A DNA stretch of 64,000 nt from Rhodopseudomonas pentothenatexigens. Its GTDB lineage: Bacteria; Pseudomonadota; Alphaproteobacteria; Rhizobiales; Xanthobacteraceae. Location of the stretch: assembly GCF_900218015.1 (NCBI RefSeq), contig NZ_UFQQ01000001.1, forward strand, positions 1 to 64,000. The letters run 5' to 3'. Numbering within the stretch: the first letter of the stretch is position 1; every line of letters begins with the position of its first letter. Both the position numbers and the translations under genes were made by a program. A model generated the notes under the pieces. It made no database searches and was not told where the DNA came from. It saw only the letters and a program-made list of their open reading frames with translations. Shown here in pieces: positions 1 through 64,000 of this stretch.

Positions 1-261
1 GAGGCAATGCTGCGCGAGCTCGGCATCGTGCACCGTTACACTCGGCCTTACCGCCCCCAGACCAACGGCAAGATCGAGCGCTTCTGGCGGACCCTCGACG
101 ACGACGTGATCGACGGAGCCACCTTCGACAACCTCGACCACTTCGCCAACGAGTTGTTCGAATACATGGTCTATTACAACAACTTCCGGCCCCACCAGGC
201 CCTCGGCGGCAAAACCCCGAAGGACTTCGCCGCCGACAAAAAAATCCGATCAACGAATTAG
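1..261 (+). mobile_element. Transposase C-terminal fragment (DDE integrase core), cut by window edge
   Basis: The reading frame is open from base 1, so the gene starts upstream of the window; only the last 86 codons are seen. The segment has the end of an rve-type integrase core: the motif RPQTNGKIERFWRTL, in which the Glu of KIERF is the usual third acidic catalytic residue, then YYNNFRPHQALGGKTPKDF, a common tail of IS3/IS481-like transposases. The exact IS family cannot be fixed from this piece. No terminal inverted repeat was recognised between the stop and the amidase gene. Whether the element is intact depends on sequence outside the window. Confidence 0.85.
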
Positions 262-328
262 TGAACTCGCACAGCAATGACGGGGCGAGGTGGTAATAAC
301 AATAATGTTGAAGCGGGGGAGGCCCATC

Positions 329-1759
329 ATGGCGTTCAAGGACTACGACAATTACGACGGTGTTGGCCTCGCCGAACTGGTCCGCAGCAAGCAGGTGTCC
401 GCGGCCGAACTGCTCGACGAGGCGATCGCGCGCACCGAGGCGGTCGATCCCAAGCTCAACGCCGTCGTCGTCCGCCACGACGACTACGCGCGCAAGCAGA
501 TCGAAGCCGGGCTGCCGGATGGTCCGTTCACCGGCGTGCCGTTTCTCTTGAAGGATCTCGATCTGCTCGCCGGCACGCGCACCACTTTCGGCGCCAGCCT
601 GTACAAGGATTTCGTCGCGCCCCACACCGGCACGCTGGCGCAGCGGTTTCTGAACGCCGGCGTCACCGTGTTCGGCAAGAGCGCCAGCCCGGAATTCGGC
701 CTGATGCCGACCACCGAGTCGCGACTGCACGGACCGACCCGCAATCCGTGGAATATTGATCATTCCTCCGGCGGCTCGTCGGGCGGCGCGGCGGCGGCGG
801 TCGCGGCGCGGATCCTGCCGGTGGCGCATGCCAGCGACGGTGGCGGCTCGATCCGGATTCCGGCCTCGGCCTGCGGCGTGTTCGGGCTGAAGCCGACGCG
901 GGCGCGAAATCCGATCGGGCCGGATCGCGGCGCCGGCTGGGGCGGCTTTGCCTGCGGCCATGTCGTGAGTATCAGCGTGCGCGACAGCGCCGCGATGTTG
1001 GATGCGCTGCACGGTCCGGAGCCGTCGAGCCCCTACGTCGCGCCGCCGCCGCAGCGGCCGTTCGCCGACGAGGTCGGCCGCGATCCGGGGCGGTTACGGA
1101 TCGCGTTCACCGACCGCTCGACCTATGGCGATGCGATCGATCCGGAAGTCGCCGCGGCGGTGCGTGATACCGCAAGGCTGCTCGAAGGCCTCGGCCATCA
1201 CGTCGAGGAACGTGCGCCGCTGTTGCCGGCCGATCCGGCGGAAGTGATCGCCACCATCGTCGCTTGCAACACCGGCCTTGCGGTGCGGCTCGCCGAGCAG
1301 ACCTTCGGCCGGCCGATGACCGAGAGCGATTTCGAGGTGCTGACGCTGGCGTCGGCCGCCAATGCGCGCAAGGCCAGCGGCGTCGATTACTGCGCCGCCG
1401 AGCTTATCGCGTTTCAGATATCGCGCGCGCTGGCCGATTTCTTCACCGACGTCGATGTCTTCCTGTCGCCGACGCTGTGCGCACTGCCGCTGCGGATCGG
1501 CGAGATCGACACCATGGCACGCGATCTGTCCGGGATCAGCCCGACGCTGCGCCGGTACATTCCGGGGACCAGCCTTGCTAATATGTCGGGGCAACCGGCG
1601 ATGTCAGTGCCGCTGGCGTGGAGTGCGAGCGGCTTGCCGATCGGAATGATGTTCGCGGCAAAGTTCGGCGAAGAAGCGACGCTGTTGCGTCTCGCCGCGC
1701 AGTTCGAGCGCGAACGGCCGTGGAAAACTCGGCGTCCACCGGTCTGTGCCTCGACATAG
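329..1759 (+). CDS. Amidase signature family hydrolase
   Basis: A 476-residue amidase-signature enzyme, likely hydrolysing a C-N amide bond; the substrate cannot be told from sequence. The Ser-cisSer-Lys triad is visible: Lys75 in FLLKDLD, the Gly/Ser-rich GGSSGG at about 148-153 with the cis-Ser, and the nucleophile Ser174 in [10 protein letters not shown]. Length fits the family. An in-frame upstream start at 290 exists, but the ATG at 329 has a strong GGGGGAGG ribosome site 7 nt before it and is preferred. It is not GatA by context, since no gatB or gatC is nearby. It lies next to a transposase remnant, so its location may be variable between strains. Confidence 0.88.
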
Positions 1760-1848
1760 CCACACAAAATAGAAACCAGCGACCATTGTCGGCGTTGACG
1801 TGCTCGGCCGAGGTGTTTTCTTCGCGCCGAAGCTGGGGGAGCCTTGTA

Positions 1849-2424
1849 TTGACTGCCAACGACCCAACGGATGAAGCCCTCGCGGCGATCGCGAGCATCT
1901 TCGAAAAGACCGACAGCGCGCCGGAGAAGCGCGACCAGGCGGTATCGGAGGAGGATTCGTCCGACGCTTCGCAGCCGGACGACGAGCCTGACGAGCAGCG
2001 CGCGGCTGACCAGGTGGAATCCGCACACGCGGAATCTGGACAGGACCAATCCGAACAGGACGATTCCGATCAGACCGCCGCGATCGTCGGCGATCCGCAG
2101 CGCGATGCCGAGACGCCGGAGCGCGATCCGGCGGACGACGATCTCGAACGCTATACCCGCGAAGGGCCGGGACCGCTCGACGCGCTGCGTTTCAAGTGGC
2201 GGCTGCGGCGCGACGAGCGCGGCTACTTCGTCGACGAGACGATCGGGGCCAGCGTGCATCCGATCATCACCGGTCCGCTGTCGCGCGCCGACGCGATCGC
2301 CTTCATCGAAAACCGCGATGCCGAGACGCGGCGGCGGTTCGAAGCGTTGCGCAACGAGATTGTGATGGGCCCCTCCGAGCGCGGCTATGAAGAAGACGGT
2401 GACGAGGCGGACGACGGGCGCTAA
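1849..2424 (+). CDS. Acidic protein of unknown function, TTG start
   Basis: I do not recognise this family. About 191 residues are encoded if translation starts at the TTG at 1849, which has GGGGGA 8 nt upstream; no good ATG exists at this position. The first ~95 residues are low complexity, rich in Asp, Glu, Ser and Gln and probably disordered. The last ~90 residues look folded (LRFKWRLRRDERGYFVDET, then an amphipathic helix-like stretch ADAIAFIENRDAETRRRFEALRNEI). No signal peptide or membrane segment. It sits 149 bases upstream of bioF on the same strand, with a GC-rich stem-loop between them, so a link with biotin synthesis is not implied. Confidence 0.65.
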   Translation: MTANDPTDEALAAIASIFEKTDSAPEKRDQAVSEEDSSDASQPDDEPDEQRAADQVESAHAESGQDQSEQDDSDQTAAIVGDPQRDAETPERDPADDDLERYTREGPGPLDALRFKWRLRRDERGYFVDETIGASVHPIITGPLSRADAIAFIENRDAETRRRFEALRNEIVMGPSERGYEEDGDEADDGR

Positions 2425-2452
2425 GCAGACGTCGCGCGCTGACCGACCGCAA

Positions 2453-2477
2453 GCGGCGCGAACCGTCGTCGCGCCGC
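2453..2477. other. GC-rich inverted repeat between the acidic protein gene and bioF
   Basis: A 9-bp perfect stem (GCGGCGCGA at 2453-2461 with TCGCGCCGC at 2469-2477) and a 7-base loop. There is no T-run after it, so it may be a factor-dependent terminator or processing stem rather than an intrinsic terminator. Confidence 0.4.
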
Positions 2478-2573
2478 GGTCGTGCGCCTTCGAACTTCAA
2501 CACCTGCGACGGCAGGAGGTCTGATCGTCGATATTCCGTCTGGCGATCGGCTGCACCTCCGGGACGATCATCG

Positions 2574-3704
2574 ATGTATCAGAGCCTCGAAGCCGATCTG
2601 CGCTCGCTCGAAGACGCGGGCCGGCGTCGCAAGCTCCAGCCGCGCGCCGGTGTCGACTTCACCTCCAACGACTATCTCGGCCTCGCCGAGTCCGAGGAAC
2701 TGCGCGAGGCCGCTGCCGACGCGATCGCGCGCGGCGTGCCGATCGGCGCCGGCGGCTCGCGGCTGCTGCGCGGCAATCACGACGAACACCTGGCGCTCGA
2801 AGCCGAGGCGGCCGATTACTTCGGCGCCGAGACCGCACTGTATTTCGGCGGCGGTTTCGGCGCCAATCATGCGATCTTCGCGACGCTGCCGCAGCGCGGC
2901 GACCTCGTGCTGTACGACGAACTGATCCACGCCAGCGCGCACGAGGGCATGCGCCGCGGCCGTGCCGCTTGCGAGAGCGTGCCGCACAACGACGTCGCGG
3001 CGTTCGATGCGCGGCTGCGGCAGTGGCGCGCGGCCGGCGGCCGCGGGAGCGCCTGGATCGCGATCGAAAGCGTGTACAGCATGGACGGCGACAGCGCGCC
3101 GATCGCCGACTTTCTCGCGGTGGCGGATCGGCACGACGCCGTGCTGGTGATCGACGAGGCGCACGCCACCGGCGTGGTCGGGCCGGAGGGCCGCGGACTG
3201 GCCGCGGCGTTCGAGGGCCGTCCCAACGTGATCACGCTGCACACCTGCGGCAAGGCGCTCGGCACCATGGGCGGTTTCGTGCTCGGCCCCAAGATCGTGC
3301 GCGACTTCCTGGTCAATCGGGCGCGGCCGTTCATCTTTGCCACCGCGCCGTCGCCGCTGATCGCGGCGGTGACGCGGGCGGCGCTCGACATCAGCCGCAC
3401 CCGGCCGGAGCGGCGGCAGCGGCTCGCCGCGCTGGTGGCGTTCGCGGATCGCGAGCTGAAGCAGCGCTGCGGCGTCGTCTCGTCGGGATCGCACATCCTG
3501 CCGATCATCGTCGGCGCCAACCACACCGCGGTGGCGCTCGCCGCATCGCTGCAGCGGCGCGGCTTCGACGTCCGCGCGATCCGGCCGCCGACCGTGCCCG
3601 AAGGCACCGCGCGGCTGCGCATCGCGCTCAGCGCCAATCTGTCGGAGGAGGTGATCGCCTCGCTGTTCGCTGCGCTCGCCGAAGACATCAGGGCCGCCGC
3701 ATGA
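2574..3704 (+). CDS. bioF: 8-amino-7-oxononanoate synthase
   Basis: PLP enzyme that condenses pimeloyl-ACP/CoA with L-alanine to KAPA, the first committed ring-forming step of biotin synthesis; cytosolic. The 376-residue protein has the alpha-oxoamine synthase fold pattern: [11 protein letters not shown] near residue 25, the PLP-contacting [10 protein letters not shown], and the Schiff-base lysine Lys227 in [12 protein letters not shown]. Length is normal for BioF. The stop codon overlaps the bioD start (ATGA), indicating translational coupling in a bioF-bioD-bioA operon. bioB is not adjacent. No BioR-type TTATCTATAA palindrome was seen in the 149-base upstream gap. Confidence 0.95.
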
Positions 3705-4339
3705 GCGCGCGGATCGTCGTCACCGGTACCGACACCGGCATCGGCAAGACCGTGTTCGCCGCCGCGCTCGCCGGCGCGCTGGACGCGACCTATTGGAAGC
3801 CGGTGCAGTCCGGCCTGGAAGACGAAACCGACTCCCGCGCGGTGCAGCGGCTGTCGGGGCTCGCCGCAGAACGTATCCTGCCGGAGCGTTACCGGCTCAA
3901 GACGCCGGCGTCGCCGCATCTCGCCGCGGCGATCGACGGCGTCGGCATCGAGATCGACGCGCTCGATCTGCCGGATCTGCCGCGTCCGCTGGTGGTCGAG
4001 GGAGCCGGCGGCCTGATGGTGCCGCTGACCCGCGAAATCACCTACATCGACGTGTTCGCGCGCTGGGGAGCGCCGCTGGTGCTGTGCGCCCGCACCTCGC
4101 TCGGCACCATCAACCACACGCTGCTGTCGATCGAGGCGATCCGGGCGCGCGGCATTCCGCTGCTGGGCGTCGCTTTCCTCGGTGAAGAAAACGCCGACTC
4201 CGAGCAGATCATCACCGAGCTCGGTAGCACCCCACGGCTCGGCCGGCTGCCGTGGCTGGCGTCGCTCGACGCCGCCGCGCTGCGCGCGGCCTTCGCCGCG
4301 GCGTTCGATCCGCGGGATTTTCTTGGAGACGCACCATGA
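3701..4339 (+). CDS. bioD: ATP-dependent dethiobiotin synthetase
   Basis: Carboxylates DAPA to dethiobiotin using ATP and CO2, the penultimate biotin step. The 212-residue protein starts at an ATG overlapping the bioF stop. The P-loop GTDTGIGKT (residues 9-17) is the BioD signature; the substrate-binding WKPVQSG follows near residue 36, and [11 protein letters not shown] is the conserved nucleotide/Mg region. The gene ends in another ATGA-type overlap with bioA, so bioF, bioD and bioA are almost certainly one transcript with coupled translation. Confidence 0.95.
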
Positions 4340-5613
4340 GCCACTCCTCGCCGGTCTGGCACCCGTTCACCCAGCATGCAGTGCAGGGTGAGACGCCGAC
4401 CATCGTGCGCGGCGAGGGCGCCTGGCTCGAAGCCGAGGACGGCCGCCGAATCTTCGACGCGATCAGTTCGTGGTGGGTGGTGACCCATGGCCACCGCCAT
4501 CCGGCGATCATCGCCGCGATCAAGCAGCAGGCCGACCGGCTCGACCAGGTGATCTTCGCCGGCTTCACCCATCCGCCGGCCGAACAGCTCGCACGGCGTC
4601 TGGTCGAGATCACGCCGCCGGAGCTGACGCATGTGTTCTACTCCGACAGCGGCTCGACCGCGGTCGAGGTCGGGCTGAAGATGGCGCTCGGCTATTGGCT
4701 GCACTCGGGCGAGAACCGGCGGCGCATCCTGGCGCTGGAGGGTGCGTATCACGGCGACACGATCGGCGGCATGTCGGTCGGCGAGCGCGGCGTGTTCAAC
4801 GCGCCTTACGATCCGCTGCTGTTCGACGTCAGCCGGCTGCCGTTCCCGCGCGCCGGCGCCGAGCAGGCGACGCTGGACGCGCTGGAGCAGGCGTGCCGCG
4901 CCGAGGCGATCGCGGCGCTGATCGTCGAGCCCCTGGTGCTCGGGGCCGGCGGCATGCTGATCTATCCGCCCTGGGTGCTGGCCGAAATGGCGCGGATCTG
5001 CAAGGCGCACGGCGTGCTGCTGATCGCCGACGAGGTGATGACCGGCTGGGGCCGCACCGGCACGCTGTTCGCGTGCGAACAGGCGAACGTCGTGCCCGAC
5101 ATCGCCTGCTACTCGAAGGGACTGACCGGCGGCTCGGTGCCGCTGGCGGTGACGATGTGCCGGCGCGAAATCTTCGACGCGCATTTCTCCACCGACCGGC
5201 GCAAGACGTTCTTCCATTCCAGCTCCTACACCGCCAATCCGATCGCCTGCGCGGCGGCGCTGGCCAATCTGCAGGTGTGGGGAAGCGAGCCGGTGCGGCA
5301 GCGGATCGATGATCTCGCCGCCGTCCACGCGCGCGCGCTGGATCGCTTTCGCGACGATGTGCGGTTCAGCAATGTCCGCCAGATCGGCACCATCGCCGCG
5401 GTCGATCTCGAGGTCGGCGACAGCGGCTATCTCGCCGATGTCGGGCCGCGGCTCTACGCCTACTTCGTCGGCCGCGGCCTCTTGGTCCGTCCGCTCGGCA
5501 ACACGATCTATCTGATGCCGCCGTATTGCAGCACGGCGGCGGAGATCGAGACTGTATATCAGGCGATCGCCGCCGCGCCGGAGGCGCTGGCGCGCGGGAG
5601 CGGTGTGGGCTGA
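4336..5613 (+). CDS. bioA: Adenosylmethionine-8-amino-7-oxononanoate aminotransferase
   Basis: Class III PLP aminotransferase converting KAPA to DAPA with SAM as amino donor. The 425-residue protein begins [13 protein letters not shown], and contains [13 protein letters not shown], which is typical of BioA rather than of other omega-transaminases, the PLP-phosphate region [31 protein letters not shown], and the Schiff-base lysine at about 261 in YSKGLTGG. It is the last gene of the cluster; the following bases hold a palindromic repeat rather than bioB. Confidence 0.95.
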
Positions 5614-5680
5614 GCGGCGTATGGGAGCACTGCGGTCGCGTGCGGAAGCTACAAGCTAACGACGTCGACAATAGACAAAA

Positions 5681-5787
5681 CCTCATGGTGAGGAGGCGCG
5701 AAGCGCCGTCTCGAACCATGTGCCGCGAGTCCGTGCGGCGCCTCATCCTTCGAGACGCCCGGCTGCGCCGGGCTCCTCAGGATGAGG
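5681..5787. repeat. Pair of head-to-head palindromic repeat units (Bradyrhizobiaceae-type)
   Basis: Two related hairpin units. Unit one (5681-5720) has arms CATGGT and ACCATG around an inner GGCGC-GAA-GCGCC stem. Unit two (5741-5787) has arms CCTCATCCT and AGGATGAGG around GCCCGGC-TGC-GCCGGGC. The reverse complement of unit two aligns with unit one, sharing TGAGGAG and CGTCTCGAA. The difference GG/CC versus CC/GG in the outer arms preserves pairing. This resembles dispersed extragenic palindromes common in Rhodopseudomonas and Bradyrhizobium. It fills most of the 253-base gap between bioA and the minus-strand coiled-coil gene. Confidence 0.75.
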
Positions 5788-5866
5788 AGCCCGTGCTTTG
5801 TGGGCGCTATCGATTCGACTCGTCGACGAAGCGTTCGAGGCGAGGGAGAGAGCTGGCTGTCTGCTG

Positions 5867-6478
5867 TTACTTCGTCTTGGTGAACGCCTGCGAGATCCGG
5901 GCCCAGGTCTTCTCGTAGACCGCGGCGGTTTCGTCGAGGCCGGCCTTCAGCGCGTTCCATGTCTCGTCGCCGGCGGCCGACAATTGCGTCAGCTTCGGGC
6001 CGAGCATCTTCTCGGTTTCTTCGGTCCAGCGGCGCAGCGAGGATTCCATTTCCTTGCGGCCCTGTTCGAGCGCGGATGCGGCGCTGGTCTGGATCGTCTC
6101 CAGCGACGCTAGGAACGCCTGGCGCTGCGCTTCGGCGCGGGCGGCGAGCGCGTCCTTGACGAGGCCGGCCTGGTCGCCGGCGGTGCCGAGGAATTTCTGG
6201 AACGCGAGTTCGACCTCGTTCCACTGCGCCGAGACCGCCGCCAGCGCCGCGTCGGTGACCTGCTTCGACTCGCCGAGATCGGCCTGCAGGGCCGTCACCT
6301 TGGCCTGGAAGGCGTCGCGCGCGGTGCGGAATTGCGCCAGCGCTTCCTCAGCCTTCGCGCTCGACGCTTCGCCGAGCTTGGCGACACCTTCCTCGATCTT
6401 GGCGATGGTCGCGGCGGATTCGTCGAGCTTCTGCTTGGTCCATTCCAGGTAGGCTTGAGTGAGATCGGGCTTGGTCAT
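5867..6478 (-). CDS. Coiled-coil, phasin-like protein
   Basis: A 203-residue, almost entirely helical protein with long Ala/Glu/Lys/Gln-rich heptad-like stretches (for example KLDESAATIAKIEEGVAKLG and ALEQGRKEMESSLRRW) and a few Trp residues at helix ends. No signal peptide, membrane segment or cysteine. The composition is like phasins and apolipoprotein-like amphipathic proteins that coat polyhydroxyalkanoate granules or membranes, but I see no diagnostic motif, so the function is inferred only. It starts 18 bases after the stop of the TetR gene on the same strand and is probably co-transcribed with it. A good AGGAGG lies just upstream of its ATG. Confidence 0.7.
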   Translation of the reverse strand: MTKPDLTQAYLEWTKQKLDESAATIAKIEEGVAKLGEASSAKAEEALAQFRTARDAFQAKVTALQADLGESKQVTDAALAAVSAQWNEVELAFQKFLGTAGDQAGLVKDALAARAEAQRQAFLASLETIQTSAASALEQGRKEMESSLRRWTEETEKMLGPKLTQLSAAGDETWNALKAGLDETAAVYEKTWARISQAFTKTK

Positions 6479-6496
6479 GGCAGCCTCCTTTTGACG

Positions 6497-7234
6497 TCAG
6501 GCCGTGGGTGAGGGGTGAACTCCGGATGCGGAGCCGAGCGGCGGATGGGCGATGGACGGATCATCGGAGCGGATGCCGAGCAGTTCGGCCAACGCCAGCC
6601 GCCGCACCGCCATCTCCACGGTCCGCTTGCGCGCGGCGTCGAATGTGTCCCAGCCGAGTGAACTCAGCATGACGTTGCGCAGCGTGCGGAAGTTGGAGAT
6701 CGCGCCGAGCACGATGGCGACCCGGACTTTCAGATCCGCATCGTCCGGGGAACGGCCGGTGGCGGCGGCGACCTCCGCGATCAGCGCGGCCTGAAACCGC
6801 GCGACCGACTGGTAATAGATGATGCGGAAGGCGTCGTCGGCATCACGCTCGCAGCGGACGAAGAACACGGTCCAGGCCTCCGGCTCCTCGTCGCCGGCGA
6901 TGAACTGGAAGAACCGCGTCACCACCGCGTCGATGTGGCGGACCGGATCGGCGGCAGCGGTGCGGAGCTGGTCAATCAGCGGCTCGATGCGGGATCGCAT
7001 ATAGTCGGCGATCGCCTGCGCGGCTGCCAGGTACAGCTCGCGCTTGCCGCCGAAATGATACGGGATCGCCGCTTGATTGACTTTTGCCCGCTCGGTGAGT
7101 TGACGGGTGGTGGCGCCGTCGTAGCCGACCGAGCCGAACACCTCGATCGCCGCCTCGATCATGCGAGCACGAGTATCGTGGCTTTGCCCGCCAAGCGCGG
7201 GCCGGAGCAGGGCGGTGTGTCCGTTGGACTTCAT
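6497..7234 (-). CDS. TetR-family transcriptional regulator (CecR/DUF1956-like)
   Basis: A 245-residue repressor. The N-terminal HTH runs from about residue 21 (DTRARMIEAAIEVFGSVGYDGATTRQLTERAKVNQAAIPYHFGGKRELY, seen in pieces) and matches the TetR_N pattern with the IPYHFGGK recognition end typical of the CecR group. The C-terminal ligand domain (about 90-220) is of the DUF1956-like type. It is followed 18 bases later by the coiled-coil gene, forming a two-gene unit. A perfect 16-bp palindrome 27 bases upstream of its start is a strong candidate for an autoregulatory operator. Confidence 0.88.
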   Translation of the reverse strand: MKSNGHTALLRPALGGQSHDTRARMIEAAIEVFGSVGYDGATTRQLTERAKVNQAAIPYHFGGKRELYLAAAQAIADYMRSRIEPLIDQLRTAAADPVRHIDAVVTRFFQFIAGDEEPEAWTVFFVRCERDADDAFRIIYYQSVARFQAALIAEVAAATGRSPDDADLKVRVAIVLGAISNFRTLRNVMLSSLGWDTFDAARKRTVEMAVRRLALAELLGIRSDDPSIAHPPLGSASGVHPSPTA

Positions 7235-7261
7235 GGTCGACGCCTCATTGGCGTCTGTTTA

Positions 7262-7277
7262 ATTCATTCGAATGAAT
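7262..7277. promoter_or_regulatory. Perfect 16-bp palindrome, probable TetR operator
   Basis: ATTCATTCGAATGAAT is fully self-complementary and lies 27 bp upstream of the TetR start codon in an AT-rich patch, unlike the GC-rich surroundings. Position, symmetry and size fit TetR-family operators. No divergent gene starts here, so the likely target is the regulator and the downstream coiled-coil gene. Confidence 0.65.
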
Positions 7278-7341
7278 GGGACTTTGAGCTGGATCAAACG
7301 GCGCCGGTGATCTGCGGACCAGCTGCGGGTGTCGACGGGCA

Positions 7342-7371
7342 AAGAAAAAGGCGCCCCGCGAGGAGCGCCTT
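7342..7371 (-). terminator. Rho-independent terminator of glnA
   Basis: On the minus strand a stem AAGGCGC/GCGCCTT (7365-7371 with 7348-7354) is followed by TTTTTCTTT. It lies 27 bases past the glnA stop codon. Confidence 0.85.
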
Positions 7372-7397
7372 CTCCCTGAGTGATGTCGCCGAAGCGC

Positions 7398-8807
7398 TTA
7401 GTACGAGTAGTACATCTCGAACTCGACCGGGTGCGGGGTCATTTCGAACCGCGCGACTTCGGTCATCTTCAGCTCGATATAGGCGTCGATGAAGTCGTCG
7501 TCGAACACGCCGCCGGCCTTGAGGAAGGCGCGGTCCTTGTCGAGGTTCTCGAGCGCCTCGCGGAGCGAACCGCAGACCGTCGGGATCTGCTTCAGCTCTT
7601 CCTTCGGCAGGTCGTACAGGTCCTTGTCCATCGCCGGACCCGGATCGATCTTGTTCTTGATGCCGTCGAGGCCGGCCATCAGCATCGCGGCGAAGCCGAG
7701 ATAGGGGTTGGCCATCGGGTCCGGGAAGCGGACTTCGACGCGCTTGGCCTTCGGCGAGGTGGTGTAGGGGATGCGGCACGAGGCCGAACGGTTGCGGGCC
7801 GAATAGGCCAGCAGCACCGGCGCTTCATAGCCCGGGACCAGACGCTTGTAGGAGTTGGTTGACGGGTTGGTGAAGGCGTTGATCGCCTTGGCGTGCTTGA
7901 TGATGCCGCCGATGTAGTGCAGGCAGGTTTCCGACAGGTCGGCGTATTTGTTGCCGGCGAAGGTCGGCTTGCCGTCCTTCCAGATCGACTGGTGCACGTG
8001 CATGCCCGAGCCGTTGTCGCCGAACACCGGCTTCGGCATGAAGGTCGCGGTCTTGCCGTAGATGTGGGCGACCTGATGGATGCAGTACTTGTAGATCTGC
8101 ATCTGGTCGGCCATGTGGGTCAGGGTGTCGAACTTCATGCCGAGCTCGTGCTGGGCAGACGCGACTTCGTGGTGATGCTTCTCGACCTTGACGCCCATCT
8201 TGGCCATCGCGCCGAGCATCTCCGAGCGCATGTCCTGCACCGAGTCCTGCGGCGGCACCGGGAAGTAACCGGCCTTGGTGCGGATGCGGTGGCCGAGGTT
8301 GCCGCCCTCGTACTCGGTGTCGGAGTTGGTCGGCAGTTCCGACGAGTCGAGCTTGAAGCCGGTGTTGTACGGGTTCGCCGAATAGCGCACGTCGTCGAAC
8401 ACGAAGAACTCGGCTTCGGGACCGACGAACACGGTGTCGCCGATGCCGAGCGCCTTGACCTGGGCTTCCGCCTTCTTGGCGATGCCGCGCGGGTCGCGGT
8501 TGTAGGGCTCGCCGGTCGACGGCTCGAGGATGTCGCAGGTGATCACCATGGTGGTCTCTGCGAAGAACGGATCGATCGTCGCGGTCGACGGATCGGGCAT
8601 CAGCATCATGTCGGACTCGTTGATCGCCTTCCAGCCGGCGATCGAGGAACCGTCGAACATGGTGCCTTCGGAGAAGATCTCCTCGTCGATCATCGACACG
8701 TCGAAAGTGACGTGCTGCCACTTGCCGCGCGGATCGGTGAAACGCAGGTCGACGTATTTCACGTCGTTGTCCTTGATGGATTTCAGGACTTCTTTAGCGG
8801 TCGTCAT
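7398..8807 (-). CDS. glnA: Glutamine synthetase, type I
   Basis: ATP-dependent ligation of ammonia to glutamate, the main nitrogen assimilation step; a cytosolic dodecamer. The 469-residue protein has [18 protein letters not shown], the [12 protein letters not shown] metal site, the ATP-binding [16 protein letters not shown], and the adenylylation loop with Tyr398 in [12 protein letters not shown], so the enzyme is expected to be controlled by GlnE. Length is typical of GSI-beta. It lies 86 bases downstream of glnB with a stem-loop between, and ends at a clear terminator. Transcription from the glnB promoter is likely. Confidence 0.97.
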
Positions 8808-8839
8808 GAGTACCCCTTTGCTTCGGGTCGTCGTGAAAC

Positions 8840-8857
8840 GGCGGCCGCACGGCCGCC
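8840..8857 (-). other. Stem-loop in the glnB-glnA gap
   Basis: GGCGGCCG and CGGCCGCC form an 8-bp perfect stem with a two-base centre. On the transcript it is followed by GUUUC, which would be weak as a terminator. It may act as a partial attenuator or a processing and stability element between the two cistrons. Confidence 0.4.
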
Positions 8858-8893
8858 AGGTGATGCGATCAGTCGAGGTGATAGGCCGGGTGC

Positions 8894-9232
<339 letters not shown>

Positions 9233-9431
9233 TTACACTCTCCCCGGACTTCCCACGTCGTGAGTCGGCATGTGTATGCCAGATTGCGCGACGCTGCGCA
9301 GTTGATCGATGACCGCGGCCGATTGGGTGAGCAATCCCGTTTCTGAATCCCGCCAGGCCGGAACTCGGAACGGTCGTGCGCAGACCCCGCCTTTGCAGGC
9401 GAGCGCGAGGATCGAAACTGGCTTCCGTAAA

Positions 9432-9447
9432 AGCAGGGTCCGTGCCA
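9432..9447 (-). promoter_or_regulatory. Candidate sigma-54 (RpoN) promoter for glnBA
   Basis: Read on the minus strand the sequence is TGGCACGGACCCTGCT. It matches the -24/-12 consensus TGGCACG-N4-TTGCW with a single mismatch (CTGC for TTGC) and exact spacing. It points toward glnB and would give a leader of about 190 bases. RpoN/NtrC control of glnBA is well known in alphaproteobacteria. No convincing NtrC palindrome was found upstream. Confidence 0.65.
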
Positions 9448-9640
9448 ATTTGCGCAGCAGCCGATTGTGAAGCTTTATCAGGATATTAATCGGGCGTATG
9501 GCCCACTGAGCGAATGCAGAACGGGCTTTGCCTGATTAATCGTTAGGCAAATAGCTAGTCTATTGTGCAGCAGGCGGGTCGTGTCGGTTTGGGATCAATG
9601 AAGCTGCCTTCGCTGCAGGCGACTGTACCGGGAATTGGGC
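9448..9640. other. Non-coding remainder of the glnB-nnr divergent region
   Basis: With 9233-9447 this makes a 408-base gap between divergent genes. It holds a near-perfect inverted repeat (ATTAATCGGGC at 9486-9496 with GCCTGATTAAT at 9531-9541, 10 of 11 pairs) and two similar decamers TGCGCAGCAG and TGTGCAGCAG more than 100 bases apart. These could be regulator sites, but nothing identifies the protein. No coding sequence is apparent. Confidence 0.4.
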
Positions 9641-11140
9641 ATGGAACTGTTGACGCCGGCTGAGATGGACCGCGCCGATCTGCTGACGATCGCCGGCGGA
9701 TCGTCGGGGTTCGCACTGATGCTGCACGCCGGCCGCCATGTCGCCCAGGCGGCGATGGAATTGGCCGAGCCGGGCCCGATCCTGGTGATCGCCGGACCGG
9801 GCAATAACGGCGGCGACGGGCTGATCGCCGCCACCGAATTGGTGGCGCTGGGGCGCACGGTGCACGTGATGCTGCTGGGCGAGCGCGATGCGCTGAAGGG
9901 CGATGCGGCGATGGCGGCACGGGAGTGGAAAGGGCCGCTGCTGCCGTTCCTGACCCAGTCGATCGGCTCGCCGGCCCTGATCGTCGACGCGCTGTTCGGC
10001 TCCGGGCTCAACCGGCCGGTGAAGGATCAAGCGCTGGAGATCATCGAGGCGGTGAACCACAGCGGCGTGCCGGTGCTGGCGGTCGACCTGCCGAGCGGCA
10101 TCAACGGCGCCACCGGCGCGGTGATGGGCGCGGCGATCCGGGCGCGCGAGACCGTCACCTTCTTCCGCCGCAAGATCGGCCATCTGTTGCTGCCCGGTCG
10201 GCTGCATTGCGGCAAGGTCCGGCTGGTCGACATCGGCATCGAGCCGGCGGTGCTCGACGAGATCCGGCCGCAGGCGTTCGAGAACGATCCCGATTTGTGG
10301 CTGCCGGATTTCCCGGTGCCGCGCGCCGACGGCCACAAATACGGCCGCGGCCACGCCGTGGTGGTGTCCGGCGAGCTGTCGCAGACCGGGGCGGCGCGGC
10401 TGGCGGCGCGCGGTGCGCTGCGCGCCGGCGCGGGCCTGGTGACGGTGGCGTCGCCGCGCGACGCGCTGGCGGTCAACGCCGCCGCGCTGACAGCCGTGAT
10501 GGTGCGGCCGGTCGATACCGCCGACGAGCTCGGCGCGATGCTGGCGGACCGGCGCTTCAACGCGGTCGGGATCGGGCCGGGTGCGGGAATCGGCGAGGCG
10601 ACCCAGGGCAAGGTGCTGGCGGCGCTGGCGGCGGGACCTGCGGTGGTGCTCGACGCCGATGCGCTGACCAGCTTCGCCGGGCAGCCCGAGGCGCTGTTCG
10701 AGGCGATCAAATCCACAAGCAATCCACAGGTTGTCCTGACCCCGCACGAGGGCGAATTTCCACGTCTGTTCAGTGACATGAGCAACAAAAATCCACTTCG
10801 CTCGAAACTTGAACGGGTGCGGGTCGCAGCGCAGCGCTCCGGCGCCGTGGTGCTGCTCAAGGGCGCCGACACGGTGGTGGCGGCGCCGGACGGGCGCGCG
10901 GCGATCGCCTGCAATGCGCCGCCCTGGCTGGCGACCGCCGGCTCCGGCGACGTGCTGACCGGGATCATCGCCGGCCTGCTGGCGCAGCGGGTGCCGGCGT
11001 TCGAGGCGGCCTGCATCGGGGTGTGGATGCACGGCGAGGCGGCATGCGAGGCGGGGCCGGGCCTGATCGCCGAGGACCTGACCGAAACCCTGCCGGCAGT
11101 GCATCGGCGGGTCTATGACGAACTTGGGGTGGAGTATTGA
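9641..11140 (+). CDS. nnr: Bifunctional NAD(P)H-hydrate epimerase / ADP-dependent dehydratase
   Basis: Metabolite-repair enzyme that returns damaged NAD(P)H hydrates to NAD(P)H. About 499 residues from the ATG at 9641; a TTG two codons upstream is less likely. The N-terminal YjeF domain (about 1-210) has the epimerase motif GPGNNGGDGLIAA. The C-terminal ribokinase-like dehydratase domain (about 220-495) has HKYGRGHAVVVSG, LTPHEGEFPRLF and TAGSGDVLTGIIAGLLAQ. The two-domain fusion is standard in bacteria. It diverges from glnB; a palindromic repeat follows the gene. Confidence 0.94.
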   Translation: MELLTPAEMDRADLLTIAGGSSGFALMLHAGRHVAQAAMELAEPGPILVIAGPGNNGGDGLIAATELVALGRTVHVMLLGERDALKGDAAMAAREWKGPLLPFLTQSIGSPALIVDALFGSGLNRPVKDQALEIIEAVNHSGVPVLAVDLPSGINGATGAVMGAAIRARETVTFFRRKIGHLLLPGRLHCGKVRLVDIGIEPAVLDEIRPQAFENDPDLWLPDFPVPRADGHKYGRGHAVVVSGELSQTGAARLAARGALRAGAGLVTVASPRDALAVNAAALTAVMVRPVDTADELGAMLADRRFNAVGIGPGAGIGEATQGKVLAALAAGPAVVLDADALTSFAGQPEALFEAIKSTSNPQVVLTPHEGEFPRLFSDMSNKNPLRSKLERVRVAAQRSGAVVLLKGADTVVAAPDGRAAIACNAPPWLATAGSGDVLTGIIAGLLAQRVPAFEAACIGVWMHGEAACEAGPGLIAEDLTETLPAVHRRVYDELGVEY

Positions 11141-11210
11141 TGCGACAGCGTCGTGCGCGACGCTTGGTCGGAAAATCGGCCGATGAGTTCAGGCGCCTCA
11201 CTCTCCACGC

Positions 11211-11298
11211 GTCATGCCCGGCCTTGTGCCGGGCATCCACGCCTTGCTGACGGCAACGCAAGACAGGCGTGGATGGCCGGGACGAGCCCGGCCATGAC
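11211..11298. repeat. Long inverted repeat element (dispersed palindrome)
   Basis: Arms GTCATGCCCGGCC... (11211-11243) and ...CCCGGCCATGAC (11266-11298) are imperfect inverse copies, with a sub-palindrome in each arm (GCCCGGCCTTGTGCCGGGC and GGCCGGGACGAGCCCGGCC). This GTCATGCCCGG element is a frequent extragenic repeat in Bradyrhizobium and Rhodopseudomonas. It lies in the 219-base gap between convergent nnr and the multicopper-oxidase-like gene, where it could act as a two-way terminator. Confidence 0.75.
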
Positions 11299-11359
11299 GA
11301 GCTGAGAGGCAGGCGTTCTGCCGAAATCGTTGCTGCGTTGAAGGCTTAAAGACCGATGC

Positions 11360-12688
11360 TCAACTCACCAGATAGCTCCGCAGCAGCCGCGGCTCCGACC
11401 ATTTCGCCGCATAGGCCTCGATCAGCCACAGCCCCGGATATTCGGCCGCGAAGGCGATGCGCTGGGTCTGGCCGGCGTCGATCGCCAGAGTGTCGAGCCA
11501 GAACGGCTTCCAACCGTCGTCGAGCCGGTCGAGCAGCCGGAAGTGATGGCCATGCAGGTGAAACACCATCGGCTGGGTGGCGTGGTTGGTCAGTGCCAGC
11601 ACCACGGTGCGGCCGCGCTTGACCTGAAAGGCGGGCCCGGCGGCGGGATTGAACTTGTCCGGCGCGAACCAGTCGAGCTGCGCATTGACCAGGGCGCCGA
11701 GCAGCAGCTCGGTGCGCAGCGCGCCGCCGAGCGGCAGTTGCGCGGGCAGGCCATTGGCCGGGAACGGCGCCGGCTGCGGCAGCGGCGCGGGGCGCAGCGG
11801 CGGATCGCCGGAATACACCAGCCGGGCCAGCGGAACCGGCTTGCCGCCATCGTGCAGCGTGATCGCGGCGCTCGATCCGGGCGGCTTCAGCGCGTCGATC
11901 AGGACGTCGACCCGGCCACCGGCGGCGATCACCAGCGCTCCGCCGCGCGCCAGGAATGGCTCGGCCGGCTGGCTGTCGAGGGCCATGACCCAGACATTGT
12001 GATCCTCGATTCGAAGCGCAATCACATTGCGTTGGCAGGCGTTGATGAAGCGGAATCTGAAACGCCCATGGGTCCGGACCGCAAGCTCGGCCGAGGGCTG
12101 GCCGTTGACGGTGTACAGCCACGGCATGGCGCCGACGTCGACGCCGGAGGGGCGCAGCTTGCCGTCCTCGCCGAGCCGGAAATCCTCGATCAGCACCACC
12201 TGGTCGCCGTCGACCTGCGGCGGCTCGGATTCGGCGACAACCAGCGGCAGCGCCGGCATCGGCGCCGTCCCGGCGTCGGCGGTCAGGCGCAGGTCGGCCA
12301 GCAGCGTGCCGGCGGATCGCAAGGGCAGCAGAAAGCGGTCGCTGCCGCCGGGCGGCACCGGCTTGGTCTTGACCAGCGGCTCGGCGGCGACGGCGCCGTC
12401 GAGGCCGCGCAGAGTCAGCAGTGCCGGCTGGTCGAGCTGGTTGGCGAACTCGACCGCGACCTCGTCACCGCGCCTCAGTGCCGGCCCGTCGAGGCTCAGC
12501 GCCGGCCGCCCGACCGGTGCAGCGCCCGGCTTCAGCACGATGGTGCCGGGCGCGGCGCTGATTGTCAGCGATTTGCGAGCCGGCGCCGCAGCGGCGTCGC
12601 CGATCTGGAGCGCCGGCGTGATCGCAGCGGCACCGAGGCCGGCGAGCACGGTGCGACGGGACAGGGCAGGCGGCTGATCGGTCATCAT
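11360..12688 (-). CDS. Tat-exported multicopper-oxidase-like protein lacking most copper ligands
   Basis: About 442 residues with three cupredoxin-like domains. The start is set by a twin-arginine signal (LSRRTVLAGLGAAAITPAL, residues 9-27), so the long N-terminal extension open in this frame is not used. The family's copper motifs are largely gone: LTLRGLDG (91-98) stands where HWHG is expected, SAGTLLADLRL (125-135) replaces WYHSH, and YPGLWLIEAYAAKW (417-430) replaces PGxWxxHCHxxxH. Only HLHGHHF (377-383) keeps His residues. It therefore resembles FtsP/SufI, a copper-free structural relative, more than an active laccase. Probably periplasmic; the true role is unknown. Confidence 0.8.
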   Translation of the reverse strand: MMTDQPPALSRRTVLAGLGAAAITPALQIGDAAAAPARKSLTISAAPGTIVLKPGAAPVGRPALSLDGPALRRGDEVAVEFANQLDQPALLTLRGLDGAVAAEPLVKTKPVPPGGSDRFLLPLRSAGTLLADLRLTADAGTAPMPALPLVVAESEPPQVDGDQVVLIEDFRLGEDGKLRPSGVDVGAMPWLYTVNGQPSAELAVRTHGRFRFRFINACQRNVIALRIEDHNVWVMALDSQPAEPFLARGGALVIAAGGRVDVLIDALKPPGSSAAITLHDGGKPVPLARLVYSGDPPLRPAPLPQPAPFPANGLPAQLPLGGALRTELLLGALVNAQLDWFAPDKFNPAAGPAFQVKRGRTVVLALTNHATQPMVFHLHGHHFRLLDRLDDGWKPFWLDTLAIDAGQTQRIAFAAEYPGLWLIEAYAAKWSEPRLLRSYLVS

Positions 12689-12834
12689 TGGATGCGGACC
12701 ATGTTCGCCGCCCGCTGTCCAGTCTGCGGCGGCCCGCCGCGGTCGGCGAAGCTGCTGGTTTCTCTTGATACGCGACCACAATGTCATGTTATAAGCCGCC
12801 GCCCGCGGCATCGCGGCCGGACATGATGCTCTTC

Positions 12835-12919
<85 letters not shown>

Positions 12920-13066
12920 CGCAAGTGGCTTTGCTCATGACGATTTTCCGGAGGGCCGTCTCCCAGGACGGATATCCGCCAACCCGATGATGCAGGCTGC
13001 AAGGCCGCATCGCAGTTCGACCATTTCCGGTCCTTCGGCCGGAGCCAAGAGAAGAAGATTGACGCC

Positions 13067-14425
13067 ATGCAGGTCAAGGAAACCGTTGCCGACGGATTGA
13101 AGCGCGAATTCCAGGTCAGTGTCCCGGCTGCGGACATCGATGCCAAGGTCGACGAGCGCCTCGCCGATCTGAAGGACAAGGTGCGCCTCAACGGCTTTCG
13201 TCCGGGCAAGGTGCCGACCGCTCATCTGAAGCGCGTCTACGGCCGCTCGGTCGCCGCCGAGACCATCGACAAGCTGGTCCGCGACACCAACGACGGCATC
13301 TTCTCGGAGCGCGGCTTCCGGCTCGCCACCGAGCCGAAGATCACCATGCCGCAGGACCAGAAGGAGATCGAGGACATCCTCGAGGGCAAGTCCGATCTCA
13401 CCTACACCGTGGCGATCGAAGTGGTGCCGACCATCGAGCTGGCCGACTTCAAGAGCTTCTCGGTCGAGAAGCCGGTGGTCGAGGTCGGCGAATCGGACGT
13501 CGATGAGGCGATCAAGCGGATCGCCGAGGCCAACCGCAGCTATGCCGACAAGGCCGAGGGCGCCAAGGCCGAGACCGGCGACCGCGTCACCGTGTCGTTC
13601 AAGGGCACCATCGACGGCGTGGCGTTCGACGGCGGCACCGGCGAGGACATCCCGGTGGTGATCGGCTCGGCGTCCTTCATTCCGGGCTTCGAGGATCAGC
13701 TCGTCGGCATCGCGGTGGGCGAGACCCGCACCATCCAGGTGACGTTCCCGACCAACTATGCCAGCGAGACGCTGGCCGGCAAGCCGGCCGAGTTCGAGAC
13801 CACCGCGACCAAGCTCGAGGCGCCGCAGGAGACCACGATCGACGACGAGTTCGCCAAGACCCTCGGCATGGAATCGCTCGACAAGCTGAAGGAAGCCGCC
13901 AAGGGCCGGCTCGCCGCCGAATACGCCGGCGCCTCGCGCCTGAAGCTGAAGCGCCAGCTGCTCGATCGCCTCGACGAAGCCCACAAGTTCGATGCTCCGC
14001 CGTCGCTGATCGAGCAGGAGTTCGAAGTGATGTGGCGGTCGATCAACGCCGAGATGCAGTCGACCGGCAAGACCTTCGCCGACGAGAACACCACCGAGGA
14101 CGCCGCCAAGGAAGAGTATCGCAAGATCGCCGACCGCCGCGTCCGCCTCGGCCTGGTGCTGTCGGAAATCGGCGAGAAGAACAAGATCCAGGTCACCGAC
14201 GACGAAGTCAGCCGCGCGGTGATCGAGCGCGCCCGTCAGATGCCGGGCCGCGAGAAGGAAGTCTGGGACTTCTACCGCTCCAATCCGGAAGCGCTGGCCC
14301 AGCTCCGCGCCCCGATCTACGAAGACAAGGTGGTCGACTTCATCCTGGAGCTCGCCAACGTGACCGAGAAGCCGGTCACCCGCGAGGAGCTGTACAAGGA
14401 CGAGGACGACAAGACCGCGGCCTGA
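13067..14425 (+). CDS. tig: Trigger factor (ribosome-associated peptidyl-prolyl isomerase)
   Basis: Ribosome-docked chaperone for nascent chains. The 452-residue protein has the N-terminal ribosome-binding domain with the signature [17 protein letters not shown] (about 44-60), a central FKBP-type PPIase domain (about 165-245, [20 protein letters not shown]), and a long helical C-terminal domain. The C-terminus is acidic (DEDDKTAA). Genes tig, clpP, clpX and lon follow each other on the plus strand, the usual proteobacterial quality-control block. A very strong terminator follows, so clpP has its own promoter. Confidence 0.97.
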
Positions 14426-14451
14426 TCCGCATCGTCTGAGAATCATCTCTG

Positions 14452-14484
14452 CGGCCGCCGTGACACCGTCACGGCGGCCGTTTT
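14452..14484 (+). terminator. Rho-independent terminator of tig
   Basis: A 13-bp perfect stem (CGGCCGCCGTGAC with GTCACGGCGGCCG), a 3-base loop and a TTTT tail, 27 bases after the tig stop codon. Confidence 0.93.
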
Positions 14485-14609
14485 GCATCCTCAGGCACCG
14501 TTAACGATGCGGCGTGAAAGCCGTGGCATCGGCAGAGAAAAATCGTTCGTCGGTTTTGCCGGGATCGGCCGAATCGGTATCAACTCAGGGGTGGAAACGG
14601 GGGCCACCC

Positions 14610-14636
14610 TTGTCGCCGGGCAATCGGCTCATATCT
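14610..14636 (+). promoter_or_regulatory. Candidate heat-shock (sigma-32) promoter for clpP
   Basis: CTTGTCG at 14610-14616 and CTCATATC at 14629-14636 with a 12-base spacer resemble the RpoH consensus CTTGAAA-N12..14-CCCCATNT. It lies about 100 bases upstream of the clpP ATG, downstream of the tig terminator. Heat-shock control of clpP is general knowledge; the match here is partial. The rest of the 312-base tig-clpP gap shows nothing else. Confidence 0.4.
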
Positions 14637-14737
14637 GTGACCTCGCTTCACGTCCTGCATCACGGGGCGAACGCCTGCGGCGGAGCCGGTTTTGTCGCTC
14701 CCGCGAGCTGTCGCCCTCGACAACCCTCAGGTGATTT

Positions 14738-15376
14738 ATGCGCGATCCGGTGGAAACCTACATGAACCTCGTGCCGATGGTGGTCGAGCAGACCAACCGC
14801 GGCGAACGAGCCTACGACATCTTCTCGCGCCTCCTGAAAGAGCGGATCATCTTCGTCACCGGTCCGGTGGAAGACGGCATGTCGACGCTGATCGTCGCCC
14901 AGCTGCTGTTCCTCGAAGCGGAAAATCCGAAGAAGGAAATCTCGATGTACATCAACTCGCCGGGCGGGGTGGTGACGTCGGGCCTGGCGATCTACGACAC
15001 GATGCAGTTCATCCGCCCGCCGGTGTCGACGCTGTGCACCGGCCAGGCCGCCTCGATGGGCTCGCTGCTGCTCGCCGCCGGCCACAAGGACATGCGGTTC
15101 TCGCTGCCGAACGCGCGCATCATGGTGCATCAGCCGTCCGGCGGGTTCCAGGGCCAGGCCACCGACATCATGCTGCACGCTCAGGAAATCCTGAACTTGA
15201 AGAAGCGGCTGAACGAGATTTACGTGCATCACACCGGCCAGACCTACAAGGCGATCGAGGATGCGCTGGAGCGCGACAAGTTCCTCACCGCCGAGATGGC
15301 GCGGGAGTTCGGGATCGTCGACAAGGTGATCGACAAGCGTCCCGAGGATCCGTCGCCGGCGCCGAAGGCGACCTGA
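14738..15376 (+). CDS. clpP: ATP-dependent Clp protease proteolytic subunit
   Basis: Serine protease forming tetradecameric chambers with ClpX or ClpA. The 212-residue protein begins with a short propeptide-like [22 protein letters not shown]. The triad is visible: Ser106 in [15 protein letters not shown], His131 in [10 protein letters not shown], and Asp180 in ERDKFLTA. Length and motifs are typical. It is followed by a stem-loop and then clpX. Confidence 0.97.
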
Positions 15377-15385
15377 GTCGAGCTC

Positions 15386-15412
15386 CCGAGGTCGCAGGTC
15401 CGACCTCGGGGT
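15386..15412 (+). terminator. Stem-loop after clpP (weak terminator)
   Basis: CCCGAGGTCG and CGACCTCGGG form a 10-bp perfect stem with a short loop, followed by GTTCTC, so the U-tract is poor. It may end most clpP transcripts or allow readthrough to clpX. Confidence 0.6.
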
Positions 15413-15763
15413 TCTCACAGGAAAGCCCCAATGTTCCGCTTTCGTGCCGGTATCCCGCGTGACAATGGCGCAACGCTGCGTTGATTTCAGCGACCGAGGG
15501 TCGCGCAAGTGCAGCAAATCACGCTAATGTCACGCCGGCCGGGGTCCGGCCGATTAGCGAATTCTTGATAGACGGGTGACAGTCTGATTGGCTGAACCTG
15601 ATCGATGGAAGTGCTTGGGGGATTCGAACTCGGTCGCAGCTCGCGGCCGGACTGATGCGGGGGTCTTTTCTGGTACGGATTTTGCTCCCATTAATGCTCG
15701 TCTGCCGAGCCCGCAAGGACCAGGCGACGACCGGAAGAGACCGAACGGCGGACGGAGATAGAG
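15413..15763. other. Long leader region upstream of clpX
   Basis: No coding sequence is apparent in the clpP-clpX gap. It contains a 7-bp inverted repeat with 3-base loop (CGGCCGG at 15536-15542, CCGGCCG at 15546-15552), which may mark the upstream edge of the clpX promoter. I see no clear RpoH or sigma-70 hexamers. Confidence 0.4.
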
Positions 15764-17038
15764 ATGAGTAAGGTCGGTACGAGCGACTCCAAGAACACCC
15801 TGTACTGCTCGTTCTGCGGAAAGAGCCAGCACGAGGTCCGCAAGCTGATCGCCGGCCCCACGGTTTTCATCTGCGATGAGTGCGTGGAACTGTGCATGGA
15901 CATCATCCGCGAGGAGAACAAGTCCTCGCTGGTGAAGTCGCGCGACGGCATTCCGACGCCGAAGGAGATCTGCAAGGTTCTCGACGACTACGTGATCGGC
16001 CAGGGCCATGCCAAGAAGGTGCTGTCGGTCGCGGTGCACAACCACTACAAGCGGCTGAACCACCAGACCAAGCACAACGACGTCGAACTGGCGAAGTCGA
16101 ACATCCTGCTGATCGGTCCGACCGGCTCCGGCAAGACGCTGCTGGCGCAGACGCTGGCGCGGATTCTCGACGTTCCGTTCACGATGGCGGATGCGACGAC
16201 GCTGACCGAAGCCGGCTATGTCGGCGAGGACGTCGAGAACATCATCCTGAAGCTGCTGCAGGCCGCCGACTACAATGTCGAGCGGGCCCAGCGCGGCATC
16301 GTGTATATCGACGAGATCGACAAGATCAGCCGCAAGTCGGACAATCCCTCGATCACCCGCGACGTGTCGGGCGAGGGTGTCCAGCAGGCGCTGCTCAAGA
16401 TCATGGAAGGCACCGTGGCGTCGGTGCCGCCGCAGGGCGGCCGCAAGCATCCGCAGCAGGAGTTCCTGCAGGTCGACACCACCAACATCCTGTTCATCTG
16501 CGGTGGCGCGTTCGCGGGCCTCGAGAAGATCATCTCGTCGCGCGGCCGGTCGACCTCGATCGGTTTCGCGGCCCAGGTGCTGGCGCCGGAAGATCGCCGC
16601 ACCGGTGAGATCTTCCGCCACGTCGAGCCCGAGGACCTGCTGAAGTACGGGCTGATCCCGGAATTCGTCGGCCGTCTGCCGGTGGTCGCCACCCTGGAAG
16701 ATCTCGACGAGACCTCGCTGAAGAAGATCCTGACCGATCCGAAGAACGCGCTGGTCAAGCAGTACCAGCGGCTGTTCGAGATGGAGAATGTCGAGCTGAC
16801 CTTCGCCGACGAGGCGCTGGGTGCGGTCGCCCGCAAGGCGATCGAGCGCAAGACCGGTGCGCGCGGTCTGCGGTCGATCCTGGAGAGCATCCTGCTCGAG
16901 ACCATGTTCGATCTGCCGGGCCTCGAAGGCGTCGAGGAAGTGGTGATCTCGCGCGAAGTCGTCGAGGGCACCGCGCGCCCGCTGTACATCTACGCCGACC
17001 GCACCGATCGTGCGGCCGAGAGCAGCGCCAGCGCCTGA
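15764..17038 (+). CDS. clpX: ATP-dependent Clp protease ATP-binding subunit ClpX
   Basis: AAA+ unfoldase that feeds ClpP and remodels proteins. The 424-residue protein has the N-terminal zinc-binding domain with Cys15, Cys18, Cys37 and Cys40 (CSFC...CDEC), Walker A GPTGSGKT at about 118-125, Walker [11 protein letters not shown], and the ClpP-docking IGF loop seen as TSIGFAAQV. Length and sequence are canonical. In alphaproteobacteria ClpXP drives cell-cycle proteolysis as well as quality control. Confidence 0.97.
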
Positions 17039-17175
17039 GGCGCGGCCTTCGGAGCGGCGGCCTGCCGGCCGCCGCGGCAACGATCGGAACGGGTCGCCGC
17101 CTGTGCTGTCGCGGCCCGCTTCCGCGCATCGGACGCCGGCGCCAAATCCGGACAAAACGTTGCCTTTTCCACGAC

Positions 17176-17204
17176 TTGACACCCCACCGCCGGATAGCCA
17201 CCTA
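17176..17204 (+). promoter_or_regulatory. Possible promoter upstream of lon
   Basis: A perfect -35 TTGACA lies at 17176-17181; at 17-19 bases spacing only a poor -10 (CACCTA/CCTAAT) is found. The element is about 155 bases before the lon ATG within a 322-base gap that otherwise holds a GC-rich inverted repeat (GCGGCGGC/GCCGCCGC near 17054-17077). Low certainty. Confidence 0.3.
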
Positions 17205-17360
17205 ATCATTCGGCGATGACAAGCGTTTTCAGGATTCGCCTAAACCATCCCGGATACCGAGGCCCTGACCGGCCGACGCAGGCCGGAGACCTCCGCACCT
17301 CGTGACGGCAGCGCCGATGGCGGGCCGAGGGCGAGGGGGCAAAACGAAAGGAACGGGGCC

Positions 17361-19793
<2,433 letters not shown>

Positions 19794-19820
19794 CGCGGCG
19801 AGAGACTCACAGAGACAGCG

Positions 19821-19849
19821 ACGGCGCCCTGCGGGGCGCCGTTTGCGTT
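19821..19849 (+). terminator. Rho-independent terminator of lon
   Basis: A 9-bp perfect stem (ACGGCGCCC at 19821-19829 with GGGCGCCGT at 19834-19842), 4-base loop, then TTGCGTTT. It lies 28 bases after the lon stop. Confidence 0.85.
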
Positions 19850-19963
19850 TGGGAGATCCTCGGCGGGCCTGAGGGGGGGCGCACCCACGAGAAAGTGCTT
19901 GGGCGGCGATCAGCGGGCGCGGTTGCAACTCGATTGCCTTTGCAGGGGCAGCGGGGCGCTTCA

Positions 19964-19986
19964 GGTGTCGAAGAATCCTCGACACC
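19964..19986. other. 8-bp hairpin in the lon-darT gap
   Basis: GGTGTCGA and TCGACACC pair perfectly around a 7-base loop. It is not followed by a T-run. It may be a regulator site or an old element boundary. The remainder of the 342-base gap has no coding sequence. Confidence 0.35.
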
Positions 19987-20055
19987 AGGCGGCCATCGCC
20001 GGACTTCGGGGTTGATCGTTGCTCGGATTAAGGACTTTCGTGGGGGGCAGCCGCC

Positions 20056-20080
20056 AACTTGTAAGGATTACTTACAGGTT
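20056..20080. promoter_or_regulatory. Inverted repeat upstream of darT, candidate operator
   Basis: AACTTGTAAG (20056-20065) and CTTACAGGTT (20071-20080) pair at 9 of 10 positions with a 5-base spacer, 55 bases before the darT ATG, in an AT-rich patch. Toxin-antitoxin promoters are often covered by such operators; here the binding protein is unknown. Confidence 0.45.
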
Positions 20081-20135
20081 CGATTCTCGGCGGCGTGAGA
20101 TCGCCCGCCGTGGGCGTTATCGGGGGTGTTTGGCG

Positions 20136-20723
20136 ATGGACCCGCGCGTTACCGAGCTGCATTGCATCATGCCGATCGTAAATGTCGGCTCGGTGATGAC
20201 CCACGGCATCCTATCCTACGACGATGCCGCACAGCTCCCGCACCGGTCGGTAGCCCTTCAGCCGGTACAGGACAAGCGCGACCGCAAGCAGGTCCCAGGT
20301 GGGCTGAGGTTGCACGAGTACGCGAATCTGTATTTTCATGCCCGCAATCCAATGCTGTTCAAACGGCTAGGCGAAGTCGACGATCTTTGCGTATTGCGGG
20401 TGTCAACAGACGTCCTGCGGCTCGAAGGCGCCGTGATCTCGGATCAGAACGCAGCCAGCGACTATGTTCGCTTCCTGCATCCGCGGCAGTGGCGGGCGCT
20501 TGATTTCGATGCCATTTATGCAATGGATTGGCGCCATCCGGGCGATCAGATCGCCTATTGGCAACATCGTGCCAAGAAATGTGCCGAGATTCTGGTGCCG
20601 CACCGCGTGCATCCGGGCTTTCTGACCGGCGCCTACGCGGTGGACGAGGCCGCGAAGGCCAAGCTGGCCAGCTGCGGATTTGGCCTGCCGATCTGCGTCT
20701 CGCCCGTGTTATTCTTCCGATGA
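20136..20723 (+). CDS. darT: DarT-family DNA ADP-ribosyltransferase toxin
   Basis: A 195-residue protein of the DUF4433/DarT family, which uses NAD+ to ADP-ribosylate thymidine in single-stranded DNA. Diagnostic parts: the N-terminal LHCIMPIVNVGSVMTHGILSYDDA (the element that in DarT follows a His and leads into the NAD site), LHEYANLYFHARNPML with Arg70, and AEILVPHRV with the likely catalytic Glu151. The start at 20136 has GGGGGT 9 bases upstream; the open frame extends to 20019 without support. It is followed after 16 bases by its antitoxin gene. Confidence 0.88.
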   Translation: MDPRVTELHCIMPIVNVGSVMTHGILSYDDAAQLPHRSVALQPVQDKRDRKQVPGGLRLHEYANLYFHARNPMLFKRLGEVDDLCVLRVSTDVLRLEGAVISDQNAASDYVRFLHPRQWRALDFDAIYAMDWRHPGDQIAYWQHRAKKCAEILVPHRVHPGFLTGAYAVDEAAKAKLASCGFGLPICVSPVLFFR

Positions 20724-20739
20724 GGGAAGTGATCCTGTC

Positions 20740-21846
20740 ATGTTCAGCGCGCTGATCGGAGACCTGTTTGAATCCCGGGCCCAGACCCTGGTCAACACCG
20801 TCAATTGCGTCGGTGTGATGGGCAAAGGCGTGGCCGAGCAGTTCAAACGGCGCTTTCCGGCGATGTTCGAGGACTACAAGGCGCGCTGCGCGCGGGGCGA
20901 GGTTCGCCTCGGCGAGCCGTACCTGTTCTGTGATCTGTCAGGTGCGCGGATCATCAATTTCCCGACCAAGGATCATTGGCGATCGCCGTCGCGGCTGGTC
21001 GATGTCGAGCGCGGGCTAGACCATCTCGCGGCCCACGCCGCCGGGTGGGGCATCACCAGCCTCGCGATGCCGCCGCTCGGCTGCGGGAATGGCGGGTTGG
21101 AGTGGGCGGACGTCGCGCCGCTGATCTTCAGCAAACTTGCCGATCTGCCGATCGAGATTGAGCTCTATGCACCCTACGGCACGCCTCGTCAGCAATTGAC
21201 CCGCGACTTCCTCGCCGCGCCGCCGCAATCGAGTCTCGACAGCAAGGGGCGCAAGCCCGACCCGCTGAAGCCCGAATGGGTCGTGCTGATGGAGGTGCTG
21301 CGCGAACTGGAGGCCCAGCCCTATGCGACGCCCGTCGGCCGCACGATCTTCCAGAAGATCTGCTATGTGGTGACAGAAATGGGCGTGCCGACCGGCTTCA
21401 GGTTCGGCAAAGGCAGCTACGGTCCGTTCTCCGATGACGTGAAGCCGGCGCTACGCGATTTTGCCAATCGCAACTGGCTGAACGAGCAGCAACTCGGCCG
21501 GATGATCGCTCTTCGGGTCGCCCCCGAGTACGAGAGTGATCGCGGGCGTTTTCAGGAGCTGATCGCGCGCTACAAGGGCAAGATCGACAAGGCGGTCGAC
21601 CTGTTCAGCCGGATCAAGAGCACCGAACAGGCCGAGGAGGTCCTGACGGTGTTCTTCGCGGCGCGCGAGTTGAAGCAATCCAAAGGCGATGTGGCCGAGC
21701 AGGAATTGTACGACTACATCCTTTCGTGGAAGAAGTCCTGGCAGACCGACGACAAGAAGCAGGCGGTCGCCAGCGCGATCCGCAATCTGGTGCTGCTCGG
21801 CTGGTTGCGCCTGACGATCAGCGACTCGCTACCAGAGGCGGCGTAG
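20740..21846 (+). CDS. darG: DarG-family antitoxin: macrodomain ADP-ribosylglycohydrolase with toxin-binding C-terminal domain
   Basis: The 368-residue partner of DarT. The macrodomain (about 1-155) should remove ADP-ribose from DNA: Asn22 in NTVNCVGVMGKG and Lys77 in INFPTKDHW match the positions of key catalytic residues known in DarG, and MPPLGCGNGGLEW is the phosphate loop. Residues ~185-368 form a separate helical domain (KPEWVVLMEVLRELEAQPY... through LVLLGWLRL) of the kind that binds and neutralises DarT directly. Start chosen at the ATG with AGGGAAG upstream. The toxin gene comes first, the usual darTG order. Confidence 0.9.
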   Translation: MFSALIGDLFESRAQTLVNTVNCVGVMGKGVAEQFKRRFPAMFEDYKARCARGEVRLGEPYLFCDLSGARIINFPTKDHWRSPSRLVDVERGLDHLAAHAAGWGITSLAMPPLGCGNGGLEWADVAPLIFSKLADLPIEIELYAPYGTPRQQLTRDFLAAPPQSSLDSKGRKPDPLKPEWVVLMEVLRELEAQPYATPVGRTIFQKICYVVTEMGVPTGFRFGKGSYGPFSDDVKPALRDFANRNWLNEQQLGRMIALRVAPEYESDRGRFQELIARYKGKIDKAVDLFSRIKSTEQAEEVLTVFFAARELKQSKGDVAEQELYDYILSWKKSWQTDDKKQAVASAIRNLVLLGWLRLTISDSLPEAA

Positions 21847-21941
21847 CCGGGAGCCCGTTCACCGATCCGTCGTCGTGGCCGACTTGGACAGTTCGCGATG
21901 CTTATCGCGGCAACGCAAACGGATCAGAGGACCCCCAAGTC

Positions 21942-24590
21942 TCAGACCGTCGACGTCGCCCTGCGGGACGCGGAGTTCGTTTCGACGTCGCCGCCGGCGA
22001 TCAGCCGCGCCAGCGCCTCGGCGGGGAGCGCCGGGCTGAACAGATAGCCCTGCATCTGCTGGCAGCCGAGCTGGCGCAGCAGGTCGCGCTGTGCGGCGGT
22101 CTCGACGCCTTCGGCCAGCGTGGTCTTGTTGCCGGCGGCGGCGATCTGCACGATCGCGCGGACGATGGGGGCGGAGCCGGCTTGGTCGGTCAGGGTGTCG
22201 ACGAAGCTCTTGTCGATCTTGATCTTGTCGATCGGGAAGCGGTGCAGATAGCTCAGCGACGAATAGCCGGTGCCGAAATCGTCGAGCGCGATCTTGACCC
22301 CGAGGGCGCGCAGCTGATTGAGGATCGTCAGGGTCGACTCGGTATCCTGCAGCAGCAGCGCTTCGGTGATCTCCAGCTCCAGGCGGTGCGCGGCCAGCCC
22401 GCTGCGCGCCAGCGCGGCGGCGACTTTGAGCGGGAAGGTGGCGCGGCGGAACTGGATCGGCGACACGTTGACGGCGACCGTCATCGCCGCCGGCCAGCCG
22501 ACCGCGACGCCGCAGGCCTGCTCCAGCACCCACTCGCCGAGCTCCTCGATCAGCCCGATATCCTCGGCCAACGGAATGAACTCGGCCGGCGAAACGAAGC
22601 CGCGCACCGGATGCGGCCAGCGCAGCAGCGCCTCGCAGCCGGCGACGGCGCCGGAATTCAGATCGACCAGCGGCTGGAAGTGGAGCTGGAACGCGCGCTC
22701 GGCCACCGCGCGCTTCAGCTCGGTCGCCAGCTCGTGGCGGGCTTTGGCCTTGGTGTCCATCTCCGGCATGAAGAACCGGTAGGTGCGGCGGCCTTCGGAC
22801 TTCGCCGCGTACAGCGCCAGATCGGCCTTGGCGATCAGCTCGTCGACCTCGCGGCCGTGCTCCGGCGCGAGCGCGATGCCGATGCTGGCATCCGGCGAGA
22901 TCATGTGGCCGGCGCAGTCGAAGCTCTCGCGCAGCGCGTCCTGCAGCGTCGCCACCAGATCGCGCACATTGGTAGCGTCGGCCATCACCACGGCGAATTC
23001 GTCGCCGCCGAGCCGCGCGACGTAGTCGCCCGGCGTCAGGCAGCGTTGCAGACGCTCCGCGATGCATCTGAGCAGCTGGTCTCCGACCGGATGGCCGAGG
23101 GTGTCGTTGACGATCTTGAACTCGTCGATGTCGATGTAGAGCAGGGCGAGCTGATCGCCGGGCTCGATCGCGTCGAGCGCATCGCCGAGATGGGCGCGGA
23201 ACGACGACCGGTTCGGCAGCCCGGTGAGATCGTCGAAATGGGCGAGGTGATGGATGCGGGAGTCGGCGCGCTTGCGCTCGGTGATCTCCTCGTGGGTCAT
23301 CACCCAGCCGCCGCCCTGGATCGGTTCGCGGGTGATCAGAATCGTCCGCCCGTCGGCGAGTTCCACCTCGAACGAGCTGCGGCGGCCGGCGTTCTTCACC
23401 ACGAAGCTGCGATATTCTTCGATGAGGTGCGGGTCGTGGCCGGCCTGCTTCAGCAGTTCGACGATGTCGGCGCCGCGCAGGCCCGGCCTCACCGCCTCGG
23501 CGGGAAGACGGTAGATGTCGAGATAGCGCTGGTTGTGCAGCAGCAGCCGGCCCGAGGCGTCGAACAGCGACAGCCCCTGCGCCATGTTGTCGACCGCGAT
23601 GCTGTAGCGCTGGCGCAGATCGGTCTGCTGCCGGATGATGTTGCGGCCGAGCTGGAACAGCACCACGCCGACCGCCAGCGCGGTCGCCAGCGCGACCGAG
23701 ACGATCACCCACAGCTCGCGCCACCACGCCGCCAGCACGCCGTCGACGGTGCGCGACACCACCACGACGATCGGCTGCTTGCCGAGCGTCCGCGCCGCCG
23801 AGATCCGCTCGCTGCCGTCGAACGGGCTGACCACCCGCCGGATCTTGCCGGGCCCGAGAAACAGCGTCTTCAGGTCGGAATTGAGATAGTTCTGGCCGAC
23901 CGCCGCACTGAAGCGGGGCCACCGCGTCACCAGCGTCCCGCCGTTGGTGAACACCGCGATCGCCGCGTCCTCCCCGAGCACGATCGAGGACGCCAGGCCC
24001 TCATACCAGGCGTTGGGGATGGCGCGGGTCAGGACCCCGGCGGTCTTGCTGGTGGGCCCGCGCAGCCGCTTGACCAGCGCCAGCGTCCAGCCGCCGAGGA
24101 TCGGATCGCGCACGAACTCGGCCTGGCTTTCGTCACGCTCGTAGTCCGACGTCCAGCGCTGGAAATTCGGATCGTCACCGATCGCGACGCCCGGCACCGG
24201 CCAGCCGCGCGACGAGTTGATCAGGGTGCCGGCGGTGTCGAACAGATCGAATTCGCCGAGTTCGCCGGTCTTCAGCGCCAGCAGGGTGTGGGTCGACAGC
24301 GCGTTGACCAGCGGATAGGTCTGTTCCAGCGACGCCGCGGTCTCGCTCTGGTCGACGTTCAGCGCCTCGAAGGTGCGGTCGAACTGGCGCGCCAGCAGCA
24401 GCGCGGTGTTGCCGAGTTCGCGCTCGGTGTTGCGCAGCAGGCGGTCGCGGCTGTCTGCGATCATCCAGGCGCTGGCCAGCGCGATCGCCGTCCCGAGCAG
24501 GATGCCACTCGTGACGATCCAGCGCAGCGAGACGTTTCGCGGTCCCTGCAGCAGGCCCCGCGGCCCCGCTGCCCACCCAACCCTTGCCAT
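21942..24590 (-). CDS. Membrane-anchored GGDEF-EAL cyclic-di-GMP protein
   Basis: An 882-residue sensor. One membrane segment near 22-44 and another near 290-310 flank a ~250-residue extracytoplasmic sensory region (CHASE/Cache-like by position). A PAS domain follows (about 335-445, VDNMAQGLSLFDASGRLLLHN). The GGDEF motif at 528-532 (RLGGDEFAVV) and the EAL motif at 653-655 (CEALLRW), with EITEALLL, DDFGTGYSSL, KIDKSF and AEGVET, are intact, so both cyclase and phosphodiesterase activity are possible. Signal unknown. It is convergent with darG and alone in its transcription unit. Confidence 0.93.
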   Translation of the reverse strand: MARVGWAAGPRGLLQGPRNVSLRWIVTSGILLGTAIALASAWMIADSRDRLLRNTERELGNTALLLARQFDRTFEALNVDQSETAASLEQTYPLVNALSTHTLLALKTGELGEFDLFDTAGTLINSSRGWPVPGVAIGDDPNFQRWTSDYERDESQAEFVRDPILGGWTLALVKRLRGPTSKTAGVLTRAIPNAWYEGLASSIVLGEDAAIAVFTNGGTLVTRWPRFSAAVGQNYLNSDLKTLFLGPGKIRRVVSPFDGSERISAARTLGKQPIVVVVSRTVDGVLAAWWRELWVIVSVALATALAVGVVLFQLGRNIIRQQTDLRQRYSIAVDNMAQGLSLFDASGRLLLHNQRYLDIYRLPAEAVRPGLRGADIVELLKQAGHDPHLIEEYRSFVVKNAGRRSSFEVELADGRTILITREPIQGGGWVMTHEEITERKRADSRIHHLAHFDDLTGLPNRSSFRAHLGDALDAIEPGDQLALLYIDIDEFKIVNDTLGHPVGDQLLRCIAERLQRCLTPGDYVARLGGDEFAVVMADATNVRDLVATLQDALRESFDCAGHMISPDASIGIALAPEHGREVDELIAKADLALYAAKSEGRRTYRFFMPEMDTKAKARHELATELKRAVAERAFQLHFQPLVDLNSGAVAGCEALLRWPHPVRGFVSPAEFIPLAEDIGLIEELGEWVLEQACGVAVGWPAAMTVAVNVSPIQFRRATFPLKVAAALARSGLAAHRLELEITEALLLQDTESTLTILNQLRALGVKIALDDFGTGYSSLSYLHRFPIDKIKIDKSFVDTLTDQAGSAPIVRAIVQIAAAGNKTTLAEGVETAAQRDLLRQLGCQQMQGYLFSPALPAEALARLIAGGDVETNSASRRATSTV

Positions 24591-24890
24591 CGAACACCCC
24601 AGCCGGCGTCATGAGAATCCCTGTCCTTCCTAGCGCGGGGAAATGGACATCTCGTTAGTACAGATACGGGCAACCACTCGCGCATTCGGCGACCTTCGCC
24701 CGGACGGGCGTCGGTTGCGGTATGATGTTGTGTGTTCGTGGGTGGTCAATCGGTCGGAAGCTGCAGTTGCGATGCAATCGCGTCTAGAGGCGCGAATTTG
24801 GTCGGAAACTGTTCACCAGAGCCGCTGAATTTCTCGCGGCCGGAACCCCGGATTTGGAGCGGGTGGGTGTGCCGAGCGGGTCTGGCCGAA
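24591..24890. other. Non-coding gap between the GGDEF-EAL gene and tRNA-Val
   Basis: Three hundred bases of slightly lower GC than the flanks. It must carry the promoter of the GGDEF-EAL gene at its left end. No repeat, tRNA copy or coding sequence was recognised. Confidence 0.4.
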
Positions 24891-24967
24891 TGGTGGGCGG
24901 CGAGAGATTCGAACTCCCGACCCTCTCGGTGTAAACGAGATGCTCTAACCAGCTGAGCTAGCCGCCC
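24891..24967 (-). tRNA. tRNA-Val (anticodon UAC)
   Basis: A 77-base tRNA with encoded CCA. The acceptor GGGCGGC pairs with GCCGCCC; the D-arm is AGCTCAGCTGGTTAGAGC; the anticodon stem TCTCG/CGAGA encloses TTTACAC with anticodon TAC; the T-arm has GGTTCGAAT-like GAGTTCGAATCTC. It is a possible integration site, but no 3'-end duplicate was found in the neighbouring DarTG region. Confidence 0.96.
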
Positions 24968-25069
24968 GCCGCGCCTATCTACCGCGCGGGGTGTGGTCTG
25001 TGCAAGGCGAGCGGACGCCGCGCGGCACATCCGCCGCGGCGGCGGCGCGGCCGTGGTGCGGCTGCGGCG

Positions 25070-28000
25070 TCATCCCGCGGGCTTGGCGGCCGGCGCGTGC
25101 CGCGTCCCCAGCCGCTGCAGCACGGTGAAGAACGACGGCACGAACAGCACCGCGAGGCCGGTCGAGGCCAGCATGCCGGCGACCACCGCGATGCCGAGCG
25201 ACACCCGCGCGCCGGCACCGGCGCCCGTCGCCAGCGCCAGCGGCAGCATGCCGAAGATGAAGGCGAACGAGGTCATCAGGATCGGCCGGAACCTGAGCCG
25301 CGCCGCCTCGACCGCGGCCTCGGCGATCGGCATGCCTTCGATACACTTTTCGCGGGCGTATTCGACGATCAGAATCGCGTTCTTGGCCGCGAGCGCGATC
25401 AGCAGCACGATGCCGATCTGGGTATAGAGATCGTTCGGCAGGCCGGACCATTCCAGCGCCGCGACGGTGCCGAGCAGAGTCAGCGGCACCGCCAGGATCA
25501 CGGCGAGCGGCTGCAGCCAGCTTTCGTATTGGCCGGCGAGCACGAAATACACCAGCAGCAGCGCCACCGCGAACACGTAGTAGATCTGATTGCCGACCAC
25601 CTGCTCCTGATACGACATCCCGGTCCAGGCGGTGCCGACCGAGGACGGCAGCGATTTGGCCGCGACCTCGCTCATCAGCGTCATCGCCTCGCCGGAGCTG
25701 AAGCCGGGCGCCGGGCTGCCGACCAGCGTCGCGGCCGGATAGAGATTGTACAGCGTGATCAGCGGCGGCCCGACCTCGTCGGTCAGGTAGGCGACGGCGC
25801 CGACCGGGACCATCTGGCCGTTCGAGCCCTTGACCTTCAGCTTGAGCACGTCGCCGGGCCGCAGCCGGAACGGCGCGTCGGCCTGGACGTAGACCTGGAA
25901 CACGTTGTTGAACTTGGTGAACTGGTTGACGTAGGTCGAGCCGAGATAGCTCTCGACCGCGGAGAACACCTGGCCGACGGTGACGCCGAGCGTCTCCGCC
26001 TTCATCCGGTCGACCACCAAACGGAGCTGCTTGACGTCGGCGTTGAAGGTCGAGGCGGCGTGGGTGATGCCGCTCTGGGTCGAAGCGTTGGCGGCGAACT
26101 GCTGGGCGGCGTTCTGCAGCGCCAGGAAATCCGAGCTGCCGTTCTTCATCTCCACCATCAGGGTGAAGCCCGAAGTGTTGCCGATACCCTGGATCGGCGG
26201 CGGCATCAGCACCAAGGCGGTCGCGGTGTCGAGCGTGGCGAGCGCGGCCCGCACCCTGGCGGCGATCGCGTCGATGCTGAGATCCGTGGCCTTACGCTGA
26301 TCCCAGTCGTGCAGCACGACGTACAGCATGCCGGCGTTGTACATCGTGGCGTTGTTGTCGAGCGGCGAGATCCCGGACACGCCGATCACGCTCTCGACGC
26401 CCGCGGTCTGGCGCACCAGTTCGACCGCCTTGGCCACCGCCGCCTCGCTGCGGCCGGCGGAGGCCGAATCCGGCAGCTTCAGGCTGATGATGAAATAGCC
26501 CTGATCTTCCGAAGGCAGGAACGCGGTCGGCACCCGCGACAGCCCGTAGAACGCGACCCCGATCAGCGCCAGTCCGACGATCGTAGTCGGGATGCTGAAC
26601 GCCACCAGCCGGCGGATCAACGCCGCATACACCGCTTCGCAGCGCGCATACACCGCGTTGAAGATCCGGTAGACGACATTGCGTTGCTCCGGCGGCATTG
26701 GCGCGCGCAGCCACAGCGCGCATTGTGTCGGCTTCAGCGTCACCGCGTTGACCGCCGAGATCAGCGCGGTGGCGGCGATCACCAGCGCGAACTGCTGATA
26801 CATCTTGCCGGTGAGGCCGGAGATCGCCGCCGCCGGCAGGAACACCGCCATCAGCACCAAGGTGATGCCGATGATCGGGCCGAACAGCTCCGACATCGCT
26901 TTCACCGCGGCCTCGCGGCTCGACATCCCGCCGGCGATGTGGCGGGAGACGCCTTCGACGATGACGATGGCGTCGTCGACCACGATGCCGATCGCCAGCA
27001 CCAGCGCGAACAGGCTGGTGGTGTTGACGGTGAAGCCCATCGCCGACATCGCCGCGAACGCGCCGATGATCGTCACCGGCACGGTGGTGGCGGGGACCAG
27101 CATCGCCCGCCAGTCCTGCAGGAACAGCAGGATCACCACCAGCACCAGCACGGCGGCGATGATCAGCGTCTCGTAGACCTCGTCGACCGAGGCGGTGATG
27201 AACTTGGTGCTGTCGAACGACACCTTGTAGTCGAGACCGGCCGGGAACGAACCCGCCATCTGCTTCATCTTGGCGTTGACCGATTCCGCCACCGACAGCG
27301 CGTTGGCGCCGGTCAGCAGCGAGATCGCGATCGCGGCCGACGGCTTGCCGTCGAGGCTGGCGGTCTGGCCGTAGGACGAGGCGCCGAGTTCGACCCGGCC
27401 GATGTCGCCGATCCGCACCAGCTGGCCGCCGCCCTGGTCGACCGCCTTGACCACGATCTTCTCGAATTCGGTGGCTTGGTTGAAGCGGCCGACGACGTCG
27501 AGCGCGTATTGGAAATTGACGATCGACGGCGCCGGCGGGCCGCCGACCATGCCGGCGGTGACCTGATTGCTCTGCTGCTGCACGGCGCTGACCACGTCGC
27601 TCGGCGTCAGGCCGTAGCTCTGCAGTCTGTCGGGATCGAGCCAGATCCGCATCGCATACGAACCCGAGCCGAGCACCGAGACGTCGCCGACGCCGGGCAG
27701 CCGCGCCAGCTCGTTCTGCAGGTTGATCTTGGCGTAATTGGCGAGAAACAGATTGTCGTAGCGGCCGTCCGACGAGACCAGGCTGACGAATTGCAGGATC
27801 GAGGTCGACTTCTTCTTGACGTTGAGGCCCTGGGTCGAGACCGAGGCCGGCAGCTGCGCCGTGGCCAGCGACACGCGGTTCTGCACCAGCACCTGCGCCA
27901 TGTTCGGGTCGGTGCCGATGTCGAAGGTGACGACCAGATTGTAGCTGCCGTCACTGGCGCTGGTCGACTGCATGTAGATCATGCCCTCGACGCCGTTGAC

Positions 28001-28213
28001 CTGCTGCTCGATCGGCAGCGCCACCGAATCCATCACGGTGCGGGCGCTGGCGCCGGGATAGCTTGCCGACACCGACACTGTCGGCGGCACCACGTCGGGA
28101 TATTGCGACACCGGCAGCCGCATCAGCGCCAGGGCGCCGAGCAGGATGATCAGAAAGGCGAGGGTGTTGGACAGCACCGGCCGTTCGATGAAGAAGCGCG
28201 AGAACATGGGCAA
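25070..28213 (-). CDS. RND multidrug efflux transporter (HAE1 family, AcrB/MexB type)
   Basis: A 1047-residue inner-membrane proton antiporter that exports drugs with a periplasmic adaptor and an outer-membrane channel. The sequence begins MFSRFFIERPVLSNTLAFLIILLGALAL (hydrophobic TM1), has the typical large periplasmic loops, YPDVVPPTVSV near the N-terminus, and the TM4 proton-relay Asp pair in GIVVDDAIVIVEG. Length is normal for HAE1. It follows its adaptor gene with a 22-base gap. No TolC-like outer-membrane gene or local repressor is adjacent, so a shared TolC must be encoded elsewhere. Confidence 0.95.
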   Translation of the reverse strand: MPMFSRFFIERPVLSNTLAFLIILLGALALMRLPVSQYPDVVPPTVSVSASYPGASARTVMDSVALPIEQQVNGVEGMIYMQSTSASDGSYNLVVTFDIGTDPNMAQVLVQNRVSLATAQLPASVSTQGLNVKKKSTSILQFVSLVSSDGRYDNLFLANYAKINLQNELARLPGVGDVSVLGSGSYAMRIWLDPDRLQSYGLTPSDVVSAVQQQSNQVTAGMVGGPPAPSIVNFQYALDVVGRFNQATEFEKIVVKAVDQGGGQLVRIGDIGRVELGASSYGQTASLDGKPSAAIAISLLTGANALSVAESVNAKMKQMAGSFPAGLDYKVSFDSTKFITASVDEVYETLIIAAVLVLVVILLFLQDWRAMLVPATTVPVTIIGAFAAMSAMGFTVNTTSLFALVLAIGIVVDDAIVIVEGVSRHIAGGMSSREAAVKAMSELFGPIIGITLVLMAVFLPAAAISGLTGKMYQQFALVIAATALISAVNAVTLKPTQCALWLRAPMPPEQRNVVYRIFNAVYARCEAVYAALIRRLVAFSIPTTIVGLALIGVAFYGLSRVPTAFLPSEDQGYFIISLKLPDSASAGRSEAAVAKAVELVRQTAGVESVIGVSGISPLDNNATMYNAGMLYVVLHDWDQRKATDLSIDAIAARVRAALATLDTATALVLMPPPIQGIGNTSGFTLMVEMKNGSSDFLALQNAAQQFAANASTQSGITHAASTFNADVKQLRLVVDRMKAETLGVTVGQVFSAVESYLGSTYVNQFTKFNNVFQVYVQADAPFRLRPGDVLKLKVKGSNGQMVPVGAVAYLTDEVGPPLITLYNLYPAATLVGSPAPGFSSGEAMTLMSEVAAKSLPSSVGTAWTGMSYQEQVVGNQIYYVFAVALLLVYFVLAGQYESWLQPLAVILAVPLTLLGTVAALEWSGLPNDLYTQIGIVLLIALAAKNAILIVEYAREKCIEGMPIAEAAVEAARLRFRPILMTSFAFIFGMLPLALATGAGAGARVSLGIAVVAGMLASTGLAVLFVPSFFTVLQRLGTRHAPAAKPAG

Positions 28214-28235
28214 CGCCTCGTGAGGGCCGAGCGGA

Positions 28236-29480
28236 TCAGGGTTTCGCGGTGCCGGATTGGGCTCCAGGGCTCAGCGCGGCAGGCGCCGGGGTCGGCGCGG
28301 TCGGAGCGGCCGCCATGGTCCCGGCCACCGGCGCGACGGTGTTGCCGGCGATCGCGCGCTGGATCGCGCCGATCACCACCCGGTCGTCGGCCTTCAGGCC
28401 GTTGGTGACGACGCGGAGCTGCCCTTCCTGCGGGCCGAGCGTGACCTGGCGCTGCTCGACCACGTCGCCGGCGCCGACCACCATGACGTAGCTGCCGGTC
28501 TGGTTCGACATCACCGCGGTGTCGTTGATCAGCAGCGCGTCATCGAGCTTGCCGACCGCGACCCGGACCCTGACGAACAGGCCGGGCACCAGCGCCACGT
28601 CCTTGTTCGGCAGCGAGCCGCGGAGCTGCAGGGTGCCGGTCGATGGATCGACCTGCGGCGCGATGTAGTCGACCTTGCCGGCGTATGGGAACGTGGTGTC
28701 GGACGACAGCGCGACCTGGATCGGCATTTCCAGCCGCTCTTCGCGCATGTCCTTCAGCGTCTTGCCGCGCCGCGCGAGCGCGTCGCGCAGATTGATCTGC
28801 TGCTGCTCGGTGATGTTGAAATAGACGTAGAGCGGATCGACCTGAAGGATGGTGGCGAGCTTGGTGGCGCCGGCCGAGCCGACCAGGGTGCCGACGTTGA
28901 CCAGCCGGCGGGTCACCACGCCGTCGAACGGTGCCGTCACCGTGGTGTAGCCGAGCGAGGTCTTGGCGAGCGCCAGCGACGCTTCGGCGGCGGCGACCTG
29001 GGCGTTGGCGGCTGCCAGATTGGTCAGGGCGTCATCGACGTTGCGCTGCGAGGCAACGTCCTTCTGGCCGAGGATCGACTGCCGGTCGGCCTCGCGCTGG
29101 GCGTTGACCTGCTTGGCCTTGGCGCCGTCGAGCTGCGCCTGCTGCAGGTCGACCTGGGCCTGGTATTGCGCCTGCTCGATCTTGAACAGCACCCGGTCTT
29201 TCCTGACCGCTTCGCCGTCGAGATAGTTGATGCTCTCGATGAAGCCCTGCACCCGGGCTTCGAGATCGACCGAGGCGACCGGCGCGGTGTTGCCGGTGAA
29301 CTCCGCATACAGCGTCACCGGCGCCTGGGTCGGCTTGGCCACGGTGACCTTGGCGGGCGGCGGCGCTGCGTATTTGTTCTCCTCCTTGCAGCCCGAAAGG
29401 AGCATGGGGGCAGCGGCGATCAGCGCGAACAGCCCGATCCTGCGCGACGACGCCAAAGGCATGAAGCGGGCGCACATCAT
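28236..29480 (-). CDS. RND efflux periplasmic adaptor lipoprotein (membrane fusion protein)
   Basis: About 414 residues. The start is placed at an ATG giving a lipoprotein signal peptide: basic SSRR, hydrophobic IGLFALIAAAPM and lipobox LLSGC with Cys31. A GGAG lies about 10 bases upstream; the longer open frame has no support. The mature part has the barrel-sandwich/lipoyl half motif YAEFTGNTAPVASVDLEARVQGFIESI, a helical hairpin rich in Gln and Ala, and LVNVGTLV with beta-barrel segments. It links the RND pump to an outer-membrane channel. The Pro/Ala-rich C-terminus is likely disordered. Confidence 0.93.
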   Translation of the reverse strand: MMCARFMPLASSRRIGLFALIAAAPMLLSGCKEENKYAAPPPAKVTVAKPTQAPVTLYAEFTGNTAPVASVDLEARVQGFIESINYLDGEAVRKDRVLFKIEQAQYQAQVDLQQAQLDGAKAKQVNAQREADRQSILGQKDVASQRNVDDALTNLAAANAQVAAAEASLALAKTSLGYTTVTAPFDGVVTRRLVNVGTLVGSAGATKLATILQVDPLYVYFNITEQQQINLRDALARRGKTLKDMREERLEMPIQVALSSDTTFPYAGKVDYIAPQVDPSTGTLQLRGSLPNKDVALVPGLFVRVRVAVGKLDDALLINDTAVMSNQTGSYVMVVGAGDVVEQRQVTLGPQEGQLRVVTNGLKADDRVVIGAIQRAIAGNTVAPVAGTMAAAPTAPTPAPAALSPGAQSGTAKP

Positions 29481-29573
29481 CCGAGAGCTCTCCGTGTCGC
29501 GCGCGCGAATGGAACTTGCGCGGCACGGGAACTCAGACCTGATTCCTGGATCGTGGTCCAACGATTGAGACAA

Positions 29574-29626
29574 CATCGCGGCCGCCGCCATCCGCGCCAG
29601 CGCGCTGGGCGGGCGGCGCCGCGATG
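29574..29626 (-). terminator. Inverted repeat just past pepT
   Basis: CATCGCGGC (29574-29582) and GCCGCGATG (29618-29626) pair perfectly and the pairing extends inward with bulges (CGCC/GGCG). It starts seven bases past the pepT stop and is followed on the minus strand by TTGTC, so it is a plausible but not strongly intrinsic terminator separating pepT from the efflux genes. Confidence 0.5.
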
Positions 29627-29632
29627 CGCGCG

Positions 29633-30886
29633 CTACGCCTGCTGTTCGAAGATCATCGCCAGATGCACGATGGTGCGGACCGCCGCTTCCATGTCCTGGC
29701 GGCTGACCCATTCCAGACGGGAGTGGAAGGCGTGCTCGCCGGCGAACACGTTGGGGCAGGGCAGGCCCATGAACGACAGCCGGGCGCCGTCGGTGCCGCC
29801 GCGAATCGCCGCGGTGACCGGGGTGAGGCCGGCGCGGCGGATCGCTTCGCGGGCGTTCTCGACCAGTTCGGGATGGCGGTCGAGCACCTGCTTCATGTTG
29901 CGATATTGCGGCTGGATCTCGATTCTGGCGCGCGAGCGCGGATACTCCAGCATCACCTCTTCGACGATGCTCTGCAGCAGCGTCTCCTTGTCCTGCAGCC
30001 CGGCTTCGGTGAAGTCACGGACGATGAAGCCGACGGTTGCCTTCTCCAGCGTGCCGCTGATGCCGACCGGGTGCAGGAAGCCTTCGCGCCCTTCGGTGGT
30101 TTCCGGCGAGCATCCGGTTTTCGGCAACCGTTCGATGATCGCTGCGGCGATCTTGATGGCGTGCTCGATCTTGCCCTTGGCGAAGCCCGGATGGGCGCTG
30201 ACGCCCTCGATGGTGATCACCGCGCTGTCGGCCGAGAACGTCTCGTCCTCGATGTGGCCGGCGCTCTCGCCGTCCATGGTGTAGGCGAAATCGGCACCGA
30301 GCTTGTTCAGGTCGACCTTGTCGACGCCGCGGCCGATTTCCTCGTCCGGGGTGAACAGGATCTTGAGCGTGCCGTGCTGGATCTCGGGATGCGCCAGCAG
30401 GAATCGTGCGGCGTCCATGATCTCGGCGACGCCGGCCTTGTTGTCGGCGCCGAGCAGGGTGGTGCCGTCGCTGGTGACGATGTCGTGGCCGATCTGATCC
30501 GCCAGCGCCGGGTGGTCGGCACGCCGGATCACCTGGGAGGAATCCCCCGGCAGCACGATGTCGCCGCCCTGATAGTCCTTCCAGACCTGCGGCTTGACGC
30601 CGGCACCTGAACAATCGGGCGAGGTGTCCATGTGGGCGCAGAAGCAGACCACCGGGACGTTCGGCTTGGCGGTGGTCGTGGGAATCGTCGCGTAGACGTA
30701 GCCGTGGTCGTCGAGATGGGCGTCGGCGAGCCCCAGCTCGCGCAGCTCCTGCGCCAGCAGTGCGCCGAGATTCTTCTGCTTCTCGGTGGAAGGGCAGGTG
30801 CCCGAGGCCGGGTCCGACTGGGTGTCGATGGTGACGTAGCGGAGGAAGCGCTCCAGCACGGTGAAGTCGAAGTCGATCGCGGTCAC
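29633..30886 (-). CDS. pepT: Tripeptide aminopeptidase (peptidase T)
   Basis: Dizinc exopeptidase of the M20 family that cleaves the N-terminal residue from tripeptides. The start is the GTG at 30886, with AGGGAG six bases upstream, giving 417 residues; an open frame to 31126 lacks homologous content. Zinc and catalytic motifs are CAHMDTSPDCSG, LLGADNKAGVAEIM and FTPDEEIGRGVDKV, all characteristic of PepT. Cytosolic. It seems to be a single-gene unit between the HU gene and the efflux genes. Confidence 0.93.
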   Translation of the reverse strand: MTAIDFDFTVLERFLRYVTIDTQSDPASGTCPSTEKQKNLGALLAQELRELGLADAHLDDHGYVYATIPTTTAKPNVPVVCFCAHMDTSPDCSGAGVKPQVWKDYQGGDIVLPGDSSQVIRRADHPALADQIGHDIVTSDGTTLLGADNKAGVAEIMDAARFLLAHPEIQHGTLKILFTPDEEIGRGVDKVDLNKLGADFAYTMDGESAGHIEDETFSADSAVITIEGVSAHPGFAKGKIEHAIKIAAAIIERLPKTGCSPETTEGREGFLHPVGISGTLEKATVGFIVRDFTEAGLQDKETLLQSIVEEVMLEYPRSRARIEIQPQYRNMKQVLDRHPELVENAREAIRRAGLTPVTAAIRGGTDGARLSFMGLPCPNVFAGEHAFHSRLEWVSRQDMEAAVRTIVHLAMIFEQQA

Positions 30887-31009
30887 ATCCGAGCTCCCTT
30901 GCAGCGGCGCGGCACCGGAAACAGATCTGGCGCCTCCGGTTGCGCGGCCTTGCTGTTGATATCCGGTCCCGTCCTGCGGCGCGACCCGCGGGGTCGCTCG
31001 GGTGTCGCC

Positions 31010-31051
31010 AAAAAGAAACGGCAGGCGGGGCGGATGCCCAAGCCTGCCGTT
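31010..31051 (-). terminator. Rho-independent terminator of the HU gene
   Basis: On the minus strand a 10-bp perfect stem AACGGCAGGC/GCCTGCCGTT (31042-31051 with 31017-31026) is followed by TCTTTTTG. It ends the HU transcript before pepT begins. Confidence 0.85.
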
Positions 31052-31182
31052 CTTCAATCCAGAAGCTGGAGTTCTGGTCCTGACATCATCAGAACCGCAA
31101 CTCCAGCGCCTTGCTGCGAGAAGCATGCCTCACGCGGCCCGGGTCAAGCCGAGCCACCCGACGAACGCCGCTCGGAAGCGGA

Positions 31183-31494
31183 TCAGATCGCTTCCTTGAG
31201 TTCCTTGGCGGCGCGGAACGCCACCTTCTTGGAGGCCTTGATCTGGATCTGCTCGCCGGTGGCCGGGTTGCGGCCCATGCGGGCGGCGCGCTTGCGGACC
31301 TGGAGGATGCCGAGGCCGACGATGCGGATGCGCTCGCCCTTCTTCAGGTGCTTGGTGATGCGGGTGACCATGTCGCCGAGAATGGCTTCGGTCTGCTTCT
31401 TCGACAGCTCGTGCTCTTCGGCGAGCGCCGCTGCGAGATGCTTCAGGGTCACCGTCGCCGGCGTCGCGGATTTGGCAGCTGCTTTCTTCGCCAT
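31183..31494 (-). CDS. hup: HU-family DNA-binding protein
   Basis: A 103-residue histone-like protein that bends and compacts DNA. After a basic Ala/Lys leader (MAKKAAAKSATPATVT) it has the HU helices (LAAALAEEHELSKKQTEAILGDMV) and the beta-arm GLGILQVRKRAARMGRNPATGEQIQIKASK, matching the HU signature with the conserved RNP at the arm tip. The N-terminal extension is slightly longer than E. coli HU. HU genes often lie near lon in proteobacteria; here the DarTG, GGDEF-EAL, efflux and pepT genes lie between them. Confidence 0.93.
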   Translation of the reverse strand: MAKKAAAKSATPATVTLKHLAAALAEEHELSKKQTEAILGDMVTRITKHLKKGERIRIVGLGILQVRKRAARMGRNPATGEQIQIKASKKVAFRAAKELKEAI

Positions 31495-31742
31495 ATAGCC
31501 CTCCTGCTGTGTGTGGCGGCTTAGAAACTAAGACGTAGCAGGGCTTAGACGATTCGGGTGGCCGCTGCCTACGTCGTTTGCCCTGTAAACAGCGCATTAT
31601 TTGCATCAGGGCGTAAAAAGACGCCGACATTAAAGGGGAAATGCGGTTGTCCGCACGAGAATGGGAATCTCTGCCGTTACCCGCTTGACTTGGGTCGGGC
31701 GTCCCTTTAAGTCGACCGCCTGCGCGGTTGACGCAAAACCAC

Positions 31743-31819
<77 letters not shown>

Positions 31820-32132
31820 TTTCGCCCGGACGGGCGTTTGGCACCACCGCGAACTTCTCCCGACAACATGTTGAATGCCTTGGTCAATGGCCTAGTTGAA
31901 AGACTTGGCGGAAAGTCCTGGCGGACAGTCCTGCAGCTTGTCGCCTGGTGGTGAGCGGCGAGGCTGAGACCAAAGCCGCCGGACGCCGCGAGCGGCCGGC
32001 ACGGCGGGGGGGCTACGCCTTCGCGCAAGCCGCAGGCGCGATAAGATTCAAGCGGCCGGACATGCGAAAGGCCGCGCGATGGCGGCCTTCTCAACACTGT
32101 GTTACCCTTGATGCGCGGCGATGAAGCCGTTG
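31820..32132. other. Gap between tRNA-Asp and the small membrane protein gene
   Basis: Non-coding. It contains the small hairpin after tRNA-Asp (31824-31837) and, near 32067-32090, a stem AAGGCCGC/GCGGCCTT that may terminate the minus-strand small gene, though without a good U-tract. Nothing else is recognised. Confidence 0.4.
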
Positions 32133-32327
32133 CTATCTCACCGTCGAGCGGCCGGAGTCTGTGACGGTCATCTGCTTGGTCGCCTTGATGACCTGGGCGG
32201 TCTGGCTGTCGGAGGCAGTGGTGCGGGCGGTGATCCCGAGCGCCGCGACACCGATCCCAGCAATGAGGGCCACCACCACGATCTTCAGGTGGGTCGCACG
32301 ATCCGCTGAATGCAAAGAGTGGTTCAT
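32133..32327 (-). CDS. Small single-pass membrane protein, unknown function
   Basis: A 64-residue protein starting at an ATG with GGAGG five bases upstream. Residues 1-14 are polar, about 15-34 form one hydrophobic helix (LKIVVVALIAGIGVAALGIT), and the rest is a polar Ser/Thr-rich tail. I do not know a named family, though similar short proteins occur in Bradyrhizobiaceae. It is divergent from nuoA; three direct repeats spaced by 21 bp lie upstream of it. No cysteine or catalytic motif. Confidence 0.7.
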   Translation of the reverse strand: MNHSLHSADRATHLKIVVVALIAGIGVAALGITARTTASDSQTAQVIKATKQMTVTDSGRSTVR

Positions 32328-32396
32328 CGCTGCCTCCGCGCGGCGCTTGTTGTTGCCGCGTCGACGAACGGACGATAGCCTTGCGTGTGTTTCAGG

Positions 32397-32459
32397 ATCG
32401 TTTCGCCGTTTCCGAAAATGGTTTCGTACCGTGGCGGTATGGTTTCGATCTGGTTGATG
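32397..32459. promoter_or_regulatory. Three direct repeats with exact 21-bp period
   Basis: The core AT(C/G)GTTTCG occurs at 32397, 32418 and 32439, so the invariant GTTTCG recurs every 21 bases, two helical turns. It lies 70-130 bases upstream of the minus-strand small membrane protein and about 190 bases before nuoA, within an otherwise gene-free 318-base divergent region. Such phased repeats suit cooperative binding of a regulator on one DNA face. Confidence 0.5.
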
Positions 32460-32645
32460 CGATCTGCGAGCCGTGGTGAATGATGAGTCACGAATTCGTG
32501 CTGCTAAAGACGTATGAGGGTGCATATGCCCTCGGTCTTGCCACAGCTTGGCTTGCGCCCCCTGTTGCACTGCGCTAAGCGGTAGAACAATTCAAATGCG
32601 AACGAGTCTGCGGCAGCGCAACACGCCGCGGGGTTAGGGAACGGG

Positions 32646-33011
32646 ATGAGCGGCATTCTGTCTAACTATCTGCCAATCGTCGTTTTTATCATCGTTGCGG
32701 CGGGTTTGAGCTTCGTCCTTCTGGTCGCGCCGTTTGCGGTGGCGTATCAGCAGCCGGACCCTGAGAAGCTCTCGGCCTATGAATGCGGATTCAATGCTTT
32801 CAGCGATGCCCGCATGAAATTCGACGTCAGATTCTATCTGGTCGCCATCCTGTTCATCATCTTCGATCTCGAGGTCGCGTTCCTGTTTCCGTGGGCGGTG
32901 GCCTTCGGCAAGCTCGGGGCCACCGGGTTCTGGTCGATGATGGTGTTTCTCGGGGTCCTGACGGTGGGTTTCGCCTATGAATGGAAGAAGGGCGCGTTGG
33001 AATGGGATTGA
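32646..33011 (+). CDS. nuoA: NADH-quinone oxidoreductase subunit A
   Basis: Membrane subunit of complex I, near the quinone-site interface. The 121-residue protein has three predicted helices (about 8-30, 62-85, 90-110) and the conserved loop [39 protein letters not shown], including the Cys whose exposure marks the deactive state in related enzymes. It is the first gene of the nuo operon; a 318-base divergent region lies upstream. Its last codons overlap the probable nuoB start. Confidence 0.97.
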
Positions 33012-33619
33012 GGCCTGAGACGATGCAGCCGACGCCGTCGCAACATCCGGCCGGCGCGCAGCCGCTGATCGCGCGGCCCGCCACCGGCATCATCGACCCC
33101 AACACCGGCAAGCCTGTCGGCGCCGACGATCCGTTCTTTCTCAACGTCAATCGCGAACTGTCCGACAAGGGCTTCTTCGTCGCCGCGACCGACGACCTGA
33201 TCACCTGGGCGCGCACCGGCTCGTTGATGTGGATGACCTTCGGCCTGGCCTGCTGCGCGGTCGAGATGATGCAGCTGTCGATGCCGCGCTACGACGCCGA
33301 GCGGTTCGGGTTCGCGCCGCGTGCGTCGCCGCGGCAGTCCGACGTGATGATCGTCGCCGGCACGCTGACCAACAAGATGGCTCCGGCGCTGCGCAAGGTC
33401 TACGATCAGATGCCGGAGCCGCGCTACGTGATCTCGATGGGATCGTGCGCCAACGGCGGCGGCTACTATCACTATTCGTATTCCGTGGTGCGCGGCTGCG
33501 ACCGTATCGTTCCGATCGACATCTATGTGCCCGGCTGTCCGCCCACCGCCGAAGCCCTGCTGTACGGCGTGATGCTGCTGCAGAAGAAAATCCGGCGGAC
33601 CGGCACTATCGAACGCTGA
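33002..33619 (+). CDS. nuoB: NADH-quinone oxidoreductase subunit B
   Basis: Peripheral-arm subunit holding the terminal iron-sulfur cluster N2, which reduces quinone. Cluster ligands are the tandem Cys pair in [10 protein letters not shown], then SMGSCANGG and [12 protein letters not shown]. About 205 residues from the ATG at 33002, which overlaps the nuoA 3' end; an ATG at 33023 (MQPTPSQ) is an alternative start. The N-terminal 40 residues are variable in the family. Confidence 0.95.
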
Positions 33620-33632
33620 AGAAGGCTGTTTC

Positions 33633-34247
33633 ATGGACGACAACGGGCTCGACACCCTGGGTCAGACGATGGTCGGCGCCTTGCCGGGAATCGCGACCGG
33701 TCATTCGGTCGCGTTCGGCCAGCTCACGCTGATCGTCGATGCCGGCAAAATCGTGGAGGTGATGCGGTTGCTGCGCGACGATCCGCGCTTCCGCTTCATC
33801 AGCTTCATCGACATGACCGCGGTCGACTATCCCGGCCGCGCCCAGCGGTTCGAGATCGTCTATCATCTGCTGTCGCCGAAGCTGAACGAGCGGGTGCGGG
33901 TCAAGGCCGAGGTCGGCGAGACCACGCTGGTGCCGTCGATCATCGACGTCTTCCCCGGCGCCGACTGGTTCGAGCGCGAAGCCTACGACCTCTACGGCAT
34001 CATCATCACCGGCCACCCCGATATGCGCCGGCTGCTGACTGATTACGGTTTCGAGGGACATCCGCTGCGCAAGGATTTTCCGCTCACCGGTTTCGTCGAG
34101 GTTCGCTACGACGACGACCAGAAGCGGGTGGTCTACGAGCCGGTGCGGCTCAATCAGGAATTCCGCAAGTTCGACTTCCTATCGCCGTGGGAAGGCGCGG
34201 ACTATCCGGTTCTTCCCGGAGACGAGAAGGCTGGAGTGAAGTCGTGA
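33633..34247 (+). CDS. nuoC: NADH-quinone oxidoreductase subunit C
   Basis: The 30-kDa-type peripheral subunit of complex I. The 204-residue protein has the family signature [27 protein letters not shown], followed by [12 protein letters not shown] and the C-terminal [12 protein letters not shown]. It is separate from NuoD here, unlike the NuoCD fusion of enterobacteria. A 51-base gap separates it from nuoD. Confidence 0.97.
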
Positions 34248-34298
34248 TCTCGTTCGCCGTTCGCCCTTCGCGTTTTCCCAGCAAGCGGAGCTTGCCCC

Positions 34299-35522
34299 AT
34301 GGCTGATGCCGCCGCCTCCGCCGCCGCACACGCGGACACGCCCAGCGTGCGCAACTTCACCATCAATTTCGGGCCGCAGCATCCGGCGGCGCACGGCGTG
34401 CTTCGGCTGGTGCTGGAACTGGACGGCGAGGTGGTGGAACGGGTCGATCCGCATATCGGGCTGCTGCATCGCGGCACCGAGAAGCTGATCGAGGCCAAGA
34501 CCTATCTGCAGGCGATTCCGTATTTCGACCGGCTCGACTACGTCGCGCCGATGAGCCAGGAGCACGCCTTCTGTCTCGCGGTGGAAAAGCTGCTCGGAAT
34601 CACGGTGCCGCGTCGGGCGCAGCTGATCCGCGTGCTGTATGCCGAGATCAGCCGCATCCTGTCGCATCTGCTCAACGTCACCACGCAGGCGATGGACGTC
34701 GGCGCGCTGACCCCGCCGCTGTGGGGCTTCGAAGAGCGCGAAAAGCTGATGATGTTCTACGAGCGGGCGTCCGGCAGCCGGATGCACGCGGCGTATTTCC
34801 GCGTCGGCGGCGTGCACCAGGATCTGCCGCCGAAGCTGATCGACGATATCGACGCCTGGTGCGACGCCTTCCCGGCGGTGGTCGACGACCTCGACCGGCT
34901 GCTCAGCGACAACCGCATCTTCAAGCAGCGCAACGTCGACATCGGCGTGGTGACGCTCGATCAGGCCTGGGCCTGGGGCTTCTCCGGCGTGATGGTGCGC
35001 GGCTCCGGCGCCGCCTGGGATCTGCGCAAGTCGCAGCCCTACGAGTGCTACGCCGAACTCGACTTCGAAGTGCCGATCGGCAAGAACGGCGACTGCTACG
35101 ACCGCTACCACATCCGCATGGAAGAGATGCGGCAGGCGGTGCGGATCATGAAGCAGTGCATCGCCAAGCTGCGCGAGCCGGCCGGGCAGGGGCCCGTCGT
35201 GATCGACGACCACAAGATCTTCCCGCCGCGGCGCGGCGAGATGAAGCGTTCGATGGAAGCGCTGATCCATCACTTCAAGCTGTACACCGAGGGCTTCCAC
35301 GTCCCGGCCGGCGAGGTCTATGCCGCGGTCGAAGCGCCGAAGGGCGAGTTCGGTGTGTATCTGGTGTCCGACGGCACCAACAAGCCGTACAAGTGCAAGA
35401 TCCGCGCGCCCGGCTTCGCCCACCTGCAGGCGATGGATTTCCTCAGCCGCGGCCACCTGTTGGCCGACGTCTCGGCGATCCTCGGCTCGCTCGACATCGT
35501 GTTCGGAGAGGTCGATCGGTGA
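34299..35522 (+). CDS. nuoD: NADH-quinone oxidoreductase subunit D
   Basis: The 49-kDa-type subunit, which with NuoB forms the quinone-binding pocket. The 407-residue protein starts with an Ala-rich leader, then [26 protein letters not shown], the family signature [10 protein letters not shown] and the quinone-site region; the C-terminus [13 protein letters not shown] is standard. Its TGA stop overlaps the GTG start of the embedded methyltransferase gene. Confidence 0.97.
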
Positions 35523-36490
35523 ACGCCCCCGAGCCCATCCAGTTCGACCGCGCCACCGGCGCTCTCGAGGGCGCCGGCGCCCTCGAGCGCATGGCCGCGC
35601 TGGCGCTGGTGATGGGCGCGCGGGTGTCGTCGACCTTCTCGTATCGCGGCTACAACGCCGCGGCCAATCTGATGCGCAAGGCGCTGCCGGAGCGCGACAT
35701 CGCGATCAAGCTCAATCCGGACGCGACCTTCGTGTTTCCTTACGGCGACGGCTACTGGAGCAAGCTGCTGCAGCGCGACTACGCCTACGAGATCGAACTC
35801 GACCTGCTGTTCCGCGACGCCGCCGATGTCGATTTCACCTTCGTCGATTGCGGCGCCAATTACGGCTACTGGTCGGTGCTGGTGTCGAGCGCGCCGTTCG
35901 GCGCCCACCGCACCCTGGCGATCGAGCCGTCGAGCCAGAATTTCGCCCGGCTGGCGCACAACGCCGCGGTCAACGGCAACCGGTTCTCGGTTCTGAAATG
36001 CGCGGTCGGCGCCGCGCGCGGCGTCGCCAGGCTGTCCGGTACCAAACACGAGGCGCTCAGCATCGTCGGCAAGCCCGGCGCCGGCGGTGAGGACGTGCCG
36101 GTGATCCGGCTCGACGATCTGATCGACGACGGCCATCTGCCGACCGGCGGCAAGTACATCGTCAAGCTCGACGTCGAGGGCGTCGAGATCGACGCGATCC
36201 GCGGCGGCGAGCGGCTGCTCGCCGAAGACACCGCGATCCTGTGCGAAGAGCACGGCAGCGACCGCGACCACAAGGTGTCGCGCTACATCCTCGAACACAC
36301 CCCGCTGAAGCTGGTCGTGTACGACCCGCAAAGCAATCGCTACGAGGCCGTGGTCGACCTCGGCATTCTCGACCGGATCAAGGTCGCGTCGAATGTCGGC
36401 TACAACGTCGTCGGAACCGCGAGCGCGTTCTGGCAGGCCCGGATCCAACACCTGAATGCGAGCGTGGCACAGCGCTCGGCGAGAAACTGA
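35519..36490 (+). CDS. FkbM-family SAM-dependent methyltransferase embedded in the nuo operon
   Basis: About 323 residues. The start is the GTG overlapping the nuoD stop (GTGA); an ATG at codon 25 is an alternative. SAM motif I is [12 protein letters not shown] (about 108-119), [13 protein letters not shown] is the acidic-loop strand, and [18 protein letters not shown] is the FkbM hallmark. No membrane segment or signal peptide. Only two bases separate its stop from nuoE. FkbM enzymes usually O-methylate small molecules or glycans; the coupling to nuoD and nuoE suggests a complex-I-linked role such as subunit or cofactor modification, which is inference. Confidence 0.88.
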
Positions 36491-36492
36491 GC

Positions 36493-37242
36493 ATGTCCGT
36501 TCGTCGTCTGGCACCCAAAGAGCTGCAACCCGAGAGCTTCGCGTTCACCGCGGACAATCTCGCCTGGGCGCAGAAGGAGATCACGAAGTATCCGCCGGGC
36601 CGGCAGTTCTCGGCGGTGATCGCGATCATGTGGCGGGCGCAGGAACAGTGCGGCGGCTGGTTGCCGGAAGCGGCGATCCGAACCGTCGCCGACATGTTGC
36701 AGATGCCGCACATCCGCGCACTGGAGGTGGCGACGTTCTACACCATGTTCCAGCTCAACCCGGTCGGCAAGAAGGCGCACGTCCAGGTCTGCGGCACCAC
36801 GCCGTGCCGGCTGCGCGGTGCTGGCGAGCTGATCGAGGTCTGCAAGAACCGGATCCATCACGACCCGTTCCATCTGTCCGCCGACGGCGACTTCTCCTGG
36901 GAGGAAGTCGAGTGCGCCGGCGCCTGCGTGAACGCGCCGATGGTGCAGATCTGGAAGGACACCTACGAGGACCTGACGCCCGAGCTGCTGAACAAGGTGC
37001 TCGACGGCTTTGCCAGCGGCAATCCGCCGAAGCCGGGGCCGCAGAACGGCCGCCAATACGCGGCGCCGATCACCGGTCCGACCACGCTGCAGAGTGGCGG
37101 TATCAACGTATCGCCGGTCGATGCCAACGGACCGTCGCTGACCGACGACGAGGCCAAGCGGGCCGGTGCGGCAGCCAATGTCCAGGAGCGGCCGGCACCG
37201 AAGCCGCCGGCTGCGGATTCCAGCGGTAACAACACGCCATGA
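36493..37242 (+). CDS. nuoE: NADH-quinone oxidoreductase subunit E
   Basis: The 24-kDa-type subunit with the [2Fe-2S] cluster N1a. The 249-residue protein has Cys100 and Cys105 ([12 protein letters not shown]) and Cys141 and Cys145 ([11 protein letters not shown]). A C-terminal extension of about 80 residues is Pro/Ala/Gly-rich and looks disordered, common in alphaproteobacterial NuoE. Its stop overlaps the ATG of the next small gene. Confidence 0.96.
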
Positions 37243-37454
37243 CGACGATCGCCCCCACCGGGCGCGCCGTCGCGGAGAGCGCGAGAGCCATGCCGACCCC
37301 GGTTTACATCCTGCTGCACGGTGTCGCCGCCGCAGCGTTCATATTTCTGCTGCAGCGCTACGCGCTCGGTGCGACACTCCAATCGAGCCTGATCTGGGCG
37401 CTGACCTTCGGGGGCTGCGCCGTCGGACTCGCTTACATGCAATCGAAACGCTGA
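37239..37454 (+). CDS. Small membrane protein inside the nuo operon, unknown
   Basis: A 71-residue protein whose ATG overlaps the nuoE stop (ATGA). After a polar N-terminus, two hydrophobic helices are predicted (about 19-42, [20 protein letters not shown], and 48-66, [19 protein letters not shown]). No known motif. Translational coupling and position between nuoE and nuoF argue for a complex-I accessory or assembly role, but nothing in the sequence proves it. Confidence 0.8.
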
Positions 37455-37472
37455 CAGGGAACGCCGCAAGCC

Positions 37473-38798
37473 ATGCTGGACGACAAGGACCGCATCTTCC
37501 GGAACCTGTACGGTCTCGATGACTGGACGCTGAAGGGCGCGCGCCGTCGCGGCGCGTGGGAAGGCACCAAGGCGATCATCGACAAGGGCCGCGACTGGAT
37601 CATCAACGAGATGAAGGCGTCGGGCCTGCGCGGCCGCGGCGGCGCCGGCTTCCCGACCGGCCTGAAATGGTCGTTCATGCCGAAGGACAATGCCGACGGC
37701 CGGCCGAGCTACCTGGTGGTCAACGCCGACGAGTCCGAACCCGGCACCTGCAAAGACCGCGAGATCATGCGCCACGACCCGCACACGCTGGTCGAAGGCT
37801 GTCTGCTCGCCGGCTGCGCGATGGGCGCCCACACCGGTTACATCTACGTCCGCGGCGAATTCATCCGCGAGCGCGAGCGGCTGCAGGCGGCGATCGATCA
37901 GGCCTACGAGGCCAAGCTGATCGGCAAGGACAACGTCCACGGCTATCCGTTCGACCTCTATGTCGCGCACGGCGCCGGCGCCTATATCTGCGGCGAGGAA
38001 ACCGCGCTGCTCGAAAGCCTCGAGGGCAAGAAGGGCCAGCCGCGGCTGAAGCCGCCGTTCCCGGCCAATGTCGGCCTGTTCGGCTGTCCGACCACGGTCA
38101 ACAACGTCGAGTCGATCGCGGTCGCACCGGACATCCTGCGCCGCGGCGCCGCGTGGTTCTCGTCGATCGGCCGCGCCAACAATGTCGGTACCAAGCTGTA
38201 CGGCATCTCCGGCCACGTCAACACGCCGTGCGTCGTCGAAGAGGCGATGAGCATTCCGTTCCGCGAGCTGATCGAGAAGCACGGCGGCGGCATCCGCGGC
38301 GGCTGGGACAATCTGTTGGCGATCATTCCCGGCGGCGCGTCGTGCCCGTTGATCCCGGCGGCCGACTGCGAAGAGCTGATCATGGACTTCGACGGCACCC
38401 GCGCGGTGAAGTCGAGCTTCGGCACCGCCGGCGTCATCGTCATGGACAAGTCCACCGACGTCATCGCGGCGATCGCGCGCATCAGCTACTTCTTCAAGCA
38501 CGAAAGCTGCGGCCAGTGCACGCCGTGCCGCGAAGGCACCGGCTGGATGTGGCGCGTGCTCGACCGCATGGTCGAAGGCCGCGCCCACAAGCGCGAGATC
38601 GACATGCTGCTGGAAGTGACCAAGCAGGTCGAAGGCCACACCATCTGCGCGCTCGGCGACGCCGCGGCCTGGCCGATCCAGGGCCTGATCCGCGCCTTCC
38701 GCCCGGAGATCGAGCGCCGCATCGACGACTTTTCGCGCAAGGCGACGCTCGACGACCAGGGCGTGCTCGATCCGGCGCACATGCAAGCGGCGGAGTAG
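37473..38798 (+). CDS. nuoF: NADH-quinone oxidoreductase subunit F
   Basis: The 51-kDa-type subunit that binds NADH and FMN and carries [4Fe-4S] cluster N3. The 441-residue protein has the FMN/NADH glycine-rich [39 protein letters not shown], and the cluster motif [15 protein letters not shown] with the fourth Cys in [10 protein letters not shown]. Start ATG follows a GACAGGGA region. It is followed after nine bases by the 69-residue coiled-coil gene. Confidence 0.97.
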
Positions 38799-38807
38799 GA
38801 GGCGAAG

Positions 38808-39017
38808 ATGGCGGACGAGCCCGACAATCTGGTGCTGACTTATTTGCGGCGGATGGACGCCAAACTCGATCGCGTGATCGATGACGTTCACGACCTGAAG
38901 GTACGTATGACGGGTGTCGAAGAAGGCTTGGCCGGCGTCAATCGCCGTCTCGATCGTCTCGAAGTTCGTGTCGACCGGATCGAGCGTCGTCTCGATCTCG
39001 CCGACCAGCCGCATTGA
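38808..39017 (+). CDS. Small coiled-coil protein between nuoF and nuoG
   Basis: A 69-residue, highly charged protein. Nearly the whole length has heptad-like spacing of hydrophobics (LTYLRRMDAKLDRVIDDVHDL, then VNRRLDRLEVRVDRIERRLDL), predicting a coiled coil. No Cys, signal or membrane segment. The start has GGAGG seven bases upstream. Similar short proteins are known to me from Rhizobiales genomes. Function unknown; it is in frame with operon expression, nine bases after nuoF and 33 before nuoG. Confidence 0.82.
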   Translation: MADEPDNLVLTYLRRMDAKLDRVIDDVHDLKVRMTGVEEGLAGVNRRLDRLEVRVDRIERRLDLADQPH

Positions 39018-39050
39018 TCGCTCGCCGACACTGAGAGTGACTGGAACGAT

Positions 39051-41126
39051 ATGATCAAGATCATCGTCGACGGCAAGGAAGTCGAAGTTCCGCCGGAATA
39101 CACGCTGCTGCAGGCCTGCGAGTCGGCCGGCGCCGAGATTCCGCGGTTCTGTTATCACGAGCGGCTGTCGATCGCCGGCAACTGCCGGATGTGTCTGGTC
39201 GAACTCAAGGGCTCGCCGAAGCCGGTGGCGAGCTGCGCCTGGGGTGTGCGCGACTGCCGCCCGGGTCCGAACGGCGAGCCGCCGGAAGTCTCGACCAAAT
39301 CGCCGATGGTCAAGAAGGCGCGCGAAGGCGTGATGGAGTTCCTGCTGATCAACCATCCGCTCGATTGCCCGATCTGCGACCAGGGCGGCGAGTGCGACCT
39401 GCAGGACCAGGCGATGGGCTACGGCGTCGACCAGAGCCGGTTCGCCGAGAACAAGCGCGCGGTCGAGGACAAGTATCTCGGCGTGCTGGTCAAGACCTCG
39501 ATGACCCGCTGCATCCAGTGCACCCGCTGCGTGCGCTTCGCCGCCGAAGTCTGCGGCGTGCCGGAGATGGGCGCGATCGGCCGCGGCGAGGACATGGAGA
39601 TCACCACCTATCTCGAGAAGGCGCTCACCTCCGAGCTGCAGGGCAATCTGGTCGACATCTGCCCGGTCGGCGCGCTGACGTCGAAGCCCTACGCCTTCGC
39701 GGCGCGGCCCTGGGAGCTCGGCAAGACCCAGTCGGTCGACGTGATGGACGGCGTCGGCTCGGCGATCCGGGTCGACACCCGCGGCCGCGAAGTGATGCGG
39801 ATCCTGCCGCGCGTCAACGAGGCGATCAACGAGGAGTGGATCTCCGACAAGACCCGCCACGTGGTCGACGGTCTGCGCACCCAGCGGCTCGACCGGCCCT
39901 ACGTCCGCGAGGGCGGCAAGCTGAAGCCGGCGAGCTGGCCGCAGGCGTTCGCCGCGATCAAGGCCAGGCTCGACGGCACTTCGCCGAAGAAGATCGGCGC
40001 GATCGCCGGCGATCTCGCCGCGGTCGAAGAGATGTTCGCGCTGAAGCAGCTGCTCGCCAAGCTCGGCTCGGCTAATATCGCGGCGCAGAACGTCGCGGCG
40101 TTCGATCCGAAGGCCGGCCGCGCCGGCTACATCTTCAATCCGGGCATCGTCGGGATCGAGCAGGCCGACGCGGTGCTGATCATCGGCTCCGATCCGCGCA
40201 AAGAGGCGGCGATCCTCAACGCCCGGATCCGCAAGCGCTGGCGCGCCAGCGGCATGCCGATCGGCGTGATCGGTGACAGGGCCGAGCTGACCTATCACTA
40301 CGACTATCTCGGTGCCGGTACCGACACGTTGAACGACCTGATCGTCGGCAAGCACGCGTTCGCCGAGACGCTGAAGAACGCCAAGCGCCCGATCGTCCTG
40401 GTCGGCGCCGCAGCGACGGCGCGGCGCGACGGAGCGGCGATCCTGTCGCTGGCGGCCAAGCTCGCCGCCGACGTCGGCGCGCTCGACGACGGCTGGAACG
40501 GCTTTGCGGTGCTGCATCCGGCGGCCTCCAGCGTCGGTGCGCTCGACATCGGCTTCGTGCCGGGTGCGAACGGGCTGAGCGCGGCGGAGATGACCACCGC
40601 CGGCGGCGTCGACCTGCTGTTCTCGCTCGGTGCCGACGAGATCAAGGTGCCGGACGGCGCGTTCGTGGTCTACATCGGCACCCATGGCGATCGCGGCGCG
40701 CACCGCGCCGACGTGATCCTGCCGGGAGCCGCCTACACCGAGAAGTCGGGCATCTACGTCAACACCGAAGGCCGCGTGCAGATCGCGAACCGGGCGTCGT
40801 TCCCGCCGGGCGATGCGCGCGAGGACTGGGCGATCCTGCGGGCGCTGTCCGAAGCGCTCGGCGCCAAGCTGCCCTACGACTCGCTGGCGGCGCTGCGCAA
40901 GGCGCTGTTCGCCGAGGTGCCGCATCTGATGCGGGTCGACCAGATCGAGGCCGGCGATCCGGCCGATGTGCGCAAGCTGGCGGGCGCCGGCGGCAGCGTC
41001 GAGAAGACGCCGTTCAAGCCGGTGATCGCCGATTTCTACATGACCAACCCGATCGCGCGGGCGTCCGCGGTGATGGCGGAATGCTCCCGCCTGGCGTCGG
41101 GGCAATTGCTGACGGCGGCGGAGTAG
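39051..41126 (+). CDS. nuoG: NADH-quinone oxidoreductase subunit G
   Basis: The 75-kDa-type subunit carrying several iron-sulfur clusters. The 691-residue protein has the N-terminal [2Fe-2S] ferredoxin domain (CESAGAEIPRFC, GNCRMCLVE), the His-Cys3 cluster HPLDCPICDQGGECDLQ, and CIQCTRCVRFAAEVCG plus a further Cys in DICPVGALTSKP. The C-terminal two-thirds is a molybdopterin-oxidoreductase-like domain without cofactor. Length is typical of alphaproteobacterial NuoG. Confidence 0.97.
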   Translation: MIKIIVDGKEVEVPPEYTLLQACESAGAEIPRFCYHERLSIAGNCRMCLVELKGSPKPVASCAWGVRDCRPGPNGEPPEVSTKSPMVKKAREGVMEFLLINHPLDCPICDQGGECDLQDQAMGYGVDQSRFAENKRAVEDKYLGVLVKTSMTRCIQCTRCVRFAAEVCGVPEMGAIGRGEDMEITTYLEKALTSELQGNLVDICPVGALTSKPYAFAARPWELGKTQSVDVMDGVGSAIRVDTRGREVMRILPRVNEAINEEWISDKTRHVVDGLRTQRLDRPYVREGGKLKPASWPQAFAAIKARLDGTSPKKIGAIAGDLAAVEEMFALKQLLAKLGSANIAAQNVAAFDPKAGRAGYIFNPGIVGIEQADAVLIIGSDPRKEAAILNARIRKRWRASGMPIGVIGDRAELTYHYDYLGAGTDTLNDLIVGKHAFAETLKNAKRPIVLVGAAATARRDGAAILSLAAKLAADVGALDDGWNGFAVLHPAASSVGALDIGFVPGANGLSAAEMTTAGGVDLLFSLGADEIKVPDGAFVVYIGTHGDRGAHRADVILPGAAYTEKSGIYVNTEGRVQIANRASFPPGDAREDWAILRALSEALGAKLPYDSLAALRKALFAEVPHLMRVDQIEAGDPADVRKLAGAGGSVEKTPFKPVIADFYMTNPIARASAVMAECSRLASGQLLTAAE

Positions 41127-41135
41127 GCGGGACCC

Positions 41136-42161
41136 ATGGCTGAATTCTTCGCGACCAACCTGTGGCCGCTGCTCGTGGTGATCGGGCAGAGCGTGCTGCT
41201 GTTGGTCATCCTCCTGATCGCAATCGCCTACATCCTGCTCGCCGACCGCAAGATTTGGGCGGCGGTGCAGATCCGGCGCGGTCCGAACGTGGTCGGACCG
41301 TGGGGCCTGCTGCAGTCGTTCGCCGACCTGCTGAAATTCGTCGTCAAGGAGCCGACGATTCCGGACGGCGCCAACAAGGGCCTGTTCCTGCTGGCGCCGC
41401 TGGTGACCTGCGTGCTGGCGCTCGCTGCCTGGGCGGTGATCCCGGTGAATGCCGGCTGGGTGATCGCCGACATCAATGTCGGCGTGCTGTACATCCTGGC
41501 GGTGTCGTCACTGTCGGTGTACGGCATCATCATGGCCGGCTGGTCGTCGAACTCGAAGTACCCGTTCCTGGCCGCGCTGCGCTCGGCCGCGCAGATGGTG
41601 TCCTACGAGGTCTCGATCGGTTTCGTGGTGATCTGCGTGCTGCTGTGCGTCGGTTCGTTGAACCTGACCGCGATCGTCGAGGCGCAGGACGGCAAATGGG
41701 GCATGCTCGGCTGGTACTGGCTGCCGCTGTTCCCGATGTTCGTCGTGTTCTACGTGTCGGCGCTGGCCGAAACCAACCGGCCGCCGTTCGACCTCGTCGA
41801 AGCGGAATCGGAACTGGTCGCCGGCTTCATGGTCGAATACTCGTCGACCCCGTATCTGCTGTTCATGCTCGGCGAATACGTGGCGATCGTCACGATGTGC
41901 GCGATGGGCACGATCCTGTTCCTCGGCGGATGGTTGCCGCCGGTGCCTTACGCGCCCTTCACCTGGGTGCCGGGCATCGTCTGGTTCTCGCTGAAGCTGC
42001 TGTTCATGTTCTTCCTGTTCGCGATGGCGAAGGCGATCGTGCCGCGCTACCGCTACGACCAGTTGATGCGGCTGGGCTGGAAGGTGTTCCTGCCGTTGTC
42101 GCTGGCGATGGTGGTGATCGTGGCGGCCGTCCTGCAGTTCGCCGGCCTGGCACCGAAATGA
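41136..42161 (+). CDS. nuoH: NADH-quinone oxidoreductase subunit H
   Basis: The ND1-type membrane subunit that contacts the quinone site. The 341-residue protein has eight predicted helices, the signature [25 protein letters not shown] at about 36-60 (seen in pieces), and the acidic loop [24 protein letters not shown] needed for coupling. Nine bases after nuoG; eight before nuoI. Confidence 0.97.
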
Positions 42162-42168
42162 GGCTTTG

Positions 42169-42657
42169 ATGAACATCACCGCGACCGCCCGTTCGCTGCT
42201 TCTGACGGAGTTCGTATCGGCGTTCTTTCTCGCCATGCGTTACTTCTTCAAACCGAAGCCGACGATCAATTATCCTTTCGAGAAGAATCCGATCTCGCCC
42301 CGGTTCCGCGGCGAGCACGCGCTGCGCCGCTATCCCAACGGCGAGGAACGCTGCATCGCCTGCAAGCTGTGCGAGGCGATCTGCCCGGCGCAGGCGATCA
42401 CCATCGAGGCCGGCCCGCGCCGCAACGACGGCACCCGCCGCACGGTGCGCTACGACATCGACATGGTGAAGTGCATCTATTGCGGGTTCTGCCAGGAGGC
42501 GTGCCCGGTCGACGCGATCGTCGAGGGGCCGAACTTCGAATTCGCCACCGAGACCCGCGAGGAACTCTACTACGACAAGGCCCGCCTGCTGGCCAACGGC
42601 GACCGCTGGGAGCGGGAAATCGCCAAGGCCATCTCCCTCGACGCGCCGTACCGGTGA
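42169..42657 (+). CDS. nuoI: NADH-quinone oxidoreductase subunit I
   Basis: The TYKY-type subunit with two [4Fe-4S] clusters N6a and N6b. The 162-residue protein has the paired motifs [12 protein letters not shown] and [12 protein letters not shown] and the preceding [17 protein letters not shown]. The ATG at 42169 is preferred to the TTG one codon upstream, with TGAGG before it. Confidence 0.97.
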
Positions 42658-42666
42658 GCTGACGCC

Positions 42667-43305
42667 ATGTCGATGCCCGTCCTGTTCTTCTATCTCTACG
42701 CCGGGGTGGCGATCGCCGCCGCGGTGATGGTCGTGGTCGCCCGCAACCCGGTGCACTCCGCGCTGTTCCTGATCCTGGTTTTCGTCAACGCCGCCGGCAT
42801 GTTCGTGCTGATGGGGGCCGAATTCCTGGCGATGATCCTGATCGTGGTCTATGTCGGCGCCGTCGCAGTGCTGTTCCTGTTCGTGATCATGATGCTGGAC
42901 GTCGATTACAGCCAGCTTCGCGAAGGCTTCCTCGAATATCTGCCGTTCGGCCTGTTGATCGGTTTCATCTTCCTCGCGGAATTGCTGCTGCTGGCCGGCG
43001 GCTGGGTGATCAGCCCGACCGTGACCAAGACGGTGACGGCGCCGATCCCGGCCGGCGTATCCAACACCGAAGCGCTCGGCCTGGTGCTCTACACCCGCTA
43101 CATCCACTACTTCCAGGTGTCTGGCATCGTGCTGCTGGTGGCGATGGTCGGCGCGATCGTGCTGACGCTGCGCCACAAGAAGAAGGTCAAGCGGCAGGAC
43201 ATCGCCGCGCAGAACGCCCGCTCCAGGGAGACGGCGATGGCGATCCGCCAGGTCAAGCCGGGGCAGGGACTTTCCGACAACGACTCTGCGGAGTGGGTGC
43301 GATGA
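42667..43305 (+). CDS. nuoJ: NADH-quinone oxidoreductase subunit J
   Basis: ND6-type membrane subunit, 212 residues with five predicted helices. The conserved pi-bulge region [37 protein letters not shown] is present. The C-terminal ~45 residues are polar and basic. The stop overlaps the ATG of nuoK. Confidence 0.96.
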
Positions 43306-43613
43306 ACGAGATCGGGCTCGGCCATTTCCTGTCGGTCGCGGCGGTGCTGTTCACCCTCGGCACGCTCGGCATCTTCCTGAACCGCAAGAACGTCATCATC
43401 ATTCTGATGTCGATCGAGCTGATGCTGCTCGCCGTCAACATCAACCTGGTGGCGTTCTCGATCTACCTGAACGACATCGTCGGGCAGGTGTTCGCGCTGC
43501 TGGTGCTCACCGTCGCAGCCGCGGAGGCCGCGATCGGCCTGGCGGTGCTGGTGGTGTTCTTCCGCAATCGCGGCACCATCGCGGTGCAAGACATCAACTT
43601 GATGAAGGGCTAG
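43302..43613 (+). CDS. nuoK: NADH-quinone oxidoreductase subunit K
   Basis: ND4L-type membrane subunit, 103 residues with three helices. The conserved Glu residues in the proton path are in [18 protein letters not shown] and [19 protein letters not shown]. The ATG at 43302 overlaps the nuoJ stop; a GTG three codons earlier is unlikely. A 59-base gap follows before nuoL. Confidence 0.97.
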
Positions 43614-43672
43614 GGCATGATCGGCAATCGAGTGCGGATTGACGGCATCGTCCGGAGGCTGAAGGCGCGCGC

Positions 43673-45775
43673 ATGATCCAGGCTATCGTATTCCTGCCGC
43701 TGGTCGGCGCGCTGATCGCCGCCGTCATTGCGCTGGTGGGCGCCCATGCCCGCAACCCGAGCGGCGATACCGTCGAGCATCACGACGATCACGGCCACGG
43801 GCACGACGCCCATGGCCACGCTGCGCACGGCCACGACGCCCACGCGCATGCGGCGCACGGTCATGACGACCACGCTCACGACGACCATGCCCACGGCCCG
43901 GTCGAGCCGGCCGCGGCCGGCTCGCGGCTCGCCGAGATCGTCACCACGACGCTGCTGCTGATCTCCTGCGCGCTGTCTTGGGTGACGCTGGTCGACGTCG
44001 GTTTCATGCACCACGACTCCCGTGTGGCGCTGTTGCCGTGGATCAATTCCGGCGAGCTGCAGGTCGCCTGGGCGCTGCGGGTCGACACCCTGACGGCGGT
44101 GATGCTGGTGGTGGTGACGACGGTGTCGTCGCTGGTCCATCTGTATTCGATCGGCTACATGCACGAGGATCCGCACCGGCCGCGGTTCTTCGGCTACCTG
44201 TCGCTGTTCACCTTCGCGATGCTGATGCTGGTGACCGCCGACAATCTGCTGCAGCTGTTCTTCGGCTGGGAAGGCGTCGGCCTCGCCAGCTATCTGCTGA
44301 TCGGGTTCTGGTACCAGAAGCCGTCCGCCAACGCCGCCGCCATCAAGGCCTTCGTGGTCAACCGCGTCGGCGACTTCGGGTTCCTGCTCGGCATCTTCGC
44401 GGTGTTCGTGCTGGTCGGTTCGACCGACTTCGACACCATCTTCGCCGCCGCCCCGGACCTGACCGGCAAGACCATCAACTTCTTCGGCTGGAACGCCGAC
44501 GCGCTGACGCTGGCCTGCCTGCTGCTGTTCATGGGCGCGATGGGCAAGTCGGCGCAGTTCCTGCTGCACACCTGGCTGCCGGACGCGATGGAAGGCCCGA
44601 CCCCGGTGTCGGCGCTGATCCACGCCGCCACCATGGTCACCGCCGGCGTGTTCATGGTGGCGCGGATGTCGCCGCTGTTCGAGCTCGCCCCGGATGCCCA
44701 GGCCGTGGTGATGTTCTTCGGCGCCACCACCGCGTTCTTCGCGGCGACGATCGGCCTCGTTCAGAACGACATCAAGCGGATCGTGGCGTATTCGACCTGC
44801 TCGCAGCTCGGCTACATGTTCGTGGCGATGGGGGCGGGTGCGTATTCGGTGGGCATGTTCCACCTGTTCACTCACGCCTTCTTCAAGGCGCTGCTGTTCC
44901 TGGGCGCCGGCTCGGTGATCCACGCGATGCACCACGAGCAGGACATCCGCAACATGGGTGGCCTGAAGGACCGCATCCCGTTCACCTACGCGGTGATGCT
45001 GATCGGCACCCTGGCGCTGACCGGCTTCCCGCTGACCGCCGGCTACTTCTCCAAGGACGCGATCATCGAGGCGGCGTTCGTCTCGAAGAACCCGCTGGCG
45101 TTCTACGGCTTCGTGATGACCGTGGTGGCGGCGCTGCTGACCTCGTTCTACTCCTGGCGCCTGGTGTTCAAGACCTTCCACGGCCAGCCGCACGATCGCA
45201 AGCACTACGAGGCGGCGCACGAGAGCCCGCTGGTGATGACGATCCCGCTGTTCGTGCTGGCGTTCGGTGCGCTGGCGGCCGGCTACCCGTTCAAGGAGCT
45301 GTTCGCCGGGCACGGAGTCGAGGAGTTCTTCCGCTCGTCGCTGAAGATGCACCCGCACATCATCGAAGAGATGCACCACATCCCGGCGTGGATCGCGCTG
45401 CTCCCGACGGTGATGATGGTGGTCGGCTTCCTGGTGTCTTGGTTCTTCTACATCCGGCGCCCGGATATCCCGGTGGAGCTCGCCAGCCAGCATCGGCTGC
45501 TCTACAACTTCCTGCTCAACAAGTGGTACTTCGACGAGCTGTACGAGGTGATCTTCGTGCGTCCGGCGAAGTGGATCGGCCGGCAGCTCTGGAAGAAGGG
45601 CGACGGCATGCTGATCGACGGTCTCGGCCCCGACGGCATCTCGGCCCGGGTGCTCGACGTCACCCGCGGCGTGGTGCGGATGCAGACCGGCTATCTCTAT
45701 CACTACGCGTTTGCGATACTGATCGGCGTGGCCGGTCTGATCACCTGGTTCATACTCGGCTTGGGGGGCCGGTAA
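43673..45775 (+). CDS. nuoL: NADH-quinone oxidoreductase subunit L, with histidine-rich loop
   Basis: Antiporter-like ND5 subunit, 700 residues, pumping protons at the distal end of complex I. Core motifs are intact: [52 protein letters not shown] and [20 protein letters not shown]. Unusual is an insert between the first and second helices (residues 36-74) with 17 His in 39 residues, in the degenerate pattern H-x-H-D/A-A/D (for example [20 protein letters not shown]). The insert should face the periplasm or cytoplasm next to helix 1. The stop is immediately followed by the nuoM start. Confidence 0.97.
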
Positions 45776-47293
45776 ATGTCGGCTTCGATCATGACCTGGC
45801 CGATCCTGTCGGTCGTCACCTTCCTGCCGGTGCTGGGTGCCGCGCTGGTGTATCTGGCGCGCGGCGAGGACGAGGCGGCGCGCCGCAACGCCCGCTGGAT
45901 CTCGCTGTGGACCACGCTGATCACCTTCGCGGTGTCGCTGCTGCTGGTCTGGCACTTCGATCCGGCCAATCCGGGCTTCCAGTTCGTCGAGAAGGCGCCC
46001 TGGCTCGGCGATACCATCACCTACCACTTGGGTCTCGACGGCATTTCGCTGCCGCTGGTGATCCTGACCTCCGCGATCATGCCGTTCTGCATCATCGCGA
46101 GCTGGCGCTCGGTGACGGTGCGGGTGCGCGAATACATGATCGCGTTTCTGATCCTCGAAACGCTGATGATCGGCACCTTTTCGGCGCTGGATCTGGTGCT
46201 GTTCTATCTGTTCTTCGAAGGCGGCCTGATCCCGATGTTCCTGATCATCGGCATCTGGGGCGGTCCGCGCCGGGTGTACGCGTCGTTCAAGTTCTTCCTG
46301 TACACGCTGCTCGGCTCGGTGCTGATGCTGCTGGCGATCATGGCGCTGTACTGGAACGCCGGGACCACCGACATTCCGACGCTGCTGCGGACCTCGGTGC
46401 CGAGCGGATTGCAGACCTGGGCGTGGCTGGCGTTCTTCGCCTCGTTCGCGGTGAAGATGCCGATGTGGCCGGTGCACACCTGGCTGCCGGATGCGCACGT
46501 CGAAGCGCCGACCGCGGGCTCGGTCGTGCTCGCCGCGATCCTGTTGAAGATGGGCGGCTACGGCTTCCTGCGGTTCTCGCTGCCGATGTTCCCGGACGCT
46601 TCGGCTTATTTCGCGCCGCTGGTCTACACCCTGTCGGTGATCGCGATCATCTACACCTCGCTGGTCGCGCTGATGCAGGAGGACATCAAGAAGCTGATCG
46701 CGTACTCCTCGGTGGCGCATATGGGCTTCGTCACCATGGGGATCTTCGCCGGCACCACGCAGGGTGTCGCCGGCGCTGTGTTCCAGATGGTCAGCCACGG
46801 CATCGTCTCGGGCGCGCTGTTCCTCTGCGTCGGCGTGGTCTACGACCGGATGCACACCCGCGAGATTGCCGCCTATGGCGGCTTGGTCAACCGCATGCCG
46901 CTGTACGCGCTGGTGTTCATGGTGTTCACCATGGCCAATGTCGGCCTGCCGGGGACCTCCGGCTTCGTCGGTGAGTTCCTGACGCTGCTCGGCACCTTCC
47001 GCGTCAACGTTCCGACCGCGACTTTGGCGACCACCGGCGTGATCCTGTCGGCCGGCTACGCGCTGTGGCTGTACCGCAAGGTGGTGTTCGGCGCGATGAC
47101 CAAGCCGTCGCTCGCCACCATCAAGGATCTGACCTGGCGCGAAGGTCTGATGATGGCGCCGCTGCTGGTGGCGACGATCCTGTTCGGCTTCTATCCGAAG
47201 CCGGTGCTCGACATGTCCGCCGCGTCCGTCCAGCAACTCGTCAACAACTACGCCGCCGCCGTGACTGCCGTGAAGGCAGCGGCGCTGCCTTGA
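45776..47293 (+). CDS. nuoM: NADH-quinone oxidoreductase subunit M
   Basis: Antiporter-like ND4 subunit, 505 residues, about 14 helices. Motifs [17 protein letters not shown] (with the key Glu), [36 protein letters not shown] and [21 protein letters not shown] are intact. Its ATG directly follows the nuoL TAA with no gap. Confidence 0.97.
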
Positions 47294-47312
47294 CCGGCAA
47301 GGACCGATCCAG

Positions 47313-48752
47313 ATGAACTTTGAAACAGCCGGCTACCCGCTGCTGCCGATCCTTCCGGAACTCGTGCTGGTCGTCGGGGCGATGCTGCTCCTGATGCTCG
47401 GCGCCTATCGCGGGCCGAAGGCGACCGGCACCGTCACGGTGCTGGCGATCCTGCTGCTGCTCCTCACCGGCGCGCTCGAACTGTTCGCATTGCCCGCCGG
47501 CAAGCTGGTCACCTTCGGCGGCAGCTTCATCGTCGACGACTTCGCCCGCTTCCTCAAAGTGCTGGCGCTGCTCGGATCGGCGGTGACGCTGGTCCTGTCG
47601 CTCGAAGTCCTGACCGATCCGTCGCGGCGGATGTTCGAATACGCCATCCTGGTGCTGCTGTCGTCGGCCGGCATGCTGCTGCTGATCTCGGCCGGCGACT
47701 TGGTCATGCTGTATCTCGGCCTCGAGCTGATGAGTCTGGCGCTTTACGTGGTGGCGGCGAGCAATCGCCAGGACGCCAAGTCGAACGAAGCCGGCATGAA
47801 GTATTTCGTGCTCGGCGCGCTGTCGTCCGGCATGCTGCTGTACGGCGCCTCGCTGATCTACGGCTTCACCGGCACGGTGCAGTTCGCGGGCATTGCGGCT
47901 GCGGCCAAGGACGGCAATATCGGTCTGGTGTTCGGTCTGGTGTTCCTGCTCGCCGGCCTGTGCTTCAAGGTCTCGGCGGTGCCGTTCCACATGTGGACGC
48001 CGGACGTTTATGAAGGCGCGCCGACCCCGGTCACCGCGTTCTTCGCCTCGGCTCCGAAGGTGGCGGGCATCGCGATCTTCACCCGCGTCACGCTGACCGC
48101 GTTTCCGAGCATCGCGCCGCAGTGGCAGCAGATCGTGATCTTCGTGGCGATCGCCTCGATGGCGCTCGGCTCGTTCGCGGCAATCGGGCAGAAGAACATC
48201 AAGCGACTGATGGCGTATTCGGCGATCGCCAATATCGGTTTCGCGCTGGTCGGTCTGTCGGCCGGCACGGTCGAAGGCGCGCAGGGCGTGATCGTCTACA
48301 TTTCGATCTACGTCGCGATGACGCTGGGCGCTTTCGCGGTGATCCTGGCGATGCGCCGCAACGGCCTGCACGTCGAGAACATCAGCGACTTCGCCGGCCT
48401 GTCGCGCACCAATCCGCCGCTGGCGTTCTTCTTCGCGATGCTGCTGTTCTCGTTCGCCGGCATTCCGCCGCTGGCCGGCTTCTTCGCCAAGTTCTACGTC
48501 TTCATGGCCGCGATCAAGGCCGGCATGTTCGCGCTGGCGGTGATCGGCGTCGTCACCAGCGTGGTGGGTGCCTACTATTACCTGGCGATCGTCAAGACGA
48601 TGTATTTCGACGAGCCGGCCGCGGGCGTCGATCCGGTGCGGCCGGAGCTGCGCAGCGTGTTGATGGTCGCCGGTCTGTTCAACATGCTGTTCTTCATCTA
48701 TCCGGCGCCGCTGGTGAACGCGGCGACGGCAGCCGCCAAATCGCTGTTCTGA
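47313..48752 (+). CDS. nuoN: NADH-quinone oxidoreductase subunit N
   Basis: Antiporter-like ND2 subunit, 479 residues. Motifs YLGLELMSLALYVVAASNR, KVSAVPFHMWTPDVYEGAPTPVTAFFASAPK and IGQKNIKRLMAYSAIANIGFALVG are present. It is the last nuo gene; its stop abuts the birA start with no spacer, so birA and rnj are probably on the same transcript. Confidence 0.97.
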   Translation: MNFETAGYPLLPILPELVLVVGAMLLLMLGAYRGPKATGTVTVLAILLLLLTGALELFALPAGKLVTFGGSFIVDDFARFLKVLALLGSAVTLVLSLEVLTDPSRRMFEYAILVLLSSAGMLLLISAGDLVMLYLGLELMSLALYVVAASNRQDAKSNEAGMKYFVLGALSSGMLLYGASLIYGFTGTVQFAGIAAAAKDGNIGLVFGLVFLLAGLCFKVSAVPFHMWTPDVYEGAPTPVTAFFASAPKVAGIAIFTRVTLTAFPSIAPQWQQIVIFVAIASMALGSFAAIGQKNIKRLMAYSAIANIGFALVGLSAGTVEGAQGVIVYISIYVAMTLGAFAVILAMRRNGLHVENISDFAGLSRTNPPLAFFFAMLLFSFAGIPPLAGFFAKFYVFMAAIKAGMFALAVIGVVTSVVGAYYYLAIVKTMYFDEPAAGVDPVRPELRSVLMVAGLFNMLFFIYPAPLVNAATAAAKSLF

Positions 48753-49559
48753 ATGGCGGCGCTGCATCTCGGATCCAAGGCGGCAGCGGCGGGCTATCGG
48801 CTCGCCGCTTTCGATTCAGTGGGCTCGACCAACGCCGAGGCGCTGAGCCGGGCGCGGGGCGGGGAGGCGGGACCGATCTGGTTCGTCACCACCGAGCAGA
48901 CCGCCGGTCGCGGCCGGCGCCAGCGCGCCTGGGTGGCGCCGCGCGGCAACCTCGCCAGCAGCGTTCTCGAAGTGATGCGGGTGCCGCCCGGCACCGCCGC
49001 GACGCTGGGCTTCGCCGCCGGGCTCGCGCTCGAAACCGCGTTGCAGCAGGTCAGCCTGGAAGCGCGGGCGCGTTCGGGCACCGATTTCGGTTTCCGCCTG
49101 AAATGGCCGAACGACGTGCTGGCCGCGGGCAAGAAGCTCGCCGGCATTCTGCTCGAAGCCGAGAATGTCGGTGGTCGCCTCGCCGTGGTGGTCGGCATCG
49201 GCACCAACGTGATTGCGGCCCCGACCGAGACACCGTATCCGGCCGTGTCGCTGCACGATCTCGGCATTTCGGTCAGCGCCGAGGATCTGTTCGCAGCGCT
49301 GTCCGATTCCTGGACAGAACTGCGCGGGATCTGGGATGACGGTCGCGGCTTTCCCGAGATTCGCCGGCGCTGGCTGGAGCGCGCCGCCGGTCTCGGCGAG
49401 CCGGTGTCGATCCGCTCCGGCGACGGCGCGCTCGAGGGCGTGTTCGACAGCATCGACGATACCGGCTGTCTGATCGTGCGCACCACCGACGGAAGAAGGG
49501 TGCCGGTTTCGGCCGGTGACGTGTATTTCAAGGGCGTCGCATCAATGGGAGCGGCGTGA
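48753..49559 (+). CDS. birA: Biotin--[acetyl-CoA-carboxylase] ligase
   Basis: Transfers biotin via biotinyl-AMP to the carboxyl carrier protein. The 268-residue protein has the biotinyl-AMP loop AGRGRRQRAW (51-60), the catalytic KWPNDVL (Lys117), and the C-terminal SH3-like domain. The N-terminal helix-turn-helix of the E. coli-type repressor is absent, so this is a class I enzyme without direct DNA control. It directly follows nuoN and its stop overlaps the rnj start. The biotin cluster of this window is distant (2574-5613). Confidence 0.93.
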   Translation: MAALHLGSKAAAAGYRLAAFDSVGSTNAEALSRARGGEAGPIWFVTTEQTAGRGRRQRAWVAPRGNLASSVLEVMRVPPGTAATLGFAAGLALETALQQVSLEARARSGTDFGFRLKWPNDVLAAGKKLAGILLEAENVGGRLAVVVGIGTNVIAAPTETPYPAVSLHDLGISVSAEDLFAALSDSWTELRGIWDDGRGFPEIRRRWLERAAGLGEPVSIRSGDGALEGVFDSIDDTGCLIVRTTDGRRVPVSAGDVYFKGVASMGAA

Positions 49560-51229
49560 TGGCGCGTCCGGACGAGTTTACATTTGCGCCGCTCGGCGGC
49601 GTCGGCGAGATCGGCATGAACCTGTCGATCTACGGCCTCGGCAACCGCACGCAGCGGAGCTGGCTGGCGGTCGACCTCGGCGTATCGTTCGGTGACGAGG
49701 AGCATCTGCCCGGCATCGATCTGATCATGCCGGACATCCGCTTCCTGGAAAAAGAGAAGAAGAACCTGGTCGGGCTGGTGCTGACCCACGCCCACGAGGA
49801 TCATTTCGGGGCGATCATCGATCTGTGGCCGAAGCTCGGCTGCCCGATCTACGCCACCAAGTTCAGTGCCTCGCTGTTCGCCGCCAAGCTCGCGGCCGAG
49901 CGTACCACGCTGAAGATTCCGATCACCGAAGTGCCGTCTGGCGGCACGATCAATCTTGGACCGTTCAGCGTCGAGTTCATCCCGGTGGCGCATTCGATTC
50001 CGGAGAGTCACGCGCTGGCGATCCGCACCTCGGTCGGCACCGTGCTGCACACCGGCGACTGGAAGATCGATCCGACCCCTGTGGTCGGTGCGCCGACCGA
50101 CGAGGCGCGGCTGCGCCAGCTCGGCGACGAAGGCGTGCTGGCGCTGATCGGCGATTCCACCAACGCGGTGCGTGACGGCCGCTCGCCGTCCGAGACCGAA
50201 GTTGCCGCCTCGCTTGCCGGGCTGATCAAGTCGGCCAAGGGCCGCGTCGCGGTGACGACGTTCGCCTCCAATGTCGGCCGCATCCGCGCCGTGGCCGATG
50301 CCGCCAAGGCGGCGGGACGCGAGGTCGTGCTGGTCGGCCGCGCGATGGACCGCGTCACGCAGGTGGCGCGCGAGACCGGCCATCTCGACGGCGTGCAGAG
50401 CTTCCGCGGACCCGAATATTACGGGCATTTCCCGCCCGACAAGGTGCTGGCGCTGTGCACCGGCAGCCAGGGCGAGCCGCGCGCCGCGCTGGCACGGATC
50501 GCACGCGATGATCATCCCGAGGTGACGCTCAACAAGGGCGACTGCGTGATCTTTTCGTCGCGCACCATTCCCGGCAACGAGAAGGCGGTCGGCGGCATCA
50601 TCAACGGGCTGGTGACGCAAGGCATCGAGGTGATCACCGATCGCGATCATCTGGTCCACGTCTCCGGCCATCCGCGCCGCGACGAGCTGCGCGAGATGAT
50701 CTCCTGGGTGCGGCCGCAACTGCTGATCCCGGTGCACGGCGAGGCGCTGCATCTCAACGAGCATGCCAAGCTGGCGCGGCAGATGGGCGTCCCCAAGGTG
50801 ATGGTCTGCCGCAACGGCGACCTGATCCGGCTCGGCCCCGGCGAACCGGCGGTGATCGATCAGCTGCCTTCCGGTCGGCTGTACAAGGACGGCACCATCC
50901 TCGAGCAGGATAGCTCGCGCGCCGTGGTCGAACGTCGCAAGATGGCGTTCGCCGGTTGCGCCTTCGTGGCGCTGGCGCTGACCGAAGCAGGGGAGCTTGC
51001 CGACGATCCCGAGGTCGAGCTGGTCGGGATTCCGGAGAACAACACCGCCGGCGAGCCGATGGATGACATCGTGTTCGATGCGATCGTCTCCACCGTCGAG
51101 GGACTGCCGCGGGCGCGGCGGCGCGATCCGGACGCGGTCGCGGAATCGGTGCGACGCACGGTCCGCTCGATCGTCCAGATGGAATGGGGCAAGAAGCCTT
51201 TGTGCACGGTGCACGTGCTGAGAGTTTGA
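49559..51229 (+). CDS. rnj: Ribonuclease J
   Basis: Metallo-beta-lactamase/beta-CASP ribonuclease acting as 5'-exo- and endonuclease on rRNA and mRNA. About 556 residues. Zinc motif THAHEDH (His77, His79, Asp81, His82), further ligands in HSIPESHA and HTGDWKIDPTPV, and the beta-CASP domain with SGHPRRDELREMI and PVHGEALHL. The ATG at 49559 overlaps the birA stop; a GTG one codon earlier is an alternative. The birA-rnj-mce order is the standard Rhizobiales neighbourhood. Confidence 0.95.
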   Translation: MARPDEFTFAPLGGVGEIGMNLSIYGLGNRTQRSWLAVDLGVSFGDEEHLPGIDLIMPDIRFLEKEKKNLVGLVLTHAHEDHFGAIIDLWPKLGCPIYATKFSASLFAAKLAAERTTLKIPITEVPSGGTINLGPFSVEFIPVAHSIPESHALAIRTSVGTVLHTGDWKIDPTPVVGAPTDEARLRQLGDEGVLALIGDSTNAVRDGRSPSETEVAASLAGLIKSAKGRVAVTTFASNVGRIRAVADAAKAAGREVVLVGRAMDRVTQVARETGHLDGVQSFRGPEYYGHFPPDKVLALCTGSQGEPRAALARIARDDHPEVTLNKGDCVIFSSRTIPGNEKAVGGIINGLVTQGIEVITDRDHLVHVSGHPRRDELREMISWVRPQLLIPVHGEALHLNEHAKLARQMGVPKVMVCRNGDLIRLGPGEPAVIDQLPSGRLYKDGTILEQDSSRAVVERRKMAFAGCAFVALALTEAGELADDPEVELVGIPENNTAGEPMDDIVFDAIVSTVEGLPRARRRDPDAVAESVRRTVRSIVQMEWGKKPLCTVHVLRV

Positions 51230-51267
51230 GATAAACACCATAAGAACACGACAACAGAGAGGGTGAC

Positions 51268-51672
51268 ATGCTCGGACGGCTCAACCACGTGGCGATCGCG
51301 GTGAAGGATGCGGTGCAGGCCGCGAAGGTGTACGGCGCCGGATTCGACGCGGCGATCTCGGATGCTGTGCCGCTGCCGGAGCACGGCGTCATCACCGTGT
51401 TCGTGACGCTGCCGAACACCAAGATCGAGTTCATCCAGCCGCTCGGCGAAGCCTCGCCGATCGCCAAGTTTCTCGAGCGCAATGCCGACGGCGGCATCCA
51501 CCACGTCTGCTACGAAGTGCCGGACATCATCGAAGCGCGCGACCGCCTGACCAAGGAAGGCGCGCGCGTGCTCGGCGACGGCAATCCGAAGATCGGCGCG
51601 CACGGCAAGCCGGTGCTGTTCTTCCATCCGAAGGACTTCTCCGGCGCGCTGGTCGAGATCGAACAAGCCTGA
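51268..51672 (+). CDS. mce: Methylmalonyl-CoA epimerase
   Basis: Interconverts (R)- and (S)-methylmalonyl-CoA in propionyl-CoA metabolism. A 134-residue vicinal-oxygen-chelate fold protein beginning MLGRLNHVAIAVKD; likely metal ligands are His7, Gln57, His79 (GGIHHVCYEV) and Glu130 (GALVEIEQA). KPVLFFHPKDFSGALVEIEQ is characteristic of this family rather than other glyoxalases. AGAGAGGG is upstream of the ATG. Confidence 0.93.
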   Translation: MLGRLNHVAIAVKDAVQAAKVYGAGFDAAISDAVPLPEHGVITVFVTLPNTKIEFIQPLGEASPIAKFLERNADGGIHHVCYEVPDIIEARDRLTKEGARVLGDGNPKIGAHGKPVLFFHPKDFSGALVEIEQA

Positions 51673-51676
51673 GCCG

Positions 51677-51958
51677 ATGATCTCCCAGATCGCCGGGCTG
51701 CTCGCGATCTACTTCGTGCTGTGGTGGATCGTATTGTTCGTGACGCTGCCGTTCGGCGTGCGCAGCCACGCCGAAAGCGATGGCGAGGGGGCGGCGCCCG
51801 GTACCGATCCCGGCGCGCCGGTCGCGCCGCTGCTGGCGCGCAAGGCGCTGTGGACTACGCTGATCTCCGCCGTGATCTTCTCGGTCGCACTATACGCGTA
51901 TCGCTCCGGCTGGCTGGGCATCGATCGTCTCGCCAAGCTGATGAATCTGCCGTTGTAG
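51677..51958 (+). CDS. DUF1467 family small membrane protein
   Basis: A 93-residue protein with two helices (about 1-22 and 57-76) and the conserved start ISQIAGLLAIYFVLWWIVLFVTLPFGVRS typical of DUF1467. Its function is unknown; it regularly lies between mce and proS in Rhizobiales. Four bases separate it from mce, so they are probably co-transcribed. Here the copper cassette intervenes before proS. Confidence 0.88.
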   Translation: MISQIAGLLAIYFVLWWIVLFVTLPFGVRSHAESDGEGAAPGTDPGAPVAPLLARKALWTTLISAVIFSVALYAYRSGWLGIDRLAKLMNLPL

Positions 51959-52182
51959 CGGCTGAGCAGCGCGCAACGCGACGCTGTCGAGGCGCGGACT
52001 GATTGCAGCGCGATTCCCATGTGTGCACGCACGATTCGCCGAGAGGTGTTTCGTTACGTTCGCTCAGCCGACGACACTCGTCATCAAACGAATCACTCTG
52101 CCAACAGTTGTTGTTGGATGGCTTCGCCGCGCGCGAGTGACGCGCTTGGCGATTCGTACAATGAAAAATAGTGCCGAGACGA

Positions 52183-52218
52183 CGCTGAAAAAGAAAAAGC
52201 AGGGCGCGACGCCCTGCT
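52183..52218 (-). terminator. Orphan minus-strand rho-independent terminator
   Basis: On the minus strand the stem AGCAGGGCG/CGCCCTGCT (52210-52218 with 52198-52206, 3-base loop) is followed by TTTTTCTTTTTC. No minus-strand gene ends here, so it probably terminates an unannotated transcript. The plus-strand downstream side lacks a T-run. Confidence 0.8.
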
Positions 52219-52400
52219 GAAAAACTTGTCGACCCTATGATTTTCCCGAATACTTGTTGATTTGGTTGGCCGGGCGACGCTCATTGGTGAACGTCAGGGT
52301 TCCTCCCGAGACTTGGACCACTCAGACCTTCGCCGCTGAGGCTTAGCCTGTGGTTGTATTGGTAGCGTATCCGGGGCGGTTTGTCATCATTCACGGCAAC
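52198..52400 (-). ncRNA. Candidate small RNA (boundaries uncertain)
   Basis: Inferred from the orphan terminator at its 3' end. The region between about 52400 and 52218 on the minus strand has no credible protein frame: one 14-codon ATG frame (52387-52343) without a ribosome site, and another frame that crosses the terminator. The 5' end is a guess. It does not match any RNA family I can recognise. Confidence 0.35.
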
Positions 52401-52531
52401 GAATGTTCAAATTTAAGGCAAGACGTGAAATGAACGAAAACTTGCCACCTGCATTCGCTTGGCGGTTTCGTTTGGCGCACTTGGCTTAGTCGTGCGATGG
52501 TAGAATCCTGAAGCCGGCGCAGCGGACCTGC

Positions 52532-52936
52532 ATGATAATTCATCAGCCCACCCCCTTGATCACGCTGCTTCGCGCTTTCGGGCCGGCGATGCTGGTCGGC
52601 GTTGTGGTGCTGGTGCAGGTGCTGGCGCCGATCGGGGTGGTTCGCTTCATGGCCGGCGCGATCGCCGATCCGGTCGGCGCGGCGCCGCATTGCGCGGCGT
52701 TGGCACAGCCGGGGCAGGCTTCGGATACCGCCCCGACCGGCCATAATGTCGGCTGCTGCGTGATCTGTTCGCTCGGGCTCGGTAGCGCGCCGGCGCTTCC
52801 GCCGCAGGACGTCGTCGCGGCGCGGTTTGCCCAGGCGGTGATCTGGCACCTTGTGGGTGCAGCGGCCGTCGACGCCGGGCAGTTCGTTCATGCTCAGGCA
52901 CGGGCGCCACCTGCATTGGCTGCGGCCTTTGCCTGA
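52532..52936 (+). CDS. DUF2946-like membrane protein with Cys/His cluster
   Basis: A 134-residue protein with one clear helix (about 17-40, AMLVGVVVLVQVLAPIGVVRF), then PHCAALAQ and GHNVGCCVICSLG, giving Cys54, Cys75, Cys76 and Cys79 with His53 and His71, and an ARAPP tail. The pattern is like DUF2946 proteins, often found next to copper genes. Metal binding is plausible but not proven. The start lacks a strong ribosome site. It is the first gene of the copper cassette, 121 bases before the PCuAC gene. Confidence 0.7.
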   Translation: MIIHQPTPLITLLRAFGPAMLVGVVVLVQVLAPIGVVRFMAGAIADPVGAAPHCAALAQPGQASDTAPTGHNVGCCVICSLGLGSAPALPPQDVVAARFAQAVIWHLVGAAAVDAGQFVHAQARAPPALAAAFA

Positions 52937-53057
52937 TCGCGGCATCCGCCGCTCTCTTCCTTGCGACCCTCGCTCGACGGCGCGTCGCCCTGCATCCGGG
53001 GAACGCGGCTGCCGGAGCGTTCGTTCTCCACTCCTCAACCGACAGAAAGACCCACCC

Positions 53058-53597
53058 ATGAACAAGCTCATCCGCAGCGTCGCGTCGATCGCCGTCGCCA
53101 CCTTGCTGTCCACCGCCGCGGTCCAGGCCGCCGAGGTCAAGGCCGGCGATCTGGTGATCAGCCAGTCCTGGAGCCGCGCCACCCCGGGCGGCGCCAAGGT
53201 CGCCGGCGGCTTCCTGACGATTCAGAACAAGGGCAGCAGCGTCGATCGCCTGGTGTCCGGCACCGCCGACATCGCCGGCAAGGTCGAGATCCACGAGATG
53301 TCGATGGACAACGGCGTGATGAAGATGCGCCCGCTCGACAAGGGGCTGGCGATCGAGCCCGGCAAGACCGTGACGCTGATGCCGGGCAGCTACCACATCA
53401 TGCTGATGGACCTGAAGGGCCCGCTGAAGCAGGGCGACAAGGTGCCGGTGACGCTGCAGTTCGAAAAGGCCGGCAAGGTCCAGGTGACGCTCGACGTCGA
53501 AGGCGTCGGCGCCAAGGCGCCCGGCGACACCGGCGGCAGCATGATGAAGATGGATCACGGCACCATGGACCACAGCGGCCACGGGATGAAGAAGTGA
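53058..53597 (+). CDS. Periplasmic copper chaperone PCu(A)C
   Basis: A 179-residue exported protein that carries Cu(I) to cytochrome oxidase assembly. Signal peptide residues 1-25 (MNKLIRSVASIAVATLLSTAAVQAA). The Cu(I) site HxnMxnHxM is visible as His79, Met90, His113 and Met115 (VEIHEMSMDNGVMKM ... GSYHIMLMDL). The C-terminal tail MMKMDHGTMDHSGHGMKK is Met/His-rich and should bind more copper. Its stop overlaps the start of the YcnI gene. Confidence 0.93.
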   Translation: MNKLIRSVASIAVATLLSTAAVQAAEVKAGDLVISQSWSRATPGGAKVAGGFLTIQNKGSSVDRLVSGTADIAGKVEIHEMSMDNGVMKMRPLDKGLAIEPGKTVTLMPGSYHIMLMDLKGPLKQGDKVPVTLQFEKAGKVQVTLDVEGVGAKAPGDTGGSMMKMDHGTMDHSGHGMKK

Positions 53598-54124
53598 TGC
53601 GATCCCGATCCGTATCGGCAGCGGCGGCCCTCGTGGCCGCCGCTCTGGGCGCCGGTCCAGCGCTGGCCCATGTCACGCTGCAGCCGAACAAGGCTGTGGC
53701 CGGCAATTACTTCCAGGCGGCGCTCAGCGTGCCGCACGGCTGCGACGGCAGCGCAACGCTCGCGGTGCGGGTCAAAATTCCGGACGGCGTGCTGTCGGTG
53801 AAGCCGCAGATGAAGCCGGGCTGGTCGGTCGAGATCAAGACCCGCAAGATCGCGGGCGAACAGCCGAAGCTGCACGGCAAGACCATCACCGAAACCGTCG
53901 ACGAAGTAACCTGGCGCGGCGGCCCGCTCCCGGATAATCTCTACGATACCTTCGGCCTGGTGATGAAACTGCCAGACGCTGCCGGCAAGACGCTGTACTT
54001 CCCGGTGGTGCAGGAATGCGAGAAGGGCGTTTCGCGCTGGATCGAGATCCCGGCCGCTGGGCAGAAGGCGGACGCCCTGCACGAGCCGGCCCCGGCGCTG
54101 CGGCTCGAGCCGAAGGTGCCGTGA
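53597..54124 (+). CDS. ycnI: YcnI-family (DUF1775) copper-binding protein
   Basis: A 175-residue exported protein. The signal peptide ends ...PALA, so the mature N-terminus is His25 (HVTLQPNKA), which together with Trp106 (DEVTWRGG) can form the mono-His copper brace described for YcnI. Fold is DUF1775. Cellular location periplasmic here. It overlaps PCuAC upstream and the CopCD gene downstream, all three translationally coupled, arguing for joint work in copper uptake. Confidence 0.9.
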   Translation: MRSRSVSAAAALVAAALGAGPALAHVTLQPNKAVAGNYFQAALSVPHGCDGSATLAVRVKIPDGVLSVKPQMKPGWSVEIKTRKIAGEQPKLHGKTITETVDEVTWRGGPLPDNLYDTFGLVMKLPDAAGKTLYFPVVQECEKGVSRWIEIPAAGQKADALHEPAPALRLEPKVP

Positions 54125-55719
54125 CGGCGGCTCGCCGACAGACGCGCAGCCGCGGGCGTTGGCTGGCCTGGATCACGGTGATCGCCGTGATGCTGTGGCC
54201 GGCGCTCGCGGCCGCGCATGCCAGCCTGGTCTCCAGCGATCCCGCGGCAGATTCGGTGCTGGCGACGGCGCCGCATAGCTTCACGCTGACCTTCAACGAA
54301 CCGGTGACCGCGCTGCGGCTGCAACTGATCGATCCGCGCGGCCGGAGCCATCCGGTCAGCGCGATCGACCAGGACGGCGCGACGCTGCGCTTCAAGCCGC
54401 CGGCGCCGCTGGGTGAGGGCGCACACCTGCTGAGCTGGCGGGTGTCGTCCGCTGACGGCCATCCGATCGGCGGAGCGCTGACGTTCTGGATCGGCACGCC
54501 CGGCCAAAGGCTGCCGGCCATCGAGGTGCCCGACGATCCGATGCGTCGCACCGCGATCTGGCTGACTAGGATTGCGTTCGAGCTGACGCTGCTGATGGCG
54601 GTCGGCGGCGCGGCATTTCTCGGCTGGGTCGCCGCAGCCCCGTCGCGCGGTGCACGGGCCGGCTGCGCCGCCGTCGCGCTGCTTGGTCTCGCTGCGCTCA
54701 CTCTCTCGGTCGGCCTGCAGGGGCTGGACGTGCTCGACCTGCCGCTTTCCCGGATCGGCGAGGCTGCGGTATGGCGGGCCGGCGGGTCCGGCTCGTTCGG
54801 CGACGCCGCGGCGCTGTCCGGCATCGCATTGATGGTGGCGCTGCTGTCGCTGCGCTGGCGCGGCTGGAATGCGCGGCTGCTGTCGCTCGGCGCGGTGGCT
54901 GGACTGGGGACGGCGTTCGCGGTCAGCGGCCATGCCGCCACGGCCGAACCGCGCGCGCTCGCATCCGCCGCGGTGTGGGTGCATGGCGTCAGCCTCGCGC
55001 TGTGGATCGGCGCGCTGCTGCCGCTCGCGATCGCGATCGGCAAGCGCGACACGGCGCCGGCGACGCTGCGGCGGTTCTCGCGCACGATCCCGCTGGCGAT
55101 CGTGGCGCTGCTGGTCAGCGGCGTGGCACTGGCCGCGATCGAACTCGGAACGGTCGATGCGCTGTGGCAGAGCGATTACGGCCGGGTGCTGCTCGGCAAG
55201 CTGGCGCTGGTGCTCGGACTGCTCGGCCTGGCGCTGTGGAACCGGGTCCGGTTGACGCCGCGTCTGATGGCGGGCGACGCGGCCGCGGTGCGGACGATGC
55301 GGGCCAGCATCTTCGCCGAGCTGATGCTGGTGATCGCGATTCTCGGCGTGGTCGGTCTGTGGCGGTTCACGCCGCCGCCGCGCAGCGGCGCCGCCGTGGC
55401 CGCGGACGTCGTGCACCTCCATGGCGAGCGGGCGATGGCCACGGTCACGCTGACGCCGGCCCGTGCCGGTCCGGTGCAGATCGAGGTGCTGCTGCAGACC
55501 GCCGACGAGGCGCCGCTCGCCGCCCAGGCGGTCACGGTGACGCTCGCCAATCCCGACGCTGGCATCGAGCCGCTCAGCGCCGCAGCGCAAAGGACGGCGG
55601 AGGGGCCGTGGCGGACGCGCCTGACCGCCCCGGTGCCCGGGCGGTGGACGCTGACGCTGGGGGTGCTGATCTCGGACTTCGAGAAGGTGAACCTCGAAGC
55701 CCCGATCGTGATTCGATAG
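54121..55719 (+). CDS. CopC-CopD fusion copper import protein (YcnJ-like)
   Basis: About 532 residues from a GTG overlapping the ycnI stop. After a signal peptide, the mature N-terminus His33 begins a CopC domain (HASLVSSDPAADSV; SADGHPIGG with Asp112 and His114 as copper ligands), followed by a CopD domain with about eight transmembrane helices (about 145-430) and a C-terminal extracytoplasmic part with beta-strand character. CopCD fusions import copper into or across the inner membrane. The four-gene cassette has no cytosolic metallothionein or P-type ATPase nearby. Confidence 0.9.
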   Translation: MTAARRQTRSRGRWLAWITVIAVMLWPALAAAHASLVSSDPAADSVLATAPHSFTLTFNEPVTALRLQLIDPRGRSHPVSAIDQDGATLRFKPPAPLGEGAHLLSWRVSSADGHPIGGALTFWIGTPGQRLPAIEVPDDPMRRTAIWLTRIAFELTLLMAVGGAAFLGWVAAAPSRGARAGCAAVALLGLAALTLSVGLQGLDVLDLPLSRIGEAAVWRAGGSGSFGDAAALSGIALMVALLSLRWRGWNARLLSLGAVAGLGTAFAVSGHAATAEPRALASAAVWVHGVSLALWIGALLPLAIAIGKRDTAPATLRRFSRTIPLAIVALLVSGVALAAIELGTVDALWQSDYGRVLLGKLALVLGLLGLALWNRVRLTPRLMAGDAAAVRTMRASIFAELMLVIAILGVVGLWRFTPPPRSGAAVAADVVHLHGERAMATVTLTPARAGPVQIEVLLQTADEAPLAAQAVTVTLANPDAGIEPLSAAAQRTAEGPWRTRLTAPVPGRWTLTLGVLISDFEKVNLEAPIVIR

Positions 55720-55890
55720 TCGGGTGCCGAGCACCTGGCCGCCGTGCTAGGACCGCGTCCGGCCTGCGCCGCAGCGCGGCGAATCCGGCCCGAATTGCCG
55801 AACTGCGCGGCCCGCGCCCTTGTGTTTTGGCGTCCGATCCGGTTTCACTGGCGCAAATTCAGCTTCCACCCGATTCTCCGAGCAAATCCC

Positions 55891-57207
55891 ATGCGTTTGT
55901 CGCGCTTCTTCCTGCCGATCCTGAAGGAAAACCCGAAGGAGGCCGAGATCGTCTCGCACCGGCTGATGCTGCGCGCGGGCATGCTGCGGCAGGAGGCCGC
56001 CGGCATCTACGCCTGGCTGCCGCTCGGCCATCGCGTGTTGAAGAAGATCGAGCAGATCGTCCGCGAGGAGCAGAATCGCGCCGGCGCGATCGAGCTGTTG
56101 ATGCCGACGCTGCAGCTCGCCGATCTGTGGCGCGAGAGCGGTCGCTATGACGCCTACGGTCCGGAGATGCTGCGGATCGCCGACCGGCATAAGCGGGAAT
56201 TGCTGTACGGCCCGACCAACGAGGAAATGATCACCGAGATCTTCCGGGCCTACATCAAGTCCTACAAGAGCCTGCCGCTGAATCTGTATCATATTCAATG
56301 GAAATTCCGCGACGAGCAGCGCCCGCGGTTCGGTGTGATGCGCGGCCGCGAATTCCTGATGAAGGACGCTTACTCGTTCGACGTCGATGAAGCCGGCGCG
56401 CGCAAGTCCTACAACAAGATGTTCGTGGCGTACCTGCGCACCTTCGCCAGGATGGGGCTGAAGGCGATCCCGATGCGCGCCGAGACCGGCCCGATCGGCG
56501 GCGACCTGTCCCACGAATTCATCGTGCTGGCCGAGACCGGCGAGTCGGGCGTGTTCATCGACCGTGACGTGCTCAACCTGCCGGTGCCGGACGAGAACGT
56601 CGATTACGACGGCGACCTGACCCCGATCATCAAGCAGTGGACCTCGGTCTATGCGGCGACCGAGGACGTCCACGAGCCGGCGCGCTACGAGAGCGAAGTG
56701 CCGGAGGCGAACCGCCTCAATACCCGCGGCATCGAGGTCGGCCAGATCTTCTACTTCGGCACCAAATACTCGGACTCGATGAAGGCCAACGTCACCGGGC
56801 CGGACGGCACCGATGCGCCGATTCACGGCGGCTCCTACGGCGTCGGCGTGTCGCGGCTGGTCGGCGCGATCATCGAGGCCTGCCACGACGACAACGGCAT
56901 CATCTGGCCGGAGGCGGTGGCGCCGTTCCGGGTCACCATCCTCAATCTGAAGCAGGGCGATGCCGCGACCGACGCGGCCTGCGACCAGCTGTATCGCGAA
57001 CTCTCGGCCAAGGGCGTCGAGGTGCTGTACGACGACACAGATCAGCGCGCCGGCGCGAAGTTTGCGACCGCGGACCTGATCGGCATTCCGTGGCAGCTCC
57101 ACGTCGGTCCGCGCGGACTCGCCGAGGGCAAGGTCGAACTCAAGCGGCGCAGCGACGGCTCGCGTGAAAACCTCGCGCTCGCCGATGTGGTCTCACGTCT
57201 GACGTAA
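55891..57207 (+). CDS. proS: Prolyl-tRNA synthetase (short, bacterial type without editing insert)
   Basis: Charges tRNA-Pro. The start is the ATG giving [31 protein letters not shown]; an open frame extends 49 codons upstream without support. 438 residues, as in alphaproteobacterial ProS that lack the INS editing domain. Class II motifs: motif 2 [26 protein letters not shown] and motif 3 [17 protein letters not shown], then a C-terminal anticodon domain. It begins the proS-lolC-lolD unit; the 171-base gap from copCD shows no terminator. Confidence 0.96.
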
Positions 57208-57286
57208 TAGGCACTTATCCACCGCGGGCCTGAGCGGCGAGGGCGGCGTCGGCCAGATAAAGCCCGAATCGTGTGAAATTCGGACT

Positions 57287-58567
57287 ATGGATCACGCCAT
57301 GAACGAGCCTGTTCGGACCCCTCCTTTCGCGCCATTCGAATGGCTGCTCTCCGGGCGCTACCTGCGGGCGCGTCGGCGTGAGGGGTTCATCTCGGTGATC
57401 GCCGGCTTCTCGTTCCTCGGCATCATGCTGGGGGTGGCGACGCTGATCATCGTGATGGCGGTGATGAACGGCTTCCGCAAAGAGCTGCTCGACAAGATTC
57501 TCGGCCTCAACGGCCATCTGCTGGTGCAGCCACTGGAAAGCCCGCTGACCGATTGGAAGGATGTCGCCGACCGGCTCAGCGGCGTGCAGGGCATCAAGCT
57601 GGCCGCGCCGGTGGTCGACGGTCAGGCGCTGGCGTCGTCGCCGTTCAACGCCTCGGGCGTGTTCGTGCGCGGCATCCGCGCCGAGGACCTCAACCGGCTG
57701 TCGTCGATCGCCAATCATCTGAAGCAGGGCACGCTGGAAGGGTTCGACGACGGCCAGGGCGTTGCGATTGGCCGGCGGCTCGCCGATCAGCTCTCGCTGC
57801 ACGCCGGCGACAGCATCACGCTGGTGGCGCCGCGCGGCGCGGTGACGCCGATGGGCACGACGCCGCGGATCAAGCCGTACAAGGTGGCGGCGGTGTTCGA
57901 GATCGGCATGTCCGAATACGACTCGACCTTCGTGTTCATGCCGCTGAAGGAGGCGCAGGCGTATTTCAACCGCGCTAACGACGTCACCGCGATCGAAGTC
58001 TATACCGACAATCCGGACAGGATCGACGCCTTCCGCAAGGCGGTGACCGAGGCGGCGGGGCGGCCGGTGTTCCTGGTCGACTGGCGGCAGCGCAACTCGA
58101 CGTTCTTCAACGCGCTGCAGGTCGAGCGCAACGTCATGTTCCTGATCCTGACGCTGATCGTGCTGGTGGCGGCGCTCAACATCATCTCGGGCCTGATCAT
58201 GCTGGTGAAGGACAAGGGCGCCGACATCGCGATCCTGCGCACCATGGGGGCGACGCAGGGCTCGATCATGCGGGTGTTCCTGATCACCGGCGCGGCGATC
58301 GGCGTGGTCGGCACGCTGACCGGGTTCTTCGTCGGCCTCCTGGTGTGCCTCAATATCGAGTCGATCCGGCAATTCCTGTCCTGGGTCACCAACACCGAAT
58401 TGTTCTCGCCGGAACTGTATTTCCTGTCGAAGCTGCCGGCCGAGGTCGACTTCGCCGAGACCAGCGCGGTGGTGATCATGGCGCTGACGCTGTCGTTCCT
58501 CGCCACGCTGTACCCGTCGTGGCGCGCCGCGCGCCTCGATCCGGTCGAAGCGCTGCGCTACGAGTAA
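57287..58567 (+). CDS. lolC: Lipoprotein-releasing ABC transporter permease
   Basis: FtsX-type permease of the LolCDE complex, which detaches outer-membrane lipoproteins from the inner membrane. The 426-residue protein has four helices (near 37-60, 285-307, 330-355, 390-410) and LNGHLLVQP, the LolC/E hallmark. In alphaproteobacteria one such gene usually serves as both LolC and LolE. The ATG at 57287 is given; one at 57299 is an alternative. lolD follows after 11 bases. Confidence 0.94.
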
Positions 58568-58578
58568 GGCGAAACACG

Positions 58579-59277
58579 ATGGAGCAGGGCGCCGAAGACA
58601 TCCCGGTCGTGTACCTTCACGACATCAAGCGGCACTATTCGCAAGGCGAGGCGACGCTGACCATCCTCGACGGCGCCAAGCTGGCGCTGTGGGCGGGGCA
58701 GTCGGTGGCGCTGGTGGCGCCGTCGGGCTCGGGCAAGTCGACTCTGCTGCACATCGCCGGGCTGCTCGAACATCCCGACGACGGCGAGGTCTATGTCGGC
58801 GGTGCCGCGACCTCGGCGCTGACCGACGCCGAGCGCACCCAGATTCGCCGTACCGACATCGGCTTCGTCTACCAGTCGCACCGGCTGCTGCCGGAATTCA
58901 CCGCGCTGGAAAACGTGATGATGCCGCAGATGATCCGCGGCCTGAAACGCAAGGAGACGATCAGCCGCTCCAAGGAAATCCTGGCCTATCTCGGGCTCGG
59001 CGACCGCATCACCCATCGGCCCTCGGAATTGTCGGGAGGCGAGCAGCAGCGCGTCGCGATCGCCCGCGCGGTCGCCAACGCGCCGCGCGTGCTGTTCGCC
59101 GACGAGCCGACCGGCAATCTCGATCCGCACACCGCCGATCACGTGTTCAATGCGCTGATGCAGCTGGTCAAGGCGACCCGGGTGGCGATGCTGATCGCCA
59201 CCCACAACATGGAACTGGCCGGCCGGATGGACCGCCGGGTGTCGCTGCAGGACGGCGTGGTGGTCGAACTGGAATAG
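58579..59277 (+). CDS. lolD: Lipoprotein-releasing ABC transporter ATPase
   Basis: ATPase partner of LolC. The 232-residue protein has Walker [10 protein letters not shown] at about 47-55, the LolD-type Q-loop [21 protein letters not shown], the signature LSGGEQQR and Walker [13 protein letters not shown], and the switch His in ATHNMELA. Typical of the MacB/LolD group. It lies directly after lolC and ends before a palindromic repeat. Confidence 0.95.
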
Positions 59278-59330
59278 CGCGGGCGGCCGGCTTCAGCGCG
59301 TCGTCGCTTCAGCACGTCATTGCTTTAGCC

Positions 59331-59449
59331 GTCATTCCGGGGCGCTCGCGTCAGCGAGCGAACCCGGAATCCCGCAGTGCAGGGCCAAGGGCCTGAACGC
59401 AGAACATCTCGAGATTCCGGGTTCGCGCTTGCGCGCGCCCCGGAATGAC
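59331..59449. repeat. Long inverted repeat element after lolD
   Basis: Outer arms GTCATTCCGGGGCGC and its inverse GCGCCCCGGAATGAC, and inner arms TTCCGGGTTCGC-like, enclose about 40 bases (59331-59372 with 59411-59449). It is a dispersed extragenic palindrome of the type frequent in Bradyrhizobium and Rhodopseudomonas, in the gap between convergent lolD and the DUF3551 gene, and could terminate both. Confidence 0.75.
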
Positions 59450-59474
59450 TGGCCTGAGGGCCGCGCAGCGGGTC

Positions 59475-59741
59475 TCAGTGCTGCCGATGCTGGCGGCGAT
59501 GCTTGCGCGGCTTCTTCTTCGCCGGCTGCGGCGCGGTGTACCACGGGTTGGTCATGCAGTCGGCGTGACGGCCCGACGCCGACATCCGGCACTGCGCCAT
59601 GGTGTCGTAGCTGCACTCGTCGTACCAGTCGTAGTAGCTCTGATACACCCGCAGGCAGACCGGATAGTCCCGCGCCTCCGCGGTGGTGGTCAGGCCGAGG
59701 CCGGCGAGCATCGCGATCAGGAACATCTTGCGCATCTTCAT
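59475..59741 (-). CDS. DUF3551-type exported cysteine protein, copy 1
   Basis: An 88-residue protein. Signal peptide MKMRKMFLIAMLAGLGLTTTAEA, then a compact Cys/Tyr-rich core with four Cys (YPVCLRVYQSYYDWYDECSY ... QCRMSASGRHADCMTNPWY), likely two disulfides, and a basic tail (AKKKPRKHRRQHRQH). The pattern is that of DUF3551 proteins, abundant in Bradyrhizobiaceae; function unknown. The paralogue at 59845 is about 60 percent like it in the core by eye, so the two are a tandem duplication. Confidence 0.82.
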   Translation of the reverse strand: MKMRKMFLIAMLAGLGLTTTAEARDYPVCLRVYQSYYDWYDECSYDTMAQCRMSASGRHADCMTNPWYTAPQPAKKKPRKHRRQHRQH

Positions 59742-59844
59742 TCGAATCCTTGTTGCGGCGCCGGTCGCCGCGGCCGCGACTCGACGCTGTCGGCAGTGTT
59801 GCAGAAGTCTATGACGGCGCTGGGGCGGGTGCACATGCGCCGGC

Positions 59845-60087
59845 TCAATGTCGCTTGACGCGCCGCGAACTCGGTCCCGTCGGCGGCCGATACCACGGAT
59901 TGACGACGCATTGCCCGGCGATGCCCGAGGCCGACGGCCGGCACTGCTCGATCGAGACGTAGCGGCACTCGTCGTAGCGCACCGGTCCGTAGACCCGCAG
60001 GCAGACCGGATAGTTGTCGTAAGGCTGTGCCGTCGCGGCCGCTGGCAGCGCCAGACTAGCCACCAGCACCATCGCTCCGATCCGCAT
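59845..60087 (-). CDS. DUF3551-type exported cysteine protein, copy 2
   Basis: An 80-residue protein with signal peptide MRIGAMVLVASLALPAAATA and the same four-Cys core (YPVCLRVYGPVRYDECRY ... QCRPSASGIAGQCVVNPWY) as its neighbour. It ends in a basic stretch. The start was chosen because it gives the signal peptide; the longer open frame is unsupported. The 103-base gap to copy 1 is open, so co-transcription is possible. Confidence 0.82.
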   Translation of the reverse strand: MRIGAMVLVASLALPAAATAQPYDNYPVCLRVYGPVRYDECRYVSIEQCRPSASGIAGQCVVNPWYRPPTGPSSRRVKRH

Positions 60088-60313
60088 CGTCGTCTCCGCT
60101 GCTGCGAGGCGCGCCGACCTCCCAAATCGACGGTGCCCCGCCGCGTCTCCGTGCGCTTTTCCCCGACGACCGTCAATCCGGACTGCACAGGTGAATTCCG
60201 GGGATAGTAACGCCTCGTTAACGATTGAAGTTGCTGCGCATCGGGCATTCTTGACTCTAGAACGAAATGAGAACATTGTTCTTGTTATGTTCACAAGGTC
60301 AGGGAGGCGGACG

Positions 60314-60412
60314 ATGTTGAAGATCTTCATCCAGGAGGCTGCGGCGCTGACGTCGATTGCGCTGTTCATCGGCATGGTGGCGGTGTGGGCCCAGGTGCTG
60401 GCGCAGGCCTGA
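60314..60412 (+). CDS. 32-residue membrane microprotein upstream of dnaE
   Basis: A very short frame with a strong AGGGAGG seven bases before the ATG. The product, MLKIFIQEAAALTSIALFIG (then MVAVWAQVLAQA), is one hydrophobic helix of about 25 residues with a polar N-terminus. I have a vague memory of near-identical short frames in related genomes but cannot verify it. Function unknown. Both the ribosome site and the clean hydrophobic composition argue that it is real. It lies 172 bases before dnaE. Confidence 0.6.
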   Translation: MLKIFIQEAAALTSIALFIGMVAVWAQVLAQA

Positions 60413-60584
60413 ATCCGACGGCGTGCGACCGCGTCGGCATAGCGGGGATAAGCGGTCTGCCAATGCTTGCGGTGAAGGGGGAGGGAGCCCACCATTGGGC
60501 TTCCGAGTCGGTGGCGGTGACGGCGCCGACTCCGCGAAACCCATCGTCCCAACCCGCACGTTTGTCTGAAGAGCCGCCGCGCCG

Positions 60585-63500
60585 ATGAGCAATGCCGGAT
60601 TCGTCCACCTGCACGTCCACTCGGCCTATTCGCTGTTGAAGGGCTCGATGAAGATCGCCAAGCTCGCCGAGCTGGCGAAGGCCGACCGCCAGCCGGCGCT
60701 GGCGCTCACCGACACCGACAACATGTTCGGCGGGCTGGAGTTCTCCGACAAGCTGTCGGGCTCGGGAATCCAGCCGATCGTCGGGCTCGAACTCGGAATC
60801 GATTTCGGCGACCAGGACCCGAACGCCCGCCACGGCGCGCTGGCGACGCCGGCGCGGATCGTGCTGCTGGGCGCGCGCGAGCAGGGCTACCGCAGCCTGA
60901 TGCGGCTGAACTCGCGGGCGTTCCTGGAGACGCCGGTCAATCAGGTGCCGCACATCAAGGTCGACTGGCTCGACGGCGAGACCGACGGCGTGATCGCGCT
61001 GACCGGCGGGCCGGATGGCCCGATCTCGCTGGCGATGCTGACCGACCCGGCGCTCGCCGCGGAGCGCTGCGAGCGCCTGCTGCAGGCGTTCGGTGACCGC
61101 CTGTATGTCGAGCTGCAGCGGCACGGCACCGAGGCCGAGCGCCGCGCCGAAGGCGGGCTGATCGATCTCGCCTACGACAAGGGACTGCCGCTGGTCGCGA
61201 CCAACGAGCCGCATTTCGCCACCGCCGACGATTACGAAGCCCACGACGCGCTGCTGTGCATCGCCTCCGGCAAGCTGATCGCCGAGACCGAGCGGGTCCA
61301 GCTCACCCCCGACCACCGGTTCAAGACCCGTGCCGAAATGGCGGTGCTGTTCGCGGATCTCCCCGAGGCGCTGGCCTCGACGGTGGAGATCGCGCAGCGC
61401 TGCGCCTACCGGCCGCTGACCCGCAAGCCGATCCTGCCGCTGTTCACGGTCGGGGCCGGCGTCAGCGACGCGGCGGAAGCCGCCGCCGCCGAAGCCGCCG
61501 AGCTGCGCCGCCAGGCCGAGCAGGGCCTCGCCAAGCGGCTCAGCGTCCACGGCCTGTCGCAGGGCATGACCGAGGAGGACTACCACAAGCGGCTGGCCTT
61601 CGAGCTCGACGTCATCACCCGCATGAAATACGCGGGCTACTTCCTGATCGTGTCGGACTTCATCAAATGGGCCAAGGCGCACGGCATTCCGGTCGGTCCG
61701 GGCCGTGGCTCCGGCGCCGGCTCGCTGGTGGCGTATTCGCTGACCATCACCGACCTCGATCCGATCAAGTTCGGCCTGCTGTTCGAGCGGTTCCTCAATC
61801 CCGAGCGCGTGTCGATGCCGGACTTCGACATCGACTTCTGCCAGGACCGCCGCGGCGAAGTGATCGAATACGTGCAGCAGCGTTACGGCCGCGATCAGGT
61901 GGCGCAGATCATCACCTTCGGCACGCTGCAGGCGCGCGGCGTGCTGCGCGACGTCGGCCGCGTGCTGCAGATGCCGTACGGCCAGGTCGACAAGCTGACC
62001 AAGCTGGTGCCGCAGAATCCGGCGGCGCCGATCACCCTGAAACAGGCGATCGAGGGCGAGCCGAAACTGCAGGCGGCGCGCGACGAAGACCCGATCGTGG
62101 CGCGCGCTTTCGACATCGCGCAGAAGCTCGAAGGCCTGACCCGCCACGCCTCCACCCACGCCGCCGGCATCGTGATCGGCGACCGCCCACTGTCCGAGCT
62201 GGTGCCGCTGTATCGCGATCCGAAGTCCGACATGCCGGTGACCCAGTTCAACATGAAATGGGTCGAGCCGGCGGGGCTGGTGAAGTTCGACTTCCTCGGC
62301 CTGAAGACCCTGACGACGCTCGACGTCGCGGTGAAGCTCTTGAAGCAGCGCGACATCCACGTCGATCTCGCCACGCTGCCGATCGACGACGCGCCGAGTT
62401 ACCAGATGCTGGCGCGGGGCGACGTGGTCGGCGTGTTCCAGGTGGAAAGCGCCGGCATGCGGCGGGCGCTGATCGACATGCGGCCCGACCGGTTCGAGGA
62501 CATCATCGCGCTGGTGGCGCTGTATCGCCCGGGCCCGATGGCCAACATCCCGACCTACTGCGCCCGCAAACACGGCGACGAGGAGCCGGAATATCTGCAC
62601 CCGATGCTGGAGCCGATCCTGAAGGAGACGTTCGGCGTCATCATCTACCAGGAACAGGTGATGCAGATCGCGCAGGTGATGGCCGGCTATTCGCTCGGCG
62701 ACGCCGACCTGCTGCGCCGCGCCATGGGCAAGAAGATCCGCGCCGAGATGGACAAGCAGCGCGCGATCTTCGTCGACGGCGCAGTCAAGAACGGTGTCGC
62801 CAAGGACGCCGCCGACACCATCTTCGACCTCTTGGCGAAGTTCGCCGACTACGGCTTCAACAAGAGCCACGCGGCGGCCTACGCGCTGGTGTCGTACCAC
62901 ACCGCCTACATGAAGGCGCACTATCCGGTGGAATTCCTCGCCGCGTCGATGACGCTGGAAATCCACAACACCGACAAGCTGAGCGAATTCCGCGCCGAGG
63001 CGCAGCGGCTCGGCATCAAGGTCGAGCCGCCTTCGGTCAACCATTCCGGCGCCACCTTCGAGGTCGGGCCGAACACGATCTACTACGCGCTCGGCGGCCT
63101 CAAGGGCGTCGGCCTGCAGGCGGTGCAGCAGATCGTCGAGGCACGCGGCGACAAGCCGTTCGCCTCGCTCGCCGACTTCGCCGCAAGGGTCAATCCGCGC
63201 GCCCTCAACCGCCGCGTCGTCGAATGTCTCGCTGCCGCCGGCGCGTTCGATTGCCTCAACTCCAACCGCGCGGCGGTGTTCGGCGGCGCCGACGCCATCG
63301 TCGCGGCCTGCCAGCGCAATCATGAAGCGGCGACCAGCGGCCAGAACGACATGTTCGGCGGCCTGTCGGATGCGCCGTCGATTATTCTACCGCAGATCGA
63401 GGCCTGGCTGCCGGCGGAGCGGTTGCGCCGTGAATATGACGCGATCGGCTTCTTCCTGTCGGGGCATCCGCTCGACGATTACGCCACCGCGCTGAAGCGG

Positions 63501-64000
63501 CTGCGGGTGCAGTCCTGGTCGGAGTTCTGCAAGGCGGTGAAATCCGGCGCCACCGCCGGCAAGGTTGCCGCCACGGTGGTGTCGCGGATGGAGCGGCGCA
63601 CCAAGACCGGCAACAAGATGGGCATCATCGGCCTGTCGGACCCGACCGGGCATTTCGAGGCGGTGCTGTTCTCCGAGGGGCTGGCGCAATATCGCGAGGT
63701 GCTGGAACCCGGTGCGGCGGTGCTGATGCAGCTCGGCGCCGAATTGCAGGGCGAGGACGTCCGCGCCCGCGTGCTGCACGCCGAACTGCTCGACGCGGCA
63801 GCGGCGAAGACCCAGAAGGGCCTGCGGATCTTCCTGCTTGACACCAAGCCGCTGGAATCGCTTACCAAACGCTTGCAGCCCCCGGAGTCGAAGGCGGCCG
63901 GCGGCAACGTCGCGCTGGTGCTGCGGCTGGACCCGCAGACCGAGGTCGAGTTCGAGATCCCTGGCAGATATCAGGTGTCGCCGCAGATCGCGGGCGCGAT
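60585..64000 (+). CDS. dnaE: DNA polymerase III alpha subunit (partial, runs off window)
   Basis: Replicative polymerase catalytic subunit. The first 1138 codons are seen; the 3' end is beyond the window. Starts MSNAGFVHLHVHSAYSLLKGS, the N-terminal PHP domain with His8 and His10 metal-like residues. The palm has MPDFDIDFCQDRR with the catalytic Asp413 and Asp415, followed by the fingers (PNNPMANIPTYCARKHG-like RPGPMANIPTYCARK) and the YQEQVMQIAQVMAGYSLGDADLLRRAMGKK region, then the beta-binding and OB-fold parts. The features fit DnaE1, not the error-prone DnaE2. Confidence 0.96.
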   Translation, partial: MSNAGFVHLHVHSAYSLLKGSMKIAKLAELAKADRQPALALTDTDNMFGGLEFSDKLSGSGIQPIVGLELGIDFGDQDPNARHGALATPARIVLLGAREQGYRSLMRLNSRAFLETPVNQVPHIKVDWLDGETDGVIALTGGPDGPISLAMLTDPALAAERCERLLQAFGDRLYVELQRHGTEAERRAEGGLIDLAYDKGLPLVATNEPHFATADDYEAHDALLCIASGKLIAETERVQLTPDHRFKTRAEMAVLFADLPEALASTVEIAQRCAYRPLTRKPILPLFTVGAGVSDAAEAAAAEAAELRRQAEQGLAKRLSVHGLSQGMTEEDYHKRLAFELDVITRMKYAGYFLIVSDFIKWAKAHGIPVGPGRGSGAGSLVAYSLTITDLDPIKFGLLFERFLNPERVSMPDFDIDFCQDRRGEVIEYVQQRYGRDQVAQIITFGTLQARGVLRDVGRVLQMPYGQVDKLTKLVPQNPAAPITLKQAIEGEPKLQAARDEDPIVARAFDIAQKLEGLTRHASTHAAGIVIGDRPLSELVPLYRDPKSDMPVTQFNMKWVEPAGLVKFDFLGLKTLTTLDVAVKLLKQRDIHVDLATLPIDDAPSYQMLARGDVVGVFQVESAGMRRALIDMRPDRFEDIIALVALYRPGPMANIPTYCARKHGDEEPEYLHPMLEPILKETFGVIIYQEQVMQIAQVMAGYSLGDADLLRRAMGKKIRAEMDKQRAIFVDGAVKNGVAKDAADTIFDLLAKFADYGFNKSHAAAYALVSYHTAYMKAHYPVEFLAASMTLEIHNTDKLSEFRAEAQRLGIKVEPPSVNHSGATFEVGPNTIYYALGGLKGVGLQAVQQIVEARGDKPFASLADFAARVNPRALNRRVVECLAAAGAFDCLNSNRAAVFGGADAIVAACQRNHEAATSGQNDMFGGLSDAPSIILPQIEAWLPAERLRREYDAIGFFLSGHPLDDYATALKRLRVQSWSEFCKAVKSGATAGKVAATVVSRMERRTKTGNKMGIIGLSDPTGHFEAVLFSEGLAQYREVLEPGAAVLMQLGAELQGEDVRARVLHAELLDAAAAKTQKGLRIFLLDTKPLESLTKRLQPPESKAAGGNVALVLRLDPQTEVEFEIPGRYQVSPQIAGA

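Follow-up and report, generated by a model that had tools for sequence, protein, structure and literature searches.

The nuoL locus and its product

The histidine-rich tract described here lies within nuoL, in a window (the whole stretch of DNA that was analysed) of 64 kb. With nuoJ and nuoK upstream and nuoM and nuoN downstream, the gene occupies its usual place in the nuo operon, and the features that concern us are as follows.

43673 to 45775, plus strand: nuoL, encoding NADH-quinone oxidoreductase subunit L, 700 residues (NCBIfam, Pfam, and structural matches)
43676 to 43753, plus strand: transmembrane helix 1 (TM1), residues 2-27 (AlphaFold, pLDDT 96 in the first ten-residue block and 91 in the second)
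43754 to 43921, plus strand: long TM1-TM2 loop, residues 28-83, replacing the canonical 6-residue loop (295 distinct NuoL cores; pLDDT)
43778 to 43894, plus strand: histidine-rich tract, residues 36-74, of degenerate HxHDA-type units (translation, repeat structure)
43922 to 44005, plus strand: transmembrane helix 2 (TM2), residues 84-111 (AlphaFold model)
45179 to 45229, plus strand: TM13-TM14 loop, residues 503-519, its 17 residues being short here and the loop being an alternative insert site elsewhere

The protein matched NF005141 (E 2.6e-270, 898.7 bits against a cut-off of 556) and TIGR01974 (854 against 407.5), and the Pfam families found in it were PF00361, PF00662, and PF06455. Here, Pfam returned proton antiporter/NADH5 families only, with no CDF/ZnT or ZIP domain in the protein. 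Moreover, the L/ND5 chains of complex I were the top Foldseek matches to the AlphaFold model (TM-score 0.80; pTM of the model 0.83), in whose helices we counted 16 transmembrane segments, TM7 and TM12 being broken, as well as a lateral helix. The nearest named relative found, from Rhodopseudomonas palustris 2.1.18, is 91% identical. The genome analysed here holds a second NuoL-like protein (L117), with two related antiporter-like proteins adjoining.

A histidine-rich tract between TM1 and TM2

Codons 36-74 correspond exactly to bases 43778-43894, and translation gives 17 histidines among these 39 residues, the same count as in the first-pass annotation. The modelled limits of helices 1 and 2 place the tract between them, again as had been claimed, and the matching DNA repeats that were mentioned take the form of a degenerate tandem repeat, with a 15-bp unit in seven copies and a 30-bp unit in three. 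The binomial chance of such a histidine density is 7.9e-15 when the rate is taken from the rest of the protein, uncorrected for some 660 windows, and the runner-up 39-residue stretch in the 64 kb, among other stop-to-stop frames of at least 100 codons on both strands, has 9 histidines. Along with the 17 histidines, the loop (residues 28-83) contains 9 Asp and 2 Glu, and it is devoid of Lys, Arg, Cys, and Met. With pLDDT values below 50 for residues 29-76 in the AlphaFold model, the tract is predicted to be disordered.

Occurrence of the insert

For comparison, NuoL sequences were taken from 80 named contigs and from searches of the genus (16 genomes), family (149 genomes, 142 with a match), order (150 genomes, 140 with a match), and class (240 genomes, 196 with a match). 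Only part of all the matches was read, and the sample is non-random, with some of the NuoL regions picked for an unusual match or frame and some further loci being the best matches to a query made from the tract. Among 295 rows with distinct cores, the length of the TM1-TM2 loop is bimodal, being exactly 6 residues in 135 and more than 20 in 160, and the 6-residue form is mostly of the RxIGxR or RxIGxK type.

That NuoL of model organisms lacks the tract, another claim of the first-pass annotation, agrees with the solved chains as far as these could be seen. In Paracoccus, chain residue 22 aligns to NuoL residue 81, and in two plant Nad5 chains residue 24 aligns to residue 83, which leaves no insert in either case. 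For E. coli, whose match starts with chain residue 63 at NuoL residue 119, and Thermus, where it starts with 63 at 131, these offsets alone leave no room for such a tract.

Within the genus, the insert is present in all 15 genomes read, with lengths of 56-83 residues and 9-20 histidines; for one further member (G013), no close full-length NuoL match was found. In its own family, 97 of the 139 genomes read have the insert and 42 do not, which divides the genera into 27 with and 17 without, one genus code being on both sides. The odd copy is L242, a second and canonical NuoL in a genome (G142) of an otherwise insert-bearing genus. In the tree it falls with a different family, the genome is listed at 6% contamination, and L242 is probably a contaminant. 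In the rest of the order, the insert was seen in 11 of 45 families (86 genomes read). Outside the order but within the class, one match among those listed started before residue 5 (G353), and the NuoL in question has a 55-residue histidine-rich insert similar in make-up to the others, while its core clusters with that of a canonical family mate (G476; support 89).

Two loops of intermediate length (L345 and L346, 15 and 11 residues) were scored as canonical. Some lineages have loops poor in histidine, such as those of genus code g3 (4-8 histidines in 59-61 residues, 7 genomes read) and that of L030 (3 histidines), so whatever function the tract has is not a strict one. In L445 (G385, family f135), the TM1-TM2 region has an insert that is not histidine-rich (3 histidines counted in the region). 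As for the flanks, many carriers keep the motifs GAxxRxPxG before and AxGSR after the loop, and a TM1 end of the form IAGxI(A/S/T)L is common to many insert forms. The junction differs in family f23, with LFG before and YDGPx and then WP after.

A second site and the side of the membrane

A wider search of the phylum with an N-terminal piece gave a match in 56 of 299 genomes, and one NuoL among these (G198) had its histidine-rich stretch elsewhere in the protein, which led us to the TM13-TM14 loop. Histidine-rich inserts at this second site occur in lineages with a canonical TM1-TM2 loop, including Microvirga, Rhodoblastus, Chelatococcus, several genera of family f42, and families f94, f56, f119, f71, and f197 (rows L423-L441, L039, L051, L070, and others). 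Both sites are used within family f42, the TM1-TM2 tract being found in g114 and the TM13-TM14 tract in g336, g337, g88, and g128.

Among 315 aligned NuoL sequences, at least 7 histidines were counted in the TM1-TM2 segment of 139 rows, in the TM13-TM14 segment of 33, and in the TM14-TM15 segment of 2, while no row reached that number in any of the remaining 12 segments between helices. These segment counts come from the alignment, 20 rows without a parsed end of the TM13-TM14 loop being short by eye, and many of the 33 rows have short 18-residue loops with 6-7 histidines, as in the Xanthobacter-Ancylobacter group. The two TM14-TM15 expansions (L065 and L336; 7-8 histidines) are rare ones on the periplasmic side by helix parity, and L065 additionally has a TM1-TM2 insert with only about 4 histidines. 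When a tract was defined as more than 30 residues with at least 3 histidines for TM1-TM2 and as at least 30 residues with at least 6 histidines for TM13-TM14, none of the 315 rows had both, 153 had the first only, 14 the second only, and 148 neither. The apparent exclusion has a Fisher p of 9.8e-5, a value that ignores relatedness, and the independent pairs that differ are too few to bear it out.

Both loops, by helix parity and a published fusion topology, probably lie on the cytoplasmic, proton-uptake side. In that study (PMC11496545), a GFP fusion to Thermus Nqo12 cut after residue 515 lies on the N-side, and one to Nqo13 lies on the P-side. As the cut Nqo12 has 15 helices and Nqo13 has 14, both proteins would start on the P-side, with the TM1-TM2 and TM13-TM14 loops in the cytoplasm. 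With sides assigned in this way, there are 0.093 Lys and Arg per residue in the N-side loops versus 0.046 in the P-side loops.

Origin of the insert

On a FastTree tree of the NuoL core without the loop (295 rows), the insert trait requires at least 16 changes, and a 70-row IQ-TREE tree likewise gives 16, of which 4 are forced by well-supported branches alone; both trees come from one hydrophobic gene and have many weak inner branches. A tree count of 18 changes had taken L341 and L342 as insert-bearing, though both are canonical by eye. Placing the 36 insert carriers of the 70-row tree in a single clade costs 511 log-likelihood units and is rejected (AU p 9.3e-5), and with it one insertion followed by simple descent. 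For the family taken alone, the rejection of a single origin is weak (p 0.0235). Moreover, the canonical lineages nested among carriers have a standard RxIGxR-type loop, an observation that favours independent insertions, or recombinational spread of the 5' end of nuoL, over simple loss. A genome-wide mutational bias toward histidine-rich loops is disfavoured, since the NuoL-like paralogue lacks a tract in 15 genomes of the genus.

Apparent selection on the histidines

The first-pass annotation took high variability of the loop among close relatives, if joined to a deletion without effect, as a sign against a function. Loop length is indeed very variable, as seen from the range within the genus, yet the histidines are conserved. 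In 53 independent within-genus pairs, aligned by nucleotide matches only (so that histidine was not favoured) and with 12 codons trimmed from each end, the central tract retained 896 of 1017 histidines (0.881) versus 488 of 649 aspartates (0.752), a residue with equal codon degeneracy. The bootstrap difference between the two is 0.129 (0.084-0.179), and the same pairs retained 320 of 434 glycines and 388 of 561 alanines. Six neutral simulations, which used core synonymous distances, no indels, an assumed GC of 0.65, and a kappa of 3, kept 0.61-0.65 of the histidines and 0.53-0.61 of the aspartates. Thus, Asp too is retained above the neutral level, though less than His. With histidine retention exceeding both that of aspartate and that of the simulations, the variable length does not mean drift, and the histidines of the tract look to be kept by natural selection. 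The few histidines of genus code g3 run counter to this.

For the same 53 pairs, pN/pS is 0.276 in the loop versus 0.139 in the core and pS is 0.455 versus 0.279, the codon alignment of the repeats being uncertain. In the 166 loops longer than 30 residues, the histidine fraction has a median of 0.217 and a minimum of 0.062, against a neutral equilibrium of 0.029. It is composition, rather than sequence, that is conserved. The spacing is also distinctive, as in 52 genus representatives HxH is 1.69 times and HxxH 1.85 times as frequent as in shuffles, and HH 0.41 times. Here, the x in HxH is mostly Gly or Ala, and the xx in HxxH is most often Asp-Asp. Duplication of the repeats can alternatively give rise to such regular spacing.

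A putative metal-binding segment

Many alphaproteobacteria have a floppy, histidine-rich segment in NuoL, probably on the cytoplasmic face, and the apparent selection on its histidines suggests a real job, which may be metal binding or proton gathering. Of the roles offered in the first-pass annotation, metal binding and proton buffering are the two that fit best, and copper is not favoured. Our leading reading, which we hold tentatively and at somewhat less than a balance of probability, is that the tract is a putative binder or guard for divalent metals of the Zn/Ni/Co class near the proton-entry face of NuoL. In such a mechanism, a disordered tether rich in His and Asp would extend from the cytoplasmic face, its histidines under selection, and would bind Zn-, Ni-, or Co-class ions through HxH and HDDH clusters. 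It would thereby buffer metal locally or act as a guard, with ions either kept off the cytoplasmic proton entry or handed on. Zn2+ inhibits complex I; NuoL is not known to have a metal-transport site.

The selection on histidine, the HxH and HDDH spacing, the scarcity of Cys and Met, and the predicted disorder favour ions of this class, and so does the likeness to tracts of metal proteins in the same genome. After a pattern search of that genome, at least 16 histidines per 39 residues were found in 4 of 13 places read, and three of the four are metal proteins: the C-terminal tail of UreE, adjoining UreF (L387, G000:C25:79600-82000), a loop of a NicO-type nickel transporter (L380, G000:C51:19600-21700), and a stretch of a CobW-type GTPase (L384, G000:C51:33400-35300). 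The fourth is a His/Arg frame of 119 codons with 22 histidines in 39 residues (L382:814-1170, minus strand, G000:C54), which has no Pfam match and may not be a gene.

Copper, as either ligand or genomic neighbour, finds no such support. Across the 166 loops longer than 30 residues there are 6 Cys and 55 Met, and between nuo and the copper cassette 8 kb downstream, to which the tract had been linked, lie birA, RNase J, and a glyoxalase-like gene. With Cys and Met scarce and the cassette in another gene group, a copper store was rejected as first choice. The cassette itself (52532-55719) is of the copper type, with DUF1775, CopC-CopD, and a weak DUF2946 match below the cut-off. We further compared gene content in 140 genomes, of which the NuoL N-terminus was read in 91 and 49 were called canonical from the match start. 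A link to nickel hydrogenase was not seen there, hypB being present in 12 of 39 carriers versus 27 of 101 genomes without the insert. Commoner in carriers is ureG (35 of 39 versus 56 of 101; Fisher 1.2e-4), though this may reflect kinship, with only 3 well-supported independent pairs to go by.

Alternative readings

Metal buffering by itself leaves the choice of NuoL as carrier unaccounted for. That the tracts are confined to the presumed uptake face, in either of two loops, hints at a part in the pump's own action, be it shielding the proton entry from metal ions or gathering protons. A proton-collecting antenna is a close rival, if in our estimate a somewhat unlikely one. Here, groups with a pKa near the cytoplasmic pH would gather or buffer protons at the entry face of NuoL, for which residues 28-83 offer 17 His and 11 Asp/Glu. 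According to one proposed mechanism (PMC10212512), cytosolic protons enter via NuoL and NuoM and exit through NuoL only, and a protonatable QcrB loop in a mycobacterial supercomplex has been put forward as a proton-collecting antenna (PMC11189923). With both tract sites likely on the uptake face, an antenna would explain the choice of NuoL and the sufficiency of either loop. It has no need, however, of HxH or HxxH spacing or of a depletion of HH, it would allow interchange of Asp and His, whereas His is the better kept, and 148 of the 315 rows do without either tract.

That the tract is a tolerated low-complexity spacer, a repeat-prone insertion into a permissive surface loop and merely harmless, we consider improbable. 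The ready shifts in length among close relatives, the tandem repeats in the DNA, the predicted disorder, and the histidine-poor versions all fit such a spacer. Nonetheless, the neutral reading is disfavoured by a histidine fraction that, even at its lowest, lies above the neutral equilibrium, by a pN/pS well below 1 and a histidine retention above that simulated, by the recurrence of histidine-rich expansion in two loops and hardly in other segments, and by a second NuoL-like protein that lacks a tract in 15 genomes of the genus. Least probable of all in our view is a docking or assembly tether that binds another protein, possibly via a shared metal, in complex I assembly or supercomplexes, as small-ion binding fits better with the conservation of composition rather than sequence, even if disordered, position-interchangeable tracts on one face and the flank motifs kept in many carriers would suit a flexible tether.

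Returning to the divalent-metal reading together with its proton-gathering rival, a broader proposal would be that a repeatedly gained, position-interchangeable cytoplasmic His/Asp tract on NuoL makes proton uptake by alphaproteobacterial complex I responsive to free divalent metal or to the pH of the cytoplasm. This we regard as possible, if on the doubtful side. Were it true, the tract would amount to a supplementary regulatory element of the distal pump, one that model complex I is not known to have. Few enzymes have been studied as closely as complex I, and if the tract does bind metal or protons where NuoL takes up protons, it would provide a natural, removable handle on where and how protons enter the distal pump, as well as a tie between respiratory proton pumping and the homeostasis of metals. 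With relatives that carry the tract in TM1-TM2, in TM13-TM14, or in neither, the question is directly testable.

Comparison with known systems

Both the protein and the idea of a histidine-rich loop are already known, and, provisionally, the tract in NuoL is new. Neither a histidine-rich NuoL tract nor its two alternative sites were found in the open literature searched, with subscription papers mostly falling outside it. The tracts of UreE, the NicO-type transporter, and the CobW-type GTPase are similar to that of NuoL in density and in their His/Asp/Gly make-up. By eye, these have many HH runs, whereas HxH and HDDH spacing dominates in the NuoL tracts.

Among transporters, the tract can be likened to the flexible, histidine-rich cytosolic inter-helix loop of ZnT/CDF proteins, as in human ZnT7. 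There, the His-loop is reported to be flexible and to bind Zn, and its deletion left the fold within the membrane largely unchanged (PMC10409766). NuoL likewise has a flexible inter-helix loop with clustered histidines (pLDDT <50; 17 His in 39), but it is a proton pump and, unlike ZnT7, not a CDF or ZIP protein by Pfam. A likeness by description rather than by sequence exists to the QcrB loop of mycobacterial III2IV2, which presents protonatable groups on the uptake side (PMC11189923), where the NuoL loop probably lies as well, although QcrB is a different protein. Lastly, family, fold, and genomic setting are shared with the NuoL/ND5 subunits of Paracoccus denitrificans (8qby_L), E. coli, and Thermus (Nqo12). 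In contrast to the canonical TM1-TM2 loop of 6 residues with 0-1 histidines, the NuoL described here has, by the same measure, 65 residues with 18.
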